Part shown: positions 1 to 64,000 of the stretch, piece by piece | Position numbering within the stretch: position 1 is the first letter of the stretch | Layout of the letters: each line of letters opens with the position of its first letter | Source: Deltaproteobacteria bacterium | GTDB taxonomy: Bacteria > Myxococcota > Myxococcia > Myxococcales > SZAS-1 | Assembly: GCA_018266075.1 (NCBI GenBank) | Contig: JAFEBB010000021.1 | Coordinates: forward strand, 1 to 64,000 | Reading direction: 5' to 3' | Length of the DNA: 64,000 bases | Program-made: the position numbers and the translations under genes | Notes under the pieces: generated by a model | Told to the model about the DNA's origin: nothing | What the model saw: only the letters and a program-made list of their open reading frames with translations | The model's database searches: none

Positions 1-64
1 GAGCGCCGTGGAAGCCGCCTGCGGGAGCGCCGTGGAAGCCGCCTGCGGGAGCGCCATGGTAGCC
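1..64. repeat. 24-bp tandem repeat inside the Gly/His-rich gene
   Basis: A 24-bp unit beginning gagcgccgtggaagccgcct is repeated exactly at 1 and 25, with a diverged third copy from 49. It encodes an 8-residue Gly-Gly-Phe-His-Gly-Ala-Pro-Ala repeat on the minus strand. The array may continue beyond the left edge. Confidence 0.8.
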
Positions 65-799
65 GCCGGAGGCGCCGGCGCCGTGGTACGCGTTCATGGG
101 CATCCCGCCGCCGTGCGCCGGGGCCGCGCCGTGCGAGACGGGCGCCGCGCCGTGGTAGCCGCCGTTGTAGCCGCCGCGGTAGCCGTTGTTGCCGCGGTAA
201 CCGAATCCGCCGCCGTGCGCGCCGTGGTAGCCACCGCCGTGGGTGCCGTAGTAGCCGCCGTGGTACGCGTAGCCCGGGCGATAACCGCCCCAGTGGCCGC
301 CGTGGTAGCCGTAGCCCCACCCGGCGTACGAGTGCCAGTAGCCCCAGGGACGCGTCACGTACCAGGGGTTCGCGTACCAGGCGAAGTGGTTGTAGCCCCA
401 GTAGCCCCAGTACGGTTGCGGACCCCAGCCGAAGACCCAGGGCGCGATCACCCAGTTCCAGCCGAGGTCGGCGGCGTAGACGTACTCGTACGGATCACCG
501 GAGTCGGGCACGTAGGTGTACTGCTGGCCGTAGGGGATCCAGACCCAGCCGTATTGCGAGGTGTAGACCCACTGGCCCGAAGCCGGCGGCTGAGCCTGAG
601 CTGGCGCGGTCTCTTGGCCGGCGCCCTCAGGCGGTGCGGGGTTTCCCGGAGGAGGCGTCGGGGCCGCCGCGGGCGCCGCCTGCGCGGGCTGCGCGGGCGC
701 TTCGGATTCACCTTCGTCGTTCTCGTCCTGCGCCTGCGCGATGCCTGTCGTTGCCAGCAAGCCCGCCAACGCCAAACCCACTGAGATCGTGGTCTTCAT
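1..799 (-). CDS. Exported Gly/His/Tyr-rich repeat protein (3' end outside window)
   Basis: The frame is open from ATG at 799 to the left edge, so the C-terminus is missing. The N-terminus (MKTTISVGLALAGLLAT...) is a clear signal peptide. Residues about 25-70 are an Ala/Pro/Gln-rich linker. The middle is rich in Trp and Tyr (QWVYTSQYGWVWIPYGQQY), and from about residue 150 the protein turns into Gly-His-Tyr repeats of the GGYHGAHGG kind. At the window edge the repeat is an 8-residue GGFHGAPA unit. I infer a secreted or surface structural protein; no enzyme motif is visible. The gene at 29913-30632 has a similar composition. Function unknown. Confidence 0.75.
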   Translation of the reverse strand, partial: MKTTISVGLALAGLLATTGIAQAQDENDEGESEAPAQPAQAAPAAAPTPPPGNPAPPEGAGQETAPAQAQPPASGQWVYTSQYGWVWIPYGQQYTYVPDSGDPYEYVYAADLGWNWVIAPWVFGWGPQPYWGYWGYNHFAWYANPWYVTRPWGYWHSYAGWGYGYHGGHWGGYRPGYAYHGGYYGTHGGGYHGAHGGGFGYRGNNGYRGGYNGGYHGAAPVSHGAAPAHGGGMPMNAYHGAGASGGYHGAPAGGFHGAPAGGFHGA

Positions 800-996
800 G
801 AGACCTCCACTGCCTATATGCACGATAGACGGCGCAGCCGGGCGTCGCATTCATTTGAGCTCGGCCGCGCAGCCGAGCGCCCGCCTGGCCGCCAGGTGCC
901 CGAGAAGGTCCGGAATTCAAGGCCTTGGGCGCTGGGTCCTCCGCGGGGCGATCGTGCACGCCCTAAGAATGACGACGGCAGATCGCCCAAGCTGCG

Positions 997-1350
997 TCAC
1001 CAGAAGCGGACCTGCACCGCCGCGTAGGGGGCGATGGCCCGATCGCTCGGCAGCTCGGGTCGCTCGCGTGGCGCCCAGGACTGCGCCACCGACACCCGCT
1101 GGACCCTCAACGTCCGCGGCCTCGGCGAACGCCACACCGCGCGAGCGAAGTGCGCGGCCGGCGGCGCGCATTGCAGGGCCACGTCGCCGTCGAGCGGCGC
1201 GCCCAGCTCCGGACACGGCGTCGGCTGAGCGATCTCGCCGTCGAGGTGCAACCGCTCCTCGAGCGCCCGTCGCTGGGGCGAGACCTGCGGACCGGAGAGA
1301 TTCACCTGCGGCGCGGCCGCGAGGGCCAAGGCGAGGGGTAGAGCGAGCAT
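997..1350 (-). CDS. Small exported hypothetical protein (117 aa)
   Basis: The chosen start is ATG at 1350 because AAAGGAG lies 6-7 bases upstream; the frame is open further but the extra part lacks these signals. The product begins MLALPLALALAAAPQVNLSG, a short signal peptide. It has two cysteines that could form a disulfide (around PCPELG and LQCAPP) and ends in VQVRFW. I do not recognise a family. It stands alone between the Gly/His-rich gene (same strand, 197 bases away) and the divergent TauE/SafE gene. Confidence 0.55.
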   Translation of the reverse strand: MLALPLALALAAAPQVNLSGPQVSPQRRALEERLHLDGEIAQPTPCPELGAPLDGDVALQCAPPAAHFARAVWRSPRPRTLRVQRVSVAQSWAPRERPELPSDRAIAPYAAVQVRFW

Positions 1351-1512
1351 GGCGCGCTCCTTTCGAGACACCCTGACCATAACGCCGCCGATCTCGCGCG
1401 GGATCACGCAGCGCGGCGAAGTGTCCACTCGCGTGGTCCAAAATGATCCACCGGACCGCCTCGGGCAAAACGATCCAGGCGAGCTGCTCCGGCTCGGCTA
1501 GATTGCGCCGCC

Positions 1513-2388
1513 GTGGAGCTCGCGGCGTTCACCGTGGTGATGCTCGGCCTGGCGGGCTTCTTCGCCGGTGGCCTGGGCGCGCTGGTGGGTATTGGCGGCG
1601 GCGTGGTGCTCGTGCCCGTGCTGGTGCTCGGCTTCGGCGCGGACATCCGCCTCGCGGTCGCGACGTCGCTGGTCTCCGTGGTCGCCACGTCGACCGCAGC
1701 GGGCAGCGTGTACGTGGGCAAGGGCCTGGCGAACATGCGCCTGGGCATGACCTTGGAGATCTTCACCACCCTCGGCGGGATCACCGGCGGCCTCCTGGCC
1801 GCGCACGTGCCGCCGAGCGTCCTCGCCGGGCTGTTCGCGGCGATGATGCTCCTCACCTCCGGGCTCATGCTCCGCGGCCGCGACGAGCGCCGTGCGAGCG
1901 CGCCCCAAGCCACGCCGGCCAAGGACATCTCCAACGGCCACGAAGAGGTGGGAACGCTCGCCGGCAGCTACCGCGACGAGCACCTCGGCGAGGTCATCCA
2001 CTACCGCGCGGTGCGCGTGGGGCTCGGCGGCGCAGTGTCGTTCGTGGCGGGCATCGTCTCCGGGATGCTCGGCGTGGGCGGGGGCTTCATCAAGGTGCCG
2101 GCGATGCACCTGGGCATGCGCGTGCCCATCAAGGTGGCGGCGGCGACGTCGAACTTCATGATCGGCGTGACCGCGGTCTCCAGCCTCTTCGTCTACTTCT
2201 CGCGCGGCATGGTGCAGCCGTACGTCGCCGCGCCCGTGGCGCTGGGCGTGACCGCAGGCGCGCTCGCGGGGACGGGCCTCGCCAAGCGCGTTTCGTCGCG
2301 ACGGCTGCAGCAGGTGCTGAGCGGGGTGCTGGTGCTGGTGGCCGTGCAGATGCTGCTCAAGGCGCTGGGGGTGCAGCTTGGCCGTTGA
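1513..2388 (+). CDS. TauE/SafE family (DUF81) membrane transporter
   Basis: A 291-residue multi-pass inner-membrane protein of the sulfite exporter TauE/SafE family, which moves sulfur-containing or other small organic anions; the substrate here cannot be told. The two typical half-repeats are visible: an N-terminal Gly-rich segment (GLGALVGIGGGVVLVPVLVL) and a second one near residue 185 (GMLGVGGGFIKVPA). A hydrophilic loop of about 40 residues (115-160) separates the halves. The start is GTG. The DUF1634 gene overlaps the 3' end, so the two are probably translated together. Confidence 0.85.
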   Translation: MELAAFTVVMLGLAGFFAGGLGALVGIGGGVVLVPVLVLGFGADIRLAVATSLVSVVATSTAAGSVYVGKGLANMRLGMTLEIFTTLGGITGGLLAAHVPPSVLAGLFAAMMLLTSGLMLRGRDERRASAPQATPAKDISNGHEEVGTLAGSYRDEHLGEVIHYRAVRVGLGGAVSFVAGIVSGMLGVGGGFIKVPAMHLGMRVPIKVAAATSNFMIGVTAVSSLFVYFSRGMVQPYVAAPVALGVTAGALAGTGLAKRVSSRRLQQVLSGVLVLVAVQMLLKALGVQLGR

Positions 2389-2731
2389 GCAACCTCGCGA
2401 AGCCCCGCGCCGCGACAGCCTGGACGTGCAGCGCCTGCTGCAGTCCGGCCTCGTGCTCGCGTGCCTGTTGATGCTCGCGGGGCTCGGGGCGCAGCTCGCG
2501 AGCGGCGGTCGGCGCTCGCAGCCGGTGCGCCTCGACGACATCTTCCACGCGCCGCTCGGACTCGGCGAGCGCTTGATGGCACTCGGCGTGCTCGTGCTCG
2601 CGATGACGCCCGCGCTCCGCGTGCTGATGCTGGTGGTGCTCTGGGCCCGCGAGCGCGACTCGAAGTACGTCGGCGTGGCGCTCACCGTGGTGGCCACGCT
2701 GGGTCTGGCGCTGGCGCTCGGCGGCGGCTGA
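2378..2731 (+). CDS. DUF1634 membrane protein
   Basis: A 117-residue protein with about three hydrophobic segments (residues 24-42, 63-85, 98-115) in the DUF1634 arrangement, including the VLMLVVLWARERD stretch. DUF1634 genes commonly sit directly after TauE/SafE genes, as here, which suggests a partner subunit. The frame begins with TTG at 2378 and overlaps the TauE gene by 11 bases, consistent with coupled translation. No ATG or GTG fits better near the N-terminus. The exact role is unknown. Confidence 0.7.
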   Translation: MAVEQPREAPRRDSLDVQRLLQSGLVLACLLMLAGLGAQLASGGRRSQPVRLDDIFHAPLGLGERLMALGVLVLAMTPALRVLMLVVLWARERDSKYVGVALTVVATLGLALALGGG

Positions 2732-2830
2732 CGAATCGAACACGCGTGTGACAGCGCGTTTTCGGTTTTCTCCTTCACGAAACTGCGCGCCACAAACCCG
2801 GACAATGCGGGGCTGCCTTGGAGGCCGCGC

Positions 2831-4483
2831 ATGATCCGGGCCCTGACGTCGATCGCGCTCCTGTTGCCGCTGCTGCCCGCGCGCGCGCTCGCGGCCGACG
2901 CGTGGAGCAAGCCGAGCTTCGGCGCGCCCTTCGGCATCAACGCGCACGACGAGCTCTGGAACGGGCCCAACGACGAGAGCCAGGAGGTCGCGGATCTGGG
3001 CCTGGACTGGGTCCGCGTGGATTTTGGCTGGGACATGATCGAGCCAGCGCAAGGCCAGTTCGACTGGACCGTGACCGACGGCGTGGTGGCCACCGCGAAC
3101 GCGCTCGGCGTGAACGTGTACGCCACGCTGAGCTCCACGCCGCAGTGGGCCACCGACGGCGTCGCGCAGTCCGGTGTGCCGCGCGATCCGAACGACTGGG
3201 ACGCCTTCGTGTACGCGGTGGTGTCGCGCTACGCGGGCTCCATCAAGTACTGGGGCATGTGGAACGAGCCGAACGTGACCCAGTTCTGGAGCGGCACGCG
3301 GCAGCAGTACATCCAGACCATCGTGATGGTGGGCCACGACGCCGCCAAGCGCGCCGACCCGGGCTGCTTCATCGTCGGGCCCGAGCTCGCGCACCTCAAG
3401 AGCGCCGACTGGAGCGGCTGGCTGAACGACACGCTCACCCAAGCTGGACAGGACATCGACGTCATCAGCCAGCACGACTACAACGGCGACGCCTCGAGCA
3501 TGCTCAACGATCTCGACGGGCCGCAGTGGCCGTGGGACCCGCCGAACGTGCACGACGTGATCGCCGGCGCGAACGCGAGCGACAAGCCGTTCTGGCTCAC
3601 GGAGTGCGGGCTGACGTCGAACGGCTCGAACAGCGAGTCCACGCAGGATGCGTACTACCAGGGCGCCCTCGCGGGCATGCTCTCGCGGCCGTGGTGGAAC
3701 AAGGTCTTCTTCTACGAGCTCGAGGACGCGCCCAACACCCCCGACGCGTGGGGCGTCGCGCGCGGCGACCACAGCCACAAGCCGTCGTTCGCGAGCTACC
3801 AGGCGTTCATCGCCTCGCACCAACCGGTGCCCGGCGCGCCCGCGCTCATCACCGGCGTCACGGGCGAGCCGATCTCGTTCGATGGCAGCGCCTCGAGCGA
3901 GGCCGCGGGCACCATTGCCAGCTACAGCTGGGACTTCGACGAGTCGGACGGCGTGGGCGTCGACGCCACCGGCGCGACCGTCTCGTGGACGTACGCGAGC
4001 GCGGGCAGCTACACGGCCGTCTTCACCGTCACCGATTCGTACGGCTATTCGGTCTTCGAGCGCATCGACGTCGAGGTCAGCGATCCGTCGACGAGCAGCA
4101 CCACGACGAGCACCGGCACCAGCACGACATCGGCTTCATCGACGACCTCCACTTCGTCCTCGACGACGTCGACCGCCACGAGCACGACGGGCACGACCAG
4201 CACCTCGACCACCACATCGACGTCGACTTCGACCAGCTCCGCCACGGGCACGACCGGCATGTCGACGACGACCGCCACGGCAACAGCGTCTTCGAGTGCG
4301 ACCGCCTCGAGCGGAACGTCGGGCACGACGGGCGGAAGTGTGGCCGCGGCATCGACGAGCGGCAGCACCGGCACGACATCGCCGGAGATGCACGGCGGCT
4401 GCACCTCCGCGGGCGCCGGCGAGCTCTTCGCGTTGTTCGGCTTGTCGGCGCTGCTCGTACGCCGGCGTCCTACTCGGGCTTGA
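2831..4483 (+). CDS. Secreted clan GH-A glycoside hydrolase with PKD domain and MYXO-CTERM-like tail
   Basis: A 550-residue exported enzyme. The order is: signal peptide (1-21), TIM-barrel hydrolase (about 25-330), PKD-like beta domain (about 336-418), Ser/Thr-rich linker (about 419-515) and a C-terminal Gly-Cys, hydrophobic helix and Arg tail. The acid/base is probably Glu146 in WNEPN and the nucleophile Glu258 in WLTECG, the usual clan GH-A spacing; the barrel resembles GH39/GH5-like enzymes. The tail suggests MYXO-CTERM sorting to the cell surface. The substrate cannot be read from sequence. The last 14 bases overlap the convergent DUF192 gene. Confidence 0.8.
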   Translation: MIRALTSIALLLPLLPARALAADAWSKPSFGAPFGINAHDELWNGPNDESQEVADLGLDWVRVDFGWDMIEPAQGQFDWTVTDGVVATANALGVNVYATLSSTPQWATDGVAQSGVPRDPNDWDAFVYAVVSRYAGSIKYWGMWNEPNVTQFWSGTRQQYIQTIVMVGHDAAKRADPGCFIVGPELAHLKSADWSGWLNDTLTQAGQDIDVISQHDYNGDASSMLNDLDGPQWPWDPPNVHDVIAGANASDKPFWLTECGLTSNGSNSESTQDAYYQGALAGMLSRPWWNKVFFYELEDAPNTPDAWGVARGDHSHKPSFASYQAFIASHQPVPGAPALITGVTGEPISFDGSASSEAAGTIASYSWDFDESDGVGVDATGATVSWTYASAGSYTAVFTVTDSYGYSVFERIDVEVSDPSTSSTTTSTGTSTTSASSTTSTSSSTTSTATSTTGTTSTSTTTSTSTSTSSATGTTGMSTTTATATASSSATASSGTSGTTGGSVAAASTSGSTGTTSPEMHGGCTSAGAGELFALFGLSALLVRRRPTRA

Positions 4484-4967
4484 AGTTCGCGGCCTCGCCG
4501 AGCACCAGCTTCGCGCCTGGACCGATGCCGTGATCCGCGCACCAGCCGCCCGCGACCTCGAGCACGTACTTGCTCGGGCCGTCGACGGTGCGGCCGGTGA
4601 GCGTCATGGGCTCGGCGCGGGCCACGCAGCCCATCACCCGGCCGTCGTCGGCGGCGAAGATCATGTCCAGCGGGATGAGCGTGTTCTTCATCCAGAAGGT
4701 GTGCGGCGCGGGCTTGGCGAAGACGAAGAGCATGCCGGCGTCATCGGCGAGCTCCTTGCGGAACATCAAGCCGCGCTCGCGCGAGGCGTCGTCCAACGCG
4801 AGCTCGACGGTGAGCCCGAACGCGCGGCCGTCCTTCGCTTCCACGTTCATCTGCGCGTGGGGCACGGCGCCGCCCGCGTCCGGCGTAGTCGCGGGCTTGG
4901 CCGCGTCGCCGTTCATGCGCGGGCAGGCCACCATCACGAAGAGCAGGAATCCCGAGAGCCGCTTCAT
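4470..4967 (-). CDS. DUF192 lipoprotein
   Basis: A 165-residue protein. The start ATG at 4967 gives a lipoprotein signal (MKRLSGFLLFVMVAC), so it is probably membrane-anchored in the periplasm. Residues about 55-160 are a DUF192 domain with the hallmark segments RGLMFRKEL, MLFVF, FWMKNTLIPLDMIF and YVLEV. The family's biochemical role is unsettled. Its 3' end overlaps the convergent hydrolase by 14 bases. The next upstream minus-strand gene stops 23 bases before this start, so the two may share a transcript. Confidence 0.85.
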   Translation of the reverse strand: MKRLSGFLLFVMVACPRMNGDAAKPATTPDAGGAVPHAQMNVEAKDGRAFGLTVELALDDASRERGLMFRKELADDAGMLFVFAKPAPHTFWMKNTLIPLDMIFAADDGRVMGCVARAEPMTLTGRTVDGPSKYVLEVAGGWCADHGIGPGAKLVLGEAANFKPE

Positions 4968-4990
4968 GGCGGCTGAACATAGCCCAACCT

Positions 4991-6187
4991 TCAGCTCGCG
5001 GAGTCCTTCATCGGCACGGGCGCCGCGGCGGGCTCGCTGCTCGCGATGGGCGCAATGGGCGACGGCACCGGCGTCGACGTCACGATCGCGGCCTTGAGCG
5101 CGTCGTCGATGGCCTGGGCCTCGCCGTCCATCTCGCGGCCCAGCGCCGACAGGTTCTCGGACAGGTGCGAGAGCTCCGTTGCGAGCAGGTGGGCGTCGGT
5201 GCAGCGCAACGCGAGCAGCGCGAAGCGGGTGCGCTCGAGGATCGCCAGGTCCGCGTGCAGCCGCGCCAGCACGCGCTCGCGGCCCGCGCGAATGCGGCTG
5301 ATCTGGGCTTGCTCCTCGGTGAGCGCGCGCTCGGCGGCCTGGAGCTGGCGCTTGGCGGTGGCGTCGGTCGACTTCTCGATGAGGACGCGCACTTCCGCGA
5401 GCCGCTTGTCCACGTCGCTCTCGGCGCGCTCGCCCAGCTCCAGATCCACCGCGTGCCAGCGCCGCGCGACATCCAGCGTCCGGGTGGTGACCTCGACCAG
5501 CGAGCGGCCCACGTGCTGCCGCGCCGCGCTCTGCGGACTGCGCGCCAGGGCCTCGCGGCACCGACGATAGAGGTCCACGGCCTGGCTCGAGAGCCGCGCC
5601 AGCTCGCCGGTCAGCTCGCCCGCGATCTCGTCGTACGCGGACTCGACCGGATCAGTGCCTGCCTGCACGTGCAGCGCCGCACCCGAGAGCCCGAAGAAGA
5701 AGCCCGCCAGCGCGCCGCGCGCCGCGAACGCGAGCGGCACCGGGATGCCGTCGAAGAAGCCGTGCGAGGCAAACACGGCCACCGTCTCCGTGCCCACGAG
5801 GATCGCGCCCGCACCCGCGAGCGCCACCAGCGCCACGCGCGTGAGCGTGATGCGGCGGCCTTCGCCTTCGCCCGAGAGGTAGCGCGCGAGCGAGATGCCC
5901 GAGCCCGCCAGCGCGCCCGCGGCCGCCAGGTAGAACGTCGGGTAGCTGTTGGTGAGCGCCACCAGCGCGCCCGCGAGCAACCCGAGCACCGCCAGGATGA
6001 CGAAGGTCCGGCGGTTCCCGAGCCCCGCGAGCGCGCCGGCCAGCACCAGGGCCAGGGTCGCGGGCGTGGCCACTCCGGCGGTCAGCGCGACCAGTCCGGC
6101 GAGGAGTCCACCCGCCGCGGCGCCCAGCGTGCCGCGAAGCAGGGTGCGCTCGAAGAGTTCAGGCGAGGCGAAGGCGACGGCGGCCAT
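4991..6187 (-). CDS. Membrane protein with C-terminal coiled coil
   Basis: A 398-residue protein. The first about 190 residues contain six or seven hydrophobic Ala/Gly-rich helices. Residues about 195-355 are charged, helical and probably coiled-coil (RLAEVRVLIEKS, ERALTEEQAQISRIRAG). The C-terminus is Pro/Ala-rich. I do not recognise a family. It lies 16 bases downstream of the vWA gene on the same strand, so the two are probably an operon and may form one membrane-associated complex. The ATG at 6187 is the natural start. Confidence 0.7.
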   Translation of the reverse strand: MAAVAFASPELFERTLLRGTLGAAAGGLLAGLVALTAGVATPATLALVLAGALAGLGNRRTFVILAVLGLLAGALVALTNSYPTFYLAAAGALAGSGISLARYLSGEGEGRRITLTRVALVALAGAGAILVGTETVAVFASHGFFDGIPVPLAFAARGALAGFFFGLSGAALHVQAGTDPVESAYDEIAGELTGELARLSSQAVDLYRRCREALARSPQSAARQHVGRSLVEVTTRTLDVARRWHAVDLELGERAESDVDKRLAEVRVLIEKSTDATAKRQLQAAERALTEEQAQISRIRAGRERVLARLHADLAILERTRFALLALRCTDAHLLATELSHLSENLSALGREMDGEAQAIDDALKAAIVTSTPVPSPIAPIASSEPAAAPVPMKDSAS

Positions 6188-6203
6188 GGCGCGGCTCCAG
6201 GGG

Positions 6204-7625
6204 CTAGCGGGAGTAGTCGTACGCTTCCTGCTTCATCTTCTTGGCTTCCACCTTGCCGGCCTCGCTCGAGGGCGCCGCGGGCAGCGTGGTCGGGGCCGGC
6301 GCGATGCGGTCCAGGTCGGCGCCGAGCGACGGATCCTGCGCCACCTCGTTCATCTGCATGGCCTCGCCGCGACCCTTGGCCAGCTCGCGCTGCGCCGCCG
6401 CCACATCGCCGCTCGAGTAGAGCGTGGCCGCCCTGCGCGATACCGACGCCGCGTGCACGCGCGCCACCTGCGCATACGTCGCCTTGTCGCGGCTCAGCGA
6501 GGCCTGCTCGGCGTTGGGGACGATGTTCGCGCTCGCGGCGAACGCGGTCTGCACCGGGTTCTTGCCGTGAATCAGGTCCACGTAGTCGAGCTTGGTGTCC
6601 ACGAGCTTCTCGCCGCCGAGCGCGTTGGCCGGCACCGAGAGCTGCACCACCACCTTGCGGTGCTCGCCCGCGGCGAAGTCGGGCAGGTGGATGGTCACCG
6701 TGCCGTTCGCGTTGTCGTACGCGTAGCCGTACACCTCGGTGGCCACCACGCCCGGCGCCAGCTTCAGCGTCAGCGAAGGCCCGGCCGCGACGGCGGTCGC
6801 CATCTGCTTGAGCTCGGTGTCGAAGATGGGGCCCAGCTCGCCGCCGGTCTGCAGGAAGCGGTAGTTGCCGCCGCCCTCGTCGGCGAGCTGCTGCATGGTG
6901 TCCTCGTCGAAGTCGGTGCCCACGCCGAAGGCCGACACGGTCACCCGGTGGCTGAGCGCGCCGCGCGAGATGGCCGCCAGCCCGGGCCGCGAGGTGATGC
7001 CCTCGTTGGCCTCGCCGTCGGAGATGAGGAGCACGTGGTTCACCGCGTAGCCCTCCAGGTGTGCCTCCACCTGGCGCAGGCCGGCCTCGAGGCCGCCGGA
7101 GAGGTTGGTGCCGCCCATGTCGTAGATGCGGTCGATGTCGCGGTGCATGGTGCCCTTCGCCTCGGGCGTGCACGCCGTCGAGGGGAAGAGCAGGGTGACG
7201 TTGCTGCCGAAGGTCACGAACGCGAGGCGATCCTTCTCGTTGAGCCGGTCGACGAGCGCGTGCGCGGCGCGGCGGGCGCTCTCGAGCTTCTCGCCGGCCA
7301 TCGAGCCGGAGCGGTCCAGCACCACCGCGACGTTCATGGGCGCGCGCTGACCTTCCACGTCGACGCCGGTGAGGTCGATCTTCAAGTACTCGTCGCGATT
7401 TCCGCCGAGGGCGAGGTCGGGATCGCTGAGCTTCCAGCTCATGATGAGCGAGCCGGAGCTGCTCACGGGCTCGGGAATGGGCGGCGTGGGCGGCGTGGGC
7501 TGGACGATCGTGACCGGCGTGGGGACCGGCGTCGGGACCGAGACAGGGCTGGCCCGGCGACCCAGGACCAGAGCGCTCAAGGCGAGCGCGCCAGCGACCG
7601 AAAAGATGAGCGCAATCCGCTTCAT
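6204..7625 (-). CDS. Membrane-anchored von Willebrand factor A domain protein
   Basis: A 473-residue protein with an N-terminal hydrophobic anchor (MKRIALIFSVAGALALSALV) and a Pro-rich linker. The vWA domain (about 96-280) has an intact MIDAS motif DRSGS at 104-108, the later Thr in GGTNLSGG and the ISDGEAN segment. A beta-rich domain follows (about 290-390), then a helical tail. vWA domains bind metal and protein partners. The arrangement resembles bacterial vWA proteins that pair with a membrane protein, and the downstream gene 16 bases away fits that role. No chaperone ATPase is adjacent. Confidence 0.8.
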   Translation of the reverse strand: MKRIALIFSVAGALALSALVLGRRASPVSVPTPVPTPVTIVQPTPPTPPIPEPVSSSGSLIMSWKLSDPDLALGGNRDEYLKIDLTGVDVEGQRAPMNVAVVLDRSGSMAGEKLESARRAAHALVDRLNEKDRLAFVTFGSNVTLLFPSTACTPEAKGTMHRDIDRIYDMGGTNLSGGLEAGLRQVEAHLEGYAVNHVLLISDGEANEGITSRPGLAAISRGALSHRVTVSAFGVGTDFDEDTMQQLADEGGGNYRFLQTGGELGPIFDTELKQMATAVAAGPSLTLKLAPGVVATEVYGYAYDNANGTVTIHLPDFAAGEHRKVVVQLSVPANALGGEKLVDTKLDYVDLIHGKNPVQTAFAASANIVPNAEQASLSRDKATYAQVARVHAASVSRRAATLYSSGDVAAAQRELAKGRGEAMQMNEVAQDPSLGADLDRIAPAPTTLPAAPSSEAGKVEAKKMKQEAYDYSR

Positions 7626-7785
7626 GTCCGCACCTCGCGTGGCGCGTTCGTGCGCCCCAGGACCCTGAAACGAACGGGCCGTCGAAAGGATCTAGGGCTT
7701 GGACCGCCCCGCTTGCCCGGCGGTTCCGGACTTGATTTCGGCCAATGGACGACTGGCCTAAGATCAGGGCGTCTGGAGGCTTTCC

Positions 7786-9000
7786 ATGCACGCGCTCGCG
7801 CTCCTCGTCCTGCTCGCCGCACCGAACGTCGAACCCGCCACGCCAGCGGTGACCGTCGAGAATGTGTCGGCCATCACCGCGCTGATCGCGCCGCCGGCCG
7901 ACGAGGTGCGCTACGCGTCGATCGGTTGGCGCCGCACGCTCTGGGAGGCGGCCAAGGAAGCGCAGAAGGCCGACAAGCCGATCCTGCTCTGGGCGATGAA
8001 CGGACATCCGCTCGGGTGCGTTTGAAACAACGGCATCATCACCAGACGGTCCGTCTGGAACGACAGCGCGCTGGTGGAGCTCTCCAAGGCCTTCGTCCCG
8101 GCCGCGGACGACATGACGCATTTGGAGACCTACGGCGCCGACGCCGACTTCTTCCTGCGCTTCTCCGAGGACGGCCACTACGGCCACGGCAAGGGTCCGT
8201 ACGGCACGCGCCAGGGGACGTACCTGGTCACGCCGAGCGGCAAGCTGCTCGCGAGCACCAACGAGCTGAATCCCGCACTGATCGCCGAGCTGATGAAGGA
8301 AGCGCTGGCCGACTACGCGAAGCTGCCGAAGGAGCAGCGGCTGCTGTCGGCGAAGGAGCTGAGGAACTGGGGCACGCCGCAGCGGAGCGACGACGGCCAG
8401 TATCCCGAAGGCGGCCTCGTGCTCCGCGAGTACTCCCGCGACCTGCCCGCCAAGGGCGAAGATCCCAGCGCGACCAGCCAGAACTGGAACATGGACTTCG
8501 CCTGGTTCACGCCGAGTGAAGCCAAGGCGCTGGTGCCCGCGCATCCCGAGCCGGGCAAGCGGGTGGCGTGGCCGCAGCCGCAAGCGCAGCGGCTGGTGCG
8601 CTTCCACTTCGTCGATTCGGTGAACGGGCTGCGCTACGGGCAGAAGCCGCTCTTCGAGGCGAGCGACGTGAAGAAGGCAGAGATCGCGTCGATCGTGGAG
8701 CGCGTCGACGGTGCGCGCGTGACGCTGCGCCTCGAGGGCCAGACGCGCGCCGAGAGCAACAAGCCGCGCAACCGCTGGGTGGAGACGCGCGTCGCCGGCC
8801 GCGCCGTCTGGGACAGCGCGCAGAAGCGCTTCACGTCGTTCGACCTCGTGGCCGTGGGCACGCGCTGGGGCGGAACGGGCGAGGGCCGGAGCTACGACCG
8901 CGCCGAAGAGAAGGCGCCCAAGCCGATTGGCTTCAGCTTCTCGCTCGCCAACGACACCGAGCGCGTCCCCCCGCTGTACGTGTACGGCTACGGGTGGTGA
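7786..9000 (+). CDS. Putative exported selenoprotein with Cys-x-Sec motif (TGA at 8023-8025 read as Sec)
   Basis: ATG at 7786 is preceded by GGAGG six bases upstream and encodes a signal peptide (MHALALLVLLAAP). The frame meets TGA at codon 80 and then continues without another stop for 324 codons to 9000, with the same codon bias. The residues around it read HPLGC-V-(TGA)-NNG, so the TGA is one residue after a Cys, a typical redox position. The preceding AQKADKPILLWAMNG looks like the strand before a thioredoxin-type active site. A stem-loop like a bacterial SECIS starts 16 bases after the TGA. Read through, the product has 404 residues. The segment after about residue 100 has no family I can name. 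The alternative is a nonsense-mutated gene or a sequence error. Confidence 0.72.
8042..8058 (+). promoter_or_regulatory. Candidate bacterial SECIS stem-loop
   Basis: CCAGAC (8042-8047) pairs perfectly with GTCTGG (8053-8058) around the loop GGTCC. The GGU at the loop start lies 22 bases after TGA. In E. coli fdhF the SelB-binding loop is GGUCU about 18 bases after UGA, so sequence and spacing are both close. Folding and SelB binding are inferred, not shown. Confidence 0.65.
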
Positions 9001-9491
9001 GCAGGCTGCGCCGGCTCGACCTCGGCCATGCCCACGATGGTGTGGCCGTTGAGGAAGATCACGGGAAACCGCTCTTCGTTTTCGCCCGCGTGGCCGCGCG
9101 GCCGAAGGAAGGCGTCCTCGAGCCGCAGGTAGCCCTGGTGGTGCAGCACGAAGTCGGACACCCGCACGCCGGGCAGCATCTTCAGTCGCCCGGTGACCAC
9201 GACCTGATCCGTGAGGATCCACACCTGGTGCGCGGTCACTTCGTCGCGCGTCGCGACGGCTTCGGTCTCCGGCGGGACGATCGCGGTGATGGCGCGCGTC
9301 TGCAGCGCGAAGAACGGCAGCGCGTGCTCGCCTTGTCCGAGCTTGGCGTCGGTGAGGGTGATGAACGGCCCCGCGTGATCCAGGTGATCGAGGAGCCGCG
9401 CCCGCGGTGGCAGATGCGCGCTCCCCTTGAGCCAGCCGGGTGAAGCGAGGATTCGGAGCGGCACTTCGCGCTGCTCGGGTTTGTAGGTCAT
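8988..9491 (-). CDS. Hypothetical protein (167 aa)
   Basis: I placed the start at ATG 9491 because GGAGGTG lies just upstream; a longer frame to 9560 has no such support. The protein is soluble, with no signal peptide. It has a beta-rich look: RILASPGWLKGSAHLP, FITLTDAKLGQGEHALPFF, AHQVWILTDQVVVTGRLKM and FPVIFLNGHTIVGMAEV. I do not recognise the family. Its last 13 bases overlap the end of the convergent selenoprotein gene. Confidence 0.65.
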   Translation of the reverse strand: MTYKPEQREVPLRILASPGWLKGSAHLPPRARLLDHLDHAGPFITLTDAKLGQGEHALPFFALQTRAITAIVPPETEAVATRDEVTAHQVWILTDQVVVTGRLKMLPGVRVSDFVLHHQGYLRLEDAFLRPRGHAGENEERFPVIFLNGHTIVGMAEVEPAQPAHHP

Positions 9492-9634
9492 GGTCACCTC
9501 CGCGCCATGACCTGTGCAGCCCGCGTGCCTCTCGACGGCGCGCGCACTTGCGCCGGCCACGCGCGCAGAATCCGCGCGCGCGATGGAACGACGCAGAATT
9601 GGCGTGGGGACCGGCCGCTGCCGTCAGCGTCGAA

Positions 9635-10108
9635 TCAGGGGCTGGCCAGATCCGGCAGGTTCGGATCGGTGCAGTACAGCGCGTTCGGCGAGTCGCCGAA
9701 GAACTCGCGGCACGTGGCCGGGTCCGTGGAGCAGAGGTTCTGCAGGAACGTCTGATCGAACGCGAGCTGCGTGCACTTCAAGCCCTTGGCGGGATCGCCG
9801 CAGTCGTCGTCGCTGAGGCAGTCCGTCGAGCACTCGCCGTGCGCGTTTCCGTCGGTCTCCTGCGCGCTGTAGTCCTTGCCCGCCTGGCGAATGCAGACCA
9901 GGTCCTCGCAGTCCGGATCGCCGTTGGACAGAAAGTCGAAGGCGCTGTTCTTCACCGCGTCATCGCCCGACTTGATGAACTCGATGCCGCCGCCGTCGGG
10001 GAACGCAGGCCGCGTGAGGCGGCACGTGTTGCCGTAGTCGACCGGCGGGTTGCAGCCCCAGATTCCAAGGCCACAAACGACCATCCCCAGCAGGCTCGCG
10101 CGCTTCAT
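9635..10108 (-). CDS. cglC: CglC/GltK-like gliding-motility lipoprotein
   Basis: A 157-residue Cys-rich lipoprotein. The signal (MKRASLLGMVVCGLGIWGC) ends in a lipobox-type Cys. The motifs DPDCEDLVCIRQAG, GECSTDC, KCTQLAFDQTFLQ and DPATCREFFGDS match my memory of the Myxococcus CglC/GltK protein, an outer-membrane lipoprotein of the A-motility (Glt) complex. The neighbourhood supports this, since the divergent genes are Glt-like barrels and a TPR protein. The ATG at 10108 is chosen for the compact signal peptide; ATG at 10120 is also possible. Assignment is by recall, not alignment. Confidence 0.6.
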   Translation of the reverse strand: MKRASLLGMVVCGLGIWGCNPPVDYGNTCRLTRPAFPDGGGIEFIKSGDDAVKNSAFDFLSNGDPDCEDLVCIRQAGKDYSAQETDGNAHGECSTDCLSDDDCGDPAKGLKCTQLAFDQTFLQNLCSTDPATCREFFGDSPNALYCTDPNLPDLASP

Positions 10109-10376
10109 CGTTGCCGTCATCGCCAGGTTCCCGGGAGCAAGGGCCGTGGACGCTAGCACCCACACGGGATGCCCTCAAGCGTCCGTGAAGTGGGGATGTT
10201 TCCTACAGTGTGCGTATGTCACACGAGGTTTGCCCCATCCGGATTCCGTGGTCTAGAGTGCCGCGTTCCATGGAGCAGTGCTTGCGTGGATCGGCCGAAC
10301 TTCGCGAGCGAAATCAGAGCGCGAAGGGGGGCTGCTCGCTGGCGCAGCTGGCAACTTTGAGGAGCTCGTCCCCCGA

Positions 10377-11258
10377 ATGCACCTTCGATCCTCAACTGTG
10401 ACGAGGTGGGCCGCGCTGACGCTGGCGCTCGCTCTGCTTCCCGCGCGCGCACACGCGCAAAACTCCGGCGACCTCGGCCTCGACCTGAGCGGCGACAACG
10501 GCAAGAAGGACTCGCCGCCGCCGGTGAAGCCCGCCGCCGACAACCCGCCTGATCTCTCGACGCCGGGCGACACCGCGTCGAGCACGCCGGCCAAGAAGAG
10601 CGACATCGACGTGGGCGAGCACGACGTCTCGCTCGAAGACCGCGTGAAGAGCGTGCAGAAGAAGGGGTTCTACAAGAAGAACCACTTCGAGCTCGCGCCG
10701 CACGTGGGGGTGAGCATCAACGACGCCCTCTTCACCAAGTACAACCTCGGCGGCGCGGCCATCTTCCACTTCTCGGACAACCTCGCCCTGGGCGGCCGCT
10801 TCGACTACATGATCGTGCAGACGACGGAGAACGTGAGCACGGCCAAGCGCGAGCTGCAGAGCAAGCTCCCGGTGTCCAAGCCCAAGTACGGCGGCGCCGC
10901 CGACTTCTACTGGACGCCCGTCTACGGCAAGGCCAGCCTCTTCAACTCCATCATCCACTTCGACCTGTTCGCCATCGCGGGCGCGGGCGTGGTGGTGAGC
11001 CAGACCTCGTCGTTCTCCGGCACCGACCCCACCGGCACGCTCTCGGCCGACCCGCTGCTCAACCAGGGCCCGCACCCGGCCTTCGACATCGGCCTGGGGC
11101 AGCGCTACGCGCTCAACGAGGTGGTGGCCTTCGAGTGGAGCCTGCTCGAGACCATCTACACCGACACCCCGGGCGGGAGCGGCAGCTCGCAGGTGCAGCG
11201 CATCATGAGCCTGAACGCAGGCTTCTCCTTCTTCCTGCCGCCGGTGCGGAGCGAGTAA
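10377..11258 (+). CDS. gltB: Outer-membrane beta-barrel motility protein, GltB-like
   Basis: A 293-residue exported protein. ATG 10377 gives a signal peptide (LTLALALLPARAHAQ), with GAGGAG upstream at a slightly long distance. After a Lys/Pro-rich linker, residues about 95-293 alternate hydrophobic and polar residues as in an outer-membrane barrel, ending in aromatic-rich FSFFLPPV. It is followed after 3 bases by a paralogous barrel and then a TPR protein. That order matches Myxococcus gltB-gltA-gltC, whose products carry the gliding motor across the outer membrane. Which paralogue is GltB and which GltA is inferred from order only. Confidence 0.6.
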   Translation: MHLRSSTVTRWAALTLALALLPARAHAQNSGDLGLDLSGDNGKKDSPPPVKPAADNPPDLSTPGDTASSTPAKKSDIDVGEHDVSLEDRVKSVQKKGFYKKNHFELAPHVGVSINDALFTKYNLGGAAIFHFSDNLALGGRFDYMIVQTTENVSTAKRELQSKLPVSKPKYGGAADFYWTPVYGKASLFNSIIHFDLFAIAGAGVVVSQTSSFSGTDPTGTLSADPLLNQGPHPAFDIGLGQRYALNEVVAFEWSLLETIYTDTPGGSGSSQVQRIMSLNAGFSFFLPPVRSE

Positions 11259-11261
11259 GCC

Positions 11262-12083
11262 ATGACTTCCGCCATGAGAAAGCTCAGCCTGGCCCTGCTC
11301 GCGCTCGCGGTGATCGTGCCTGCGCGCGCCCACGCCGCCGATTCCAAGGACGCAGCTGCCAAGCCCGCCGCCGGTGAGACCGGTGGCGAGGCCTCGGGCG
11401 GCGAAGAAGGCGACAACCAGCAGAAGCAGAACGAGAAGAGCGGCGCCAAGACGCTGGAGGAGCGCATCCGCCCGGTGTCGGGGAGCCTCTTCATCCGCAA
11501 GAGCCGCAGCGAGCTCGAGCCGGTGGTGGGCATCTCCTTCAACGATGCCTTCTTCCAGAAGTACATGTTCGGCCTGCGCTACGCGTACCACGCCACCGAC
11601 AGCTTCTCCGTGGAGCTGGGCGGCGCGTTCGGCATCAGCATGCCCTCCGGCGAGGTGAACACCTGCACTGCCCAGGGCTGCGTCACGCCGACCAAGGATC
11701 AGCTCCAGGGCACGCCGGGCAACGTGGGCCTCATCATCGGCGCCTCGGGAGTCTGGGCGCCGCTGTACGGCAAGATCAACCTGGTGGGCGAGAAGGTGCT
11801 GCACTTCGACACCTTCTTCCTGGGCGGCCTCGACGGCCTCTCCTATGCGGTGCCCTCGGTGGACCCGAGCGTCGCGCCCACGAGCACGTTCACGTTCGGC
11901 GGCCACTTCGGCATCGGCCAGCACTTCGTGATCAACGACTTCACCGCGCTCCGCGTGGAGCTGCGCGACTACCTCTACAGCGGTCAGCGCGCCGTCAACG
12001 GCGTGCTCGAGAGCCACCTCGAGAACCAGTTCATGCTCGATATCGGCGTCTCGTTCTTCTTCCCCCTCCATCCCACGGAATAG
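11262..12083 (+). CDS. gltA: Outer-membrane beta-barrel motility protein, GltA-like
   Basis: A 273-residue protein with a signal peptide (LALLALAVIVPARAHA), an acidic/Gln-rich linker (residues 28-65) and a barrel region (about 75-273) ending FFFPLHP. It resembles the preceding gene: both share F-x-K-x-H/R-F/S-E-L-x-P near the barrel start and a final strand of large aromatics. The gene begins 3 bases after its neighbour stops, so they are one operon. Known GltA and GltB are integral outer-membrane proteins needed for gliding in Myxococcus; identity here is by context and fold. Confidence 0.6.
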   Translation: MTSAMRKLSLALLALAVIVPARAHAADSKDAAAKPAAGETGGEASGGEEGDNQQKQNEKSGAKTLEERIRPVSGSLFIRKSRSELEPVVGISFNDAFFQKYMFGLRYAYHATDSFSVELGGAFGISMPSGEVNTCTAQGCVTPTKDQLQGTPGNVGLIIGASGVWAPLYGKINLVGEKVLHFDTFFLGGLDGLSYAVPSVDPSVAPTSTFTFGGHFGIGQHFVINDFTALRVELRDYLYSGQRAVNGVLESHLENQFMLDIGVSFFFPLHPTE

Positions 12084-12091
12084 GTCGAGCC

Positions 12092-14086
12092 ATGAAGCGC
12101 GCAAGCACACTCGTCCTCGCCCTGGTGACTTTGCTCGGCTTCGCGCCGCGCGCGCACGCCGCCGTGCTGCGCCAGCTCGCGAACCTCGCCTCCAGCCAGA
12201 TGTCGTTCGACGGCTTGGACCTCACCAGCGACGAGAAGCCCAGCAAGGGAAAGAAGGGCAAGAAGACCAAGGCCAAGAAGGGCAAGAAGGGCAAGAACAG
12301 CAAGGAGGAGGAGGAGTCCACGCCTTCCGCCGCGCCGGATCTGGGCAGCTCGCCCGCGCCCACGCCGAGCCCCTCGCCCACCACCTCCGCGCCGTCCACG
12401 CCCACCAAGGCGACGCCGGCGTCCGCGACGCCCATGCCGGATCTCGGGGTGAGTACACCGGCGCCCAAGAAGACCGAGCCCAGCAAGCCCGCGCCGACGA
12501 TGTCCTTCGAAGCCATCGACGTGACCGGCAAGAGCGCCGAGCGCCAGAAGCTCGACGCGGCGGTAAGCCAGTTCAAGGCCCAGAAGTACGACGACGCCGC
12601 GCTCGCGCTCGAGGAGATCATCAAGGATCCCAAGAACGCGGAGCTGGTGCCCGAGGCGCGCTACCTGCTCGCCAAGACGCTCTATCGCATGGGCCTGTAC
12701 CACTCGGCCCTCGCGCAATTCAATCTGGTGCTGGCGACCGGCCCGCAGAGCAAGTTCTTCAAGACCTCGCTCGAGTGGCTCTTCTACATCGCCCACAAGA
12801 CGGTGAACGAGGAGATCGTCCTCGACACGGTGGCCAAGTACGCGAACTACGAGTTCCCGCCCAAGTTCCAGAGCGAGTTCCACTACCTCCTCGCCAAGTA
12901 CCACTTCGAGCGCGGCAAGGCGCTGCTCGAGGCCGGCCGTCAGCAGGAAGGGCAGAACGAGCTGGATCAGTCGAACCGGCTGGTGCTGGCCTTCAACAAG
13001 AGCGACCCGTTCTACGGCAAGGCCAAGTACATCGAGGGCCTCATCCAGTTCGACCTCGGCAAGGAGCCGGTGGCGCTGGAGGCGTTCAAGGAAGTGGTCC
13101 GCGCCAACAACCCGAAGTCTGGCCAGCCGTACGACGAGAAGCTCCGCGAGCTGGGCTTCATGCAGCTCGCGCGCACGCACTACGGCAACAAGCAGAACCG
13201 CTACGCCATCTACTACTTCGAGAAGATCCCCGCCGGCTCGGATCAGTGGCTGGAGAGCTTGTTCGAGGCGAGCTGGGCGCACTTCCGCATCGGCCAGTAC
13301 GAGAAGGCGCTGGGCAACATGATCACCTTGCAGGCGCCGTTCTTCCGCGACGAGTACTTCCCCGAGGCGCTCATCCTCAAGGCGGTCATCTACTACGAGA
13401 ACTGCCGCTACAAGGAGTCGCGCGCGATCCTCGACGACTTCGAGAAGATCTACGGCCCGGTGCACGACCAGCTCGACAAGATCACCAAGGACGGCGAGGC
13501 CAGCAACGCCGACGCCCAGCACTACTTCGACATCCTCGAGGACATCGAGAAGAAGATGTCGGACGGCACCAACAATGACGTCGTCCTCGGCCGGGTGCTC
13601 AAGCTGGCGCTCACCGACCGCGATCTCAAGAGCACCAACGACTCCATCCTCGAGACCGAGCACGAGATGGACAGCCTCTCCAAGCAGAAGGACGTCTTCA
13701 AGTTCAGCGACCTGTCCAAGGAGCTCGGCGACGGCCTGAAGAAGGAGCGCCAGCAGCTCATCCAGCGCGCCGGCCTCATCGCCAAGGCCAAGCTGCAGCA
13801 CGAGCTGCAGTACCTCAAGGAGCTCCTCAGCCAGGGCCTGCGCATCCAGTTCGAGACCACGACCAAGGAGAAGGAGCTCATCGAGTCGTCGCTCACGGGC
13901 GGCGGCAAGAAGGAGGGCCTGAGCACGGTCCAGGACAAGCGACGCATCGCCGACGAGGAAGAGATGTGGCCCTACGAGGGCGAGTACTGGCGCGACGAGC
14001 TGGGCACGTACGAGTACACGCTCACCAAGAGCTGCAAGGACTTCCTCACCAGCAAGACCGCCGACTCCGGCAGCGGCGCCAACTGA
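12092..14086 (+). CDS. gltC: Periplasmic TPR motility protein, GltC-like
   Basis: A 664-residue protein with a signal peptide (1-23) and a Lys-rich low-complexity stretch (about 50-72, KGKKGKKTKAKKGKKGK). A Pro/Ser/Thr linker is followed by helical TPR-type repeats (about 145-480), such as ARYLLAKTLYRMGLYHSALAQF and ASWAHFRIGQYEKALGNM. A coiled-coil section (about 500-600) precedes the C-terminus. It starts 8 bases after the second barrel gene. In Myxococcus GltC is the periplasmic TPR partner of GltA/GltB, which fits. The Lys tract may bind cell wall or a partner; that is inference. Confidence 0.65.
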   Translation: MKRASTLVLALVTLLGFAPRAHAAVLRQLANLASSQMSFDGLDLTSDEKPSKGKKGKKTKAKKGKKGKNSKEEEESTPSAAPDLGSSPAPTPSPSPTTSAPSTPTKATPASATPMPDLGVSTPAPKKTEPSKPAPTMSFEAIDVTGKSAERQKLDAAVSQFKAQKYDDAALALEEIIKDPKNAELVPEARYLLAKTLYRMGLYHSALAQFNLVLATGPQSKFFKTSLEWLFYIAHKTVNEEIVLDTVAKYANYEFPPKFQSEFHYLLAKYHFERGKALLEAGRQQEGQNELDQSNRLVLAFNKSDPFYGKAKYIEGLIQFDLGKEPVALEAFKEVVRANNPKSGQPYDEKLRELGFMQLARTHYGNKQNRYAIYYFEKIPAGSDQWLESLFEASWAHFRIGQYEKALGNMITLQAPFFRDEYFPEALILKAVIYYENCRYKESRAILDDFEKIYGPVHDQLDKITKDGEASNADAQHYFDILEDIEKKMSDGTNNDVVLGRVLKLALTDRDLKSTNDSILETEHEMDSLSKQKDVFKFSDLSKELGDGLKKERQQLIQRAGLIAKAKLQHELQYLKELLSQGLRIQFETTTKEKELIESSLTGGGKKEGLSTVQDKRRIADEEEMWPYEGEYWRDELGTYEYTLTKSCKDFLTSKTADSGSGAN

Positions 14087-14166
14087 GCGCCGCGGTTGCT
14101 GCTGATCCAGAGCGCCGTGCCGTCACCGGCGCGGCGCTCGATCGTTTCTTCTCTGAATCCCGCGCT

Positions 14167-14195
14167 TTGACACCCATGATGCCAGGTGTCATAAA
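14167..14195 (+). promoter_or_regulatory. Sigma-70-like promoter with overlapping 7-bp dyad
   Basis: TTGACA (14167-14172) and CATAAA (14190-14195) are 17 bases apart. Across the spacer lies a perfect inverted repeat TGACACC (14168-14174) and GGTGTCA (14185-14191) with a 10-base gap, so a dimeric regulator bound there would block or shape the promoter. Transcription would begin about 14203, leaving a leader of only about 14 bases before ATG 14217. Confidence 0.55.
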
Positions 14196-14216
14196 CGTGG
14201 GCTGGAACCGCGACTC

Positions 14217-16571
14217 ATGCCTGAACCGACACCCCTGAGCCCGGCCGAGCTCGCACAGCTCGAGCACGCCTTCGCCACCGATCCCAACTCGGACGCCTAC
14301 CGGCCGCTGGCCGAGGCCTATCTCAAGATGGGCCGGTTCATGGAGGCGATGGTCGTCTGCAAGAAGGGCGTGAAGGCCCATCCCGACAAGCCGGATCCGC
14401 GGGTGCTCCTGGCGAGCGTCTACGCGGCGCAGAACAAGGACCGCAAGGCCATCGACGAGCTGGAGGGCGCCCTGCAGACGGCTCCCAGCGACCCGAACGC
14501 GCTGCGCATGGCCGCGGGCCTGCTGCTCAAGGCCGGCGACAACGACAAGGGCAAGGACTACGCCCTTCGCGCCTACAAGGCCAACAAGGGCGACGCGGAG
14601 ACGAAAGAGCTCCTCGAGAAGTGGAAGATCGACGTGCCCGTGGAGGCCCCGCCGCCCGCGCCCGCGCCGCCCCAGGCGGTGATGACCGCGCCCGACGCGC
14701 CCGTGCTCATGAGCGCGGTGCAGGCCAACGGCGCGTCGCCCACGCCGACGGATCCCATGCAGGCCGTGTCGCAGCAGGCGGCCCAGGCCTATTCGCAGGG
14801 GAAAGTGCAGGTTCAGCCCCAGTACGCCCAGGCGCCTCAGAACGGCACCGCGCGCGCGCCGCAGGGCCTGCCGCCCGGGTTTGGGCAGCCGGCGCAGCCC
14901 GTTCGTCGGGCGCCGAGTGGCGCGCGCCCGCGTCCGGCGGCGCCGCAGCGGCCGCAGATTGACCTCTCGCAGTTCGAGGAGTCGGAGCCGTCGATCCGCA
15001 CGAAGGGTGGCTCGGGCGGCGTGGTGACGCTGGGCTTCGCGGCCCTCGCGGTGGTCGCGCTGGTCGGCTACTACTTCTACTCATCGCACGTGAAGAAGGT
15101 GAAGGCGGAGCTCGCCAGCGCCCTCCACGACGCGGCCGAAGAGCTCGATCACGACTCCTACGCCTCGTACAAGAAGGCCTGCGAGGACGCCGAGCGCGCG
15201 CTCAAGCTCGATCCCGATTCGCCCGCGGCGCACGCCTACCTCGCGTACGCGTACAGCATCCGCTGGGGCGAGCACGGTGAAGGCGAGTCGGCGCGCAGCC
15301 AGGCGCAGGACCACTTGGAGAAGGGCCGCAAGCTCAAGGCCGACAGCCAGCACCTGATCGCGGCCGAGGCGCTCTACCAGTTCTTCGACAAGAACGCGGC
15401 CAAGGCCGAGGGCGATCTCGAGAAGCAAGTCGGCGACCTGGAGACGAAGAACCGTGCGTCGGCGCTCGTGTACCAGACGCTGGGCATCATCGAGATGCGC
15501 AACGGCGACCTGGAGAAGGCCGGCACGCACCTCAAGAAGGCGCTCGACCTCGCCGGCGGCGTTCCGCGTACGCACGCGGCGCTCGGCGATCTCTACCGCC
15601 GCCAGGGTCAAGAGATCCTCGCCTGGACGTACTACGACAACGCGCTCCGCTACGAGAAGGACCACGCGGACGCGGTGCTCGGAAAGTCGCTGCTGGTGCT
15701 CGAGGCGCAGAACCCGAACTACAAGATCGCCGAAGACCTCATCAAGCGCGTGCGCGACGCCGATCCGCCGCCTTCGCCCCGCCAGCTCGCCATGGGCTAC
15801 GAGCTCGACGGCATGCGTCTGAACCAGACCGGCAACGCCAAGGAAGGCCTGGTGCAGGAGCAGAAGGCCCTGGCGCTGGATCCGAACAACCCCGAGATCC
15901 ACGTGCTCGTCGGCCGTCGCATGCTCAAGGACGGCCAGAACCAGCAGGGCCTCGACGAGATCAAGAAGGCCATCGACCTCGACAAGAACCGGGCGACCTT
16001 CTACGTGGAGCTCGCGCGCGCCCAGATGTCGATGCCGAACGGCGCCAAGGATGCGATTGCGAGCCTGCAGAAGGCGCTCAACACGCTGCCGGGCTCGGGC
16101 AAGCTCCTCTCCATGCTGGGCGACGCGTACCAGAAGGCGGGCGACACCAAGAACGCCGCCAGCCAGTACGAGAAGGCCATCAACCTCGATCCCAAGGCCC
16201 AGATGCCCGATGCGCGCCTCGCGCTCGCCGAGCTGGCGCGCAAGGACAAGAACTTCGGCAAGGCCATGGAGCTCTACGAGCGCGCGGCCACGGACTACGG
16301 CAACAACACCATGAAGGTGGCCGAGGTCTACGACGACGAGGCACTGCTGGCCATCGATCGCAACGACCCGAAGGACAAGCAGCTCGAGCTGCTGAAGAAG
16401 TCGAACCAGGCGGATCCCAACTTCGCCAACACGTACATCCAGATGGCGCGCCTCTTGGCCACGGACAAGTCCCAGAAGGCCACCGTGAAGGCCTGCGGCG
16501 AGCAGTACCTCAAGCTCGACCCCAAGGGGCCGTACGCCGAAGAGGCCAAGCGCTGGGCGGCCATCAAGTAG
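14217..16571 (+). CDS. Large TPR protein with one central membrane helix
   Basis: A 784-residue protein. Residues 1-140 hold three or four TPR units (AYRPLAEAYLKMGRFMEAMVV, LLASVYAAQNKDRKAIDELE). A Pro/Gln/Ala-rich linker follows (about 140-255), then a single transmembrane helix (about 265-285, GGVVTLGFAALAVVALVGYY). The remaining about 490 residues are again TPR-like. It can bridge the cytoplasm and periplasm. It follows the Glt-like operon but has its own promoter with a dyad. A role in gliding motility is plausible by position but not shown. I cannot match it to a named Glt/Agl protein. Confidence 0.75.
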   Translation: MPEPTPLSPAELAQLEHAFATDPNSDAYRPLAEAYLKMGRFMEAMVVCKKGVKAHPDKPDPRVLLASVYAAQNKDRKAIDELEGALQTAPSDPNALRMAAGLLLKAGDNDKGKDYALRAYKANKGDAETKELLEKWKIDVPVEAPPPAPAPPQAVMTAPDAPVLMSAVQANGASPTPTDPMQAVSQQAAQAYSQGKVQVQPQYAQAPQNGTARAPQGLPPGFGQPAQPVRRAPSGARPRPAAPQRPQIDLSQFEESEPSIRTKGGSGGVVTLGFAALAVVALVGYYFYSSHVKKVKAELASALHDAAEELDHDSYASYKKACEDAERALKLDPDSPAAHAYLAYAYSIRWGEHGEGESARSQAQDHLEKGRKLKADSQHLIAAEALYQFFDKNAAKAEGDLEKQVGDLETKNRASALVYQTLGIIEMRNGDLEKAGTHLKKALDLAGGVPRTHAALGDLYRRQGQEILAWTYYDNALRYEKDHADAVLGKSLLVLEAQNPNYKIAEDLIKRVRDADPPPSPRQLAMGYELDGMRLNQTGNAKEGLVQEQKALALDPNNPEIHVLVGRRMLKDGQNQQGLDEIKKAIDLDKNRATFYVELARAQMSMPNGAKDAIASLQKALNTLPGSGKLLSMLGDAYQKAGDTKNAASQYEKAINLDPKAQMPDARLALAELARKDKNFGKAMELYERAATDYGNNTMKVAEVYDDEALLAIDRNDPKDKQLELLKKSNQADPNFANTYIQMARLLATDKSQKATVKACGEQYLKLDPKGPYAEEAKRWAAIK

Positions 16572-16664
16572 CCGTTCGCGCAGCTTCTGCCTGCCATTCG
16601 CGCAGCTGATAACGCGTGCCCGCCCGTTGAACTTGGGCGCTCAGGGCGGTATGGGTTGCGCCCG

Positions 16665-17564
16665 ATGGCCCATCCAACTGCCACGACCAAGGCCCAGCCC
16701 GTCGCGCTGGGCGATTTGGTGGCGCTCACCAAGCCGAAGATCACGCGGCTCGTGGTCTTCACGGGCGCGGTGGGCATGTGGCTCGCGCCGGTGGGCACGC
16801 TCACGCCGGTGAAGGTCATCTTCACGCTGCTGGGCACGGTGCTCGTGGTGGCCGCGGCGAACGCGCTCAACATGTACCTGGAGCGCGACGTGGACGCGCT
16901 CATGACGCGCACCGCGGACCGCCCGTTGCCCGCCGGCCGGCTGCCCGCGAGCGTGGGCCTGGGCTTCGGGCTGGGGTTGGCGCTTTTCTCGCTGCCCATC
17001 CTCAGTCAGGCCGTGAATCCAACCACGGCGCTCTTGGGCTTCCTGGCGCTGGTGATCTACGTCGGCGCGTACACCCCGCTGAAGCAGAAGACCTGGCTCG
17101 CGGTCATCGTGGGTGCGGTGCCGGGCGCGATTCCGCCGCTGATGGGCTGGACCGCGGCGACGGGTCACCTGGGCGCGCCAGGCGTGGCGCTCTTCGCGAT
17201 CATGTTCCTGTGGCAGATCCCGCACACGCTGGCGATCACCCTCTTCCGCGACGCCGAGTACCGTCGCGCCGGCTTCCAGACGCTGCCCGTGCAGCGCGGC
17301 GAGACCGTGGCGCGCTGGCAGACGCTGGCATGGTCGCCGCTGCTGGTGGCCTCGACGTTGGCGCCCTGGTGGCTGGGCCTGGTCGGGCTGGCCTATCTCG
17401 CGACAGCCTGCGTGCTCGGCATCGGCTGGATGGTGCTGGCGGTGCGCGTGGCGCGCGAGCGCGGCGCGGTGAAGTGGGCGCGCGGGCTGTTCATCTACTC
17501 GATCATCTACCTGACGCTGCTCTTCGGCGTGCTGCTCGCCACCGCCGGCCACGCCAAGGCGTAG
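16665..17564 (+). CDS. ctaB: Protoheme IX farnesyltransferase (heme O synthase)
   Basis: A 299-residue inner-membrane prenyltransferase (UbiA superfamily) that adds a farnesyl group to heme B to make heme O for cytochrome oxidase. The signature NMYLERDVDALMTRT with RPLPAG (about residues 69-90) supplies the Mg-diphosphate aspartates, and FRDAEYRRAGFQTLP is the second conserved loop. About eight membrane helices are visible. ATG 16665 is the start. It opens a cytochrome oxidase gene cluster; the DUF420 gene starts 3 bases after its stop. Confidence 0.95.
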   Translation: MAHPTATTKAQPVALGDLVALTKPKITRLVVFTGAVGMWLAPVGTLTPVKVIFTLLGTVLVVAAANALNMYLERDVDALMTRTADRPLPAGRLPASVGLGFGLGLALFSLPILSQAVNPTTALLGFLALVIYVGAYTPLKQKTWLAVIVGAVPGAIPPLMGWTAATGHLGAPGVALFAIMFLWQIPHTLAITLFRDAEYRRAGFQTLPVQRGETVARWQTLAWSPLLVASTLAPWWLGLVGLAYLATACVLGIGWMVLAVRVARERGAVKWARGLFIYSIIYLTLLFGVLLATAGHAKA

Positions 17565-17567
17565 ACC

Positions 17568-18041
17568 ATGCTCGCCGAGATCCTCCCGACGGTGAACGCT
17601 GTCCTCAACGCGACGAGCGGGCTGCTCATCTTCGCGGGCTGGCGCGCCATCAAGGCCGGCGATCGAACGCTGCACCCGAAGTTGATGCTCGGCGCGTGCA
17701 CGAGCTCGGTGCTCTTCCTCGTGGGCTACTTCACGCGCATCGCGCTCACGGGCACGCACCGCTTCCCCGGCGACGGCCCGGTGCGCGCGTTCTATCTGGT
17801 GCTCCTGGCGAGCCACACGCTGATGGCCGCCGTGGTGCTGCCCCTGGTGCTGCGCACGCTCTTCCTGGGCACGAAGGAGCGCTTCGGCGAGCACAAGCGC
17901 ATCGCGCGCTGGACGTTCCCGGTGTGGATGTACGTGAGCGTCACCGGCGTGCTGGTGTACGTGATGCTGTACCAGGTCGCGCCGCGGCTGCACGAGGCGG
18001 TGGCCTCGAATGCCCCAGTCACCGATGTCGTGCAGCCCTGA
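17568..18041 (+). CDS. DUF420 membrane protein, cytochrome oxidase-associated
   Basis: A 157-residue protein with four predicted membrane helices and conserved DUF420 features, including HPKLMLGACTSSVLFLVGY, a His-rich helix end (SHTLMAAVVLP) and HKRIARWTFPVWMYVSVTGV. DUF420 proteins are encoded next to heme O synthase and SCO genes and resemble the CtaM oxidase assembly factor, so a role in aa3 oxidase assembly is likely. It is 3 bases from ctaB and ends 1 base from the convergent SCO1 gene. Confidence 0.85.
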   Translation: MLAEILPTVNAVLNATSGLLIFAGWRAIKAGDRTLHPKLMLGACTSSVLFLVGYFTRIALTGTHRFPGDGPVRAFYLVLLASHTLMAAVVLPLVLRTLFLGTKERFGEHKRIARWTFPVWMYVSVTGVLVYVMLYQVAPRLHEAVASNAPVTDVVQP

Positions 18042-18042
18042 A

Positions 18043-18699
18043 TCACTTCTCGCGCAGCAGCGACTTGGCGTCGCGGAGCGCGACGTCCACGGCATCCGGC
18101 GCGCCCGAGTCCACGTAGTCGCGCACATGGCCTTGCCGGTCGACCACCACGAAGTGGCCGCCGTGAACGATGGACATGAAGTCGTCGGGGCCCTTGGCGT
18201 GGTCGCGCTCGAGCACTTCTTTGAAGCCATCCGTGACCACGGTCTGAATCGCGTCGGTGGGGCCGGTGAGGAAGTGCCAGTTGGCGGCGTCGGCCTTGTG
18301 CTTGGCCATGTACGCGGTGAGCCGCTCCGGCGTGTCGAATGCGGGATCAACGCTCACCGACACCAGCTGAAAATCGCTCCCGAGCTCGCCCGCGCGCGCC
18401 TGGATCTTGCCCATTCGCTCGGTGAGCAGCGGGCACACGCCCGGGCAGCGCGTGAAGACGAAATCCGCGATCCACACCTTCCCGCGCAGCTCGTTGAGGC
18501 CGAAGGGCTTGCCGGTCTGGTCGGTGAGCTCGAAGGCGGGCAGGGCGCCGAGCTGCTCCAGCCTCGGGCCCGGCGGCGGCGCGAGCATGGACAGGGCAAC
18601 GCCCGCGCCTGCAGCCAGCACGAGACCGATCACGATGGCCACGACGACAGCGCGTCCAGGCGCAGTGGGTGCGGCGTCGGTGGCGGCGGGGCTGCTCAT
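18043..18699 (-). CDS. SCO1/SenC copper chaperone for cytochrome oxidase
   Basis: A 218-residue membrane-anchored thioredoxin-like protein. The N-terminal helix is about residues 16-38. The copper-binding CPGVC lies at 85-89, with the third ligand His in HGGHFVVVDRQG. SCO proteins deliver or reduce the CuA site of subunit II, encoded 0.7 kb away. ATG 18699 gives the usual length; the longer open frame upstream is not needed. The gene is divergent from the next membrane-protein gene with a 50-base gap, and convergent with DUF420. Confidence 0.92.
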   Translation of the reverse strand: MSSPAATDAAPTAPGRAVVVAIVIGLVLAAGAGVALSMLAPPPGPRLEQLGALPAFELTDQTGKPFGLNELRGKVWIADFVFTRCPGVCPLLTERMGKIQARAGELGSDFQLVSVSVDPAFDTPERLTAYMAKHKADAANWHFLTGPTDAIQTVVTDGFKEVLERDHAKGPDDFMSIVHGGHFVVVDRQGHVRDYVDSGAPDAVDVALRDAKSLLREK

Positions 18700-18749
18700 C
18701 GCGAACGGTTGTCTAGTCGCGCCGCGCGGCCAGGTCAAACGGAGGCCGC

Positions 18750-19256
18750 ATGAGCGCGGGCGTGGCCACCGCGAGAACCGGGGCGCGCACGTTCGTGCTT
18801 TCGGAGGCGTTCGCGCTCCTGGCCCTGGTGCTGGTGGACGTGCTCTTGCGCCTGCGTGAGCCACTGGACGTCCCGCGCGATCGCTGGCTCGGCGTGCAGC
18901 TCGTGGCGTGCTGGCTGGCGGCGCTTTGGGTGCTGCGGCGCGTGGACGTGAACAAGGCGACCTCGCTCGTCTTCGGCGCGGCGCTGCTCGGACTCGGTGG
19001 CGTGCTCGAGCTGCGCGCGCTCCAGTCGCTCGCGGCGACGGCCGTGGACGTGGGCTCGGTGCACGGCGAGCTCGGCGCGGTGGAGCTGGCCGTTCACGCG
19101 CTGCACGCCGCGGCGGCGCTGGTGGTGTTGCCGTTCGCGTTGGGCGTGGTGAAGAAGCAGCCCGGGAGCGGCGCGCTGGCGGCCGCGCTGACCTTCGCGC
19201 GTTTCACTTGCGCGGCTGGCCTGGTGGTGGCCGGGCTCGTATCGTGGGGAGCCTGA
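18750..19256 (+). CDS. Membrane protein in the cytochrome oxidase operon (168 aa)
   Basis: A four-helix hydrophobic protein preceded by GGAGG. It contains HGELGAVELAVHALHAAAALVVLP, with several His residues in or near helices, and CWLAALWVLRRVDVNKATSLVF. I do not recognise the family; it might be an assembly factor or a diverged subunit-III-like protein. Its TGA stop overlaps the ATG of the next small gene, and that gene overlaps the oxidase subunit II start, so all are translationally coupled. Confidence 0.7.
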   Translation: MSAGVATARTGARTFVLSEAFALLALVLVDVLLRLREPLDVPRDRWLGVQLVACWLAALWVLRRVDVNKATSLVFGAALLGLGGVLELRALQSLAATAVDVGSVHGELGAVELAVHALHAAAALVVLPFALGVVKKQPGSGALAAALTFARFTCAAGLVVAGLVSWGA

Positions 19257-19441
19257 TGCGAGCGCTCGCTGCCCTCTTCGTCGTCGTCGTGCCGCGCGTG
19301 GCGCTGGCGTGTCCCGCGTGCGCACGCGATAGGAACTCGACCGCCTCGGTCTTGATGATCGGCGCCATGTTGCTCGTGCCGCTCGTCCTCAGCGGCGTGG
19401 TGTTCGCCGTGGCGCGCAAGGCGCAGCGCGAGGCCCCGTGA
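19256..19441 (+). CDS. 61-residue exported/membrane peptide with CPAC motif
   Basis: ATG at 19256 overlaps the previous stop (TGATG), and the TGA stop overlaps the GTG of the subunit II gene. The product has an N-terminal hydrophobic segment (MRALAALFVVVVPRVALA), then CPACARDRN, then a second membrane helix (VLMIGAMLLVPLVLSGVVFAV). The CPAC pair just after the first helix could bind metal or be redox active in the periplasm. Its fixed place before ctaC suggests a small assembly factor for the oxidase; that is inference. Confidence 0.7.
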   Translation: MRALAALFVVVVPRVALACPACARDRNSTASVLMIGAMLLVPLVLSGVVFAVARKAQREAP

Positions 19442-20193
19442 ACGCGCTGGGAGTCGGCCTTCCGCCCGACGCATCGATCGACGCCGGCCGGCTGGATGTC
19501 GTGCTCCACGACGCGCTCTTCGCGGTGAGCGCGATCTTCCTCGGCTGTCTGGCCGTGCTGCTCGTGGCGCTGGTGCGACATGGGCGTCGGCACACGGCCG
19601 CGGCCGAGTCTGGCGCGACCGCGGGCAAGATGCTCCGCTCGGCGGGCGTGGCGCTGGGGCTGCTGGGGATCGTCGATGGCGCGCTCTTCGTGAACGCGCT
19701 CCGCCATCCCACCGGTGCGCTGGCCGACTTCGCCGAAGCGGACAAGCTGCCTGGCGTCGTGCGCATCGAGCTCAACGCGCACCAGTGGGCCTGGGACGCG
19801 CGCTACGCCGGCGCGGACGGCGTCTTTGGAACGGCCGACGACGTCACCTCGCTCAATCGCATCGTGGTGCCGGAGGGCGCGCCGGTGCTGGTGGAGTTGG
19901 CCGCAACCGACGTCATTCACAGCTTCTTCGTGCCTGCCCTGCGCCTGAAGCGCGACGCCGTTCCTGGCCGCATCGGCACCGTGAGCTTCACCGCGACCAC
20001 GACAGGTACCTTCGAGATCGCCTGCGCGCAGCTCTGCGGCGTGAACCACTACAAGATGCGCGGCGAGCTGGAGGTCGTCTCGCCGAGCGAGTACGCCACG
20101 TGGCTCGCGCGCGGGAGCGATCTCGCGACCCGTGGCTACGACCCCGACGACAAATCCGCCCACTGGGCCTGGCCCTGGATGGCCGCCCGATGA
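19438..20193 (+). CDS. ctaC: Cytochrome c oxidase subunit II (CuA)
   Basis: A 251-residue protein with two N-terminal membrane helices (about 25-47 and 67-87) and a periplasmic cupredoxin domain. The CuA ligands are all present: His161 (VIHSFF), Cys196, Cys200, His204 and Met207 in CAQLCGVNHYKM. The electron-entry Trp region is NAHQWAWDARY. It accepts electrons from cytochrome c and passes them to subunit I. GTG 19438 overlaps the upstream stop by 4 bases, and its own stop overlaps the ATG of subunit I, so the operon is tightly coupled. Confidence 0.95.
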   Translation: MNALGVGLPPDASIDAGRLDVVLHDALFAVSAIFLGCLAVLLVALVRHGRRHTAAAESGATAGKMLRSAGVALGLLGIVDGALFVNALRHPTGALADFAEADKLPGVVRIELNAHQWAWDARYAGADGVFGTADDVTSLNRIVVPEGAPVLVELAATDVIHSFFVPALRLKRDAVPGRIGTVSFTATTTGTFEIACAQLCGVNHYKMRGELEVVSPSEYATWLARGSDLATRGYDPDDKSAHWAWPWMAAR

Positions 20194-21926
20194 TCGCCGG
20201 GTCGTTCTTCTCGCGATATATCGTGAGCACCGACCACAAGACGGTCGGCAAGCAGTACCTCTGGGCGGGCCTGGTGTTCCTGGCGCTGGGTGGCTTTCTG
20301 GCGATGCTCTTGCGCTGGCAGCTCGCGTTCCCGGGCGCGCGGGTGCCGCTCGTGGGCGGCCTTCTGTTTCCGGAGAGCGGCGGCGCGCTGAGCCCCGATG
20401 TCTACGCAAAGGTCTTCACCACGCACGGCCTGGTGATGATCTTCTTCGCCATCACGCCGGTGCTCATCGGCGCGTTCGGAAACTTCGTGGTGCCCTTGCA
20501 GATCGGCGCGCGGGACATGGCGTTTCCGCGGCTGAACGCGGCGTCGTTCTGGATCCTCGTTGCCTCGCAGTTGCTCGCGCTCGCGTCGTTCCTGGCGCCA
20601 CTGGGTACGGCGTCGGCGGGCTGGACGAGCTATCCGCCGCTCTCGACGAACGTGGGCACGCCGGGCTGGGGCCAGTCGGTGATGGTGCTGGCGCTGCTCG
20701 TGAACGGCTTCTCGACGGTGCTCGGCGGCGTGAACCTCATCACCACCGTCATCCGCTTGCGCGCGCCGGGCATGGGCTGGCTGCGCTTGCCGGCGACGAC
20801 GTGGGGCATGTTCCTCACGTCGATCTTGAACGTCACGTTCGTGCCGGTGCTGGGCAGCGCCGCGCTCCTGCTGCTGCTCGACCGGCACCTGGGCACGCAG
20901 TTCTTCATCGCGGGCGCGAGCGCGCGCGCGGGCGGCGGTGATCCCATCGCGTACCAGCACCTGTTCTGGATCTTCGGACACCCGGAGGTCTACATCCTGA
21001 TCTTGCCGGCGTGGGGCGTGGTCACCGACATCGTCAGCTTCTTCTCGCGCAAGCCCGCCTTTGCGTATCCGCTCACCGTGGGCGCGATGATTGCCGTCAC
21101 TGCGCTGAGCGGGCTCGTCTACGGGCACCACATGTTCGTGGCTGGCCTCGGGCCGATGCTCGGTCAGGCCTTCATGGCGCTCACGCTGGTGATCAGCATT
21201 CCGTCGGCGGTGATCGCGCTGAACTGGCTGCAGACGATCTGGCGCGGCTCGGTGCGCCTCGACTCGCCGATGCTCTACGCGCTCGGCGTCATCATCGTGT
21301 TCGGCATGGGCGGGCTGACCGGCGTGCTGCTCGGCGACCTCTCGCTCGACGTCTACCTGCACGACACCATGTTCGTGGTGGGCCACTTCCACCTGATCAT
21401 GGCGTCGGCGACGTTCCTGGCGTCGTTCGCGGCGATCCACTTCTGGTTCCCCAAGCTGTTCGCGCGGCGGCTCGATGAGAATCTGGCGCGCGCGCACTTC
21501 TCGAGCTCGCTGGTGCTGCTCATCCTCGTCTTCGGCGGACAGATGCTCGCGGGCTACAGCGGCCAGCCGCGGCGGCTCTTCGATCCGTACCAGTACGAGT
21601 TCTTGAAGCCGCTGCTCCCGCTCAATCGCTGGACGTCCTATGCGGCGTTCGCGCTGGCCACGGCGCAGCTCTTGTTCGTGTGGAACGTGGTGCGCGCGTT
21701 CTGGCGCGGCGCGCGCGAAACGGATCCCAATCCGTGGCGCGTGGGCACGCTCGAGTGGACGTGTGCGCCCACGCCGGTTCCGGTGGAGAACTTCGCCGAG
21801 GTGCCGCAGGTGCAGCGCGGGCCGCACGCGTTCGATGCTGCGCTGCAGGCCTCGCTGGGCCGCGACTTCCTCGGCCAGGCGGAGCTGGTGTCGGAAGCGA
21901 AGCCGCAGTCGGTCGGGGTGAAGTGA
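20190..21926 (+). CDS. ctaD: Cytochrome c oxidase subunit I
   Basis: A 578-residue heme-copper oxidase catalytic subunit with 12 membrane helices. The ligands are visible: heme a His in THGLVMIFF, CuB His and cross-linked Tyr in HPEVYILILPAWG, CuB HH in YGHHMF, and heme a3/a His in MFVVGHFHLIM. The conserved NFVVPLQIGARDMAFPRLN lines the D-channel region. It reduces oxygen to water and pumps protons. The ATG at 20190 overlaps the ctaC stop. Subunit III starts immediately after the stop. Confidence 0.97.
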   Translation: MIAGSFFSRYIVSTDHKTVGKQYLWAGLVFLALGGFLAMLLRWQLAFPGARVPLVGGLLFPESGGALSPDVYAKVFTTHGLVMIFFAITPVLIGAFGNFVVPLQIGARDMAFPRLNAASFWILVASQLLALASFLAPLGTASAGWTSYPPLSTNVGTPGWGQSVMVLALLVNGFSTVLGGVNLITTVIRLRAPGMGWLRLPATTWGMFLTSILNVTFVPVLGSAALLLLLDRHLGTQFFIAGASARAGGGDPIAYQHLFWIFGHPEVYILILPAWGVVTDIVSFFSRKPAFAYPLTVGAMIAVTALSGLVYGHHMFVAGLGPMLGQAFMALTLVISIPSAVIALNWLQTIWRGSVRLDSPMLYALGVIIVFGMGGLTGVLLGDLSLDVYLHDTMFVVGHFHLIMASATFLASFAAIHFWFPKLFARRLDENLARAHFSSSLVLLILVFGGQMLAGYSGQPRRLFDPYQYEFLKPLLPLNRWTSYAAFALATAQLLFVWNVVRAFWRGARETDPNPWRVGTLEWTCAPTPVPVENFAEVPQVQRGPHAFDAALQASLGRDFLGQAELVSEAKPQSVGVK

Positions 21927-22553
21927 ATGGATGAGCCTCGCCACTTGGAGCTCGCCAAGCCCGAGCCCGCGAGCGTGCTGCCCTATCGCTCGCCGCACGA
22001 GAAGCAGGACACCACCCAGTTCCTGGGCATGGTCATCTTCTTGTGCGCGTGGGTGATGCTCTTCTGCGGCTTGTTCCTCACCTACGGCGTGATTCGCAGC
22101 ACGCAGCCGAGTTGGCCGCCGCCGGGGATGCCCAAGCCGCCGGTGCTGCTCGCGGGCGTGAACACGGTGCTCATCCTTCTCGCGGGCGTGGCGTACCAGC
22201 TCGGACAGCGGGCGCTGCGGAGTGGGGCGCGGGCGCGGTCGATCCAGGCGTTCGCGGCGACGGTGGTGCTGGGCGGCATGTTCCTCGCGCTCCAGGCGGC
22301 GATGTGGTCGGACTTGATGGCGCGCGGGCTCTCGCTCGAGTCGGGGCCGTATGGCGAGTTCTTCTTGGTGCTCACCGGCTTTCACGCGCTGCACCTCGGC
22401 GTGGGCGAGGCCGCGCTGCTCTACGTGATCAGCCAGACCTGGCGCGGGCTCTTCAACTCCGCGCGGCTGCAGGCGGTGCGGCTCTGGGGCATGTACTGGC
22501 ACAGCGTGACGGCGATCTGGTGTCTGACGTACCTCTTCGTCTATGTCGTATAA
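21927..22553 (+). CDS. ctaE: Cytochrome c oxidase subunit III
   Basis: A 208-residue membrane protein with five helices, the shorter bacterial form of subunit III. Conserved features include KQDTTQFLGMVIFL near the N-terminus, GFHALHLGVGEA and the C-terminal YWHSVTAIWCLTYLFVYVV. It stabilises subunit I and its proton uptake. ATG follows the ctaD TGA with no gap. The next gene, a cytochrome, starts 5 bases after the stop. Confidence 0.92.
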   Translation: MDEPRHLELAKPEPASVLPYRSPHEKQDTTQFLGMVIFLCAWVMLFCGLFLTYGVIRSTQPSWPPPGMPKPPVLLAGVNTVLILLAGVAYQLGQRALRSGARARSIQAFAATVVLGGMFLALQAAMWSDLMARGLSLESGPYGEFFLVLTGFHALHLGVGEAALLYVISQTWRGLFNSARLQAVRLWGMYWHSVTAIWCLTYLFVYVV

Positions 22554-22558
22554 CCGCG

Positions 22559-23500
22559 ATGTTAATTAACCATTCGCTAAAGCTCACGCTGCTGACGGGC
22601 CTGCTTCTGGCGGGCTGCCACGACGCGAACGTGCCCGCGATGCAGGCCACGCAGCTCGGCGGCCAGACGGTGAGCGCCGATCGCCTCGAGCGCGGCCGCG
22701 TGGTCTACGTGCAGTACTGCCGCGCGTGTCACGGCGACTCGGGGAAGGGCGATGGGCCGGCCTCCGTCGGGCTGCGACCGCCGCCCCGCGATCTCACCCG
22801 CGGTGTCTTCAAGTTCGGCGGCACGCTCCCGCGCGACGGCGCGCCCACGCTCCCGCGCGACGAGGACCTCACGCGCATCATCCGCGGCGGCCTGCACGGC
22901 TCGGCCATGCTCGGCTGGGATGTGCCCGATCCCGCGCTGCAGGATCTCATCCAGTATTTGAAGACGCTCTCGCCGCGCTGGCAGCAGGAAGGTCCGGGCG
23001 AGCCGCTGGTGCCGTCCGTGGATCCGTTTGCGACGCGCGATGCGGAAGGCGTCGAGCTCGGGCGCGCGCTGTACCACGGGCTCGCGCAGTGCAGCGCGTG
23101 CCATCCGGCCTATGCGTCGAAGGCGGATATTAACCGGATGGTTCAGAAGCTCCAGCCGGGCGCGCCACCGCCCACGTTCCGCGCCGACTTGTACGCGCCG
23201 AGTCCCACCGACTCGATCGAGCTCAGCCTCGACAAGGAGCATCCGCTGCGGCTGATGCCGCCCGATTTTCTGCACCAGGACCTGAAGAGCGTTCGCGCCT
23301 CGAGCGAGCGCGCGGATCTGTATCGGGTGATCTCGCTCGGCATTCCCGGCGCGGGCATGCCGCCGTGGCGCGACACGCTCAGCGAGGAGCAGATCTGGGC
23401 CCTGGCGCACTACGTGGCCTCGCTGCAGGCGCTCCGTGGGCAGCCTGGTGCCGCGGCGCTCGAGGAGCGCATCTCTGAAGAAAACGCGAAGGGTCGGTGA
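22559..23500 (+). CDS. Diheme cytochrome c lipoprotein
   Basis: A 313-residue protein with a lipoprotein signal (LTLLTGLLLAGC), so it is anchored in the periplasm. Two heme-binding CxxCH motifs are present: CRACH near residue 58 and CSACH near 180. A Met ligand candidate lies in HGSAMLGWD, and another in PGAGMPPW. It is the last gene of the oxidase operon and probably donates electrons to CuA. The first 25 bases (ATGTTAATTAACC...) are unusually AT-rich for this genome, which could ease ribosome access. Confidence 0.9.
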   Translation: MLINHSLKLTLLTGLLLAGCHDANVPAMQATQLGGQTVSADRLERGRVVYVQYCRACHGDSGKGDGPASVGLRPPPRDLTRGVFKFGGTLPRDGAPTLPRDEDLTRIIRGGLHGSAMLGWDVPDPALQDLIQYLKTLSPRWQQEGPGEPLVPSVDPFATRDAEGVELGRALYHGLAQCSACHPAYASKADINRMVQKLQPGAPPPTFRADLYAPSPTDSIELSLDKEHPLRLMPPDFLHQDLKSVRASSERADLYRVISLGIPGAGMPPWRDTLSEEQIWALAHYVASLQALRGQPGAAALEERISEENAKGR

Positions 23501-23512
23501 GCGCCCGAGCGG

Positions 23513-23555
23513 CCGATGCCCCAGGCGAGGCGTCGGGGGGCCGGCGTCCTTTTTT
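23513..23555 (+). terminator. Probable rho-independent terminator after the oxidase operon
   Basis: CCGATGCC (23513-23520) pairs with GGCGTCGG (23529-23536) with one G-U pair and an 8-base loop. A run of six T follows at 23550-23555, about 13 bases after the stem, which is farther than ideal. It lies 12 bases beyond the cytochrome stop. Confidence 0.45.
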
Positions 23556-23602
23556 GCACTCGGGCCTCGGTTTTGGACACTCAGCCGTGATACACGGGCT
23601 CC

Positions 23603-24664
23603 GTGAACCCTCTGACAATCACTGACCCGCAGGGCTCCACGGCGCCGCTTTCGCGCTTCGAGCAGGCGATCGTTGCGCTGCTCAACGATCCGCGCGACCT
23701 GCCGTTCATCAAGCTGTCGCTAAAGATCCTGCTCACGACGGTGCCCGCGGCGGCGCTCCTCTACGTGCCCGGCGTGTACCGGCCGTGGCTGGGCTTCGCG
23801 GTGTTCGCGCTGAACAGCCTCTTCCTGCTCGGGCCGTTCATCCTCATGCTGCACAACACCTCGCACCGGCCGCTCTTCAAGCGCCAGTACGGGATCCTGA
23901 ACCTGGTGATCCCCTGGGCGCTGGGGCCGTTCTTCGGCGAGACGCCCGAGGCGTACTTCGCGCACCACATCGGCATGCACCACGCCGAGGGAAACCTGCC
24001 CGACGACCTCTCGTCGACGCTGCGCTTCCGCCGCGACAGCCTCTTCGACTTCGGCCGCTACTTCTTCCGCTTCTTCTTCGCCGGGCTGATCGAGCTCACC
24101 CGGTATCTCTGGACGCGCCGCCGTTTCAAGCTGATGCGTCGCCTGCTCATCGGCGAGCTGTCGTTCTACGCGCTGGCCGCTGGCCTGGCCTACGTGCGCC
24201 CCGGCCCGACGCTCTGGGTGTTCATCATCCCCTTCTGCTTCACGCGCTTCATGATGATGGCGGGCAACTGGGCGCAGCATGCGTTCATCGACCTCGCGGA
24301 TCCCGCGAGCCCGTACGTGAACAGCATCACCTGCGTGAACAGCAGCTACAACCAGAAGTGCTTCAACGACGGCTACCACATCGGCCATCACGTGAAGCCG
24401 GCGATGCACTGGACGGAGATGCCGGGCGACTTCCTCGCGAACATCGACCGCTACCGCTCGGCGGGCGCGGTGGTGTTCCAGAAGCTCGACTACTTCATCA
24501 TCTGGGCTCTGCTGATGTCGCACCAGTACGGGTTCCTCGCGAAGTTCTTCGTGGACCTCGACCCCGCGCGCGGCCGCACCCAGGACGACATCGTGGCGCT
24601 CCTGCGCTCGCGCACCCGGCCGGCGACGGCGCAGGTGGAGCCGGTCGTGGCCAACGCGGCCTGA
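23603..24664 (+). CDS. Membrane fatty acid desaturase
   Basis: A 353-residue integral-membrane di-iron desaturase. The three His boxes are HNTSH (84-88), HHIGMHH (121-127) and HIGHH (near 257), and hydrophobic helices flank them. Such enzymes introduce a double bond into an acyl chain or a related lipid; the exact substrate is not readable. The start is GTG at 23603. A methyltransferase-like gene starts 8 bases after the stop, so both may act in one lipid pathway. Confidence 0.88.
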   Translation: MNPLTITDPQGSTAPLSRFEQAIVALLNDPRDLPFIKLSLKILLTTVPAAALLYVPGVYRPWLGFAVFALNSLFLLGPFILMLHNTSHRPLFKRQYGILNLVIPWALGPFFGETPEAYFAHHIGMHHAEGNLPDDLSSTLRFRRDSLFDFGRYFFRFFFAGLIELTRYLWTRRRFKLMRRLLIGELSFYALAAGLAYVRPGPTLWVFIIPFCFTRFMMMAGNWAQHAFIDLADPASPYVNSITCVNSSYNQKCFNDGYHIGHHVKPAMHWTEMPGDFLANIDRYRSAGAVVFQKLDYFIIWALLMSHQYGFLAKFFVDLDPARGRTQDDIVALLRSRTRPATAQVEPVVANAA

Positions 24665-24672
24665 GTCAGACC

Positions 24673-25449
24673 GTGCGGCTGCACCTGTTCGAGCTCGAAG
24701 ACCAGCCCTGGTTCCCTGCGCCCGCGCGCGATGCGGGGACGGCGTACCTGGAGCTCTCGCTGCGGGTGTCGGGGCAGGCCAAGCTGCTCGCGCCGACGGT
24801 GGTCCACGCGCTCGAAGAGAGCGGCCAGACGGAAATCGTCGATCTCTGCTCCGGCGGCGGCGGGCCGTGGGGCGTGCTGGCTGAAGAGCTGGCGGCGCTC
24901 GGAAAGCCGTTCCACCTCACGTTCACGGATCGCTATCCGAACGCGCAGGCGCTGGACGCGCTCGTGCAGCGCGATCCGGCGCATCTATCGTTCCGGACCG
25001 AGCCCGTGGACGCGACGCGGGTGCCGCCGGACCTGCGCGGGCTGCGGACCGTCGTCAACGCCTTCCACCACTTTCGGCCCGACGAAGCGAAGGGCCTGCT
25101 CCAATCGGCCCGCGACGCGCGCGAGCCCATCTTCGTGCTCGAGTTCGCGAGCCGCAGCCCCGCGTTCTTCTTCGGCGTGCTGCTCGGGCCGCTCATCACG
25201 CTCTTCGCCGTGCCGTTCCTGCGCGGGCTGCGGGCGAGCTGGCTGGCGCTGACCTACCTGTTCCCGCTGGTGCCGTTCCTGGTGGGCTGGGATGGGCTGG
25301 TGTCGGCGCTGCGCGTGTACAGCGTGCCCGAGCTGGAGGCGATGACGCGCGGGCTGGCGGCGCCGGGCTATCGCTGGTCGGTGGGGCAGGTGCGGCTGGG
25401 GAAGGCGCCCGCGTACGCGACGTACGTGCTCGGCGTGCCCGAGCGCTGA
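24673..25449 (+). CDS. SAM-dependent methyltransferase-like protein with membrane segment
   Basis: A 258-residue protein. The Gly-rich loop for SAM is IVDLCSGGGGPWGVLAEEL (about 57-75), followed by an acidic strand end (LTFTDRYPNAQALDAL) and FRTEPVDATRVP. NAFHHFRPDEAKGLL looks like a methyltransferase motif. Residues about 155-215 are hydrophobic (GVLLGPLITLFAVPFL, YLFPLVPFLVGW), so it may be membrane-associated. The start GTG 24673 is 8 bases after the desaturase stop. The substrate is unknown; a lipid is plausible. Confidence 0.75.
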   Translation: MRLHLFELEDQPWFPAPARDAGTAYLELSLRVSGQAKLLAPTVVHALEESGQTEIVDLCSGGGGPWGVLAEELAALGKPFHLTFTDRYPNAQALDALVQRDPAHLSFRTEPVDATRVPPDLRGLRTVVNAFHHFRPDEAKGLLQSARDAREPIFVLEFASRSPAFFFGVLLGPLITLFAVPFLRGLRASWLALTYLFPLVPFLVGWDGLVSALRVYSVPELEAMTRGLAAPGYRWSVGQVRLGKAPAYATYVLGVPER

Positions 25450-25451
25450 CT

Positions 25452-26024
25452 TCACTCCGAGTACGACTGCGGACACGCGCTCTGCGGCGGATCGTCCGGG
25501 ATGTCCTCCGGGCCCTGGCCCTCGTGCGCGCTGGCGAAGCAGTCGATGTCGGCCTCGTTGGGCGCGTCCTCGCTGAGCACGAAGCCCCAGGACACCGCCG
25601 CCACGTTCGTCGGCAGGTTCGGATCGGCCGTGACCACGAAGCGGTGGCCGCCGGAGGGCGCGTCGGGGGCGCGGTTGGCGATGTCGATGAGCGGCTGGGA
25701 GAGGTTCGGGCAGCCGTCGGACGTCTGGCACTGGAAGAGGAGCACCACGCCGCCGTGCTCCAGGTTGTGCACCCAGCGCTCGGGCGGGAGCACGCTCTTG
25801 GCCACGCCCCACGTGGCCCAGCACGGCCAGTGCTCCCCCGAGCTCGGCGGATTGTCGCCGTAGCTCACGGTCGTTCCCTCGGGGACGTGCGTGGCCGTCT
25901 GCAGCGGGCGCGACTGGCCCTGGCACGCGCCGCCGTCGAGCACGGTGACCGGGTGCGAGCCGGAGCAGCCCAGGGCGGCCGCCGCGAGGGCCCCGAAGGG
26001 CAGGAGGGCAGGGGAAGGTCGCAT
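25452..26024 (-). CDS. DUF3105 lipoprotein
   Basis: A 190-residue protein. The signal (LLPFGALAAAALGC) ends in a lipobox Cys. The domain has the DUF3105 pattern: YGDNPPSSGEHWP near residue 55 and WVHNLEHGGVVLLFQC near 84, which may bind metal through His and Glu. The biochemical role of the family is not established. ATG 26024 fits the signal peptide. It is divergent from the glucan phosphorylase gene (225-base gap) and convergent with the methyltransferase (2-base gap). Confidence 0.85.
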   Translation of the reverse strand: MRPSPALLPFGALAAAALGCSGSHPVTVLDGGACQGQSRPLQTATHVPEGTTVSYGDNPPSSGEHWPCWATWGVAKSVLPPERWVHNLEHGGVVLLFQCQTSDGCPNLSQPLIDIANRAPDAPSGGHRFVVTADPNLPTNVAAVSWGFVLSEDAPNEADIDCFASAHEGQGPEDIPDDPPQSACPQSYSE

Positions 26025-26249
26025 CCGGCCCGAATGGTTCCGCCTGGAAAGGCGATTGGCAACTCTGTTGCGCGCCTGGCCGCTTGGCGTGTATTGCGCC
26101 CCACGCTCGGCAGCTTGTCCACCCCTGGGTGGGCGGCTCGTCCGCGTCGAAGCCAGGCGCGGGCAGACCGGACGGGGCTCGCGTGTTGTGAGCGGCCGCC
26201 TTCGGGTCGGGACCAACTGGGGCGAAGAGCCCCGCGGAGCAAGAGAGCA

Positions 26250-27857
26250 ATGCAGCCTCGCGTCGCTTACTTCTGCATGGAGTTCGGCCTCAACGAGGAC
26301 CTGCCCATCTACGCCGGCGGTCTGGGTATCCTCGCGGGCGACTACATGAAGTCCTGCGGCGATCTGAAGCTGCCGGTCACGGGCATCGGCCTCTACTGGG
26401 GCCACGGCTACACCCAGCAGCGGATCGGCCAGGACGGCTACCCGTACGATGAGTTCCCGGCCACCCACAGCGACAAGGTCGTGGACACCGGCAAGCGCGT
26501 GTCCGTGCCGGTGCAGGGGCTCTGCGTCACCTGCCGCATCCTGGAGGTGAAGGGCTACGGCACCGCGCCGCTCTATCTCCTGGCGCCGATCGAGGCCGAG
26601 CACCTGTGGATCACCGAGCGGCTCTACGGCGGCAGCGCCTACGTGCGCGTGGCCCAGGAGATCCTCCTCGGCATCGGCGGCGTGCGCGCGCTGCGTGCGC
26701 TCGGCATCGACGTGCAGCGCTACCACTTCAACGAAGGCCACGCGGTGTTCGCCGGCGTGGAGCTCATCCGCGAGCGCATGAAGGCCGGCGCGAGCTTCGA
26801 GCAGGCGCTGGCGGGCGTGCGCGAGCAGATCGTGTTCACCACGCACACGCCGGTGGAGGCGGGCAACGAGGTCCACCCGCACGACATCCTGCAGACCATG
26901 AACGCCTACGGGACGCTGACCACCGCGCAGATGAAGCAGCTCGGCGGCGATCCGTTCAACATGACCGTGGCCGGGCTGCGGCTTTCGTCGCATGCCAACG
27001 CGGTGGCGCAGCTCCACGGCGAGACCGCGCGGGCGATGTGGGCCGGCGTGGATCACGCGGCGCCCATCGTGGCCGTGACCAACGGCGTGCACGCGCCCAC
27101 CTGGCAGGACGCGCGGGTGCGCGCGGTGGCCAAGCAGGGCGACTTCTGGGCCGCGCACCAGGCGTGCAAGAACGAGCTCTTCGCCGAGATCGAGAAGCGC
27201 AACGGCGTGAAGCTGCGCCCCGACGTGCTCACCATCGGCTTTGCGCGCCGCGCCGCGCCGTACAAGCGAAGCGACCTCATCTTCCGCAAGCCCGACCGCA
27301 TCGCGAAGTACCTGCGCGAGGGCAAGGTGCAGCTCATCTTCAGCGGCAAGGCGCACCCGCAGGACGAGCTGGGCAAGCGCATCGTGGCCAACCTCTACAA
27401 GATGGCGCGCGAGTTCAGCGGGCAGGTCGTGTTCATCCAGAACTACGACATGCACATCGGCCGGCTGCTCACCCGCGGCTGCGACGTGTGGCTCAACAAC
27501 CCGCGCCGGCCTCTGGAAGCCTCGGGGACGAGCGGCATGAAGGCGGCCATGAACGGCGTGCTCAACCTGAGCGTGCTCGACGGCTGGTGGCCCGAGGGCT
27601 GCGAGCACGGCGTCAACGGCTGGAAGATTGGCGATGGCTACGAAGGCCCCGACGCCGACGAGAAGGACCTCGACTCCCTCTACGCCGTCCTCGAGAACGA
27701 GGTCATGCCCGCGTACGCCAATCCAGAGAAGTGGGTCAGCATGGCCCGCGCGTCGATCGAGATGAGCCACTGGCGCTTCTCGAGCGACCGCATGGTCCAG
27801 GACTACTTCAGCCAGCTCTACGCCCCCGAGGCCGGCGTCAAGCGCGCCGCCAGCTGA
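26250..27857 (+). CDS. glgP: Alpha-glucan phosphorylase, short type
   Basis: A 535-residue GT35-type enzyme that splits alpha-1,4-glucan with phosphate to give glucose-1-phosphate. The N-terminus (AYFCMEFGLNEDLPIYAGGL) is typical of the short alpha-glucan phosphorylase group. YHFNEGHAVF and TTHTPVEAGNE are conserved, and the pyridoxal-phosphate region is NPRRPLEASGTSGMKAAMNG with LSVLDGWWPE. ATG 26250 is preceded by GGAGC. The product begins at the conserved start of the family, so the length is complete. It belongs to glycogen or storage-glucan use. Confidence 0.9.
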   Translation: MQPRVAYFCMEFGLNEDLPIYAGGLGILAGDYMKSCGDLKLPVTGIGLYWGHGYTQQRIGQDGYPYDEFPATHSDKVVDTGKRVSVPVQGLCVTCRILEVKGYGTAPLYLLAPIEAEHLWITERLYGGSAYVRVAQEILLGIGGVRALRALGIDVQRYHFNEGHAVFAGVELIRERMKAGASFEQALAGVREQIVFTTHTPVEAGNEVHPHDILQTMNAYGTLTTAQMKQLGGDPFNMTVAGLRLSSHANAVAQLHGETARAMWAGVDHAAPIVAVTNGVHAPTWQDARVRAVAKQGDFWAAHQACKNELFAEIEKRNGVKLRPDVLTIGFARRAAPYKRSDLIFRKPDRIAKYLREGKVQLIFSGKAHPQDELGKRIVANLYKMAREFSGQVVFIQNYDMHIGRLLTRGCDVWLNNPRRPLEASGTSGMKAAMNGVLNLSVLDGWWPEGCEHGVNGWKIGDGYEGPDADEKDLDSLYAVLENEVMPAYANPEKWVSMARASIEMSHWRFSSDRMVQDYFSQLYAPEAGVKRAAS

Positions 27858-27981
27858 GAGTCACCGGCTTTTCGGACTGGACGCGGTCATGCCCCGTCAG
27901 GGTTAGCAACTTGCGTCATTTTCCATCGTCAATGTACACGTCCGCCCGCTCTGTGACGGGCCGGGGCGGCCAGGACGTGGG

Positions 27982-28594
27982 ATGGATCTGCGAGGCAAGA
28001 AAGACCGCGCGCATCGACTGAGGGTTGCGGGGCGCTTCGCCAAGGCGGCGGAGCTCTACCTCGCGCTCGCGCGCGAGCAGCCCGACGATCCCACTCTGCG
28101 CCTCGGGTACGCGGAGTGCGCACGCCGGGCCGGCAACGCGCTCGCGGCGGTCGCCAGCTACCAGCGTCGCGGCGGAGCTCCTGGTTCAGCAAGGCTACGA
28201 AGCCCGGGCCCGCGCGGCGCTGCGGCTCGCGCTGGAGCTGGCGCCGAAGCATCCGCAGATCACGCGCGCGCTCGAAGAGCTGGAGCCGAAGGGCGAGTCC
28301 ATCGAGTCGGCGGTGATGGAGCTGGCGGAGTCCGAGCCGGAGCTGGAGATCGAGGTCAGCCCGGACGTGGTGCACGAAGAGCCGGTGCTCGAGCTCCCGC
28401 CGCCGGACGCCGCGCCGCTCTCCACCGCACGCGATGTGCACGTGCTCGGGCCGAACACCGTGGCCGTCCGCAAGTCGTCGGGCGATGGCTGGTGGGTGAT
28501 CTCGTCGAGCGCCGAGCTGCAGGTGACCGAGGTCGCGCTCGAGCCCAGCGACGAGCCGGTGCTCGAGGGCGTCGAGCTCGAGTGGGTTGGATAG
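27982..28594 (+). pseudogene. TPR-type gene with a frameshift near 28165
   Basis: ATG 27982 starts a frame encoding a TPR-like helix pair (RVAGRFAKAAELYLALAREQ, YAECARRAGNALAAVASYQ). At about 28165 the sense continues in the next frame (VAAELLVQQGYEARARAALR) to the stop at 28594. The second part has an acidic Glu/Pro-rich section and ends LEGVELEWVG. A one-base gain or two-base loss would explain it. Both parts have the GC bias of real coding DNA. It may be a recent pseudogene or a sequencing error. Intact, it would be about 203 residues and cytoplasmic. Confidence 0.6.
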
Positions 28595-28597
28595 CTC

Positions 28598-28933
28598 CTA
28601 CTGCCCGCGCGCGGCCCGCGCCTGCGCGACCTCCACCGCGAGGACGTCCAACTTCGTCGCGGTGCCCGTGGCGAGCCGTCGGGTGGCGATGTCGTGCAGC
28701 GCCTGCAGGCGCGTCAGGTGGTTCGCATCCGCCTGGGCGTCGTTCGCGGCGCGCTGGGCATCGTGAAGCCGCGTGGCCCAGGTGAGAACGACCTCCATCG
28801 TCAGCACGCCAGCCTGATATTGGCCCTCGGCCATCTCGAAGCCCTGCGACGCGAGCGTGACTTCGCTGGACGCCGGCGGCTTGGCGGTCGGCGAGGCGCC
28901 AACGAGGACGAGAGAGAGCACGAGCGCGTTCAT
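28598..28933 (-). CDS. Small exported helical protein (111 aa)
   Basis: ATG 28933 has CGGAG six bases upstream and a signal peptide (MNALVLSLVLVGASPTA). The mature part is helical. Its end (RRLATGTATKLDVLAVEVAQA) resembles the helical hairpins of TolC-type outer-membrane efflux proteins, though it is far too short to be one. It may be a remnant or an independent periplasmic helical protein. It stops 3 bases from the convergent frameshifted TPR gene. Confidence 0.5.
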   Translation of the reverse strand: MNALVLSLVLVGASPTAKPPASSEVTLASQGFEMAEGQYQAGVLTMEVVLTWATRLHDAQRAANDAQADANHLTRLQALHDIATRRLATGTATKLDVLAVEVAQARAARGQ

Positions 28934-28972
28934 GGCGGCTCCGAGGTGGAGTCGCATCATGCCACGCGTGCT

Positions 28973-29683
28973 TCAGCTGAACGCGAAGACGCCGTCGGAG
29001 ATCGGGTAGCGGGCGATCTCCTTTTCGCCGCCGCGGTACGCGCGACGTGCGGGCACGGAGACCAGCTCCCAATCCGGCAGCACCAACGCGGTGAGGCTTC
29101 GGCCGTAGACGCAGCCGGTGTCGATGCCCACCGCGAACTCGCTCACCAGGGGCTTGGAGAGCACGGTGTGCCCGAAGATGAGCCGCTCCGGGCCGCGCCA
29201 GTGGTGGGTCCAGAAGGTGAACTCGCTGGGCGCCTTGCTCGGCCAGTAGCTCTTGCGCGCGGGCGGGTTCACGCACTGCGCGTGCAGCAGGTGGTAGCTC
29301 TCTTGCGCCTCGAGCGGCCGGTGCGGCAGCGCGCCGGCGTGGATGACCGCGGCGTTGTGCTCCGGCAGGCGGATGAAGGTGGGCAGCTTGGCGAACCAGT
29401 CGAGGTGGGTCTCGTCGAGCGCGTTGCGCGTCTCGAGGTGATCGGGCGAGAGCCGCGCGTCGTCGCGGTGGCGCTGCTGCAGGTGCGACTCTTCATGGTT
29501 GCCGAGCACGCACGCGTGCTGCATCGCGAGCTCCACACACTCGCGCCGCTTGGGCCCGCGGTCGACGAGATCACCCGCGAAGATGATCCGGTCGCTGCAG
29601 GTGGCGGCGACGGTGTCGAGGAGCTCGCGCGCCTCGTCGTAGCAGCCGTGCAGGTCGCCGATGACGATGGTTCGCGAAGACAT
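28973..29683 (-). CDS. PPP-family metallophosphoesterase (ApaH/PrpA-like)
   Basis: A 236-residue phosphatase. The metal-binding signatures are GDLHG (9-13), GDLVDRG (about 37-43) and GNHE (about 61-64), and later His ligands occur in IHAGALP and FGHTV. The family includes Ser/Thr phosphatases and diadenosine tetraphosphatases; which applies is not clear. ATG 29683 has no evident Shine-Dalgarno sequence. Its leader contains an AT-rich patch and a stem that can pair with the 3' flank of the permuted tRNA locus 64 bases upstream. Confidence 0.9.
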   Translation of the reverse strand: MSSRTIVIGDLHGCYDEARELLDTVAATCSDRIIFAGDLVDRGPKRRECVELAMQHACVLGNHEESHLQQRHRDDARLSPDHLETRNALDETHLDWFAKLPTFIRLPEHNAAVIHAGALPHRPLEAQESYHLLHAQCVNPPARKSYWPSKAPSEFTFWTHHWRGPERLIFGHTVLSKPLVSEFAVGIDTGCVYGRSLTALVLPDWELVSVPARRAYRGGEKEIARYPISDGVFAFS

Positions 29684-29717
29684 GATTAAGCTCGGGCTAA
29701 AAAGTATATAAAATTGG

Positions 29718-29856
29718 AGCGCCCGAGTGGAGAAGCCGGGGAGTTGATCGATTTTGAGTCGATTGCCTTACCATTAGGCGAAAGCCTCCATGAATGGGGA
29801 GGCTTCTTGGATTCGAACCAAGATTTGGGCTTGTATGGCCTCTTCGGCCGGGCGCT
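29718..29856 (-). other. Flanking 8-bp stem enclosing the permuted tRNA
   Basis: AGCGCCCG (minus strand, 29856-29849) is the exact reverse complement of CGGGCGCT (29725-29718). This pairing would bring the two flanks of the permuted tRNA together at its open variable region. The 3' arm overlaps CTCGGGC (29727-29721), which can instead pair with GCCCGAG (29697-29691) in the leader of the phosphatase gene, so two exclusive folds are possible. Confidence 0.5.
29747..29822 (-). tRNA. Circularly permuted tRNA candidate, anticodon CAA
   Basis: Read on the minus strand, the order is T-arm CTTGG-TTCGAAT-CCAAG (29822-29806), acceptor AAGCCTC (29805-29799), C73 (29798), CCA (29797-29795), six bases TTCATG, then acceptor GAGGCTT (29788-29782), T8-C9, D-arm GCCT-AATGGTA-AGGC (29779-29765), A26, and anticodon arm ATCGA-CTCAAAA-TCGAT (29763-29747). 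The two acceptor halves are fully complementary. Conserved T8, A14, G18G19, A21, T33, G53-C61 and TTC-A58 are all present. No matching 5' half lies upstream of the T-arm and no T-arm lies downstream of the anticodon arm, so the gene is permuted. The variable region is split between the two flanks. Confidence 0.75.
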
Positions 29857-29874
29857 TCGGGCCAGGTGACGCGC

Positions 29875-29905
29875 GGGCAGCGCGAACCTGACGCGAAGCG
29901 CGCCC
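29875..29905 (-). terminator. Hairpin just after the Gly-rich gene
   Basis: GGGC and GCGC (29875-29878, 29880-29883) pair with GCGC and GCCC (29898-29905) around one bulged base. It begins 7 bases beyond the stop of the Gly-rich gene and 19 bases before the outer stem of the permuted tRNA. No T-run follows, so termination is uncertain. Confidence 0.3.
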
Positions 29906-29912
29906 TGCAGCA

Positions 29913-30632
29913 TCAACCCTGCGGCGTCGACACCGGCCGCTTGGAGATGATGTTGCCGTTCGAGTCGACCCGGTACTCCCAGTTCTGGCCGCCCTCGTTC
30001 ACCACGTATACGTAGACGGTGTTGTTCTGGGCCGCGTAGCTGCCCACGAGCATGCCTGCGGAGAGGAAGCTCAGCGCCGCAAAGCCGGCCAGCGGCGCCA
30101 CCAGGCCCCAGGTCCCGTAGGGTCGCCAGCCCGGGTAGCCGTAGAAGCCGCGCGAGTAGGCGCCCCAGGTCGCGGTGCCCCAGGCCGGCCGCGCGTACGT
30201 CCTGCCGCCGTAGCGGTACGAGGGCCGCGCGTAGACCGCGCCCGAGCGGCCATAGCCCACTGCGCCGCCGTGCGGGCCTCGATAGGCCGATCCGCCGTAT
30301 GCGCCGTGGACCGATGTGCCGCCGTACGCGCCCCGATAGGCCGTGCCGCCGTGCGGGCCGACAGCGCCCGCGGTTCCGTAGTTGGTGCGATAGCCCGCGC
30401 CCCCGTTCGGTCCGCGGTAGGCGCCCGCGCCGCTCGGCGTCCGGACCGCCTGTCCGCCGTGCGGACCCGTCGCCGCCGCACCGCCATACGCACCGTGCGA
30501 GACCGTCCCCCCGCGCGGCCCGGTGGAGACCGAGCGGCCGCCGCCGCCATATCGCGCATAGGCCGGCGACGCGCTCATCACGGGCGGCGAGATGAGCGCA
30601 AGGCTGAGTAGTGCAGACAAGAATCGGCGCAT
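29913..30632 (-). CDS. Exported Gly/Tyr/Ala-rich repeat protein (239 aa)
   Basis: ATG 30632 has GGGAGG seven bases upstream and gives a signal peptide (MRRFLSALLSLALISPPVMSASPAYA, cut here near residue 26). The mature region has degenerate GGxAYRGPHGG and VHGAYGG repeats (about 30-150), Tyr and Arg rich. A hydrophobic helix follows (about 185-215, GLVAPLAGFAALSFLSAGML), then the ending NTVYVYVVNEGGQNWEYRVD. It resembles the incomplete protein at 1-799 in composition. I infer a surface or envelope protein. Function unknown. Confidence 0.7.
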   Translation of the reverse strand: MRRFLSALLSLALISPPVMSASPAYARYGGGGRSVSTGPRGGTVSHGAYGGAAATGPHGGQAVRTPSGAGAYRGPNGGAGYRTNYGTAGAVGPHGGTAYRGAYGGTSVHGAYGGSAYRGPHGGAVGYGRSGAVYARPSYRYGGRTYARPAWGTATWGAYSRGFYGYPGWRPYGTWGLVAPLAGFAALSFLSAGMLVGSYAAQNNTVYVYVVNEGGQNWEYRVDSNGNIISKRPVSTPQG

Positions 30633-30740
30633 GACACGCCTCCCGGGGAGGACGTTCGAGAACACGCCTCCTGCGGAAACTTGGAGGTGGCCGGTTGATC
30701 TGCACGCCGCGCGGCCCAACGCAGGATCAGCGCTCGAGTG

Positions 30741-31706
30741 CTAGCCACCAATCCAGGCGAAGTGCTCGTCCACCAGCCCGGCCTTGCGGGCCACGGCAAG
30801 CTTCTTCCACTCCACCCGCAGCGACGCCGCGTCCACCATCTCGTCGCCGAGGACGATCGCGCCCAGCCCGTGCTGCACGTCGGCTTTGGCGTAGGCCTCC
30901 ATCACCTGCCGCGCGCGATCGATCTCCGCGCGCGTCGGGGTGTACGCGGCGTGAATGGGCGCGAGGTGGCTGGGGTGAATGGCCCACTTGCCGTCGAAGC
31001 CGAGCTGCGCGCCGTCGGCGGCGTCCTGGGCCACGCGCGCCAGGTCTTTGAACTGGACGGTCACCGCGTCGATGGCGGCGATGCCCGCGGCCCGCGCGGC
31101 GGCCACCACGTGCGCGCGCGGGTAGTGGAACGCGGCGTACGGCTGCTCCGCGAAGCCCTTGGCCCCCACGTCGCCGGCGTAGTCGGCGATGCCGAAGATG
31201 AGCGAGGCCATGCGCGGGCTCGCCGCGGCGATCTCCCGCGCCGCGAGCAAGCCGCGCGCGCTCTCGATGAGCGCCTCCAGCTTGATGCGCCCCGGCGCGA
31301 AGCCTTTGGCCTGCTCGATGCCCGAGAGCAGGTGGTCGATGAACTGCACCTCGTCGGGAGCCTCGACCTTGGGGACGACGAGCACGTCCACGTTCTGGCC
31401 TGCGGCCTCGAGGACATCCACCACGTCGCGGTAGCACCACGCGGTGCGCACCCCGTTCACGCGGTAGGCGCGCACCGTGCTGCCGAAGCTCAGCGTGTTC
31501 AGCGCCTCGATGACCGACGCGCGCGCGGCGGCCTTCATGCTCACCGCCACCGCGTCCTCGAGATCGAAGATGACCTCGTCGGCGCCGGAGGCCGCGGCCT
31601 TCTGCATCATCCTCGCGGAGTGGCCGGGGCAGGTGAGCTCGCTCCGCCGCACCTCGAACGGGCGGGCCACCGTGAGCTGTTGGAAGCGCGGCTCGGTCGC
31701 GGCCAT
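30741..31706 (-). CDS. CitE/HpcH-type lyase (malyl-CoA lyase-like)
   Basis: A 321-residue HpcH/HpaI-citrate lyase beta family enzyme. The fold signatures are present: SELTCPGHSARMMQKAA, DEVIFDLEDAV (catalytic metal-binding region), VRVNGVRTAWCYRDV-like start, VPKVEAPDEV, LEALIESARGLL and GFDGKWAIHPSH. Such enzymes cleave or form CoA thioesters such as malyl-CoA or methylmalyl-CoA; the exact substrate is open. It is a single gene downstream of tRNA-Arg, with a strong hairpin between them. Confidence 0.85.
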   Translation of the reverse strand: MAATEPRFQQLTVARPFEVRRSELTCPGHSARMMQKAAASGADEVIFDLEDAVAVSMKAAARASVIEALNTLSFGSTVRAYRVNGVRTAWCYRDVVDVLEAAGQNVDVLVVPKVEAPDEVQFIDHLLSGIEQAKGFAPGRIKLEALIESARGLLAAREIAAASPRMASLIFGIADYAGDVGAKGFAEQPYAAFHYPRAHVVAAARAAGIAAIDAVTVQFKDLARVAQDAADGAQLGFDGKWAIHPSHLAPIHAAYTPTRAEIDRARQVMEAYAKADVQHGLGAIVLGDEMVDAASLRVEWKKLAVARKAGLVDEHFAWIGG

Positions 31707-31725
31707 GGCGGGCTCCGGGCAAAGT

Positions 31726-31772
31726 CGAAGGGCCCGGCGGCAGCGAAACGCGCTGCGGGACCGGGCCCTTCG
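31726..31772 (-). terminator. Long hairpin between tRNA-Arg and the lyase gene
   Basis: CGAAGGGCCCGG (31726-31737) pairs perfectly with CCGGGCCCTTCG (31761-31772), and an inner GCAGCG/CGCTGC stem stacks within. It begins 3 bases after the tRNA-Arg 3' end on the minus strand. The following bases are only weakly T-rich (ACTTTG), so it may act as terminator or 3' processing signal. Confidence 0.6.
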
Positions 31773-31775
31773 GAG

Positions 31776-31849
31776 CGCACCCGCCGCGATTCGAACGCGG
31801 GACCTTTGGCTTCGGAGGCCAACGCTCTATCCAGCTGAGCTACGGGTGC
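31776..31849 (-). tRNA. tRNA-Arg(CCG)
   Basis: A 74-base canonical cloverleaf. The acceptor is GCACCCG/CGGGTGC, the D-arm contains AGCTCAGCTGGATAGAGC and the anticodon arm is TTGGC-CTCCGAA-GCCAA with anticodon CCG (reads CGG, Arg). The T-arm is CCGCG-TTCGAAT-CGCGG and the discriminator is G. CCA is not encoded. Unlike the locus at 29747 this one is in normal order. Confidence 0.95.
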
Positions 31850-31979
31850 AAAACGCCGGGCTTGTAGCCCGCCACCCGGGCGATTGCAAGGCGAGCACAA
31901 GGGCGGGCGCGCCGTCGAACGCTCTCGGAAAAACACGCCGTAACCGGAAGCCCCCGCATCTCGTTTGGGAGGGAGGAGT

Positions 31980-31999
31980 GACAATTGGCGAACATTGTC
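31980..31999 (+). promoter_or_regulatory. Candidate operator upstream of the XRE gene
   Basis: GACAAT (31980-31985) and ATTGTC (31994-31999) form a perfect 6-bp dyad with an 8-base gap, 80 bases before the XRE start. HTH-XRE proteins often bind such palindromes and autoregulate. A further short dyad, GAAGT-TGGTC-ACTTC, lies about 14 bases downstream. Confidence 0.4.
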
Positions 32000-32079
32000 G
32001 TGTACTGGGCCCGAAGTTGGTCACTTCCATCGGGACCCAAGTACCCGGACGATTCAAAGCTCGGGGGCTTGGAGGAGTA

Positions 32080-32415
32080 ATGCAGTTCGCGCCCAAGTTC
32101 GGGCAGCACATCCGCGCGCTTCGCAAGGAGCGCGGGCTCACCCAGGAGCAGCTCGCCGAGGGCAGCGGCCTCTCGGTGGATGCCGTGCGCCGCATCGAGC
32201 GGGGCGCGTTCTCGCCATCGCTGGCCACGCTGCGGAAGCTCTGCGGCGGTCTGCGGCTCTCGCTGCGCACGTTGTTCGACTCGTTCGAGCCGAAGCAGCG
32301 CAACGAGGTGGCAGAGATCTGCGATTTCCTCGCCACCCGCTCGCGCAACGAGCTCAAGATGGCCAAGCGCGTGCTGCGCGCGCTCTTCGAGGAAGAGCGG
32401 ACCTTACGGCGCTGA
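32080..32415 (+). CDS. XRE-family HTH regulator (111 aa)
   Basis: The start ATG 32080 is chosen for the strong GGAGGAG three bases upstream (32071-32077) and because the protein then begins at the HTH domain. Residues 8-60 are a classic HTH_3: FGQHIRALRKERGLTQEQLA, GLSVDAVRRIERG, SPSLATLRKLCGGL. The C-terminal half is helical and charged, perhaps for dimerisation. It lies between tRNA-Arg and tRNA-Leu, 16 bases before the latter. The target is unknown; the dyad at 31980 may be its own operator. Confidence 0.85.
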   Translation: MQFAPKFGQHIRALRKERGLTQEQLAEGSGLSVDAVRRIERGAFSPSLATLRKLCGGLRLSLRTLFDSFEPKQRNEVAEICDFLATRSRNELKMAKRVLRALFEEERTLRR

Positions 32416-32431
32416 TAGAGTCACCGGCGCC

Positions 32432-32517
32432 GCGAGGATGGCGGAACTGGCAGACGCAGCGGACTTAAAATCCGCAGACCGGCAACGGTCGTCCGGGTTC
32501 GATTCCCGGTCCTCGCA
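32432..32517 (+). tRNA. tRNA-Leu(TAA)
   Basis: An 86-base class II tRNA. The acceptor is GCGAGGA/TCCTCGC with discriminator A. The anticodon arm is GCGGA-CTTAAAA-TCCGC with anticodon TAA at 32466-32468. The long variable arm is GACCGGCAACGGTC, and the T-arm contains CCGGG-TTCGATT-CCCGG. CCA is not encoded. It lies directly after the XRE gene on the same strand. Confidence 0.96.
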
Positions 32518-32534
32518 CTTCCCAGCTGCTGGTC

Positions 32535-33152
32535 TCAGTCCTTCATCGCGAAGCGCGCGAGCAGCTTCTTCACGCGCGCCTTGCCCTCGGCGCCCGAGCC
32601 GGCCAGCCGCTCGCTGTCGATGCTCCGCAAGAGCACCTGCATCTGCGCCAGGTCGACGCGGCCGAAGTTGGCCATGGGCTCGCTGGTGTCGTTGTCGTCG
32701 TCGTCGGCCAGGAGCGCCTCGGGGTGCGTGTCGGCGTACTTCTCGAGGAAGGGCAGGACGACCTCGGACGCGCGGCTCTGGCTCCAGTCGGCCCAGGCGC
32801 TGCCGGGCAGGGCGGGCGTGGGCCCAACGAAGAAGAGCAGCGGGTGCTTGGCGTGCACGCCGCGGATCCAGGTCTCGACCTCGTTCGCGAAGGCGTCGAG
32901 CGCTTGTTCATCACCCTCGTCGGCGTCGCCGTAGACCACCGCGCTGAAGACGTCGGACATGCTCTCGCTGGTGAAGAGCACGTCGCTCCACTTGAAGAAG
33001 CCGGCGAAGGCGTCGGGCACCGTGGCCTGCAGCTTGAGCCGATCCGGCACCGACACCGGCTGCGCGAAGGCGAGCGCCACCATGCCCACCTTGTCCACCA
33101 GGTCGGGGTTGGGACGGCCGTGATCGAGGTACAGGAACGGGAAGTCGGACAT
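32535..33152 (-). CDS. Hypothetical cytoplasmic protein (205 aa)
   Basis: ATG 33152 has GGAGGGG upstream and yields a protein without signal or membrane segment. It begins SDFPFLYLDHGRPNPDLVDK and contains WIRGVHAKHPLLFFVGPTPALPG, an acidic stretch (LADDDDNDTSEP) and a basic C-terminus (KARVKKLLARFAMKD). I do not recognise a family. It is divergent from the TetR gene; the operator at 33216 sits between them, so TetR may control it too. Confidence 0.6.
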   Translation of the reverse strand: MSDFPFLYLDHGRPNPDLVDKVGMVALAFAQPVSVPDRLKLQATVPDAFAGFFKWSDVLFTSESMSDVFSAVVYGDADEGDEQALDAFANEVETWIRGVHAKHPLLFFVGPTPALPGSAWADWSQSRASEVVLPFLEKYADTHPEALLADDDDNDTSEPMANFGRVDLAQMQVLLRSIDSERLAGSGAEGKARVKKLLARFAMKD

Positions 33153-33215
33153 GGCCCCTCCGCCAGGCAACACCAGAGCCTACCGCTGCTCCGGGATGGC
33201 GTGTTTGCAAACTGA

Positions 33216-33233
33216 CCCTACCATTTGGTAGGG
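33216..33233. promoter_or_regulatory. TetR-type operator palindrome
   Basis: CCCTACC (33216-33222) and GGTAGGG (33227-33233) form a perfect 7-bp inverted repeat with ATTT between. It lies 14 bases before the TetR start and 64 bases before the divergent gene at 33152, the usual place for autoregulation by a TetR-family protein. Confidence 0.6.
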
Positions 33234-33246
33234 AGTCACCAACCTC

Positions 33247-33885
33247 ATGGTTGCCTCTGCCGCCAGCTCCGCCTCCAACGTCCGCGCCCGCGCCCTGCGC
33301 GAGGCCAGGCGCCTCTTCGCCGCCCACGGCTTCGACGGCACCGCGCTTCAAGACGTGGCCGACGCGGTGGGCGTGACCAAGCCTTCGGTGCTGCACCACT
33401 TCCCCTCGAAGGAGGCGCTGCGCGAGGCCGTGCTCGAAGAGCTGGTGGCGCACTGGAAGGACGAGCTGCCGCGGCTCCTGCTCGCGGCCAGCGCCGGTGA
33501 AGATCGCTTCGACGCCGTGTTCACCGCATTGCACCGCTTCTTCTCCGAGGAGCCGGATCGTGCGCGCGTGGTGTTGCGCGAGGCGCTCGATCGTCCCGAG
33601 GCCACGCGGGCGCACTTTCGGCGCGCGGTGCGGCCCTGGCTGGAGCTCGTGGCCGGCTACATCCGCTCGGGGCAGGCGGCGGGGACCCACTACTCGACGG
33701 TCGATGCCGAGGCCTACGTGCTCCAGATCCTGGGGGCGGTGATCTCCAGCGCCGCGTGCGCCGACGTGATCTCGGCCGCGCTGCCCGGACGCGCGCGCCC
33801 GCGCTTCGACCGCGAGCTGGCGCGAATTTCCAAGGACTCACTCTTTCTGCCGGCGCCCACGCGCGCCACGAAAGCCCGGAGGTGA
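33247..33885 (+). CDS. TetR/AcrR family transcriptional regulator
   Basis: A 212-residue regulator. The HTH is residues about 12-60 (ARALREARRLFAAHGFDGTA, LQDVADAVGVTKPSVLHHFP). The C-terminal ligand domain is helical and Ala-rich. The acyl-CoA dehydrogenase starts 3 bases after its stop, so the regulator probably senses an acyl-CoA or related compound and controls the operon through the palindrome just upstream of its start. Ligand identity is inference from context. Confidence 0.9.
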   Translation: MVASAASSASNVRARALREARRLFAAHGFDGTALQDVADAVGVTKPSVLHHFPSKEALREAVLEELVAHWKDELPRLLLAASAGEDRFDAVFTALHRFFSEEPDRARVVLREALDRPEATRAHFRRAVRPWLELVAGYIRSGQAAGTHYSTVDAEAYVLQILGAVISSAACADVISAALPGRARPRFDRELARISKDSLFLPAPTRATKARR

Positions 33886-33888
33886 CCG

Positions 33889-35775
33889 ATGGCCAGCTTC
33901 TTCGATGACAACGAGGACCTGCGCTTCTACGTGGAGCGCGGCATCGATTGGCAGGCGCTGGCCGAGGCGTGTGAGCTCGGCTTCCAGGCGCCCGAGGGCT
34001 TCAAGAACGCCGAGGAGGCCGTCGGCTTCTACCGCGAGGTGATCTCGCTCTTCGGCCAGCTCGCGGCGGATGAAGTGGCGCCGCGATCCGCGCAGATCGA
34101 CCGCGAGGGCGCGCACCTCCGCGACGGCGAGGCGCACAACGGCCCGGCGATGAAGGCCATCTTCGAGGCGCTGCACGGCGCGGAGCTGCACAAGCTCTGC
34201 TTGCCGCGCGAGCTCGGCGGCATGAATGGCCCGCTCGTCGCCTACTTCCTGGGCGCAGAGATGCTCGGCCGCGGCGACGTCTCGGCCATGGCGCACTTCT
34301 CGTTCCACGGCGGCATGGCGATGGCGATGCTCGTCTTCAGCATCCACGAGGGCTCGACGACCTTCGACGTGGCCGCGAAGAAGATCACCTCCACGCGCTT
34401 CGCGAAGGAGCTGGGCGAGATCGCGCGTGGCGAGGCGTGGGGCTGCATGGACATCACCGAGCCCGACGCCGGCAGCGACATGGCCAAGCTGCGCACGCGC
34501 GCCGAGCAAGACGCTGAGGGCAACTGGTTCGTCACCGGCCAGAAGGTCTTCATCACCTCGGGCCACGCGAAGTACCACTTCGTCATCGCGCGCACCGAAG
34601 AGGCAAAGGACGACGGCCACGGGCTCGATGGCCTCTCGATGTTCCTGGTGAAGGCCTACGACGACGCGCCCGACGGCACGCGCACGCGCTACGTCAAGCT
34701 GGATCGCGTCGAAGAGAAGCTCGGCCACCACGGCTCCGTGACCGCGGCGCTCGACTTCGATCGCGCGCCCGCGCAGCTCATCGGCCAGCGCGGCGAGGGC
34801 TTCAAGTACATGCTCGTGCTCATGAACAACGCGCGCATCGGCGTGGGGTTCGAGGGCATCGGCTTGTGCGAGGCCGCGTACCGCATGGCCCGCGACTACG
34901 CCGCGCAGCGCCGCTCGATGGGCAAGACGATCGATCGCCACGAGATGATCGCCGACATGCTCGACGAGATGCGCACCGACATCCAGGGCCTCCGCGCGCT
35001 CGCCGTGGCCAGCGCCCAGCACGAGGAGCTCGCGCACAAGCTCGCGCTGGGTGAGCGGCTTGGCTTCGGCGGCGGCCGCGAGCGCGAGGTCGCCAGGCAC
35101 CGCCGGCGCGCGCGCCGCTTCACGCCGCTGCTCAAGTACCTCTCGGCCGAGAAGGCCGTGGAGCTCACCCGCCGCAACATGCAGATCCACGGCGGCATCG
35201 GCTACATGACCGAGCTCGGCGCGGAGAAGCTCTCGCGCGACGCGCTGGTGCTACCGATCTACGAAGGCACCAGCCAGATCCAGTCGCTGATGGCCATGAA
35301 GGACACGCTCGGGGGCATCCTCAAGCGGCCCCAGGCGTTCCTCACGCGGATTGCGCAGGCCAAGTGGCGCGCGGCCTCAGCGCGCGATCCGCTCGAGCGC
35401 CGCGTGGCCAAGCTGAATTCGATCTCGCACTCGGCGCAGCAGTTCCTGCTCACCCGCACCGCCGGCGACAAGCTGCGCTCCCTGCCCATGGGCCAGTGGC
35501 GCTCGGCGCTCAAGCAGCAGTGGGATCCCAAGCGCGACTTCGCGCTGGCCATGCTTCACGCCGAGCGACTCACGCGCATCCTCGCGGACGAAGCGATCGC
35601 CGAGCTCTTGCTCGAGCAGGCGCAGAAGTTCCCCGAGCGGCGCGAGCTCCTCGAGCGCTGGCTGGACCGCGCCGAGCTCCGCAGCCGCGCGCTCCACGAG
35701 GAGCTCACCACGCGCGGCGGGCGGATCCTCGCTTCGCTGGCGGCACCCGAAGCACCTTCCGCAGCGGCGGGTTGA
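33889..35775 (+). CDS. Long acyl-CoA dehydrogenase (628 aa)
   Basis: An FAD-dependent acyl-CoA dehydrogenase with a C-terminal extension, as in the large (about 600-residue) group. The conserved segments are MDITEPDAGSDMAKL (substrate/FAD), FVTGQKVFITSGH, RSMGKTIDRHEMIADML, MQIHGGIGYMTELGAEK and LPIYEGTSQIQ with the catalytic Glu. It catalyses alpha,beta-oxidation of an acyl-CoA; chain length is not readable. It is co-transcribed with the TetR gene 3 bases upstream. An overlapping minus-strand frame covers its last 71 bases. Confidence 0.9.
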   Translation: MASFFDDNEDLRFYVERGIDWQALAEACELGFQAPEGFKNAEEAVGFYREVISLFGQLAADEVAPRSAQIDREGAHLRDGEAHNGPAMKAIFEALHGAELHKLCLPRELGGMNGPLVAYFLGAEMLGRGDVSAMAHFSFHGGMAMAMLVFSIHEGSTTFDVAAKKITSTRFAKELGEIARGEAWGCMDITEPDAGSDMAKLRTRAEQDAEGNWFVTGQKVFITSGHAKYHFVIARTEEAKDDGHGLDGLSMFLVKAYDDAPDGTRTRYVKLDRVEEKLGHHGSVTAALDFDRAPAQLIGQRGEGFKYMLVLMNNARIGVGFEGIGLCEAAYRMARDYAAQRRSMGKTIDRHEMIADMLDEMRTDIQGLRALAVASAQHEELAHKLALGERLGFGGGREREVARHRRRARRFTPLLKYLSAEKAVELTRRNMQIHGGIGYMTELGAEKLSRDALVLPIYEGTSQIQSLMAMKDTLGGILKRPQAFLTRIAQAKWRAASARDPLERRVAKLNSISHSAQQFLLTRTAGDKLRSLPMGQWRSALKQQWDPKRDFALAMLHAERLTRILADEAIAELLLEQAQKFPERRELLERWLDRAELRSRALHEELTTRGGRILASLAAPEAPSAAAG

Positions 35776-35938
35776 GCGACGCGAGTCCTGCCAGTCCGAG
35801 CGCCTTCGTCGCGAGCCACAAGCCGGTCCGGCGCGGGCGCTGCCAGAAGGCCTCGAACGCGTCGTCGTCAATCAGGAGCCGCGTGAGCTGCGTGGCCACC
35901 TCGGCGTGGAGGGCGATCGAGAAGGTGTGGCGGCGCAT
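35705..35938 (-). CDS. Possible small basic protein (77 aa)
   Basis: ATG 35938 opens a short frame (RRHTFSIALHAEVATQLTRL, DDDAFEAFWQRPRRTGLWLA) that ends inside the acyl-CoA dehydrogenase gene. No Shine-Dalgarno sequence is clear and no family is recognised. The composition is plausible for a small basic protein, and it fills part of an otherwise empty 260-base stretch. It could equally be noncoding. Confidence 0.3.
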   Translation of the reverse strand: MRRHTFSIALHAEVATQLTRLLIDDDAFEAFWQRPRRTGLWLATKALGLAGLASLNPPLRKVLRVPPAKRGSARRAW

Positions 35939-36036
35939 GGGCCATGGGGTAGGCATCGCTGCGGCCGAGCGGAAGCGAGCGTTGAAAGCGTTTGTCGGAT
36001 GTGGCACTAAAACGCCTGCAAACCTGTTGGGGTCGT

Positions 36037-36357
36037 ATGGCCATTGACGAGCGCCGTCGCGACAAGCGGATCCCCGTCGACATGTGGGTCGAGGCCGAAG
36101 ACGGCGAGGACCTCTACATGCAGCGCGCGGCCAACCTCTCGGTGGGTGGCGCGTTCTTCGCGCAGACCGTGCCCACGCTGGTCGGTACCAAGGTGAAGCT
36201 GCGCTTCCAGCTCCCGGGCGACGCCGTGGAGGTCGAGTGCATGGGCGAGATCGTCTCGGCTGCCGAGAAGGGCCTGGGCATGGGCGTGCGCTTCGTGGAT
36301 TTGTCCGATGAGGCCCGCGCGAAGATCGAGAAGCTCATCGACGCCAGCGGCGTGTAG
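36037..36357 (+). CDS. PilZ-domain protein
   Basis: A 106-residue single-domain PilZ protein. It has the c-di-GMP-binding RxxxR-type motif at the N-terminus (ERRRDKRIPVDMWVEAE) and NLSVGGAFF in place of D/NxSxxG. In myxobacteria many small PilZ proteins affect motility. ATG 36037 is chosen because the PilZ motif follows directly; an upstream in-frame start would add only 15 residues. A strong terminator follows 18 bases after the stop. Confidence 0.88.
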   Translation: MAIDERRRDKRIPVDMWVEAEDGEDLYMQRAANLSVGGAFFAQTVPTLVGTKVKLRFQLPGDAVEVECMGEIVSAAEKGLGMGVRFVDLSDEARAKIEKLIDASGV

Positions 36358-36375
36358 CCAGCCCTGAAAATGCGA

Positions 36376-36406
36376 GAGCCCCGCAGCCTGCGAAGGCGCG
36401 GGGCTC
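36376..36406. terminator. Bidirectional hairpin terminator
   Basis: GAGCCCCGC (36376-36384) pairs perfectly with GCGGGGCTC (36398-36406) around a 13-base loop. It lies between the convergent PilZ and lipoprotein genes, 18 and 20 bases from their stops, so it can serve both. Confidence 0.7.
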
Positions 36407-36426
36407 GTTCGCTTCTGCGATGTGGA

Positions 36427-38182
<1,756 letters not shown>

Positions 38183-38185
38183 GCG

Positions 38186-38704
38186 TCAAGCTTGCGCGAG
38201 GACCAGCGCGAGCTCGGCCACGAAGCGCTCGGGCTCGGCGGGCGTGATGAGCAGCGGCTTGTCGTCGGTGAGCTTCACGACGACGAGCGGATCGATGCGC
38301 GAGATCCACAGCGAGAAGCGCTGGCTCGGCGTCACCAGCATGCCGAAGCCGCCCCACAAGCCGCCCGCGCCCACGCGCATGCCCCAGCCGTAGCGCTTGC
38401 GGAACTCGGCGTTGCTGAGCACCTCGGCGCTCTCGAGTTGGTGGCGGGTGATCATCCGCTCGCGCATCGGCCAGACGATTCGCAAGCCCGCATGCGAGAC
38501 CTCGAAGCGCGTGGGCCGCATGAGCGTCCAGATGCCGAGCCACATGAGCGCGAGGAACGCGAATACGCCCCACATCACCCAGCGCAGCTGCGGAAAGGGC
38601 ATGGGGAGCGTGGCCAGGATGGGGAAGATCAGCGGCAGCGGCAGCGCGACGATGGTCGTCGCGCGAATGAGGCCGTCCATCGGCGCGAGCGGGAACGAGC
38701 GCAT
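38186..38704 (-). CDS. Membrane-anchored PH-domain (bPH) protein
   Basis: A 172-residue protein with two N-terminal helices (about 14-35 and 42-62) and a bacterial PH-like domain: RPTRFEVSHAGLRIVWPMRE, then LWISRIDPLVVVKLTDD and LLITPAEPERFVAEL. Family proteins usually bind lipid or partner proteins at the membrane. The start ATG 38704 and the family length agree. It ends 3 bases from tgt and is divergent from the gene at 38767. Confidence 0.75.
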   Translation of the reverse strand: MRSFPLAPMDGLIRATTIVALPLPLIFPILATLPMPFPQLRWVMWGVFAFLALMWLGIWTLMRPTRFEVSHAGLRIVWPMRERMITRHQLESAEVLSNAEFRKRYGWGMRVGAGGLWGGFGMLVTPSQRFSLWISRIDPLVVVKLTDDKPLLITPAEPERFVAELALVLAQA

Positions 38705-38766
38705 GACGAGATTGTAGCTGGGCGCGTTGCGGCGCAGGGAGGCACGAGTCGCGTTAAGCTCTGCCC

Positions 38767-39243
38767 ATGCCCGACGCAGGCGACTCCTTCACGCTCTACT
38801 TGCGCGGCGGCGACGGCGCCGCGTTGCGCAATTGCATCAAGCCCTTCGGAAACGGCGGCGACCTCGACCGCTGGAAGCTCGACGCGTGGGATGCGGAGGT
38901 CATCCTCGGTCCGGGCTCGCAGGTGGCGCTCATCCGCGTGCCCAACAGCGTGGACCACGGCTCGCTGCGCACGCTCATCATCGAGCTGCACCAGGCAGCG
39001 AGCGAGGCGGGCCTCGTGCTCAGCGACGACGTCCACAGCAAGAAATCGCCCGACGAGCTCATCGGCGCGTTCGGTCTGGAGAGCGATCGCGCCGGCGCCA
39101 TGCGCGCGGGCAAGAAGAGCGCGCGCTGGAGCATGAACCAGACCATCCTCTTCTGGCTCCTGGGCGCGGGGCTGCTGGTGCTGGCCTACATCGCGTTCCA
39201 GTTCGTGAGCGAGACGGCGCACCGGATGTTGGGCGGCGGCTAA
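38767..39243 (+). CDS. Hypothetical tail-anchored protein (158 aa)
   Basis: The first about 125 residues are soluble (GDSFTLYLRGGDGAALRNCI, GPGSQVALIRVPNSVDHG) and one helix lies at the C-terminus (residues about 130-150, LFWLLGAGLLVLAYIAFQFV), so it is probably tail-anchored. No signal peptide and no recognised family. The gap to the convergent HAD-IG gene is 14 bases. Confidence 0.6.
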   Translation: MPDAGDSFTLYLRGGDGAALRNCIKPFGNGGDLDRWKLDAWDAEVILGPGSQVALIRVPNSVDHGSLRTLIIELHQAASEAGLVLSDDVHSKKSPDELIGAFGLESDRAGAMRAGKKSARWSMNQTILFWLLGAGLLVLAYIAFQFVSETAHRMLGGG

Positions 39244-39257
39244 GCTTAACCAATCGG

Positions 39258-40898
39258 TTAATCCGCCTCGGCGCCCTTGGCCGGGCCCTCGGAGCCGTAC
39301 GGCGAGAGCCGGCCGGTGAGCTGGTTGCCACGCTCGTGGGGCATGGCCTCGCGCGGGCTGCGGAAGTACTGCGTGGGCGAGTAGGGCAACAGGTTCGACA
39401 CGCGGCTGGTGTAGACGCACGCGTACTGCTCCACCTGCTCGCCGAAGCGCGAGTTCTCGTTGCCCTCTTTGAAGAGCAAACCCCAGTAGCGGTTGAAGCC
39501 GGTCTCCACGGCGTTCTCGAGCTCGTCGGCCTGCCGGGTGACGTCTTTCAGCGCCTTGCGCAGCACGTCCAGCTCCGACTTCGACGTCTTCCGCTCGGCC
39601 TCGGCCTGCGTGCGCGCGGTGGCGTCGAGCCCGTTGCGATCGAGCCTTCGTTCGAGCGCGTTCAGGGTGAGCTTGTGCTGGTTCACCTCGTCGCCGAGGC
39701 GATCGCGGAGCATCTCGAGGTCGGCGAGCTTGTGCACCTGGTCGAGGTGCTGGTCGGTGTACGCGACCTCGTCCTCGAGCTCTTGAACGACGAGGCACGT
39801 GCGCCAGAGCGAGCTCTTCCGCGAGCGGAGGATGTCGCCGTAGATGTGATCGCCGATGTAGAGCACCTTCTCGCCGTGGACTTTGAACAGGTCCTCGAAG
39901 CGGGGCAGGTTGCCGCCCTGGTACACGTGGGCGCGCTCGAACTGCTCGGGCTCCTTGGTCGTGGTCACGCCGCTGACGATGTCCACCTCGTGGAACGGCC
40001 GCGTCTCGGAGAAGAACGCGGGCTTGTTGGCGCCCACGATCACCGCGTCGAAGTAGTTGCGCCACGAAGGGTACTCGGCGAGCACGCCGTCGAGCAGGTA
40101 CTTCATCACCGCGTCGGTGTAGTCCCAGAGCGAGTTGGTGGCCACGAAGAGCTTCTTGCCGCCCGAGCGCAGCTTGTGGAGCGTGGTCGCGAGCTCGGGA
40201 TCCTTGAAGATGAAGCGGCCGATGTCTTTTCGGATCTCGGCCTTGAGCGAGCCGTCCCGGTGGACGGTGTCGATGCACTCGCGGATGTCGTCGTAGAGCT
40301 TGCCGTAGTCGAGCTTCAGGCCGTCGGCCTCGAGCAGCTCGATGATCTCCGCGTAGAGGCACGCCTCGGGCAGCGCGAAGAGCGTGTCGATCCACGCGTA
40401 GCGCTCGCTGGAGAGCTTGATCTTCTCCTCGCGGTAGAGCTTGTAGAGCTCCTCCTCGGCGAGGCGGCGGCGGCCGTGGTACGCGCGGCCCACGTGGCCG
40501 AATCGGTCCATCTTGAAGAGGTTGCCGGCCTCGCGGTCGACCACCAGCCCGCGGATGACGAACTGCTGGTCGTACTTGATGTTGCCAATCGCCGGCGTGT
40601 AGCCGCGCTCGCGCACCAGCTTGGCGAGCGTCATGTCGAAGGAGAGCTCCTCGATCGCGCGCCGGTGGTAGATGGCGAGCGTGTAGTCCATGTCGAAGCC
40701 GAGGGCTTCGATGCGGTCCATGCGCAGGTTGCGGTTCACGAACATCTGCCGCTCGTGCGGCACCTGGTGGGCCGGGTGCTGGGCCAGCACCTCGAGCACC
40801 GCCGCCTCGACCAGCCCGCCGAGCTCCGCCACGGGGAGCACGGACGGCGCGCCCTGCGGAGTGGGCACACCATCGGGGAAGGGGAGCGGTCGGGCCAT
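39258..40898 (-). CDS. HAD-IG family 5'-nucleotidase
   Basis: A 546-residue member of the HAD subfamily IG, related to cytosolic purine 5'-nucleotidase NT5C2. Motif I is GFDMDYTLAIYH (Asp nucleophile and acid/base Asp, about 68-79). Motif II is FVATNSLWDYTDAVM and motif IV includes VLYIGDHIYGDILRSRK. Residues about 400-470 form a coiled-coil (LEMLRDRLGDEVNQHKL). It dephosphorylates nucleoside monophosphates in related enzymes; the real substrate is unknown. ATG 40898 starts the family's N-terminal region. Confidence 0.9.
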   Translation of the reverse strand: MARPLPFPDGVPTPQGAPSVLPVAELGGLVEAAVLEVLAQHPAHQVPHERQMFVNRNLRMDRIEALGFDMDYTLAIYHRRAIEELSFDMTLAKLVRERGYTPAIGNIKYDQQFVIRGLVVDREAGNLFKMDRFGHVGRAYHGRRRLAEEELYKLYREEKIKLSSERYAWIDTLFALPEACLYAEIIELLEADGLKLDYGKLYDDIRECIDTVHRDGSLKAEIRKDIGRFIFKDPELATTLHKLRSGGKKLFVATNSLWDYTDAVMKYLLDGVLAEYPSWRNYFDAVIVGANKPAFFSETRPFHEVDIVSGVTTTKEPEQFERAHVYQGGNLPRFEDLFKVHGEKVLYIGDHIYGDILRSRKSSLWRTCLVVQELEDEVAYTDQHLDQVHKLADLEMLRDRLGDEVNQHKLTLNALERRLDRNGLDATARTQAEAERKTSKSELDVLRKALKDVTRQADELENAVETGFNRYWGLLFKEGNENSRFGEQVEQYACVYTSRVSNLLPYSPTQYFRSPREAMPHERGNQLTGRLSPYGSEGPAKGAEAD

Positions 40899-41036
40899 GA
40901 GGTGGGGCCCGTTCGGCCGGTCGGAATCGCCGGGCGGTGGGCCGATCTGGAAGGTACGGCAATGCTAGTCCGCACCTGCCGGGGCGCGCCAGGGAAGCAG
41001 CGACGCAGCGCGACATCCTGCACGTCCGAAAAGTCC

Positions 41037-43745
<2,709 letters not shown>

Positions 43746-43892
43746 GCGACCTCCATACTCCGGGTTCCACGCTCATGTTAGAACTGCGGCCGTGGCGGAC
43801 CAAGCAGCGGATTCGCAGTCGCTCCGAGTTGGCGCTCTTCACTGGGGGAGTACCCGAGCCGCGCCCGCGCGCGCGCTCCATCGGTGCCGCTC

Positions 43893-45551
43893 ATGACCGA
43901 CACGTCCATGCCCTCCCGACTGGGCCGGTTCAAGGTCCAGCGACGCTTGGGCCTGGGCGCCATGGGCGAGGTCTTTGGCGCCGAAGATCCAGATCTGAAC
44001 AGGCCCGTGGCCATCAAGCTGCTCTCTGCCGAGCTGACGGCCTCGCCCGAGTACCGCGAGCGCTTCCGGCGCGAGGCGGTGGCCATGGCCTCGGTGGCGC
44101 ACCCGCACGTGCTGCAGGTCTTCGAGCTGGGCGAGGCCGAGGGGCGGCCGTTCTTCGTGATGGAGCTCCTCGACGGCAGCGACGTGCAGCGCCTGCTCGA
44201 TCAGGAAGGGCCGCCGCCGGTGCAGCGGGCCGCGCGCTGGCTCCTCGACGCCGCGCTGGGCCTGGGCGCCGCCGCCGAGCGCGGGCTGGTCCACCGCGAC
44301 GTGAAGCCGGCGAATCTCATGCTCCACCGCGGGCGCGTGAAGGTGGCCGACTTCGGCATCGCGCGCACGCTCCAGGCGCACGCGGCGCTGACGTCGTTCG
44401 GCTCGGTGATGGGCACCCCCGACTACATGGCGCCCGAGCAGGCGCTCGGCCTGGCCGTCGACGCGCGCGCCGACATCTACGCCCTGGGCATCACCGCCTG
44501 GCAGCTCTTGGTGGGAAAGGTGCCGTTCGAGGGGCCGACCTACGTGGACGTGCTGCAGCACCAGGTGAAGACGCCGCTGCCTGATCCGCGCTCGTTGCGG
44601 CCGGATGTGCCCAAGGGCCTGGCCGACCTGATCTTGAAGATGGCCGCCAAGCGCGCGGAGGATCGGCCGCAGCGCTACGACGAGGTGGCGTCGGCGCTTC
44701 AAGCCTTTGCGGGCGAGGGCGCCGAGGCCCCGGCGTCGGGCCCGCCGGCGGCGCTGCGCTTCGTGGGCGGAGCGCTTGGAGGCAAGCGCGTGCTCCTGCC
44801 GCTGGGCGAGTCGTTCGTGGGGCGCCAGGTGGACTGCCTGGTGGTCCTCGACGATCCCCAGGTCTCGCGGCGCCACGCGGCGCTCACCCGCGGCGAGGCC
44901 GGCCTCAAGGTTCGCGATCTCGCCAGCCGCAACGGGGTGATGGTCAACGGCACGCGGGTGCCGGAGTCCGAGCTGAACGTCGGCGATCGCCTGCGCATCG
45001 GAGACACCCAGTTCCTCGTCGAAGCGGCTGGCGTGGGCGAGGCGCCCCCGGTGCCCGAGGTGACCGATCCGCATATGGTGCTGCCGATGGCAGCGCTGGC
45101 GCCCATGGGCCGGGCGGCGCTGCTCCGCGACCTGGCGCGCGATCTGGTGTTGGGCGCGCCGCTCAAGCTCGAGAAGCTGAACGAGCTGACGCAGATGTCG
45201 CTGTTCCCCCTGCGTCGGTTCGCGCTGGTGCGGCTGTCGGAAGGAAAAGTGCAGACGCTCTTCCACGCCTCGCGTGCCGAGACCGACATGGTGACGCCGC
45301 TCCAGGCCGCCATGCAGCTCTGCATGACCAGCGGCACGCCGGTCTCGGCGGCCGACGCGCGACGCGATCCGCGCTTCGCCAGCGCCCAGCCCCAGGTGGC
45401 CACGGTGCTCGCTGCGCCGCTGATGGGTCCGCAGGGCGCGTTCGGCGTGCTCTACGGCGACGCCCGAGAGGTGCAGAAGGTGGCGCCCGAAGAGGCCGTG
45501 GCCTTCGAGACGCTGGCGCACCTGTTGGCGATGCACGTGTCGAAGGGTTGA
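43893..45551 (+). CDS. Ser/Thr kinase with FHA and GAF domains
   Basis: A 552-residue soluble kinase. The kinase domain (1-275) has LGLGAMGEVFGAED, Lys42 in VAIKLL, HRDVKPANLML (Asp136) and VADFGIA (Asp153). An FHA domain (about 290-375) shows GRQVDCLVVLDDPQVSRRHA and SRNGVMVNG. A GAF-like sensor (about 385-550) ends the protein. Hence it can phosphorylate targets, bind phospho-Thr partners and sense a ligand. ATG 43893 or the GTG nine bases before may be the start. It begins a run leading to the pseudokinase and the response regulator. Confidence 0.9.
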   Translation: MTDTSMPSRLGRFKVQRRLGLGAMGEVFGAEDPDLNRPVAIKLLSAELTASPEYRERFRREAVAMASVAHPHVLQVFELGEAEGRPFFVMELLDGSDVQRLLDQEGPPPVQRAARWLLDAALGLGAAAERGLVHRDVKPANLMLHRGRVKVADFGIARTLQAHAALTSFGSVMGTPDYMAPEQALGLAVDARADIYALGITAWQLLVGKVPFEGPTYVDVLQHQVKTPLPDPRSLRPDVPKGLADLILKMAAKRAEDRPQRYDEVASALQAFAGEGAEAPASGPPAALRFVGGALGGKRVLLPLGESFVGRQVDCLVVLDDPQVSRRHAALTRGEAGLKVRDLASRNGVMVNGTRVPESELNVGDRLRIGDTQFLVEAAGVGEAPPVPEVTDPHMVLPMAALAPMGRAALLRDLARDLVLGAPLKLEKLNELTQMSLFPLRRFALVRLSEGKVQTLFHASRAETDMVTPLQAAMQLCMTSGTPVSAADARRDPRFASAQPQVATVLAAPLMGPQGAFGVLYGDAREVQKVAPEEAVAFETLAHLLAMHVSKG

Positions 45552-45588
45552 GCAGGCCGCTCGCGGCGATTCTCTAAGCAGCTTCGGT

Positions 45589-47625
45589 GTGGCATCGTTC
45601 CTGTCTGCGCCGCGGGCGCGCCAGGTGACGATGGGGCACACCTACCAGCTCGCGGCGCGTGTCGAGGCCGGAGAGGTCTCCGAGCTCTTCCGCGGCACGC
45701 AGAACCGCAACCGCGAGGTCACGCTCAAGCTCTTCGCGCCGCGGCTGAGCGACCCGGAGTACGGCAAGGCCCTCGTCGACGCCTCCCGCAAGGTGGGCGC
45801 CCTCGGCCACCCGGCGATCCTGCACTACGAGGACATCGGCACCGTGGAGCACCAGCTCTGCTGCGTGCGCGCGCACGTCGAGGGCTACCACCTGGGCACC
45901 GCGCTCTCGCGGCTTCAGTCGAAGGAGGTCGTGCTCACCGCGCCGGTGGCGCTGCAGATCGGCGTGGAGGTGATGCGCGCGGTGGGGACGGCGCACGAGG
46001 CGGGCCTCGTCCACGGGGCGCTCACGCCCGCGAACATCCAGGTCTCGCGCGACGGCAAGGTCTACGTGAACGACTTCATGGCGCTGTGGGCCATGCGCCA
46101 GGCCGCTTCGATGCGCGCGCTCGCGGACCGCGGCCGCCAGGCCTACCGCGCGCCCGAAGTCGCCAAGGGCGCCGAGCCCGATCCCGCCGCCGACGTGTAC
46201 TCGGTGGGCGCCATCCTCTACGAGCTGCTCACGCTGCGCGAGGTCGCGGCCTCGCGCGGCGGCGGCGTGTCGACGCGACGCGATGTGCTCACGCCGCCCT
46301 CGCGCCTCGATCGACGCGTGAACGCGCGGCTCGACCCGCTCATCATGCGCGCGCTGGATCCGCTCAAGAGCCGGCGCCACAAGAACTGCCTGGAGATGGC
46401 CGAGTCGATCGAGGCCTTCCTCGCGGCGCAGGGCGGCGTCCCGGGACGCGCCGAGATCGGCAAGTTCGTGGCCGAGCTCTTTCCCAACGAGGTGAACCTC
46501 GCGGGCTCGAGCAGCGACTTGCCGTTCAAGCAGGAGTTCGGGCTGCGGCCGGTGGCCGAGGGCGTGTCGATTCCTGGGCTGAAGATCGAGGTCTCGGAGC
46601 GCATCTCGTACTCGCAGGCGTCGATCGACATCTCCGAGCTGCTCTCCGACGACGAGGCCGGTACCCAGGAGCTCACCGCCGCGGACAACGTGGATCAGCT
46701 CGAGGTGACTGCGCCGCCCGAGCCGCCCAAGCCCATCACCAGCTGGGATGCGCCGCCGGGCCAGCTCGATCCTGCCGTGGAGAAGCTGCGGAGCACGCCG
46801 GGGCGCGCGCCGCTCCAGCCGGTCGACACGCAGCCGGTCGATCGCGCCGAGCTCGACGCCAAGCAGAAGCGGCCCAAGCCCGAGCAGAACTTCGTGGCCA
46901 AGGGCGACTCGCGCACCGACGTCACCACCAACCCCACGCCGGCGTCGGACCTGCTGGGCGCCGCCGAGGAAGAGGACGAGTCGAAGGACACGGTGCCCGG
47001 CAAGGCCAAGAAGATCGTCGGGCAGGAGCGGGCGTCGAAGATTCGCCGGCCGCTCGACATCAAGGACGCAGCGCCGGAGAAGAAATCCGAGAAGCCCGCC
47101 TGGTACCCCAAGTACGAGCCGAGGCCGCCGCCGCCGAAGCCCAAGACGCCCTTCAGCCACTGGGGCCTCGCCATCTTCATGGCCGCGATCGCCGCGGTGC
47201 TCACCTACCTCGGCGCGAGCCACAAGACGGGCGGCGCGGTCGAGCTCCCGAAGGGCGAGAAGGGCGACTTGCACCCGGTCGCGCGGCCGAACGAGCCCAA
47301 GCCCGAGCCCCAGGGAGGCAAGGAGCCGCCGAAGGAAGCGGTGAAGGAGCCGCCCAAGCCGGTGCACCACGCCGCGCCGCCGCCGCCGCCCAGGCCGAAG
47401 AGCTTTTGCGTGAGCGTCGAGGCGGATCTGCCGGGCGCCACGGTGCGCATCGACAACGGCACACCGTTGCCGCTCCCGCTCAACAACCACGCGGTCGCGC
47501 CAGGGGATCACGAGCTCGTGGTCGCCGCCCGCGGACATGTGAAGAGGATGCACGTGACCGAGGCGCTGACGATGGCGCCGTGCGTGGTCCAGACGGTGCT
47601 CTTGAGCAAGGCCGGAGCGCGCTAG
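45589..47625 (+). CDS. Pseudokinase with membrane helix and C-terminal PEGA-like domain
   Basis: A 678-residue protein. The N-terminal kinase fold keeps the ATP Lys (EVTLKLFA, Lys47) but HRD reads HGA (142-144, VHGALTPANI) and DFG reads DFM (162-164), so it should not phosphorylate. A helix lies at about 520-540 (WGLAIFMAAIAAVLTYLG), with a Pro-rich flank, and the C-terminus has a PEGA-like strand pair (GATVRIDNG, GDHELVVAARGHVK). I infer a scaffold or allosteric partner of the adjacent active kinase. GTG 45589 starts the frame. Confidence 0.8.
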   Translation: MASFLSAPRARQVTMGHTYQLAARVEAGEVSELFRGTQNRNREVTLKLFAPRLSDPEYGKALVDASRKVGALGHPAILHYEDIGTVEHQLCCVRAHVEGYHLGTALSRLQSKEVVLTAPVALQIGVEVMRAVGTAHEAGLVHGALTPANIQVSRDGKVYVNDFMALWAMRQAASMRALADRGRQAYRAPEVAKGAEPDPAADVYSVGAILYELLTLREVAASRGGGVSTRRDVLTPPSRLDRRVNARLDPLIMRALDPLKSRRHKNCLEMAESIEAFLAAQGGVPGRAEIGKFVAELFPNEVNLAGSSSDLPFKQEFGLRPVAEGVSIPGLKIEVSERISYSQASIDISELLSDDEAGTQELTAADNVDQLEVTAPPEPPKPITSWDAPPGQLDPAVEKLRSTPGRAPLQPVDTQPVDRAELDAKQKRPKPEQNFVAKGDSRTDVTTNPTPASDLLGAAEEEDESKDTVPGKAKKIVGQERASKIRRPLDIKDAAPEKKSEKPAWYPKYEPRPPPPKPKTPFSHWGLAIFMAAIAAVLTYLGASHKTGGAVELPKGEKGDLHPVARPNEPKPEPQGGKEPPKEAVKEPPKPVHHAAPPPPPRPKSFCVSVEADLPGATVRIDNGTPLPLPLNNHAVAPGDHELVVAARGHVKRMHVTEALTMAPCVVQTVLLSKAGAR

Positions 47626-47643
47626 AGTGCAGGCTTCGTCGAG

Positions 47644-48324
47644 GTGCGCGTCGTGAGCGAGCAGCCAGCCAGCGATCCCATCCGCGTCCTGGTGGTGGAG
47701 GACCAGCCGCAGCTCTTGAAGAACGTCCTCAAGCTGCTCTCGGCCTATCCCCAGATCTCCGTGGTCGGCAGCGCCATGGACGGCGAGACCGCGCTGGTGG
47801 AGGCCCAGAAGCTCCAGCCGCAGGTGATGCTCCTCGACCTCGAGCTGCCGGGCATGAACGGCATCCAGGTCACGCAGAAGCTCAAGCAGCGCCAGCCCGA
47901 AGTGGAAGTGCTCATCCTCACCACCTTCGACGACGAGCAGAAGGTCTACGAGGCCATCCAGGCCGGCGCGGGCGGCTACCTCGTGAAGCGCGTGGCCGGG
48001 GAGAAGATCGTCCAGGGCATCGTCGACGTGTGGAGCGGCGGCACGGTGCTCGAGGCGCAGATCGCCAAGCGGTTCTGGAACTACTTCCAGAGCGTTCAGG
48101 CCCAGAACGCGGCGCCGAAGGATCCGTGGAACCTCTCGGAGCTGGAGCTCGAGCTTCTGCGCTACGTGGCCAAGGGCCTGTCCAACGCCGAGGTCGGGCG
48201 GGTGATGAACATCGAGCGGCGCACGGTGCGCACGCACCTCTCGCACATCTACAAGAAGATGGGCGTGAACACGCACGTCGAGGCGGTGGTGCTCGCGCTG
48301 CGCCACGGCCTGGTGCAGATGTGA
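47644..48324 (+). CDS. NarL/FixJ-type response regulator
   Basis: A 226-residue regulator. The receiver domain (12-130) has the acidic pair VVEDQ, phosphoacceptor Asp65 in LLDLELPGMNG, Thr in ILTTFDD and Lys in YLVKRVAGEK. A LuxR-type HTH (about 160-226) shows LSELELELLRYVAKGLSNAEV and TVRTHLSHIYKKMGV. No histidine kinase is nearby; the adjacent kinase and pseudokinase could feed into it. GTG 47644 is one start; a second GTG is at 47656. The next gene overlaps the stop by 4 bases. Confidence 0.9.
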   Translation: MRVVSEQPASDPIRVLVVEDQPQLLKNVLKLLSAYPQISVVGSAMDGETALVEAQKLQPQVMLLDLELPGMNGIQVTQKLKQRQPEVEVLILTTFDDEQKVYEAIQAGAGGYLVKRVAGEKIVQGIVDVWSGGTVLEAQIAKRFWNYFQSVQAQNAAPKDPWNLSELELELLRYVAKGLSNAEVGRVMNIERRTVRTHLSHIYKKMGVNTHVEAVVLALRHGLVQM

Positions 48325-49310
48325 CGGCGTTTCTCGCGCTGTTGCTCGCCGCTGCGCCTGCGCCCGCCAAGCCCGGCGTCTATCGGCGCGCGGCCATCTC
48401 CGCCGACGGGCTGCACCTCGCGGTCTACCTCTACGTGCCCGAGCGCCCGCTCGTCGGCGCGCCGCCGGTGCTGCTCGTGCCGGATCTGGGGACCACGCAC
48501 GACATCTACGACGTGGCGGGCGAGGGGCTCGCGCGCGAGCTCGCGTCGCGCGGGCTGACCGTGGAGACCTTCGACTGGCGCGGCACCGGGCTCTCGCAGG
48601 TTCCCGATCACGATCCCACGCTCGACGAGCTGCTCGCGCAGGATCTTCCAACTGCGGCGAGTGCTCTCGGGGATCGGCCGATGGTGCTGCTCGGCTGGGG
48701 GTTCGGCGGCGCGCTCGCGTATGCGGCAGCCGTGGGTCCGCTCAAGGCGCAGACCCACGGCATCATCGCGCTCAACGCGGTGGTCGACGCGGACGTGCCC
48801 AATGCGATCGTCGAGCGGCTCTTCGCCAGCGGCGACGCGCTCGATCTCTCGCGTGAGCTCGCGAGCCCCGCGCCGCAGCGCCGCGGCAGCCTCTTCGACT
48901 TGCTCTGGGTGCACGGCGCCACGCTCGACGCCACCGAGGTGAACGCGGTTCAGGCGCACGCGCTGGCGCCGCTCTCGGCCTCGCAGGTGGCGCAGCTCAA
49001 CGCGTGGATGCACGCGCGCACCACCACGCTCGGCGGCAAGCCCTATCCCGACCAGCTGAGCGAGCTCGACGTGCCGGTGCTCGCGCTCCTCGGCATGCGC
49101 GACAACTGGAGCCACCCCGAGTTCGCCAGCACCATCCACGACCACGCGCCCAAGAGCCACGTGGAGCTGAAGCCGCTGACCACGTTCGAGGGCTACCGCG
49201 AGGATCCCGGCCACCTCGGCTTGATCCTCGGACGCACCGCGCGCGAGCAGCTCGCGCCGCTGATGGTGGACTTCGTGCGCGCGCAGACGGTGATGGAGGT
49301 GCAGAAGTGA
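48321..49310 (+). CDS. Alpha/beta-hydrolase-fold protein lacking the nucleophile Ser
   Basis: A 329-residue protein with a signal peptide (MTAFLALLLAAAPAPA). The fold signs are clear: VLLVPDLGTT, FDWRGTGLS, and the elbow LLGWGFGGALA where GxSxG is GWGFG, so the nucleophile is Gly. The acid Asp is in LGMRDNWS and the His in DPGHLGLI, both kept. It is therefore probably inactive as an esterase, or uses another residue. GTG 48321 overlaps the response-regulator stop; the next hydrolase overlaps this one by 4 bases. Confidence 0.8.
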   Translation: MTAFLALLLAAAPAPAKPGVYRRAAISADGLHLAVYLYVPERPLVGAPPVLLVPDLGTTHDIYDVAGEGLARELASRGLTVETFDWRGTGLSQVPDHDPTLDELLAQDLPTAASALGDRPMVLLGWGFGGALAYAAAVGPLKAQTHGIIALNAVVDADVPNAIVERLFASGDALDLSRELASPAPQRRGSLFDLLWVHGATLDATEVNAVQAHALAPLSASQVAQLNAWMHARTTTLGGKPYPDQLSELDVPVLALLGMRDNWSHPEFASTIHDHAPKSHVELKPLTTFEGYREDPGHLGLILGRTAREQLAPLMVDFVRAQTVMEVQK

Positions 49311-50371
49311 CCGCGCGCGTGGTGCTGGCGCTCGCGTTGGCGAGCCTCGGTGGCTGCGCCATCACGCGCACCTACTACGGCGAGCCGCTGCCGCTCGACG
49401 CCGAGGTGCTCGTCGCGCACACCGCCGACGGCGTGGACATCCCCGTCATCCACTACCAGGCCGTGGGCGCCAAGAAGCCGGTGCCGATCCTGTTCCTGCA
49501 CGGCATCAGCGCCAACGCGCGCCACATGGATCTCGACGCCGAGCACAGCCTGGCCCGCTGGTTCGCGGCCCGCGGCTACGAGACGTTCTCCATGAGCCTG
49601 CGCAACACGCTCGACGAGCTCCTGCCCGAGAGCGCGCACCGCGCCGATCCCAAGAACACCAACTTCGACACGTACTCGCTCTACGACCTGCCCGCGGCCA
49701 TCGCGCTCGTGAAGGCGAAGACGGGCGCAAGCGAGGTGGACTTCGTGGGCCACAGCATGGGCGGGATGACCCTCTATGCCTACCTCGCGCGCGGCGGCGG
49801 GAGCATCCACGCGGCGGTGGTGCTGGGCTCACCCACGCGGCTGCGGCTGGGCTCGCGCATCGAGCCGTTCATCCTCCACCAGGGCGAGACGGTGCTGAAG
49901 GGCGTGGACGTGGTGCCCAACGCCGCGCTCGCGGACCTCGTGGTGCCGCTGACCGGTACCGTGAACAGCCCCGTGGATGATCTGGTGATCAACCTCGAAA
50001 ACGCCGACGTGGCCACCTGGCAGAAGATGGAAGCCATTGGCACGGGCGATCTCGCGGGCGGCGTGCTGCGGCAGTTCGTGAAGTGCATCGCCGACGACAA
50101 GTTGGAGAGCGCCGACGGCAGCATCGACTACCTGGCCGCGCTGCACGACGTGAAGGTGCCCACGCTGGTCGTCGCGGGGAAGGCCGACCACATCGGCCTC
50201 GCGCAGTCGGTGAAGGCTGGCTACGACGCGCTGGGCGGGGAGAAGAAGTTCTTCGTGGCCGGCGTCGAGAACGGCTTCGCCCGCGACTACGGCCACTGCG
50301 ATCTCACCGTGGGCGAGCGCGCGCCGTACGAGGTGTATCCGCTCATCCGGCGCTGGTTCGAGCAGCACTAG
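49307..50371 (+). CDS. Alpha/beta hydrolase lipoprotein
   Basis: A 354-residue lipoprotein (signal VVLALALASLGGC). It has an intact catalytic set: HGISANARHMD oxyanion region, nucleophile Ser in FVGHSMGG, acid Asp in VAGKADHIG, and a His in DYGHCDLT. Such proteins act as lipase, esterase or poly-ester hydrolase; the substrate is unknown. The GTG 49307 overlaps the previous stop by 4 bases, and GGAGGTG lies upstream. It forms a pair with the Ser-less relative. Confidence 0.85.
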   Translation: MTARVVLALALASLGGCAITRTYYGEPLPLDAEVLVAHTADGVDIPVIHYQAVGAKKPVPILFLHGISANARHMDLDAEHSLARWFAARGYETFSMSLRNTLDELLPESAHRADPKNTNFDTYSLYDLPAAIALVKAKTGASEVDFVGHSMGGMTLYAYLARGGGSIHAAVVLGSPTRLRLGSRIEPFILHQGETVLKGVDVVPNAALADLVVPLTGTVNSPVDDLVINLENADVATWQKMEAIGTGDLAGGVLRQFVKCIADDKLESADGSIDYLAALHDVKVPTLVVAGKADHIGLAQSVKAGYDALGGEKKFFVAGVENGFARDYGHCDLTVGERAPYEVYPLIRRWFEQH

Positions 50372-50379
50372 GTCCTGCA

Positions 50380-51852
50380 ATGGCCGAGCGCGATTCCCGA
50401 TTGGAGCTGGTGGAGCGGCTGCTCCCGGTGACGCGCTGGCCGAGCCGCGCGGAGGCCGAGGCCTCCCGCTGGTTCAGCCCAGTTCGCATTGGCGCGCTCG
50501 AGCTGCGCGAGCGCACCTGGGTTCCGGCGATGGTGCCCTGGCGCGCGACCGAGGAAGGCGAGGTCACCGAGGGTGTGCTCGCGTGGTACCGGCGCTTCGC
50601 CCAGGGCGAGCCGGGCGCGATCGTCGTCGAGGCCACCGGCATTCGCGATGTGCCCAGCGGCCCGTTGCTGCGCATCGGCCACGACCGGTTCCTGCCCGGC
50701 TTGAAGCGGCTCGTCGAGACCGTGCGCGAAGCCAGCGGCGGGCGCACCAAGCTCTTCATCCAGATCATCGACTTCTTGCGCATCCGACGCCGGCCCACGC
50801 GCGAGGCGTTCCTGACGCGCTTCCTCGCGCTCGACGACGCGTACCGGGAGGCCATCTCGAAATCGCTCGGCCACGACGTGCCGGAGTCCGGGCTGCGCGC
50901 GGCGCTGCTCGCGATGGACGAGGCGCGGCTCGAGAAGGTGCTGCGTCCGCGCGATCTCGAGGCGTACCGGATGGGGCAGCGCCAGCGCGTGACCGATGTG
51001 GAAGAGCCGGAGATCCGCGAGCTGCCGTCCGTGCTGCCGAAGCTCTTCTCGGATGCGGCGGCGCGCGCGCAGGAGGCCGGCTTCGACGGCGTCGAGCTCC
51101 ACGCGGCCCACGCGTACACGCTCGCGAGCTTCCTCTCGAGGCACAACACGCGCACCGACGGCTACGGCGGCCCGCGCGAGAACCGCGTCCGCTTGCCGCT
51201 CGAGGTGGCGCAGGCGGTGCGCGAGCGGGTGGGGCGAGGCTGCGTGGTCGGCGTGCGCTTCCTCGGCGATGAGTCGATCGACGGCGGCAGCGACGTGGAG
51301 GACGCCGCGTTCTTCGGCCGCGAGTTCGCGCGCGCGGGGCTCGACTTCTTGTCCATCTCGCGCGGCGGCAAGTTCGAGGACGCGAAGCAGCCGCGCGTCG
51401 GGCACGCCGCGTATCCGTACACCGGGCCGTCGGGCCACGAGTGCATGCCCACCACGCGCATCGCCGAGCCGGGGCCGTTCGGGCGAAACGTGCACCTCGC
51501 CGCGCGCGTGCGTGCGGTGGTGCGCGAGGCCGGCCTCTCCACGCCGGTCGTGGCTGCGGGCGGCATCGCCAGCTTCTTGCAAGCGGAAGGCATCCTCGAG
51601 CGCGGCGAGGCCGACATTGTGGCCGCCGCGCGGCAGTCGCTCGCCGACCCGGATTGGTTCAAGAAGCTGCGCCTCGGGCGCGGCAGTGAAGTGCGTCGCT
51701 GCCTCTTCACGAACTACTGCGAAGGCCTCGATCAGGCCCACAAGCCCGTCACCTGCCAGCGCTGGGATCGCGAGTTCACCGAAGGCGAGCCCGGCGTGCT
51801 GCTGAGCCCCGACGGCCGCCGGCGACTCACTGCGCCGCCCTGGAGCCCTTGA
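50380..51852 (+). CDS. Old-yellow-enzyme-family oxidoreductase
   Basis: A 490-residue FMN-binding TIM-barrel protein of the NADH:flavin oxidoreductase group. The recognisable segments are RTWVPAMVPWRATEEGEVTE at the start of the barrel, VELHAAHAYTLASFLSRHNT and RTDGYGGPRENR in the middle, GVRFLGDE and PVVAAGGIASFLQAEGILE with ADIVAAARQSLADPDW near the end. A Cys-rich tail (CLFTNYCEGLDQAHKPVTC) may hold an iron-sulfur cluster. It reduces an activated double bond. ATG is 8 bases after the hydrolase stop. Confidence 0.85.
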   Translation: MAERDSRLELVERLLPVTRWPSRAEAEASRWFSPVRIGALELRERTWVPAMVPWRATEEGEVTEGVLAWYRRFAQGEPGAIVVEATGIRDVPSGPLLRIGHDRFLPGLKRLVETVREASGGRTKLFIQIIDFLRIRRRPTREAFLTRFLALDDAYREAISKSLGHDVPESGLRAALLAMDEARLEKVLRPRDLEAYRMGQRQRVTDVEEPEIRELPSVLPKLFSDAAARAQEAGFDGVELHAAHAYTLASFLSRHNTRTDGYGGPRENRVRLPLEVAQAVRERVGRGCVVGVRFLGDESIDGGSDVEDAAFFGREFARAGLDFLSISRGGKFEDAKQPRVGHAAYPYTGPSGHECMPTTRIAEPGPFGRNVHLAARVRAVVREAGLSTPVVAAGGIASFLQAEGILERGEADIVAAARQSLADPDWFKKLRLGRGSEVRRCLFTNYCEGLDQAHKPVTCQRWDREFTEGEPGVLLSPDGRRRLTAPPWSP

Positions 51853-52038
51853 GTTTCCGGCCGTTGGCTGCGTGAGCGGCGCGCGACGCAACGTGTCGGC
51901 CGCGTGCGAGCGGCGACGACCGCTGTTCACACGCGCCCGCACCCGCGCAGGTCGGCGACTTGTCGAGCGAGCGAGCGGTCATTACGGTCAGGAGAGGTGC
52001 AGGAAACGGGCGTGGTCGGGGTCGGAGAGGTGGAGAAG

Positions 52039-52422
52039 ATGCGCGCAGTGCTCGCAGCGGTGGTCTTGGTGGTTTCGATGGCGCCCGGTCTCGCGCGCGC
52101 CGACGGCAAGCTGCTCCGGGTGCCGACGCTGATTCCGGAGAAGTCGCTGCCCTTCAAGTTCTCGCAAGAGGCGATGGCGCATCATGCTGCGGGGGTGGCC
52201 CAGCTGAAGTGCGAGCTCAGCGATTCGGGCAAGCCCCACGGCTGCAAGGTGCTCAGCGGCGTGGCGCACGTGAAGGACCAGGAGCTCACCGACTTCGCCG
52301 AGGGGCTGACGTTCTCGCCGGCCATCAACAAGGACGGCGTGGCGGTGGCGCTCACCGACTTCCGCTTCCCGGTGCGCGTGGTGTCGCCCTTGGTGCCGCA
52401 GATGCCGAGCCTGCGCTTCTAA
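52039..52422 (+). CDS. Exported TonB-C-like protein (127 aa)
   Basis: ATG 52039 has a Shine-Dalgarno GGAG five bases upstream and gives a signal peptide (LAAVVLVVSMAPGLARA). The mature part resembles a TonB C-terminal fold: GVAQLKCELSDSGKPHGCKVLSG, then FAEGLTFSPAINKDG and RFPVRVV. It lacks the N-terminal TonB helix anchor. The role is unknown. Its 3' end overlaps the convergent Cys-rich gene by 4 bases. Confidence 0.65.
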   Translation: MRAVLAAVVLVVSMAPGLARADGKLLRVPTLIPEKSLPFKFSQEAMAHHAAGVAQLKCELSDSGKPHGCKVLSGVAHVKDQELTDFAEGLTFSPAINKDGVAVALTDFRFPVRVVSPLVPQMPSLRF

Positions 52423-53813
52423 CGGCGCCGGCGGAGTCCGAAGAGCGCGAGCAACGCAAAGAGCGATGCGCCGCCTCCGCTTGCGCCGCAGCCGCCTTCG
52501 ACCTCGGGATCCTGAGGCTTGCTGCTCGGCTTCGGCTCCGGGTTCAGGCTCGTGCCGCCGGTCGTCGTGGAGCTGGACGAGCCGCTCGAGCTGCTGCCCG
52601 TGGACGTCGAGCCCGTCGTCGATTCTTCGCCGGTCGTGCCTGTCGTCGAAGTGGAGCTCGAAGCGGACGTCGAGCTGCTCGTGGAGGTCGATGTCGACGT
52701 CGTCGCGTTGGGATCCACGCAGCTCGCGGTGGTGCCGTCGACCTGGCAGATCTGGCCGTTGGTCGAGCAGTTCGTGAGCGTGGGCACGCCGTCGTGGCAG
52801 TTGCCGAGCGTGTGGCCGTCGGGGAGGCAGACCAGCGCGTCGCCCTGGTTTGGGCAGATGTCGGGGTAGGCGCAGCGCGCGCCCAGCGAGTCGTCGATGC
52901 AGCTCGCGCCATAGGCCGCGCAGTCGCCGGTGGTGATGCCGCCGTTGGTGCAGGTGCCGATGGTGTGGCCGTCGGGCATGCAGATCTGCGTGGTGCCTTG
53001 CGCCGGGCACGCCGAGAACACGCAGCGCGCGCCGAGCGAGTCGTCCACGCACGTGGAGCCGTAGGCCGCACAGTCGCCGGTGGAGATGGCGCCGTCCTGG
53101 CAGGTGCCGATGGTGTGGCCGTCGGGCATGCAGACCGTGGCCGAACCCTGCGCCGGGCAGGCGTAGAACACGCAGCGCGCGCCGAGCGAGTCGTCCACGC
53201 AGCTCGAGCCGTAGGCGCCGCAGTCGCCCTGGCCACAGTCGGCGCCGGTGAGGACGCTGCCGTTGCAGCTCGGGGTGCACGCAGGCTGGATGTTCGCGTA
53301 GCGAATGGCCTGGAATGGATTCGACGGCCAGTCTGCTCGCGTGACGGTGCTGCCGCTGACGTAGACGGTGAGGTTGCGCTGCTGCGCGGGATAGCCCCAG
53401 TCGCTCTCGTCGATGAGGACGGCGACGTTCAAGTAGTCGGCCCAGCCGGCGAAGAGCATGATGTGCTCGTCGCTGTTGAGCGCGTCGCCGGGCTGCAGCT
53501 CGGTGGCGTCGATGACGTAGGAGATGTCAGTGACGAACGGCGCGAACTGCGTGGTCACGCGGCCCGGGCCGCCGATGTCCCAGCAGTACGAGACCATGCC
53601 CGAGCAGTCCGAGCGGTACGGATCCCAATCCGGATTCTCGGGCCGGTAGCCGGCGCCGCAGCACACGTGGCTGTCGCAGCCGCCGTACGGCACCTGGCAG
53701 TACGGCATCTGCGCGTTCACCCAGTCCTGGGCGCGCTGCACGGCCTCGGGACCGGTGACCGCGAAGGCCGAGCCGGGCAGGGCGAGCACGAAGGCGAGGG
53801 CGGCGAGGCGCAT
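52419..53813 (-). CDS. NlpC/P60-like exported protein with Cys-rich repeats and MYXO-CTERM-like tail
   Basis: A 464-residue protein. The signal peptide is 1-18. The N-terminal domain (about 20-170) has SDCSGMVSYCW with Cys70 and HIMLFAGW with a His, as in NlpC/P60 cell-wall peptidases. Three 50-residue repeats of Cys-rich type (about 195-345) follow, then a Ser/Thr linker and a Gly-Cys, hydrophobic, Arg-rich tail. I infer surface anchoring. The repeats may be disulfide-linked binding modules. The gene is convergent with the TonB-C-like gene. Confidence 0.75.
   Translation of the reverse strand: MRLAALAFVLALPGSAFAVTGPEAVQRAQDWVNAQMPYCQVPYGGCDSHVCCGAGYRPENPDWDPYRSDCSGMVSYCWDIGGPGRVTTQFAPFVTDISYVIDATELQPGDALNSDEHIMLFAGWADYLNVAVLIDESDWGYPAQQRNLTVYVSGSTVTRADWPSNPFQAIRYANIQPACTPSCNGSVLTGADCGQGDCGAYGSSCVDDSLGARCVFYACPAQGSATVCMPDGHTIGTCQDGAISTGDCAAYGSTCVDDSLGARCVFSACPAQGTTQICMPDGHTIGTCTNGGITTGDCAAYGASCIDDSLGARCAYPDICPNQGDALVCLPDGHTLGNCHDGVPTLTNCSTNGQICQVDGTTASCVDPNATTSTSTSTSSSTSASSSTSTTGTTGEESTTGSTSTGSSSSGSSSSTTTGGTSLNPEPKPSSKPQDPEVEGGCGASGGGASLFALLALFGLRRRR
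52779..53228 (-). repeat. Three 150-bp tandem repeats
   Basis: Units lie at 53228-53079, 53078-52929 and 52928-52779 (the last diverged). Each encodes a 50-residue Cys-rich block with the core CVDDSLGARC and MPDGHTIGTC. The first two are nearly identical at DNA level, so recombination could change copy number. Confidence 0.75.
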
Positions 53814-53910
53814 GGCGATCCGGTCCCAATGGACACCGGATTGTCAGGTTCCTCGGCTGAGAGTTTCGTCGGTCCGATTCGATTGGCGCGCGCTGGAAAC
53901 GATGGCGCTC

Positions 53911-55428
53911 TTAGCGCTTCGACTTCTTGGCCTTGGCCGGCTTCTTCTTGGCCTTCGGCTTCGACTTGCCCCAGAGCGTCGCCATCCAGCCTTCGACCTC
54001 GTCCGTCTCGCGCGGGATGTCGTCGGACAGGACGGTGCAGCCCTTCTCGGTGACGACGACGTCGTCCTCGATGCGCACGCCGATGCCGCGGTACTTCGCG
54101 GGCACGGTGAGGTCGTCGATCTGGAAGTAGAGGCCCGGCTCGACGGTGAGCACCATGCCCGGCTTCAGCTTGCCGAACTTGTAGGCCTCCATCCGGGCGG
54201 CGGCGCAGTCGTGCACGTCCAGGCCGAGCATGTGGCTCACGTTGTGGAGCGAGTAGCGCTTGTAGAACTGGTGCTCGTCGGCCAGCGCCTCGTCCGCGCT
54301 CATGGGCAGGATGCCGAGCTTCTCCAGGCCGTTCGCGAGCACGCGCATGGCCACGCGGTTCGGCTCGAGGAAGTCGTTGCCCGGCTTCACGGCCTTGAAC
54401 GCCTCGCGCTGCGCGTCGAGCACCAGCTGATAGATCTCGCGCTGCTCCTTCGAGAACTTGCCGGAGATGGGCAGGGTGCGGGTGATGTCGGCGGTGTAGA
54501 GCGTGTCGGCCTCGACGCCGGCGTCGAGCAGGAGCAGCTCGCCCTTCTTCACCGGGCCGTCGTTCTGCACCCAGTGCAGCGTGCACGCGTGGTGGCCGGC
54601 CGCGGCGATGGTGCCGTAGCCCACGTCGTTGCCCTCCACGCGCGCGCGCAGGTTGAAGACGCCTTCCACCCAGCGCTCCGTCTCGGAGTGCGGCAGCGCG
54701 CGGATCACGTCCTCGAAGCCGTTCTGCGTGGACTTGATGGCCTTGCGCAGCTCGCTGATCTCCAGCGAGTCCTTGAGCAGGCGCATCTCCGACAGCGCCG
54801 TCGCGAACGCCTTGTCGCGCTCGGTCTGCGCGGGCAGCTGCGCGTCGAGCACGGGATCGATGCCGCGGAGCACGCGCCAAGGACGCGTCGCGCCCTCGTG
54901 CAGCCCGCGGATCATCTCCGGCAGCTCCTTCAACGGCCGCGCCTCGTCGATGCCGTAGCGCGCAGCGGTCTCCGGCACGCCCAGCCGCGGGCCGACCCAG
55001 AGCTCGCCCTTCGAGCGATCGGTGAAGAACGTGGAATCCGTCTTGCCGGGATTGGGCTCCACGAAGAGCACGTCGCGGTGACCGCCGCCTTCCTGCGGCA
55101 GCATCATCAGCACGCCATCCGGCTCGACGTTGCCCGTGAAGTAATAGAAATCCGTCCCTGGCCGGAAGCGGTAGGTGGTGTCGTTGGCGCGGACCTTCTC
55201 GTGGCCCGTGGCGATCACCAGCCACTCACCCGGGAACATCGCCGACAGCGCGCGGCGCCGTGCGTGGAAGTTCTTCGCGCCCGCGATCTTCGGAGGCAGC
55301 TTGCCCGCGGGCGCCTTCCAACCGGTGACCATGAAGTCCAGCAGCGCCTGGGGCGGCTGGAGATCGTAGGAGTTGGTCTTGGGCTGGCCTGCAGGAGCGG
55401 CGGGCTTGTGGGCAGGGGCTTTGATCAT
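53911..55428 (-). CDS. Xaa-Pro aminopeptidase-type M24B peptidase
   Basis: A 505-residue enzyme of the AMP_N plus M24 family. The N-terminal domain (about 45-190) contains YRFRPGTDFYYFTGN. The catalytic pita-bread domain shows the metal ligands: Asp in LLDAGVEADTLYTADITRT, His in SHMLGLDVHD, Glu in LTVEPGLYF and Glu in GVRIEDDVVV. It removes an N-terminal residue before Pro. The C-terminus is Lys-rich (KPKAKKKPAKAKKSKR). It is a single gene. Confidence 0.92.
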   Translation of the reverse strand: MIKAPAHKPAAPAGQPKTNSYDLQPPQALLDFMVTGWKAPAGKLPPKIAGAKNFHARRRALSAMFPGEWLVIATGHEKVRANDTTYRFRPGTDFYYFTGNVEPDGVLMMLPQEGGGHRDVLFVEPNPGKTDSTFFTDRSKGELWVGPRLGVPETAARYGIDEARPLKELPEMIRGLHEGATRPWRVLRGIDPVLDAQLPAQTERDKAFATALSEMRLLKDSLEISELRKAIKSTQNGFEDVIRALPHSETERWVEGVFNLRARVEGNDVGYGTIAAAGHHACTLHWVQNDGPVKKGELLLLDAGVEADTLYTADITRTLPISGKFSKEQREIYQLVLDAQREAFKAVKPGNDFLEPNRVAMRVLANGLEKLGILPMSADEALADEHQFYKRYSLHNVSHMLGLDVHDCAAARMEAYKFGKLKPGMVLTVEPGLYFQIDDLTVPAKYRGIGVRIEDDVVVTEKGCTVLSDDIPRETDEVEGWMATLWGKSKPKAKKKPAKAKKSKR

Positions 55429-55588
55429 GGCGCGTACTTCCTAGCAGATCTGCAAAGTCCTGGGGCTGGGGGCTGGGGGGTGGGGCCTGGTGGAGGTCAA
55501 TCGCGTGTCTTTTGGATGCGATTTTACGTCGCTCCATCCTAACGTTGGGCCGCCTCGCAGGCCGCGCAGGCAAGAACCGAGTACGACC

Positions 55589-56038
55589 ATGAGCCAGTCC
55601 CTCCCCGTGACCGTCGCCGTTCGCCGAAGCGACGGCAGCGTCGAGCAGGTCCGCGTCGGCACCGCCACCAAGACCGACCAGGGCTTCTCCCTGCAGCTCG
55701 GCGAGCTCTCGATCGGCAGCGAGCCCGCGCCTGCCCGCCGCGCCGCGCCGTCAGCGCCCGCGCGCTCGGGCGCTCCAGGGGACCTGCCGACGGTCTTCCC
55801 GAACTACGGCCGCGCCAAGGGCAATCCGATTGCCGGCGCGAGCGCCAACGACCTCGAGTTCTACGCGAACGGCGCGCGTCGTTCGCTGGGCGATCCCTCG
55901 AAGGCGCGCTTCCACGACAAGGAGAAGCTGCTGCTCCAGGCCATCCAGGCCGAGCAGGCGCGCCAGGGTGGCGGCGGCGAAGGTCCGCCCATGGCCGACT
56001 CCGGACCCGAGGCCGAGAGCGACGACGAGGCCTACTGA
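55589..56038 (+). CDS. Hypothetical soluble protein (149 aa)
   Basis: ATG 55589 starts a soluble protein: PVTVAVRRSDGSVEQVRVG, a Pro/Ala-rich linker and a helical segment SLGDPSKARFHDKEKLLLQA followed by QAEQARQGGGGEG and an acidic end. No signal peptide. I do not recognise a family. Its stop is 3 bases before the GTG of the TruB-like gene, so they are probably cotranscribed. Confidence 0.6.
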   Translation: MSQSLPVTVAVRRSDGSVEQVRVGTATKTDQGFSLQLGELSIGSEPAPARRAAPSAPARSGAPGDLPTVFPNYGRAKGNPIAGASANDLEFYANGARRSLGDPSKARFHDKEKLLLQAIQAEQARQGGGGEGPPMADSGPEAESDDEAY

Positions 56039-56041
56039 CGC

Positions 56042-56905
56042 GTGCGTCCGGGCTTCCGCATCGTCCACAAGCCGGTCGGCGACACGAGCTTCTCGCTCGT
56101 GCGCGCAGCGATGGACCAAGCCGCGGCGCTCGGGCTCGCCAAGCAGCTCAAGGTCGTCCACGGCGGCGCGCTGGATCCGTTCGCCGAAGGTCTGGTGCTG
56201 CTCGCGCTCGGCGAAGCGACCAAGCTCGTGGACCTGGTCCACGAAGCGCCCAAGAGCTATCGCGCCACGATCGCCTGGGGCGTCGAGACCGACACCGGCG
56301 ATCCGCTCGGCGAGCCCGTCGCGCACGGCGACGCGAGCAAGCTCACCCGCGATGCGCTCGAAGCCGCGCTGGCGAAGTTCCTCGGCTGGCACGAGCAGGT
56401 GCCGCCCGCCACGAGCAACAAGCGCGTCGACGGCGAGCGCGCGTACGAAAAAGCGCATCGCGGCGAAGCGGTCGAGCTGCCGGCGTCGCGCGTGTACCTG
56501 CACGCGGCGCGGTTTCTGGACGCGAACACGCTCGAGCTGACCTGTCGCGGCGGGTTCTACGTGCGCTCGCTCGCGCGCGATCTCGGGCGCGCGCTCGGGG
56601 TGCCGGCGCACCTCTCGGCGCTGGTGCGGACCGCGATTGGGCCGTGGACGAAGGCGGGCGACCTCGTCGGCGACGCCCTGGTGCCCTGGCTGCCGTCGCG
56701 CGTGCTCGATGACGACGAAGCGATCGCTGTGGAGCAGGGCAAGCCGACTGCGATGGGCTCGCTCGCGTCGCCGAGCTGGTCGCTGCCCGACTACCCGATG
56801 CCCGAGTCGCCCATTCGTGCGCTGTATCGCGGAAAGCTCGTGGCGCTGCTGGAGAAGCGGGACGAGAAGCTTGCGCGGGTCACCGAGCTGCGCGGCGGAC
56901 TATGA
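56042..56905 (+). CDS. truB: TruB-type tRNA pseudouridine synthase
   Basis: A 287-residue pseudouridine synthase of the TruB type. The catalytic motif is GGALDPFAEGLVLLAL with Asp45. The motifs ATSNKRVDGERAYEKAHRGE and GGFYVRSLARDLGRALG are as in TruB. It converts U55 to pseudouridine in the T-loop of tRNAs. GTG 56042 is the start. It is not beside nusA-infB-rbfA, so it may be a second TruB-like enzyme. The stop overlaps the convergent gene by 6 bases. Confidence 0.85.
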   Translation: MRPGFRIVHKPVGDTSFSLVRAAMDQAAALGLAKQLKVVHGGALDPFAEGLVLLALGEATKLVDLVHEAPKSYRATIAWGVETDTGDPLGEPVAHGDASKLTRDALEAALAKFLGWHEQVPPATSNKRVDGERAYEKAHRGEAVELPASRVYLHAARFLDANTLELTCRGGFYVRSLARDLGRALGVPAHLSALVRTAIGPWTKAGDLVGDALVPWLPSRVLDDDEAIAVEQGKPTAMGSLASPSWSLPDYPMPESPIRALYRGKLVALLEKRDEKLARVTELRGGL

Positions 56906-57442
56906 CCCCGCGAGCGCGTCGAACGTCTTCTCGCCGCACAGCTTCACGGCCGCGCGCAGTCCATCCGAGCGCGAGCTGTCGATGGCGATGCTGTCGATCA
57001 TCTTCTGCAGGTCGTGACGCATGAGCACCAGCGCCGACTTCTGCACGGTCGCGCGCTCGAGGACCTTCTCGTCATAGAGCGAGACGGCCGTCGCGGTCTC
57101 GATGGTGAAGTCCACCGCGTCGCCCTTGAGGGTGCCGCTCTTGGCCGTGACCTTGGCTTCGCTGGCCTGCTTGGCGCACGCGAGCGTCTTCTCCTGCCAG
57201 GTGGCCACGAGCTGCCCAATCTTCTGACGCGCGTCGTCCTCGGCGGCCTCGGGATGCGCGGCATCGTCCGTCTTGCCCACGGCCACGAAGCCCTTGCCGC
57301 TCGTGTCCTTGAGGTACTTCGGATTCCACGCGGCCCAGGCGGGCCCGGGCGGCGGCGGGGGCGGCTTCTTCTTCGACGACTTCTTGGCCTCGGCCGTTGT
57401 GGCCAACAACAGAATCGAGAGCAGGATCAGCGTCGAGCGCAC
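56900..57442 (-). CDS. Exported LPP20-like protein (180 aa)
   Basis: The signal peptide is MRSTLILLSILLLATTAEA. A Lys/Pro-rich stretch follows (KKSSKKKPPPPPP), then a helical domain of the LPP20/FlgP kind (GKGFVAVGKTDDAAHPEAAE, DDARQKIGQLVATWQ). It is probably periplasmic or outer-membrane associated. It ends 6 bases inside the truB end. The function is unknown. Confidence 0.6.
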   Translation of the reverse strand: MRSTLILLSILLLATTAEAKKSSKKKPPPPPPGPAWAAWNPKYLKDTSGKGFVAVGKTDDAAHPEAAEDDARQKIGQLVATWQEKTLACAKQASEAKVTAKSGTLKGDAVDFTIETATAVSLYDEKVLERATVQKSALVLMRHDLQKMIDSIAIDSSRSDGLRAAVKLCGEKTFDALAGS

Positions 57443-57451
57443 GACGCGAGT

Positions 57452-58474
57452 CTACCCGGACGCTTTTTTCCCGTCCTTCCTCTTCGCGCGCAGCACGGCG
57501 ATCTTCGTCGAGTGGTTGAACGGCGCGGGATCTGCCGGCGGCGCGCCCACGCGCGTCTCCGGGAAGCCCACGAAGTCCGCTGGCGCGGGGATGAGCTCGT
57601 CGAGCTCGAGGTAGCCGTCGGCGCAGAGCGACTGGAGCTGCTTCTGATACTCCGCGCCGGACACGAAGAGCGCGTTGTTCACCGCCACCAGCCGCCCGCC
57701 GTCGCCCACCAGCGGCCGAACCTTGTTGAGCAGCCGCGCGAACTCCTTCTCCAGATCGACCGTGCCCTTGTCGGTCGTGGAGAAGAACGGCGGATCCACG
57801 AACACGCAGTCGAAGAGCGCGCCCTGCCGCTTGAGCTCGCCCATCACCTCGAAGAAGTCGCCGCCTCGGAAATCGCTGCGCACCACCGGCCAGCGGTTGA
57901 GCGCGTACGAGTCCTTGGCCAGGTTGAGGTAGGCACGGTTCAAGTCGGTTTGCACCACCCGCTTCGCGGGCGCGGCGCGCGCGGCCACGCCCAGGCTGCC
58001 CGTGTACGCGAACGTGTTGAGGACAATCTGATCCGCGAGCTTCGCCTTGGCCCACGCGCGCAATTCGCGCGTGTCGAGGTAGAGGCTGGCGTCCTGGTTG
58101 AGCCGCAGGTCGAGCGCGTAGGCCACGCCGTTCTCGCGCACGCGTCGGTCCAGGTCGGCGGATGTGCCGAAGCGCAGCACGCCGCGACGCGCCTCCGGGT
58201 CCGCGCTCTGCTTCGACTTCACGAGCAGCGCGCGCACTTCCGGCAGGTGCTCGCGCACAAAAGTTTCGACCGTCGCCAACTGCGCGCTCGCCTCGGAAGC
58301 GCTCGCGGCGTGGTCGTGAACCACCGCCGTTCGGGCAAAAAGATCCACCGCCAGCTCAGAATTGCCCTCCAGAAAACCGTTGAACAGGCGCAGCGCGCCC
58401 TGCCATTGCGGATCGCGCAGGCCGGACCGGGCTTGGAGGGCGCGCAGCAGGATCGCGTCGAGGGAGAGGCTCAT
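57452..58474 (-). CDS. RlmI-like SAM-dependent rRNA methyltransferase
   Basis: A 340-residue enzyme. The catalytic domain shows the SAM loop VLNTFAYTGSLGVAA, the acidic strand VVQTDLNRAYLNLAK and the DPPFF motif (VFVDPPFFSTTD). This is the RlmI/RlmK type that methylates a cytosine or guanine in 23S rRNA, though the N-terminal PUA domain is weak here. The start ATG 58474 is the first in frame. The target base is not readable. Confidence 0.75.
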   Translation of the reverse strand: MSLSLDAILLRALQARSGLRDPQWQGALRLFNGFLEGNSELAVDLFARTAVVHDHAASASEASAQLATVETFVREHLPEVRALLVKSKQSADPEARRGVLRFGTSADLDRRVRENGVAYALDLRLNQDASLYLDTRELRAWAKAKLADQIVLNTFAYTGSLGVAARAAPAKRVVQTDLNRAYLNLAKDSYALNRWPVVRSDFRGGDFFEVMGELKRQGALFDCVFVDPPFFSTTDKGTVDLEKEFARLLNKVRPLVGDGGRLVAVNNALFVSGAEYQKQLQSLCADGYLELDELIPAPADFVGFPETRVGAPPADPAPFNHSTKIAVLRAKRKDGKKASG

Positions 58475-58733
58475 GCGCGCGCAACCTACCGCAAATCGGG
58501 CACTTCAAGGGGGTTGGCGTCGCCGTCGGCCAGTATGCGACACCACATCCCACATGGGGTAGCGAAGCGAGCGAGCAGCCAGGTATCGTGATTGCACAGG
58601 TGGGCTGTGTCCGCGCGCATGGCGTGCGCGGAAGGCTGATGGACGGCTGCTAAGTCGCGGAAAATGCGCTGGCGGTCGATTGAATATTCCGAGGAACCCT
58701 GACGCCGCTGTCAGGATTTCGCCGGGAGGGACC

Positions 58734-60758
58734 ATGCGGAAGACGATCGTCGCGCTGGCAGGCTTGGCCATGGTGGCGGGGTGTGGAGGCCAGAAGTCCG
58801 GGTATGGCGCCAACGCGGGCAGCGTGGCCATCTCGCGCGACGGCAAGCTGGTCTACGCCGTCGACACCGACAACGACGCGCTCGAGGTCACCGACTCGAA
58901 CACGCTCCAGAAGGTGACCGAGGTGAAGGTCGGTCACCTCCCGGCTCGCGTGGTCGTCGGCGCCGACGAGCGCATCTACATCTCCAACCGCGGCGAGCGC
59001 ACGGTGTCCGTGCTCGATCGCAACGACAACTTCGCGGAGAAGGCGCGCCTTCCCGTCGGCGTCGAGCCCGTCGGCCTCGCGCTCGACGCCACCGGCTCCA
59101 AGCTTTACGTGGTCAGCGCCACCGACCTCGACGACGCCTCGCACGGCACGCTCACCGCCTTCGACACCGCCTCGCTCAAGCAAGAGTGGATGGTGCAGGT
59201 CGGCGAGGAGCCGCGGGGCGTGGCCGTCGTCGGCGACAAGGCCTACGTGACCGCGTTCAAGAAGGGCGCGATCACCACCGTCGACCTCAAGCAGCACCAG
59301 GTCTCTGGCGGCATCGACCTCTCCAGCCCCGACCAGCACAACACGCAGGTCGAGCCGGACGCGAACCCCAACGACATGGCCCCCGAAGCCGTCGTGGACG
59401 TGACGCCTTCGCCGGACGGCACCCGCGTCTATGCGCCGCACCTCTGGGCGCTCACCGCGAGCATCACCGCGGATCGCACCCTGTCGGGCGGCCCGAGCAG
59501 CGGCAGCGCGTATGGCTCGTCGGGTCCGTGCCAGAGCGGCGGCTCCATCGTGAGCGCGGGCATCGCGACCGTGGACACCACCACCGACACCTCGAAGGTG
59601 GACTCGCTCTCCGTGTGCAACGACCCGGGCTCGTCGCCGAACCCCGGCGACCCGAGCACCGGCCCCAAGGACTTCCCGCCCTCGCTGATGGCCACCGGCA
59701 CCGCCCACGTCATCCAGGGTCCCGCGGCCGCGGTGGTTGACCCGAGCGGCATGTGGCTGTTCGTCGCGAACAAGAACTCGGACAACGTGGTGGTGATGCC
59801 CACGCACACCCGCACCATCGGCGGCGATGACAGCACGACCCGCATCGTGGTGCCCCTCGAGGGCGGCGCGGGCGCGGACGGCATCGCCCTGTCCAAGGAC
59901 GGCAAGACGGCGTTCGTCTACGGCCAGTTCACCCACAAGCTCTACGTGATCCGCCAGGGCGTGAGCTCCACCGAGCTCAAGGTCAGCAACGCCATCTCGC
60001 TCGCCGGCGATACGCTGCCGGCGGATCAGGTCGAAGGCCGCAAGCTCTTTTTCAGCGCCACCAATCCGCAGATGACGGCGCAGAACGTCGGCATCGCCTG
60101 CGCGAGCTGCCACCTCGAGGGCCGCGAGGACGGCCACGTGTGGCACCTGTCGGATGGTCCGCGCCAGACCCCGAGCCTGGCCGGCCGCAAGCTGGAGCTG
60201 ACTGCGCCGTACCACTGGGCGGGCCTGTTCCCGACGCTGGGCGGCTTCTTCACCGAGACCATCATCGGCCGCATGGGTGGCAAGGGTCTCGAGCCTGCAC
60301 AGCAGGACCAGCTCACCACGTTCATCGAGGCCATGCCCGTTCCGGAGAACCCGTTCCAGGGTCGTCCGGACCTGGCGGATGCCCAGACCCGCGGCCTGCA
60401 GGCCTTCGTGAAGGCCGGCTGCGTGGGCTGCCACGCCGGCCCGGCGGTCACAGACAACAGCCTCCACAACGTGGGCACGCTGACCACGGCAGACCGCCTG
60501 GAGATCCTCGCCGGCGGGGTGGAGGACACCACCAATGAGCCCAACTTCCCGCAGCTCCAGGCGGTGAACACGCCGTCGCTGCTGGGCCTGGCCCGTACGG
60601 CGCCGTACCTCCACGACGGCTCGCTGCAGACGATTCGCGAGCGCCTCAACCAGGCGGCCGAGCCGAACACCAACGGCCAGGGCGAGCGCCACGGCGACAC
60701 CAGCATGCTCAGCTCGGCGGAGATGGACGACCTGGAGACGTACCTGAAGTCGCTCTAG
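58734..60758 (+). CDS. YVTN beta-propeller lipoprotein with diheme cytochrome-peroxidase domain
   Basis: A 674-residue lipoprotein. The ATG 58734 has GGGAGGG upstream; the signal (IVALAGLAMVAGC) is lipobox type. The N-terminal part (about 25-440) is a propeller with YVTN-type strands (SVAISRDGKLVYAVDTDN, ALDATGSKLYVVSATD). The C-terminal part (about 445-674) has two heme CxxCH: CASCH near 460 and CVGCH near 565, as in MauG/cytochrome peroxidase proteins. It probably works in the periplasm or surface. Similar large fusions are common in myxobacteria; the substrate is unknown. Confidence 0.85.
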   Translation: MRKTIVALAGLAMVAGCGGQKSGYGANAGSVAISRDGKLVYAVDTDNDALEVTDSNTLQKVTEVKVGHLPARVVVGADERIYISNRGERTVSVLDRNDNFAEKARLPVGVEPVGLALDATGSKLYVVSATDLDDASHGTLTAFDTASLKQEWMVQVGEEPRGVAVVGDKAYVTAFKKGAITTVDLKQHQVSGGIDLSSPDQHNTQVEPDANPNDMAPEAVVDVTPSPDGTRVYAPHLWALTASITADRTLSGGPSSGSAYGSSGPCQSGGSIVSAGIATVDTTTDTSKVDSLSVCNDPGSSPNPGDPSTGPKDFPPSLMATGTAHVIQGPAAAVVDPSGMWLFVANKNSDNVVVMPTHTRTIGGDDSTTRIVVPLEGGAGADGIALSKDGKTAFVYGQFTHKLYVIRQGVSSTELKVSNAISLAGDTLPADQVEGRKLFFSATNPQMTAQNVGIACASCHLEGREDGHVWHLSDGPRQTPSLAGRKLELTAPYHWAGLFPTLGGFFTETIIGRMGGKGLEPAQQDQLTTFIEAMPVPENPFQGRPDLADAQTRGLQAFVKAGCVGCHAGPAVTDNSLHNVGTLTTADRLEILAGGVEDTTNEPNFPQLQAVNTPSLLGLARTAPYLHDGSLQTIRERLNQAAEPNTNGQGERHGDTSMLSSAEMDDLETYLKSL

Positions 60759-60778
60759 TCGGACTTGGTGAAGTTCCC

Positions 60779-60810
60779 GAGGGCCCGGGCGCGCACGCTC
60801 CCGGGCCCTC
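60779..60810 (+). terminator. Strong hairpin terminator
   Basis: GAGGGCCCGGG (60779-60789) pairs with CCCGGGCCCTC (60800-60810) around 10 bases, an 11-bp perfect stem, followed by GTGTTTCT. It lies 20 bases after the propeller-cytochrome stop. Confidence 0.7.
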
Positions 60811-60864
60811 GTGTTTCTGCCCTCTTGGCGCCGGGGTGGCCCGCCTGTTACAAGGCCGCCCTGC

Positions 60865-61284
60865 ATGAGCACCGCTTCCGACCGCAAGCTGCGCATCCTG
60901 GTGGCCAAGCCTGGCCTCGACGGCCATGACCGCGGGGCGAAGATCATCGCCCGCGCCCTGCGCGACGCGGGCATGGAGGTCATCTACACCGGCCTGCACC
61001 AGACGCCGGAGATGATCGTCAACGCGGCCATTCAAGAGGATGTGGACGCGGTGGGCATGTCGATCATGTCGGGCGCGCACATGACGCTCTTCCCCGCGGT
61101 GATCGATCTGCTCCGCAGCAAGAACGCGAGCGACATCCTCATCTTCGGCGGCGGCATCATCCCCGACGGCGACATCCCCGAGCTCAAGAAGAAGGGCGTG
61201 GCGGAGATCTTCCTGCCGGGCTCGAGCACGCAGGACATCGTCGCCTGGATCAACAAGAACGTGCGGGTGCGCGAGAGCGCGTAG
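60865..61284 (+). CDS. B12-binding protein, methylmalonyl-CoA mutase small-domain type
   Basis: A 139-residue protein equal to the C-terminal cobalamin-binding domain of methylmalonyl-CoA mutase. The base-off motif DxHxxG is at 19-24 (LDGHDRG), with SGAHM and GGGIIPDGD following. It needs a large catalytic subunit encoded elsewhere. It precedes mvaB by 14 bases, linking it to acyl-CoA catabolism. Confidence 0.9.
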
Positions 61285-61298
61285 CGTCGGAGTCGCGC

Positions 61299-62210
61299 AT
61301 GTTCGAGAAGCTCCCGCGCCGCGTCTCGGTGTACGAGGTGGGCCTGCGCGACGGCCTCCAGGCCGAGCCCAGGTTCGTTCCCACCGAGGACAAGCTGCGG
61401 TTGGCGAACGCGCTGGTGGCCACCGGGCTGCAGCGCATCGAGGCCAGTAGCTTCGTGCACGCCAAGTGGATCCCCGCGCTCGCCGACGCCGACCAGCTCG
61501 TGCCGCGGCTGCCCAAGGGCCCGACCTGGAGCGCGCTCACGCCCAACCTGCGCGGCCTGGAGCGCGCGCTGGCCGCGGGCATCACCGAGGTGGCCGTCTT
61601 TCTGGCCGCGAGCGAGACCTACTCGCTCAAGAACACCAACAAGAGCATCGCCGAGTCGCTCAAGAGCAGCGAGCAGGTGGCCGTGGAGGCCAAGAAGCAC
61701 GGGCTCAAGATCCGCGCGTACCTCTCGTCGGTGTGGGGCTCGCCCTACGAACCCGGCCCGGACATCGAGCTGGTGGTGCGCATCACCCAGCAGCTCCTGG
61801 ACATGGGCTGCTACGAGGTCTCGCTCGGCGACACCGTGGGCATCGGGAATCCGTTGCAGACGCAACGAATCCTGGAGGCGCTGTTCTACAAGAACGTGCC
61901 CAAGGACAAGCTCGCGGTGCACCTGCACGACACGCGCGGCACCGCGCTCGCGAACGCGCTGGTGGCGCTGGAGCTGGGCATCACCACCTTCGACGCCAGC
62001 GTGGGCGGCCTCGGCGGCAGTCCGTACGCGCCGGGCGCCACCGGCAACCTCGCGACGGAGGACCTGGTGAACATGCTCCACGGCATGGGCATCGAGACCG
62101 GCGTCGACCTCGCCAAGCTGGTGCAGGCCGCGGCCATCGCGCAGGACCTGGTGGGCCACCCGCTGACCAGCAAGTACTTCAAGGCCGCCATCGGCTCGGG
62201 GGCGCACTAG
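61299..62210 (+). CDS. mvaB: Hydroxymethylglutaryl-CoA lyase-type enzyme, active-site Cys replaced by Ser
   Basis: A 303-residue TIM-barrel HMG-CoA lyase: EVGLRDGLQAE (Arg17, Asp18), metal His208/His210 in AVHLHDTRGT and a C-terminal FDASVGGLGG-S-PYAPGATGN. Known enzymes have Cys in GGCPYAxGAxGN, but here it is Ser241 (codon AGT). A second segment reads SSVWGSPYE where Cys residues are usual. So the activity may be changed. The pathway is leucine degradation to acetoacetate and acetyl-CoA. The next gene starts right after the stop. Confidence 0.85.
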   Translation: MFEKLPRRVSVYEVGLRDGLQAEPRFVPTEDKLRLANALVATGLQRIEASSFVHAKWIPALADADQLVPRLPKGPTWSALTPNLRGLERALAAGITEVAVFLAASETYSLKNTNKSIAESLKSSEQVAVEAKKHGLKIRAYLSSVWGSPYEPGPDIELVVRITQQLLDMGCYEVSLGDTVGIGNPLQTQRILEALFYKNVPKDKLAVHLHDTRGTALANALVALELGITTFDASVGGLGGSPYAPGATGNLATEDLVNMLHGMGIETGVDLAKLVQAAAIAQDLVGHPLTSKYFKAAIGSGAH

Positions 62211-62984
<774 letters not shown>

Positions 62985-64000
62985 CTACACCAGCACGATG
63001 CGCTTATTCGCGCTCGACGCGCGCGGCTCGATCACGCGCAGCTCGAGCAGCATCTCCAGCAGCGCCAGCGCCTCGCGCTCTTCCATGTCCGCGAGCGACA
63101 CCAGGTCCTCGACGGTCTTCGTGCCATCCGCGGCCATCACCAGCCGCGCCTGGGCGGGCGAGAGCTCCAGCTGGTGCAGCTCGAAGACCGGATCCGGCGC
63201 GGGGCTGAGCATCTTGTCGCGCGGGAGCCTGTCGCGCAGCTTCACCAGTGGCACGCGCAGGAAGCCCGCGAGCATCACCGCGGGCAACGAGAGCGCGAGC
63301 GGCATGACGTCGGCCTTACCCACCTTGCGGCTGATGAACTGGTGCTCGCCGTCGGGCCACTCGAAGGTGCTGGCGATGATCTGCAGCGCTTGATCGTGCA
63401 GGAGCGCGCTGCGCGTGTCGGCGCTGAGCAGGCCGAGCCGCACCATGGCCTCGCCGGTCTTCACCTGTTCGCGCGCGGCCAGCTCCTGCACCGTGAGCAG
63501 GTCGTCGGCGGTGAGGATGCCCTTGGCCACCGCGTGCCGCCCGAAGCGCTCCGCGGCCACGTTCGACGCGGCGTAGATCGGCCGGCCGGCATCCAGCCAG
63601 ATGACCTTCACCACCTGGCCGCGCTTGAGCCGCAGCTCGCCGGTGAGCTTGCCCTGGTGCGCCGCCGCGAGCAGCCGCGGCACGCTGGTGTTGGCGAGGG
63701 GCGCCGCTTGCGGCCCGAGCGAGGCGATGGCGCGCTGCTGTCCGGTCGCCGGACGCGCGTCGCTGCCCGAGCCCCAGACCTTGCGCCCGGAGAAGGGCAG
63801 GTCGTCGAGGGCGGCGCGCTTTCGCGCCATGGCCTCGCGCTCGCTGGCCACCGCTTGCGCGGCTTCGGCGGTGCCGCTGGCCACCGGATCCACGTCGACG
63901 TCCTCGCCGAGCGCGAGCTCCGGCGGCTCTACGGGCGTCGCCGGACGCTGAATCGCGCCGGGCAAGAGCCCTTCCACCAGCGTCACCAGGCTGGTGAGCT
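62985..64000 (-). CDS. DUF4388-type protein (5' end outside the window)
   Basis: The frame runs from the stop at 62985 through the right edge; a GTG at 63986 exists, but the frame is still open to 64000, so the true start may lie outside. The product has an N-terminal linker, then a DUF4388/PATAN-like domain: SVPRLLAAAHQGKLTGELRL and KRGQVVKVIWLDAGRPIYAA. Helical segments follow (YRKVGK-like end). Such domains occur in myxobacterial signalling proteins. It is convergent with the enoyl-CoA hydratase with no gap. Confidence 0.7.
   Translation of the reverse strand, partial: LTSLVTLVEGLLPGAIQRPATPVEPPELALGEDVDVDPVASGTAEAAQAVASEREAMARKRAALDDLPFSGRKVWGSGSDARPATGQQRAIASLGPQAAPLANTSVPRLLAAAHQGKLTGELRLKRGQVVKVIWLDAGRPIYAASNVAAERFGRHAVAKGILTADDLLTVQELAAREQVKTGEAMVRLGLLSADTRSALLHDQALQIIASTFEWPDGEHQFISRKVGKADVMPLALSLPAVMLAGFLRVPLVKLRDRLPRDKMLSPAPDPVFELHQLELSPAQARLVMAADGTKTVEDLVSLADMEEREALALLEMLLELRVIEPRASSANKRIVLV

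What the first reader, a model, noticed from the sequence alone, without database searches (positions are those of the whole stretch)
7786..9000. Selenoprotein with Cys-Val-Sec motif in an exported protein
A signal-peptide gene hits TGA at codon 80 and continues in frame for 324 codons with unchanged coding bias. The TGA directly follows Gly-Cys-Val in a thioredoxin-like setting, and a stem-loop with loop GGTCC sits 16-32 bases downstream, as a SECIS does. Standard gene callers would split it into a 79-residue fragment and a 5'-truncated gene.
Basis: partly seen in the sequence, partly recalled or inferred. Interest (0 to 1): 0.88.

Follow-up and report, generated by a model that had tools for sequence, protein, structure and literature searches.

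The report
Uncatalogued exported thioredoxin-like selenoprotein family
A gene that looks broken by an internal stop codon in fact encodes an exported, thioredoxin-shaped protein with the rare amino acid selenocysteine at its active site; it belongs to a large bacterial family, missing from the catalogues I could search, in which that selenocysteine is almost never replaced by ordinary cysteine.

Summary
Confirmed and extended. The ORF at 7786-9000 has TGA as codon 80 and runs on for 324 codons. The same genome carries selA, selB, selD and tRNA-Sec. All 72 relatives covering the site in the first scan have TGA at exactly this codon. Dereplicated near-full-length members carry Sec 123, Ser 7, Asp 1, Pro 1, Cys 1. 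Downstream of the TGA, nonsynonymous change is several-fold rarer than synonymous. Genomes with the family almost always have selA: 44 of 46, and about 83 of 86 against 158 of 306 without it in a Planctomycetota sample. The model (pLDDT 90.6) puts Sec80 directly before the active-site helix of a thioredoxin fold; a beta domain without a clear solved relative follows. Pfam and NCBIfam do not recognise the family, and a 2026 catalogue of 119 prokaryotic selenoprotein families contains none that fits. Most likely function: an exported selenol-dependent reductase or peroxidase; substrate unknown.

The parts
7786..9000 (+). Whole selenoprotein gene, 404 residues with Sec at 80; real stop TGA 8998-9000
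   Evidence: family alignment; dN well below dS on both sides of TGA in relatives
7775..7779 (+). Shine-Dalgarno-like GGAGG, 6 nt before the ATG
   Evidence: Sequence
7786..7842 (+). N-terminal signal peptide (MHALALLVLLAAPNVEPA...), approximate end
   Evidence: Hydropathy peak 3.04; 45 of 56 alignment rows (window included) have a similar hydrophobic N-terminus and 8 a lipobox-like motif
8023..8025 (+). Sec-encoding UGA, codon 80
   Evidence: TGA at this codon in 72 of 72 relatives covering the site; 123 of 133 near-full-length dereplicated members
8042..8058 (+). SECIS-like hairpin CCAGAC-GGUCC-GUCUGG
   Evidence: Fits the bacterial SECIS model; rare Arg codon AGA/AGG in the 5' arm in 26 of 73 members against 7.6% elsewhere in the same genes, p 3e-11, rows not independent; recoding test; little formal covariation
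7894..8331 (+). Thioredoxin-like domain, residues about 37-182, Sec80 directly before helix 81-89
   Evidence: AlphaFold2 pLDDT 90.6; VIA Z 13.1 to 3f9u over 111 residues, 12.3 to ERp19 1sen, 11.7 to AGR3 3ph9, 10.4 to DsbH 2ju5
8332..8997 (+). C-terminal beta-rich domain, residues 183-404
   Evidence: AlphaFold2 of the domain alone, pLDDT 90.1; best solved match Z 6.9, unspecific

Best explanation
The gene encodes an exported selenoprotein. SelB with Sec-tRNA(Sec) reads UGA 8023-8025 as selenocysteine, guided by the hairpin at 8042-8058. After export, residues 37-182 form a thioredoxin fold with Sec80 at the start of the active-site helix, in the place of a catalytic cysteine; the usual CxxC is U-N-N-G, so the second cysteine of CxxC is missing. 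The likely chemistry is that of a single selenol acting as nucleophile on a disulfide, peroxide or other oxidised substrate, with the oxidised Sec resolved by Cys78 (present in most but not all relatives) or by an external thiol; the C-terminal beta domain would bind the substrate or position the protein. Shown by computation: Sec codon, Sec machinery, coding beyond the codon, export signal, predicted fold. Inferred: actual Sec insertion, redox chemistry, resolving partner, substrate.
For: selA, selB, selD and tRNA-Sec in the same genome, on stretches whose tetranucleotide make-up matches the window (r 0.95-0.99). TGA at the same codon in 72 of 72 relatives covering it, in records titled Planctomycetota, Armatimonadota, Verrucomicrobiota, Marinimicrobia, Latescibacterota and Chloroflexi. 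Strong purifying selection downstream of TGA. selA in 44 of 46 carrier genomes; association about 83/86 against 158/306. Ser-form genomes G405 and G331 and the Pro-form genome G526 show no selA over the cut-off. Sec80 precedes helix 81-89 after strand 66-71 in a thioredoxin fold. Invariant residues include W48, P65, L68, W69, G73, P75, Sec80, N82, G83, R87, Q143, G144. Signal peptides.
Against: No protein-level evidence of Sec. The window hairpin alone is not better than chance and formal covariation is weak. The window gene is 44% identical at best to the aligned relatives and its phylum mostly lacks the family. Cys78 is missing in a fifth of the rows, so an internal Cys-Sec pair is not the general mechanism. 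No conserved neighbour gene points to a substrate. Distances in the model were not measured.
Confidence: 0.9

Rival explanations
1. Two genes or a pseudogene: the TGA is a real stop or a sequencing error, and the 308-codon ORF from GTG 8074 is a separate or decayed gene.
For: A mechanical ORF list reports 8074-9000 with a GTG start; TGA also serves as the final stop.
Against: Relatives keep TGA at the same codon across many phyla; the codons between TGA and 8074 are among the most conserved of the protein (N82, G83, R87 invariant); the split would cut a thioredoxin fold between strand 1 and its active-site helix; dN is far below dS on both sides.
Confidence: 0.01
2. The UGA is read through, but as another residue (Cys, Trp or Ser) by a suppressor or near-cognate tRNA rather than as Sec.
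For: Rare non-Sec members carry Ser, Asp, Pro or Cys at the site; only DNA was examined.
Against: Association with selA; genuine tRNA-Sec with anticodon TCA; SECIS-like hairpin in the expected place; no member has Trp at the site.
Confidence: 0.04
3. Sec is inserted, but the protein is not a thiol-disulfide or peroxide enzyme: it binds a soft metal, acts as a selenium store, or is a structural or chaperone-like thioredoxin-fold protein of the AGR kind.
For: No CxxC; the closest folds include AGR2 and AGR3; Ser and Asp replace Sec in side branches, which suggests a scaffold role that survives without redox chemistry; the C-terminal domain is barrel-like.
Against: Sec sits where the catalytic cysteine of thioredoxins sits and is kept across phyla; the review PMC13188914 expects most uncharacterised selenoproteins to be redox proteins.
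Confidence: 0.2
4. The contig or gene is a Planctomycetota contaminant in a myxobacterial draft genome.
For: The gene branches inside mostly planctomycetal sequences; only 5 of 195 genomes of the phylum have any match.
Against: Window composition is uniform and close to the selA, selB, selD and tRNA-Sec stretches of the same assembly; horizontal transfer explains the branching as well.
Confidence: 0.07

Closest known systems
VPGUxxT family thioredoxin-like (seleno)proteins, NF041382/NF041383 (OS_HP5)
   Same: Thioredoxin-like selenoproteins; a short Sec lipoprotein of the same order (L141), picked up by the profile of this family, weakly matches this model (E 5e-4)
   Different: No match of the window protein or of any of 56 family members at the thresholds used; motif GHPLGCTUNNG instead of VPGUxxT
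Thioredoxin_7 / DsbH-like exported thioredoxin-fold proteins (PF13899, PF03190)
   Same: Fold (DsbH 2ju5 Z 10.4, 3f9u Z 13.1); sub-threshold Pfam hits in 2 of 56 members and in side branches
   Different: CxxC replaced by U-N-N-G; invariant Gln-Gly (143-144) before the following strand; extra C-terminal beta domain
ERp19/TXNDC12 and AGR2/AGR3
   Same: Among the closest solved folds (Z 12.3 and 11.7); AGR proteins also lack a full CxxC (own knowledge)
   Different: Eukaryotic ER proteins without Sec; 20-21% identity; no beta domain
Other Trx-like selenoproteins with CxU, CxxU or UxxC: Sec.1 (PF13192), Trx7/PDZ (NF041199), SaoT (NF040730)
   Same: Sec in a thioredoxin-like domain near a Cys
   Different: Not matched in the Pfam and NCBIfam scans; in nearly all known selenoprotein families Cys homologues are far more abundant, whereas here they are nearly absent
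Glutathione peroxidase-like selenoproteins
   Same: Single Sec at the helix N-terminus of a thioredoxin fold; invariant Gln, Trp and Asn in both (own knowledge for GPx)
   Different: No sequence match; order of Gln, Trp and Asn along the chain differs; no 3D test made

Membership tests
Bacterial selenoprotein (UGA-decoded) | In-frame UGA with coding sequence on both sides | tested here: met
Bacterial selenoprotein (UGA-decoded) | Complete Sec machinery (SelA, SelB, SelD, tRNA-Sec) in the genome | tested here: met
Bacterial selenoprotein (UGA-decoded) | SECIS hairpin just downstream of UGA | tested here: met
   Geometry fits; family-wide excess over synonymous recodings; window alone not significant, covariation weak
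Bacterial selenoprotein (UGA-decoded) | Homologues with Sec or Cys at the site | tested here: met
   Sec codon in 123 of 133 near-full-length members, Cys in 1
Bacterial selenoprotein (UGA-decoded) | Selenium in the purified protein | not testable with these tools
   Needs 75Se labelling or mass spectrometry
Thioredoxin fold superfamily | Central sheet with active-site helix after strand 1, catalytic residue at helix start | tested here: met
   Predicted model and fold comparison
Classical thioredoxin / thiol-disulfide oxidoreductase | CxxC, UxxC or CxxU active site | tested here: not met
   Motif is U-N-N-G; Cys at -2 in 44 of 56 rows
VPGUxxT thioredoxin-like selenoproteins | Score over the NF041382/NF041383 cut-off | tested here: not met
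   No match for the window protein at E up to 1, none in 56 members at E up to 0.01
Any Pfam or NCBIfam family | Score over the curated cut-off | tested here: not met
Glutathione peroxidase | Sec-Gln-Trp-Asn tetrad in space | not tested
   No model coordinates available for measurement; no Pfam match

The most novel reading that the evidence does not exclude
A widespread, uncatalogued superfamily of exported thioredoxin-fold selenoproteins in which Sec is ancestral and hardly exchangeable with Cys: when Sec is lost the site goes mainly to Ser or Asp, so that selenium chemistry, not merely faster thiol chemistry, is what the function needs. Several subfamilies with different C-terminal parts (motifs GHPLGCTUNNG, DRPVDDxRCU, GHCLGYVUGNG, AGxxDGxCU) would form an unexplored exported selenoproteome.
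Probability: 0.5. Interest if true: 0.8.

Novelty: new variant of a known kind. Interest (0 to 1): 0.65.

Why it matters
Selenoprotein discovery relies largely on finding Cys/TGA pairs; the authors of deep-Sep state that selenoproteins lacking Cys homologues may not be identified correctly (PMC12013277). This family has almost none, which would explain why such a common gene (about a fifth of the 392 Planctomycetota genomes sampled carry a strong Sec form) is absent from the 119-family catalogue of PMC13188914, and why gene callers would cut it. It also gives a natural test of why Sec is kept: a family in which Cys seems not to do.

Tried and rejected
Pfam and NCBIfam on the window protein: nothing. 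Rfam on the region: nothing real. PDB sequence search with the family profile: nothing; with two side-branch members: only chance hits and a weak AGR3 match. RNAalifold consensus of the hairpin: only 3 pairs, no compensatory pair; the stem exists in at least two registers between subfamilies, so formal covariation is a poor test. Conserved neighbours: none beyond close relatives. Solved structures for the C-terminal domain: best Z 6.9 to small outer-membrane barrels, at the level of chance; no family is claimed or excluded. 'Stop TAG inside' in some Armatimonadota rows proved to be the normal C-terminal stop. The selA association table was transcribed by eye (241 entries against 238 reported over the cut-off), so the p-value 7e-17 is approximate. 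Literature: further searches gave nothing on this family; preprints and most subscription papers were not searchable.

Full report
Observation. The open frame starts at ATG 7786 behind GGAGG, has TGA as codon 80 (8023-8025) and continues for 324 sense codons to the TGA at 8998-9000. A six-pair hairpin, CCAGAC-GGUCC-GUCUGG, lies at 8042-8058 with its loop 22 nt after the UGA. This fits the published bacterial SECIS rule (PMC13188914). Alone the hairpin is not remarkable: z +0.19 against shuffles and -0.38 against synonymous recodings.

Sec machinery. The window lies in assembly G000 (7.84 Mb, 166 contigs, 96.6% complete). That assembly holds selA (558 bits), selB (300 bits) and selD (385 bits), all without internal stops, and a tRNA-Sec (71.8 bits; ARAGORN tRNA-SeC with anticodon TCA). 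These stretches match the window in tetranucleotide make-up (r 0.95-0.99) better than the planctomycetal relatives do (0.80-0.94). The genome is probably a myxobacterium; this is an inference from the genome sizes of its order-mates, as no names are given.

Relatives. A scan of 84,980 species genomes gave 72 loci. Together with two loci of the same phylum, every locus whose match covers codon 80 has TGA there: 72 of 72, not counting a second tandem copy in L076, which has Ser. The scan used peptide patterns, one of them next to the site, so it was biased towards conserved members, but not towards TGA. Profile searches without that bias found many more. After dereplication of the loci I fetched, near-full-length members carry Sec 123, Ser 7, Asp 1, Pro 1 and Cys 1 (L196); short or partial matches add Sec 16, Ser 1, Asp 2 and Cys 3. 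I fetched non-Sec candidates on purpose, so their share is not an underestimate by choice, but a few unfetched rows were not inspected. On a quick FastTree the non-Sec forms need six changes and sit as separate side branches among Sec forms, so repeated loss of Sec is the simpler reading; four of the rows have long branches, and the root is arbitrary.

Coding beyond the TGA. In ten pairs of close relatives dN is several-fold to twentyfold lower than dS downstream of the TGA, and low upstream too. Residues just after Sec (N82, G83, R87) are invariant in 56 sequences. A split into two genes or a pseudogene is therefore excluded for practical purposes.

Genome association. 44 of 46 genomes that carry the gene have selA over its cut-off. 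In 392 Planctomycetota genomes, about 83 of 86 with a strong Sec form have selA, against 158 of 306 without one (Fisher p about 7e-17, lists transcribed by eye, species not independent). Among genomes in which I saw only a non-Sec form, G405 and G331 (Ser) and G526 (Pro) show no selA over the cut-off, whereas G539 and G604 (Ser) do.

SECIS in the family. 71 of 73 members have a stem of six or more pairs with an acceptable loop by a loose count, but synonymous recodings often do too; the excess is modest and consistent (mean z +0.83 for the stem, -0.67 for energy). The Arg codon in the 5' arm is AGA or AGG in 26 of 73 members, against 7.6% of other Arg codons in these genes (p 3e-11, not corrected for kinship); the window itself uses AGA in a gene with 93% GC at third positions. 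I read this as selection on the RNA. Formal covariation is weak.

Protein. The N-terminus is a signal peptide in the window and in most relatives (45 of 56 rows with a strongly hydrophobic start, 8 with a lipobox-like motif), so the protein is probably exported. AlphaFold2 gives a confident model (pLDDT 90.6, pTM 0.90). Residues 37-182 form a thioredoxin fold: Z 13.1 (2.5 A over 111 residues) to 3f9u, 12.3 to ERp19, 11.7 to AGR3, 10.4 to DsbH. Sec80 directly precedes helix 81-89 after strand 66-71, which is where thioredoxins carry their catalytic cysteine. The motif is U-N-N-G, so the second Cys of CxxC is replaced by an invariant Gly (equivalence inferred from spacing). Cys78 is present in 44 of 56 rows; others have Gln, Glu, Ser, His, Asn or other residues, some with a Cys nearby. 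The C-terminal domain (183-404) is predicted well on its own (pLDDT 90.1) but has no clear solved relative.

Mechanism. I propose an exported selenol enzyme: Sec80 attacks an oxidised substrate and the resulting selenenyl species is resolved by Cys78 where present or by an external thiol; the beta domain recruits the substrate or the partner. Selenoprotein: about 0.95. Redox catalysis given Sec: about 0.8. Peroxidase against disulfide reductase: open. The invariant Q143, W69 and N82 recall the Gln-Trp-Asn set of glutathione peroxidases, but I could not measure distances in the model, so this is only a lead.

Known or new. Pfam and NCBIfam (June 2026) do not recognise the window protein or any of 56 members beyond two sub-threshold Thioredoxin_7 hits and one marginal RclB hit. 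Table 1 of PMC13188914 lists 119 prokaryotic selenoprotein families; I saw none with this motif and set of domains, and those defined by Pfam or NCBIfam models are excluded by the scans. The nearest is the VPGUxxT family, reached only through a side branch (L141, E 5e-4). The deep-Sep authors say their method may miss selenoproteins without Cys homologues, which fits this case. Preprints, subscription papers and unmodelled GenBank annotations were not searchable, so absence from the literature is not proven. I rate it a new variant of a known kind: a bacterial thioredoxin-like selenoprotein family, new as a family as far as I could test, unusual in its near-lack of Cys forms.

Noticed in passing
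L147, L151, L152, L153, L154, L156 (genomes of the Planctomycetota and Verrucomicrobiota samples): Side-branch proteins with the motif DRPVDDxRCU-VFAGAAREAVFS (L152: AGDPTGRCU), 420-590 residues, mostly with exported-looking N-termini, in-frame TGA at the homologous codon; L151, the one scanned, matches no NCBIfam or Pfam family over its cut-off. Possibly another uncatalogued selenoprotein family.
   Followed up: partly
L149, L150: Another side branch with GHCLGYVU-GNGVVAREAVLN and its own C-terminal half; TGA at the same column.
   Followed up: partly
L141 (G109), L142 (G059), L021 (G055): Short Sec proteins in genomes of the same order as the window: lipoproteins with AGxxDGxCU (L141 weakly related to the VPGUxxT family) and a 159-residue protein with GDPLGATU.
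   Followed up: partly
L131/L076 (G233) and L127 (G377): Tandem or nearby pairs in which one copy has Sec and the other Ser (G233) or Asp (G377) at the site: duplications with loss of Sec.
   Followed up: partly
L079 (record titled Methanoregulaceae archaeon SJ84): Almost identical in protein to the Fimbriimonadaceae copy L041 and found again in the Armatimonadota sample as G234; probably a mislabelled or contaminated archaeal MAG.
   Followed up: no
L029 and L039, 5' flank: A large ORF resembling a sigma-factor-type regulator ends 2 bases before the selenoprotein start; similar ORFs lie near L043 and L054, so some members may sit in a regulated operon.
   Followed up: no
window 7786-9000 in the tree: The window gene branches among mostly planctomycetal copies while 190 of 195 genomes of its phylum have no match: likely horizontal transfer.
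   Followed up: partly
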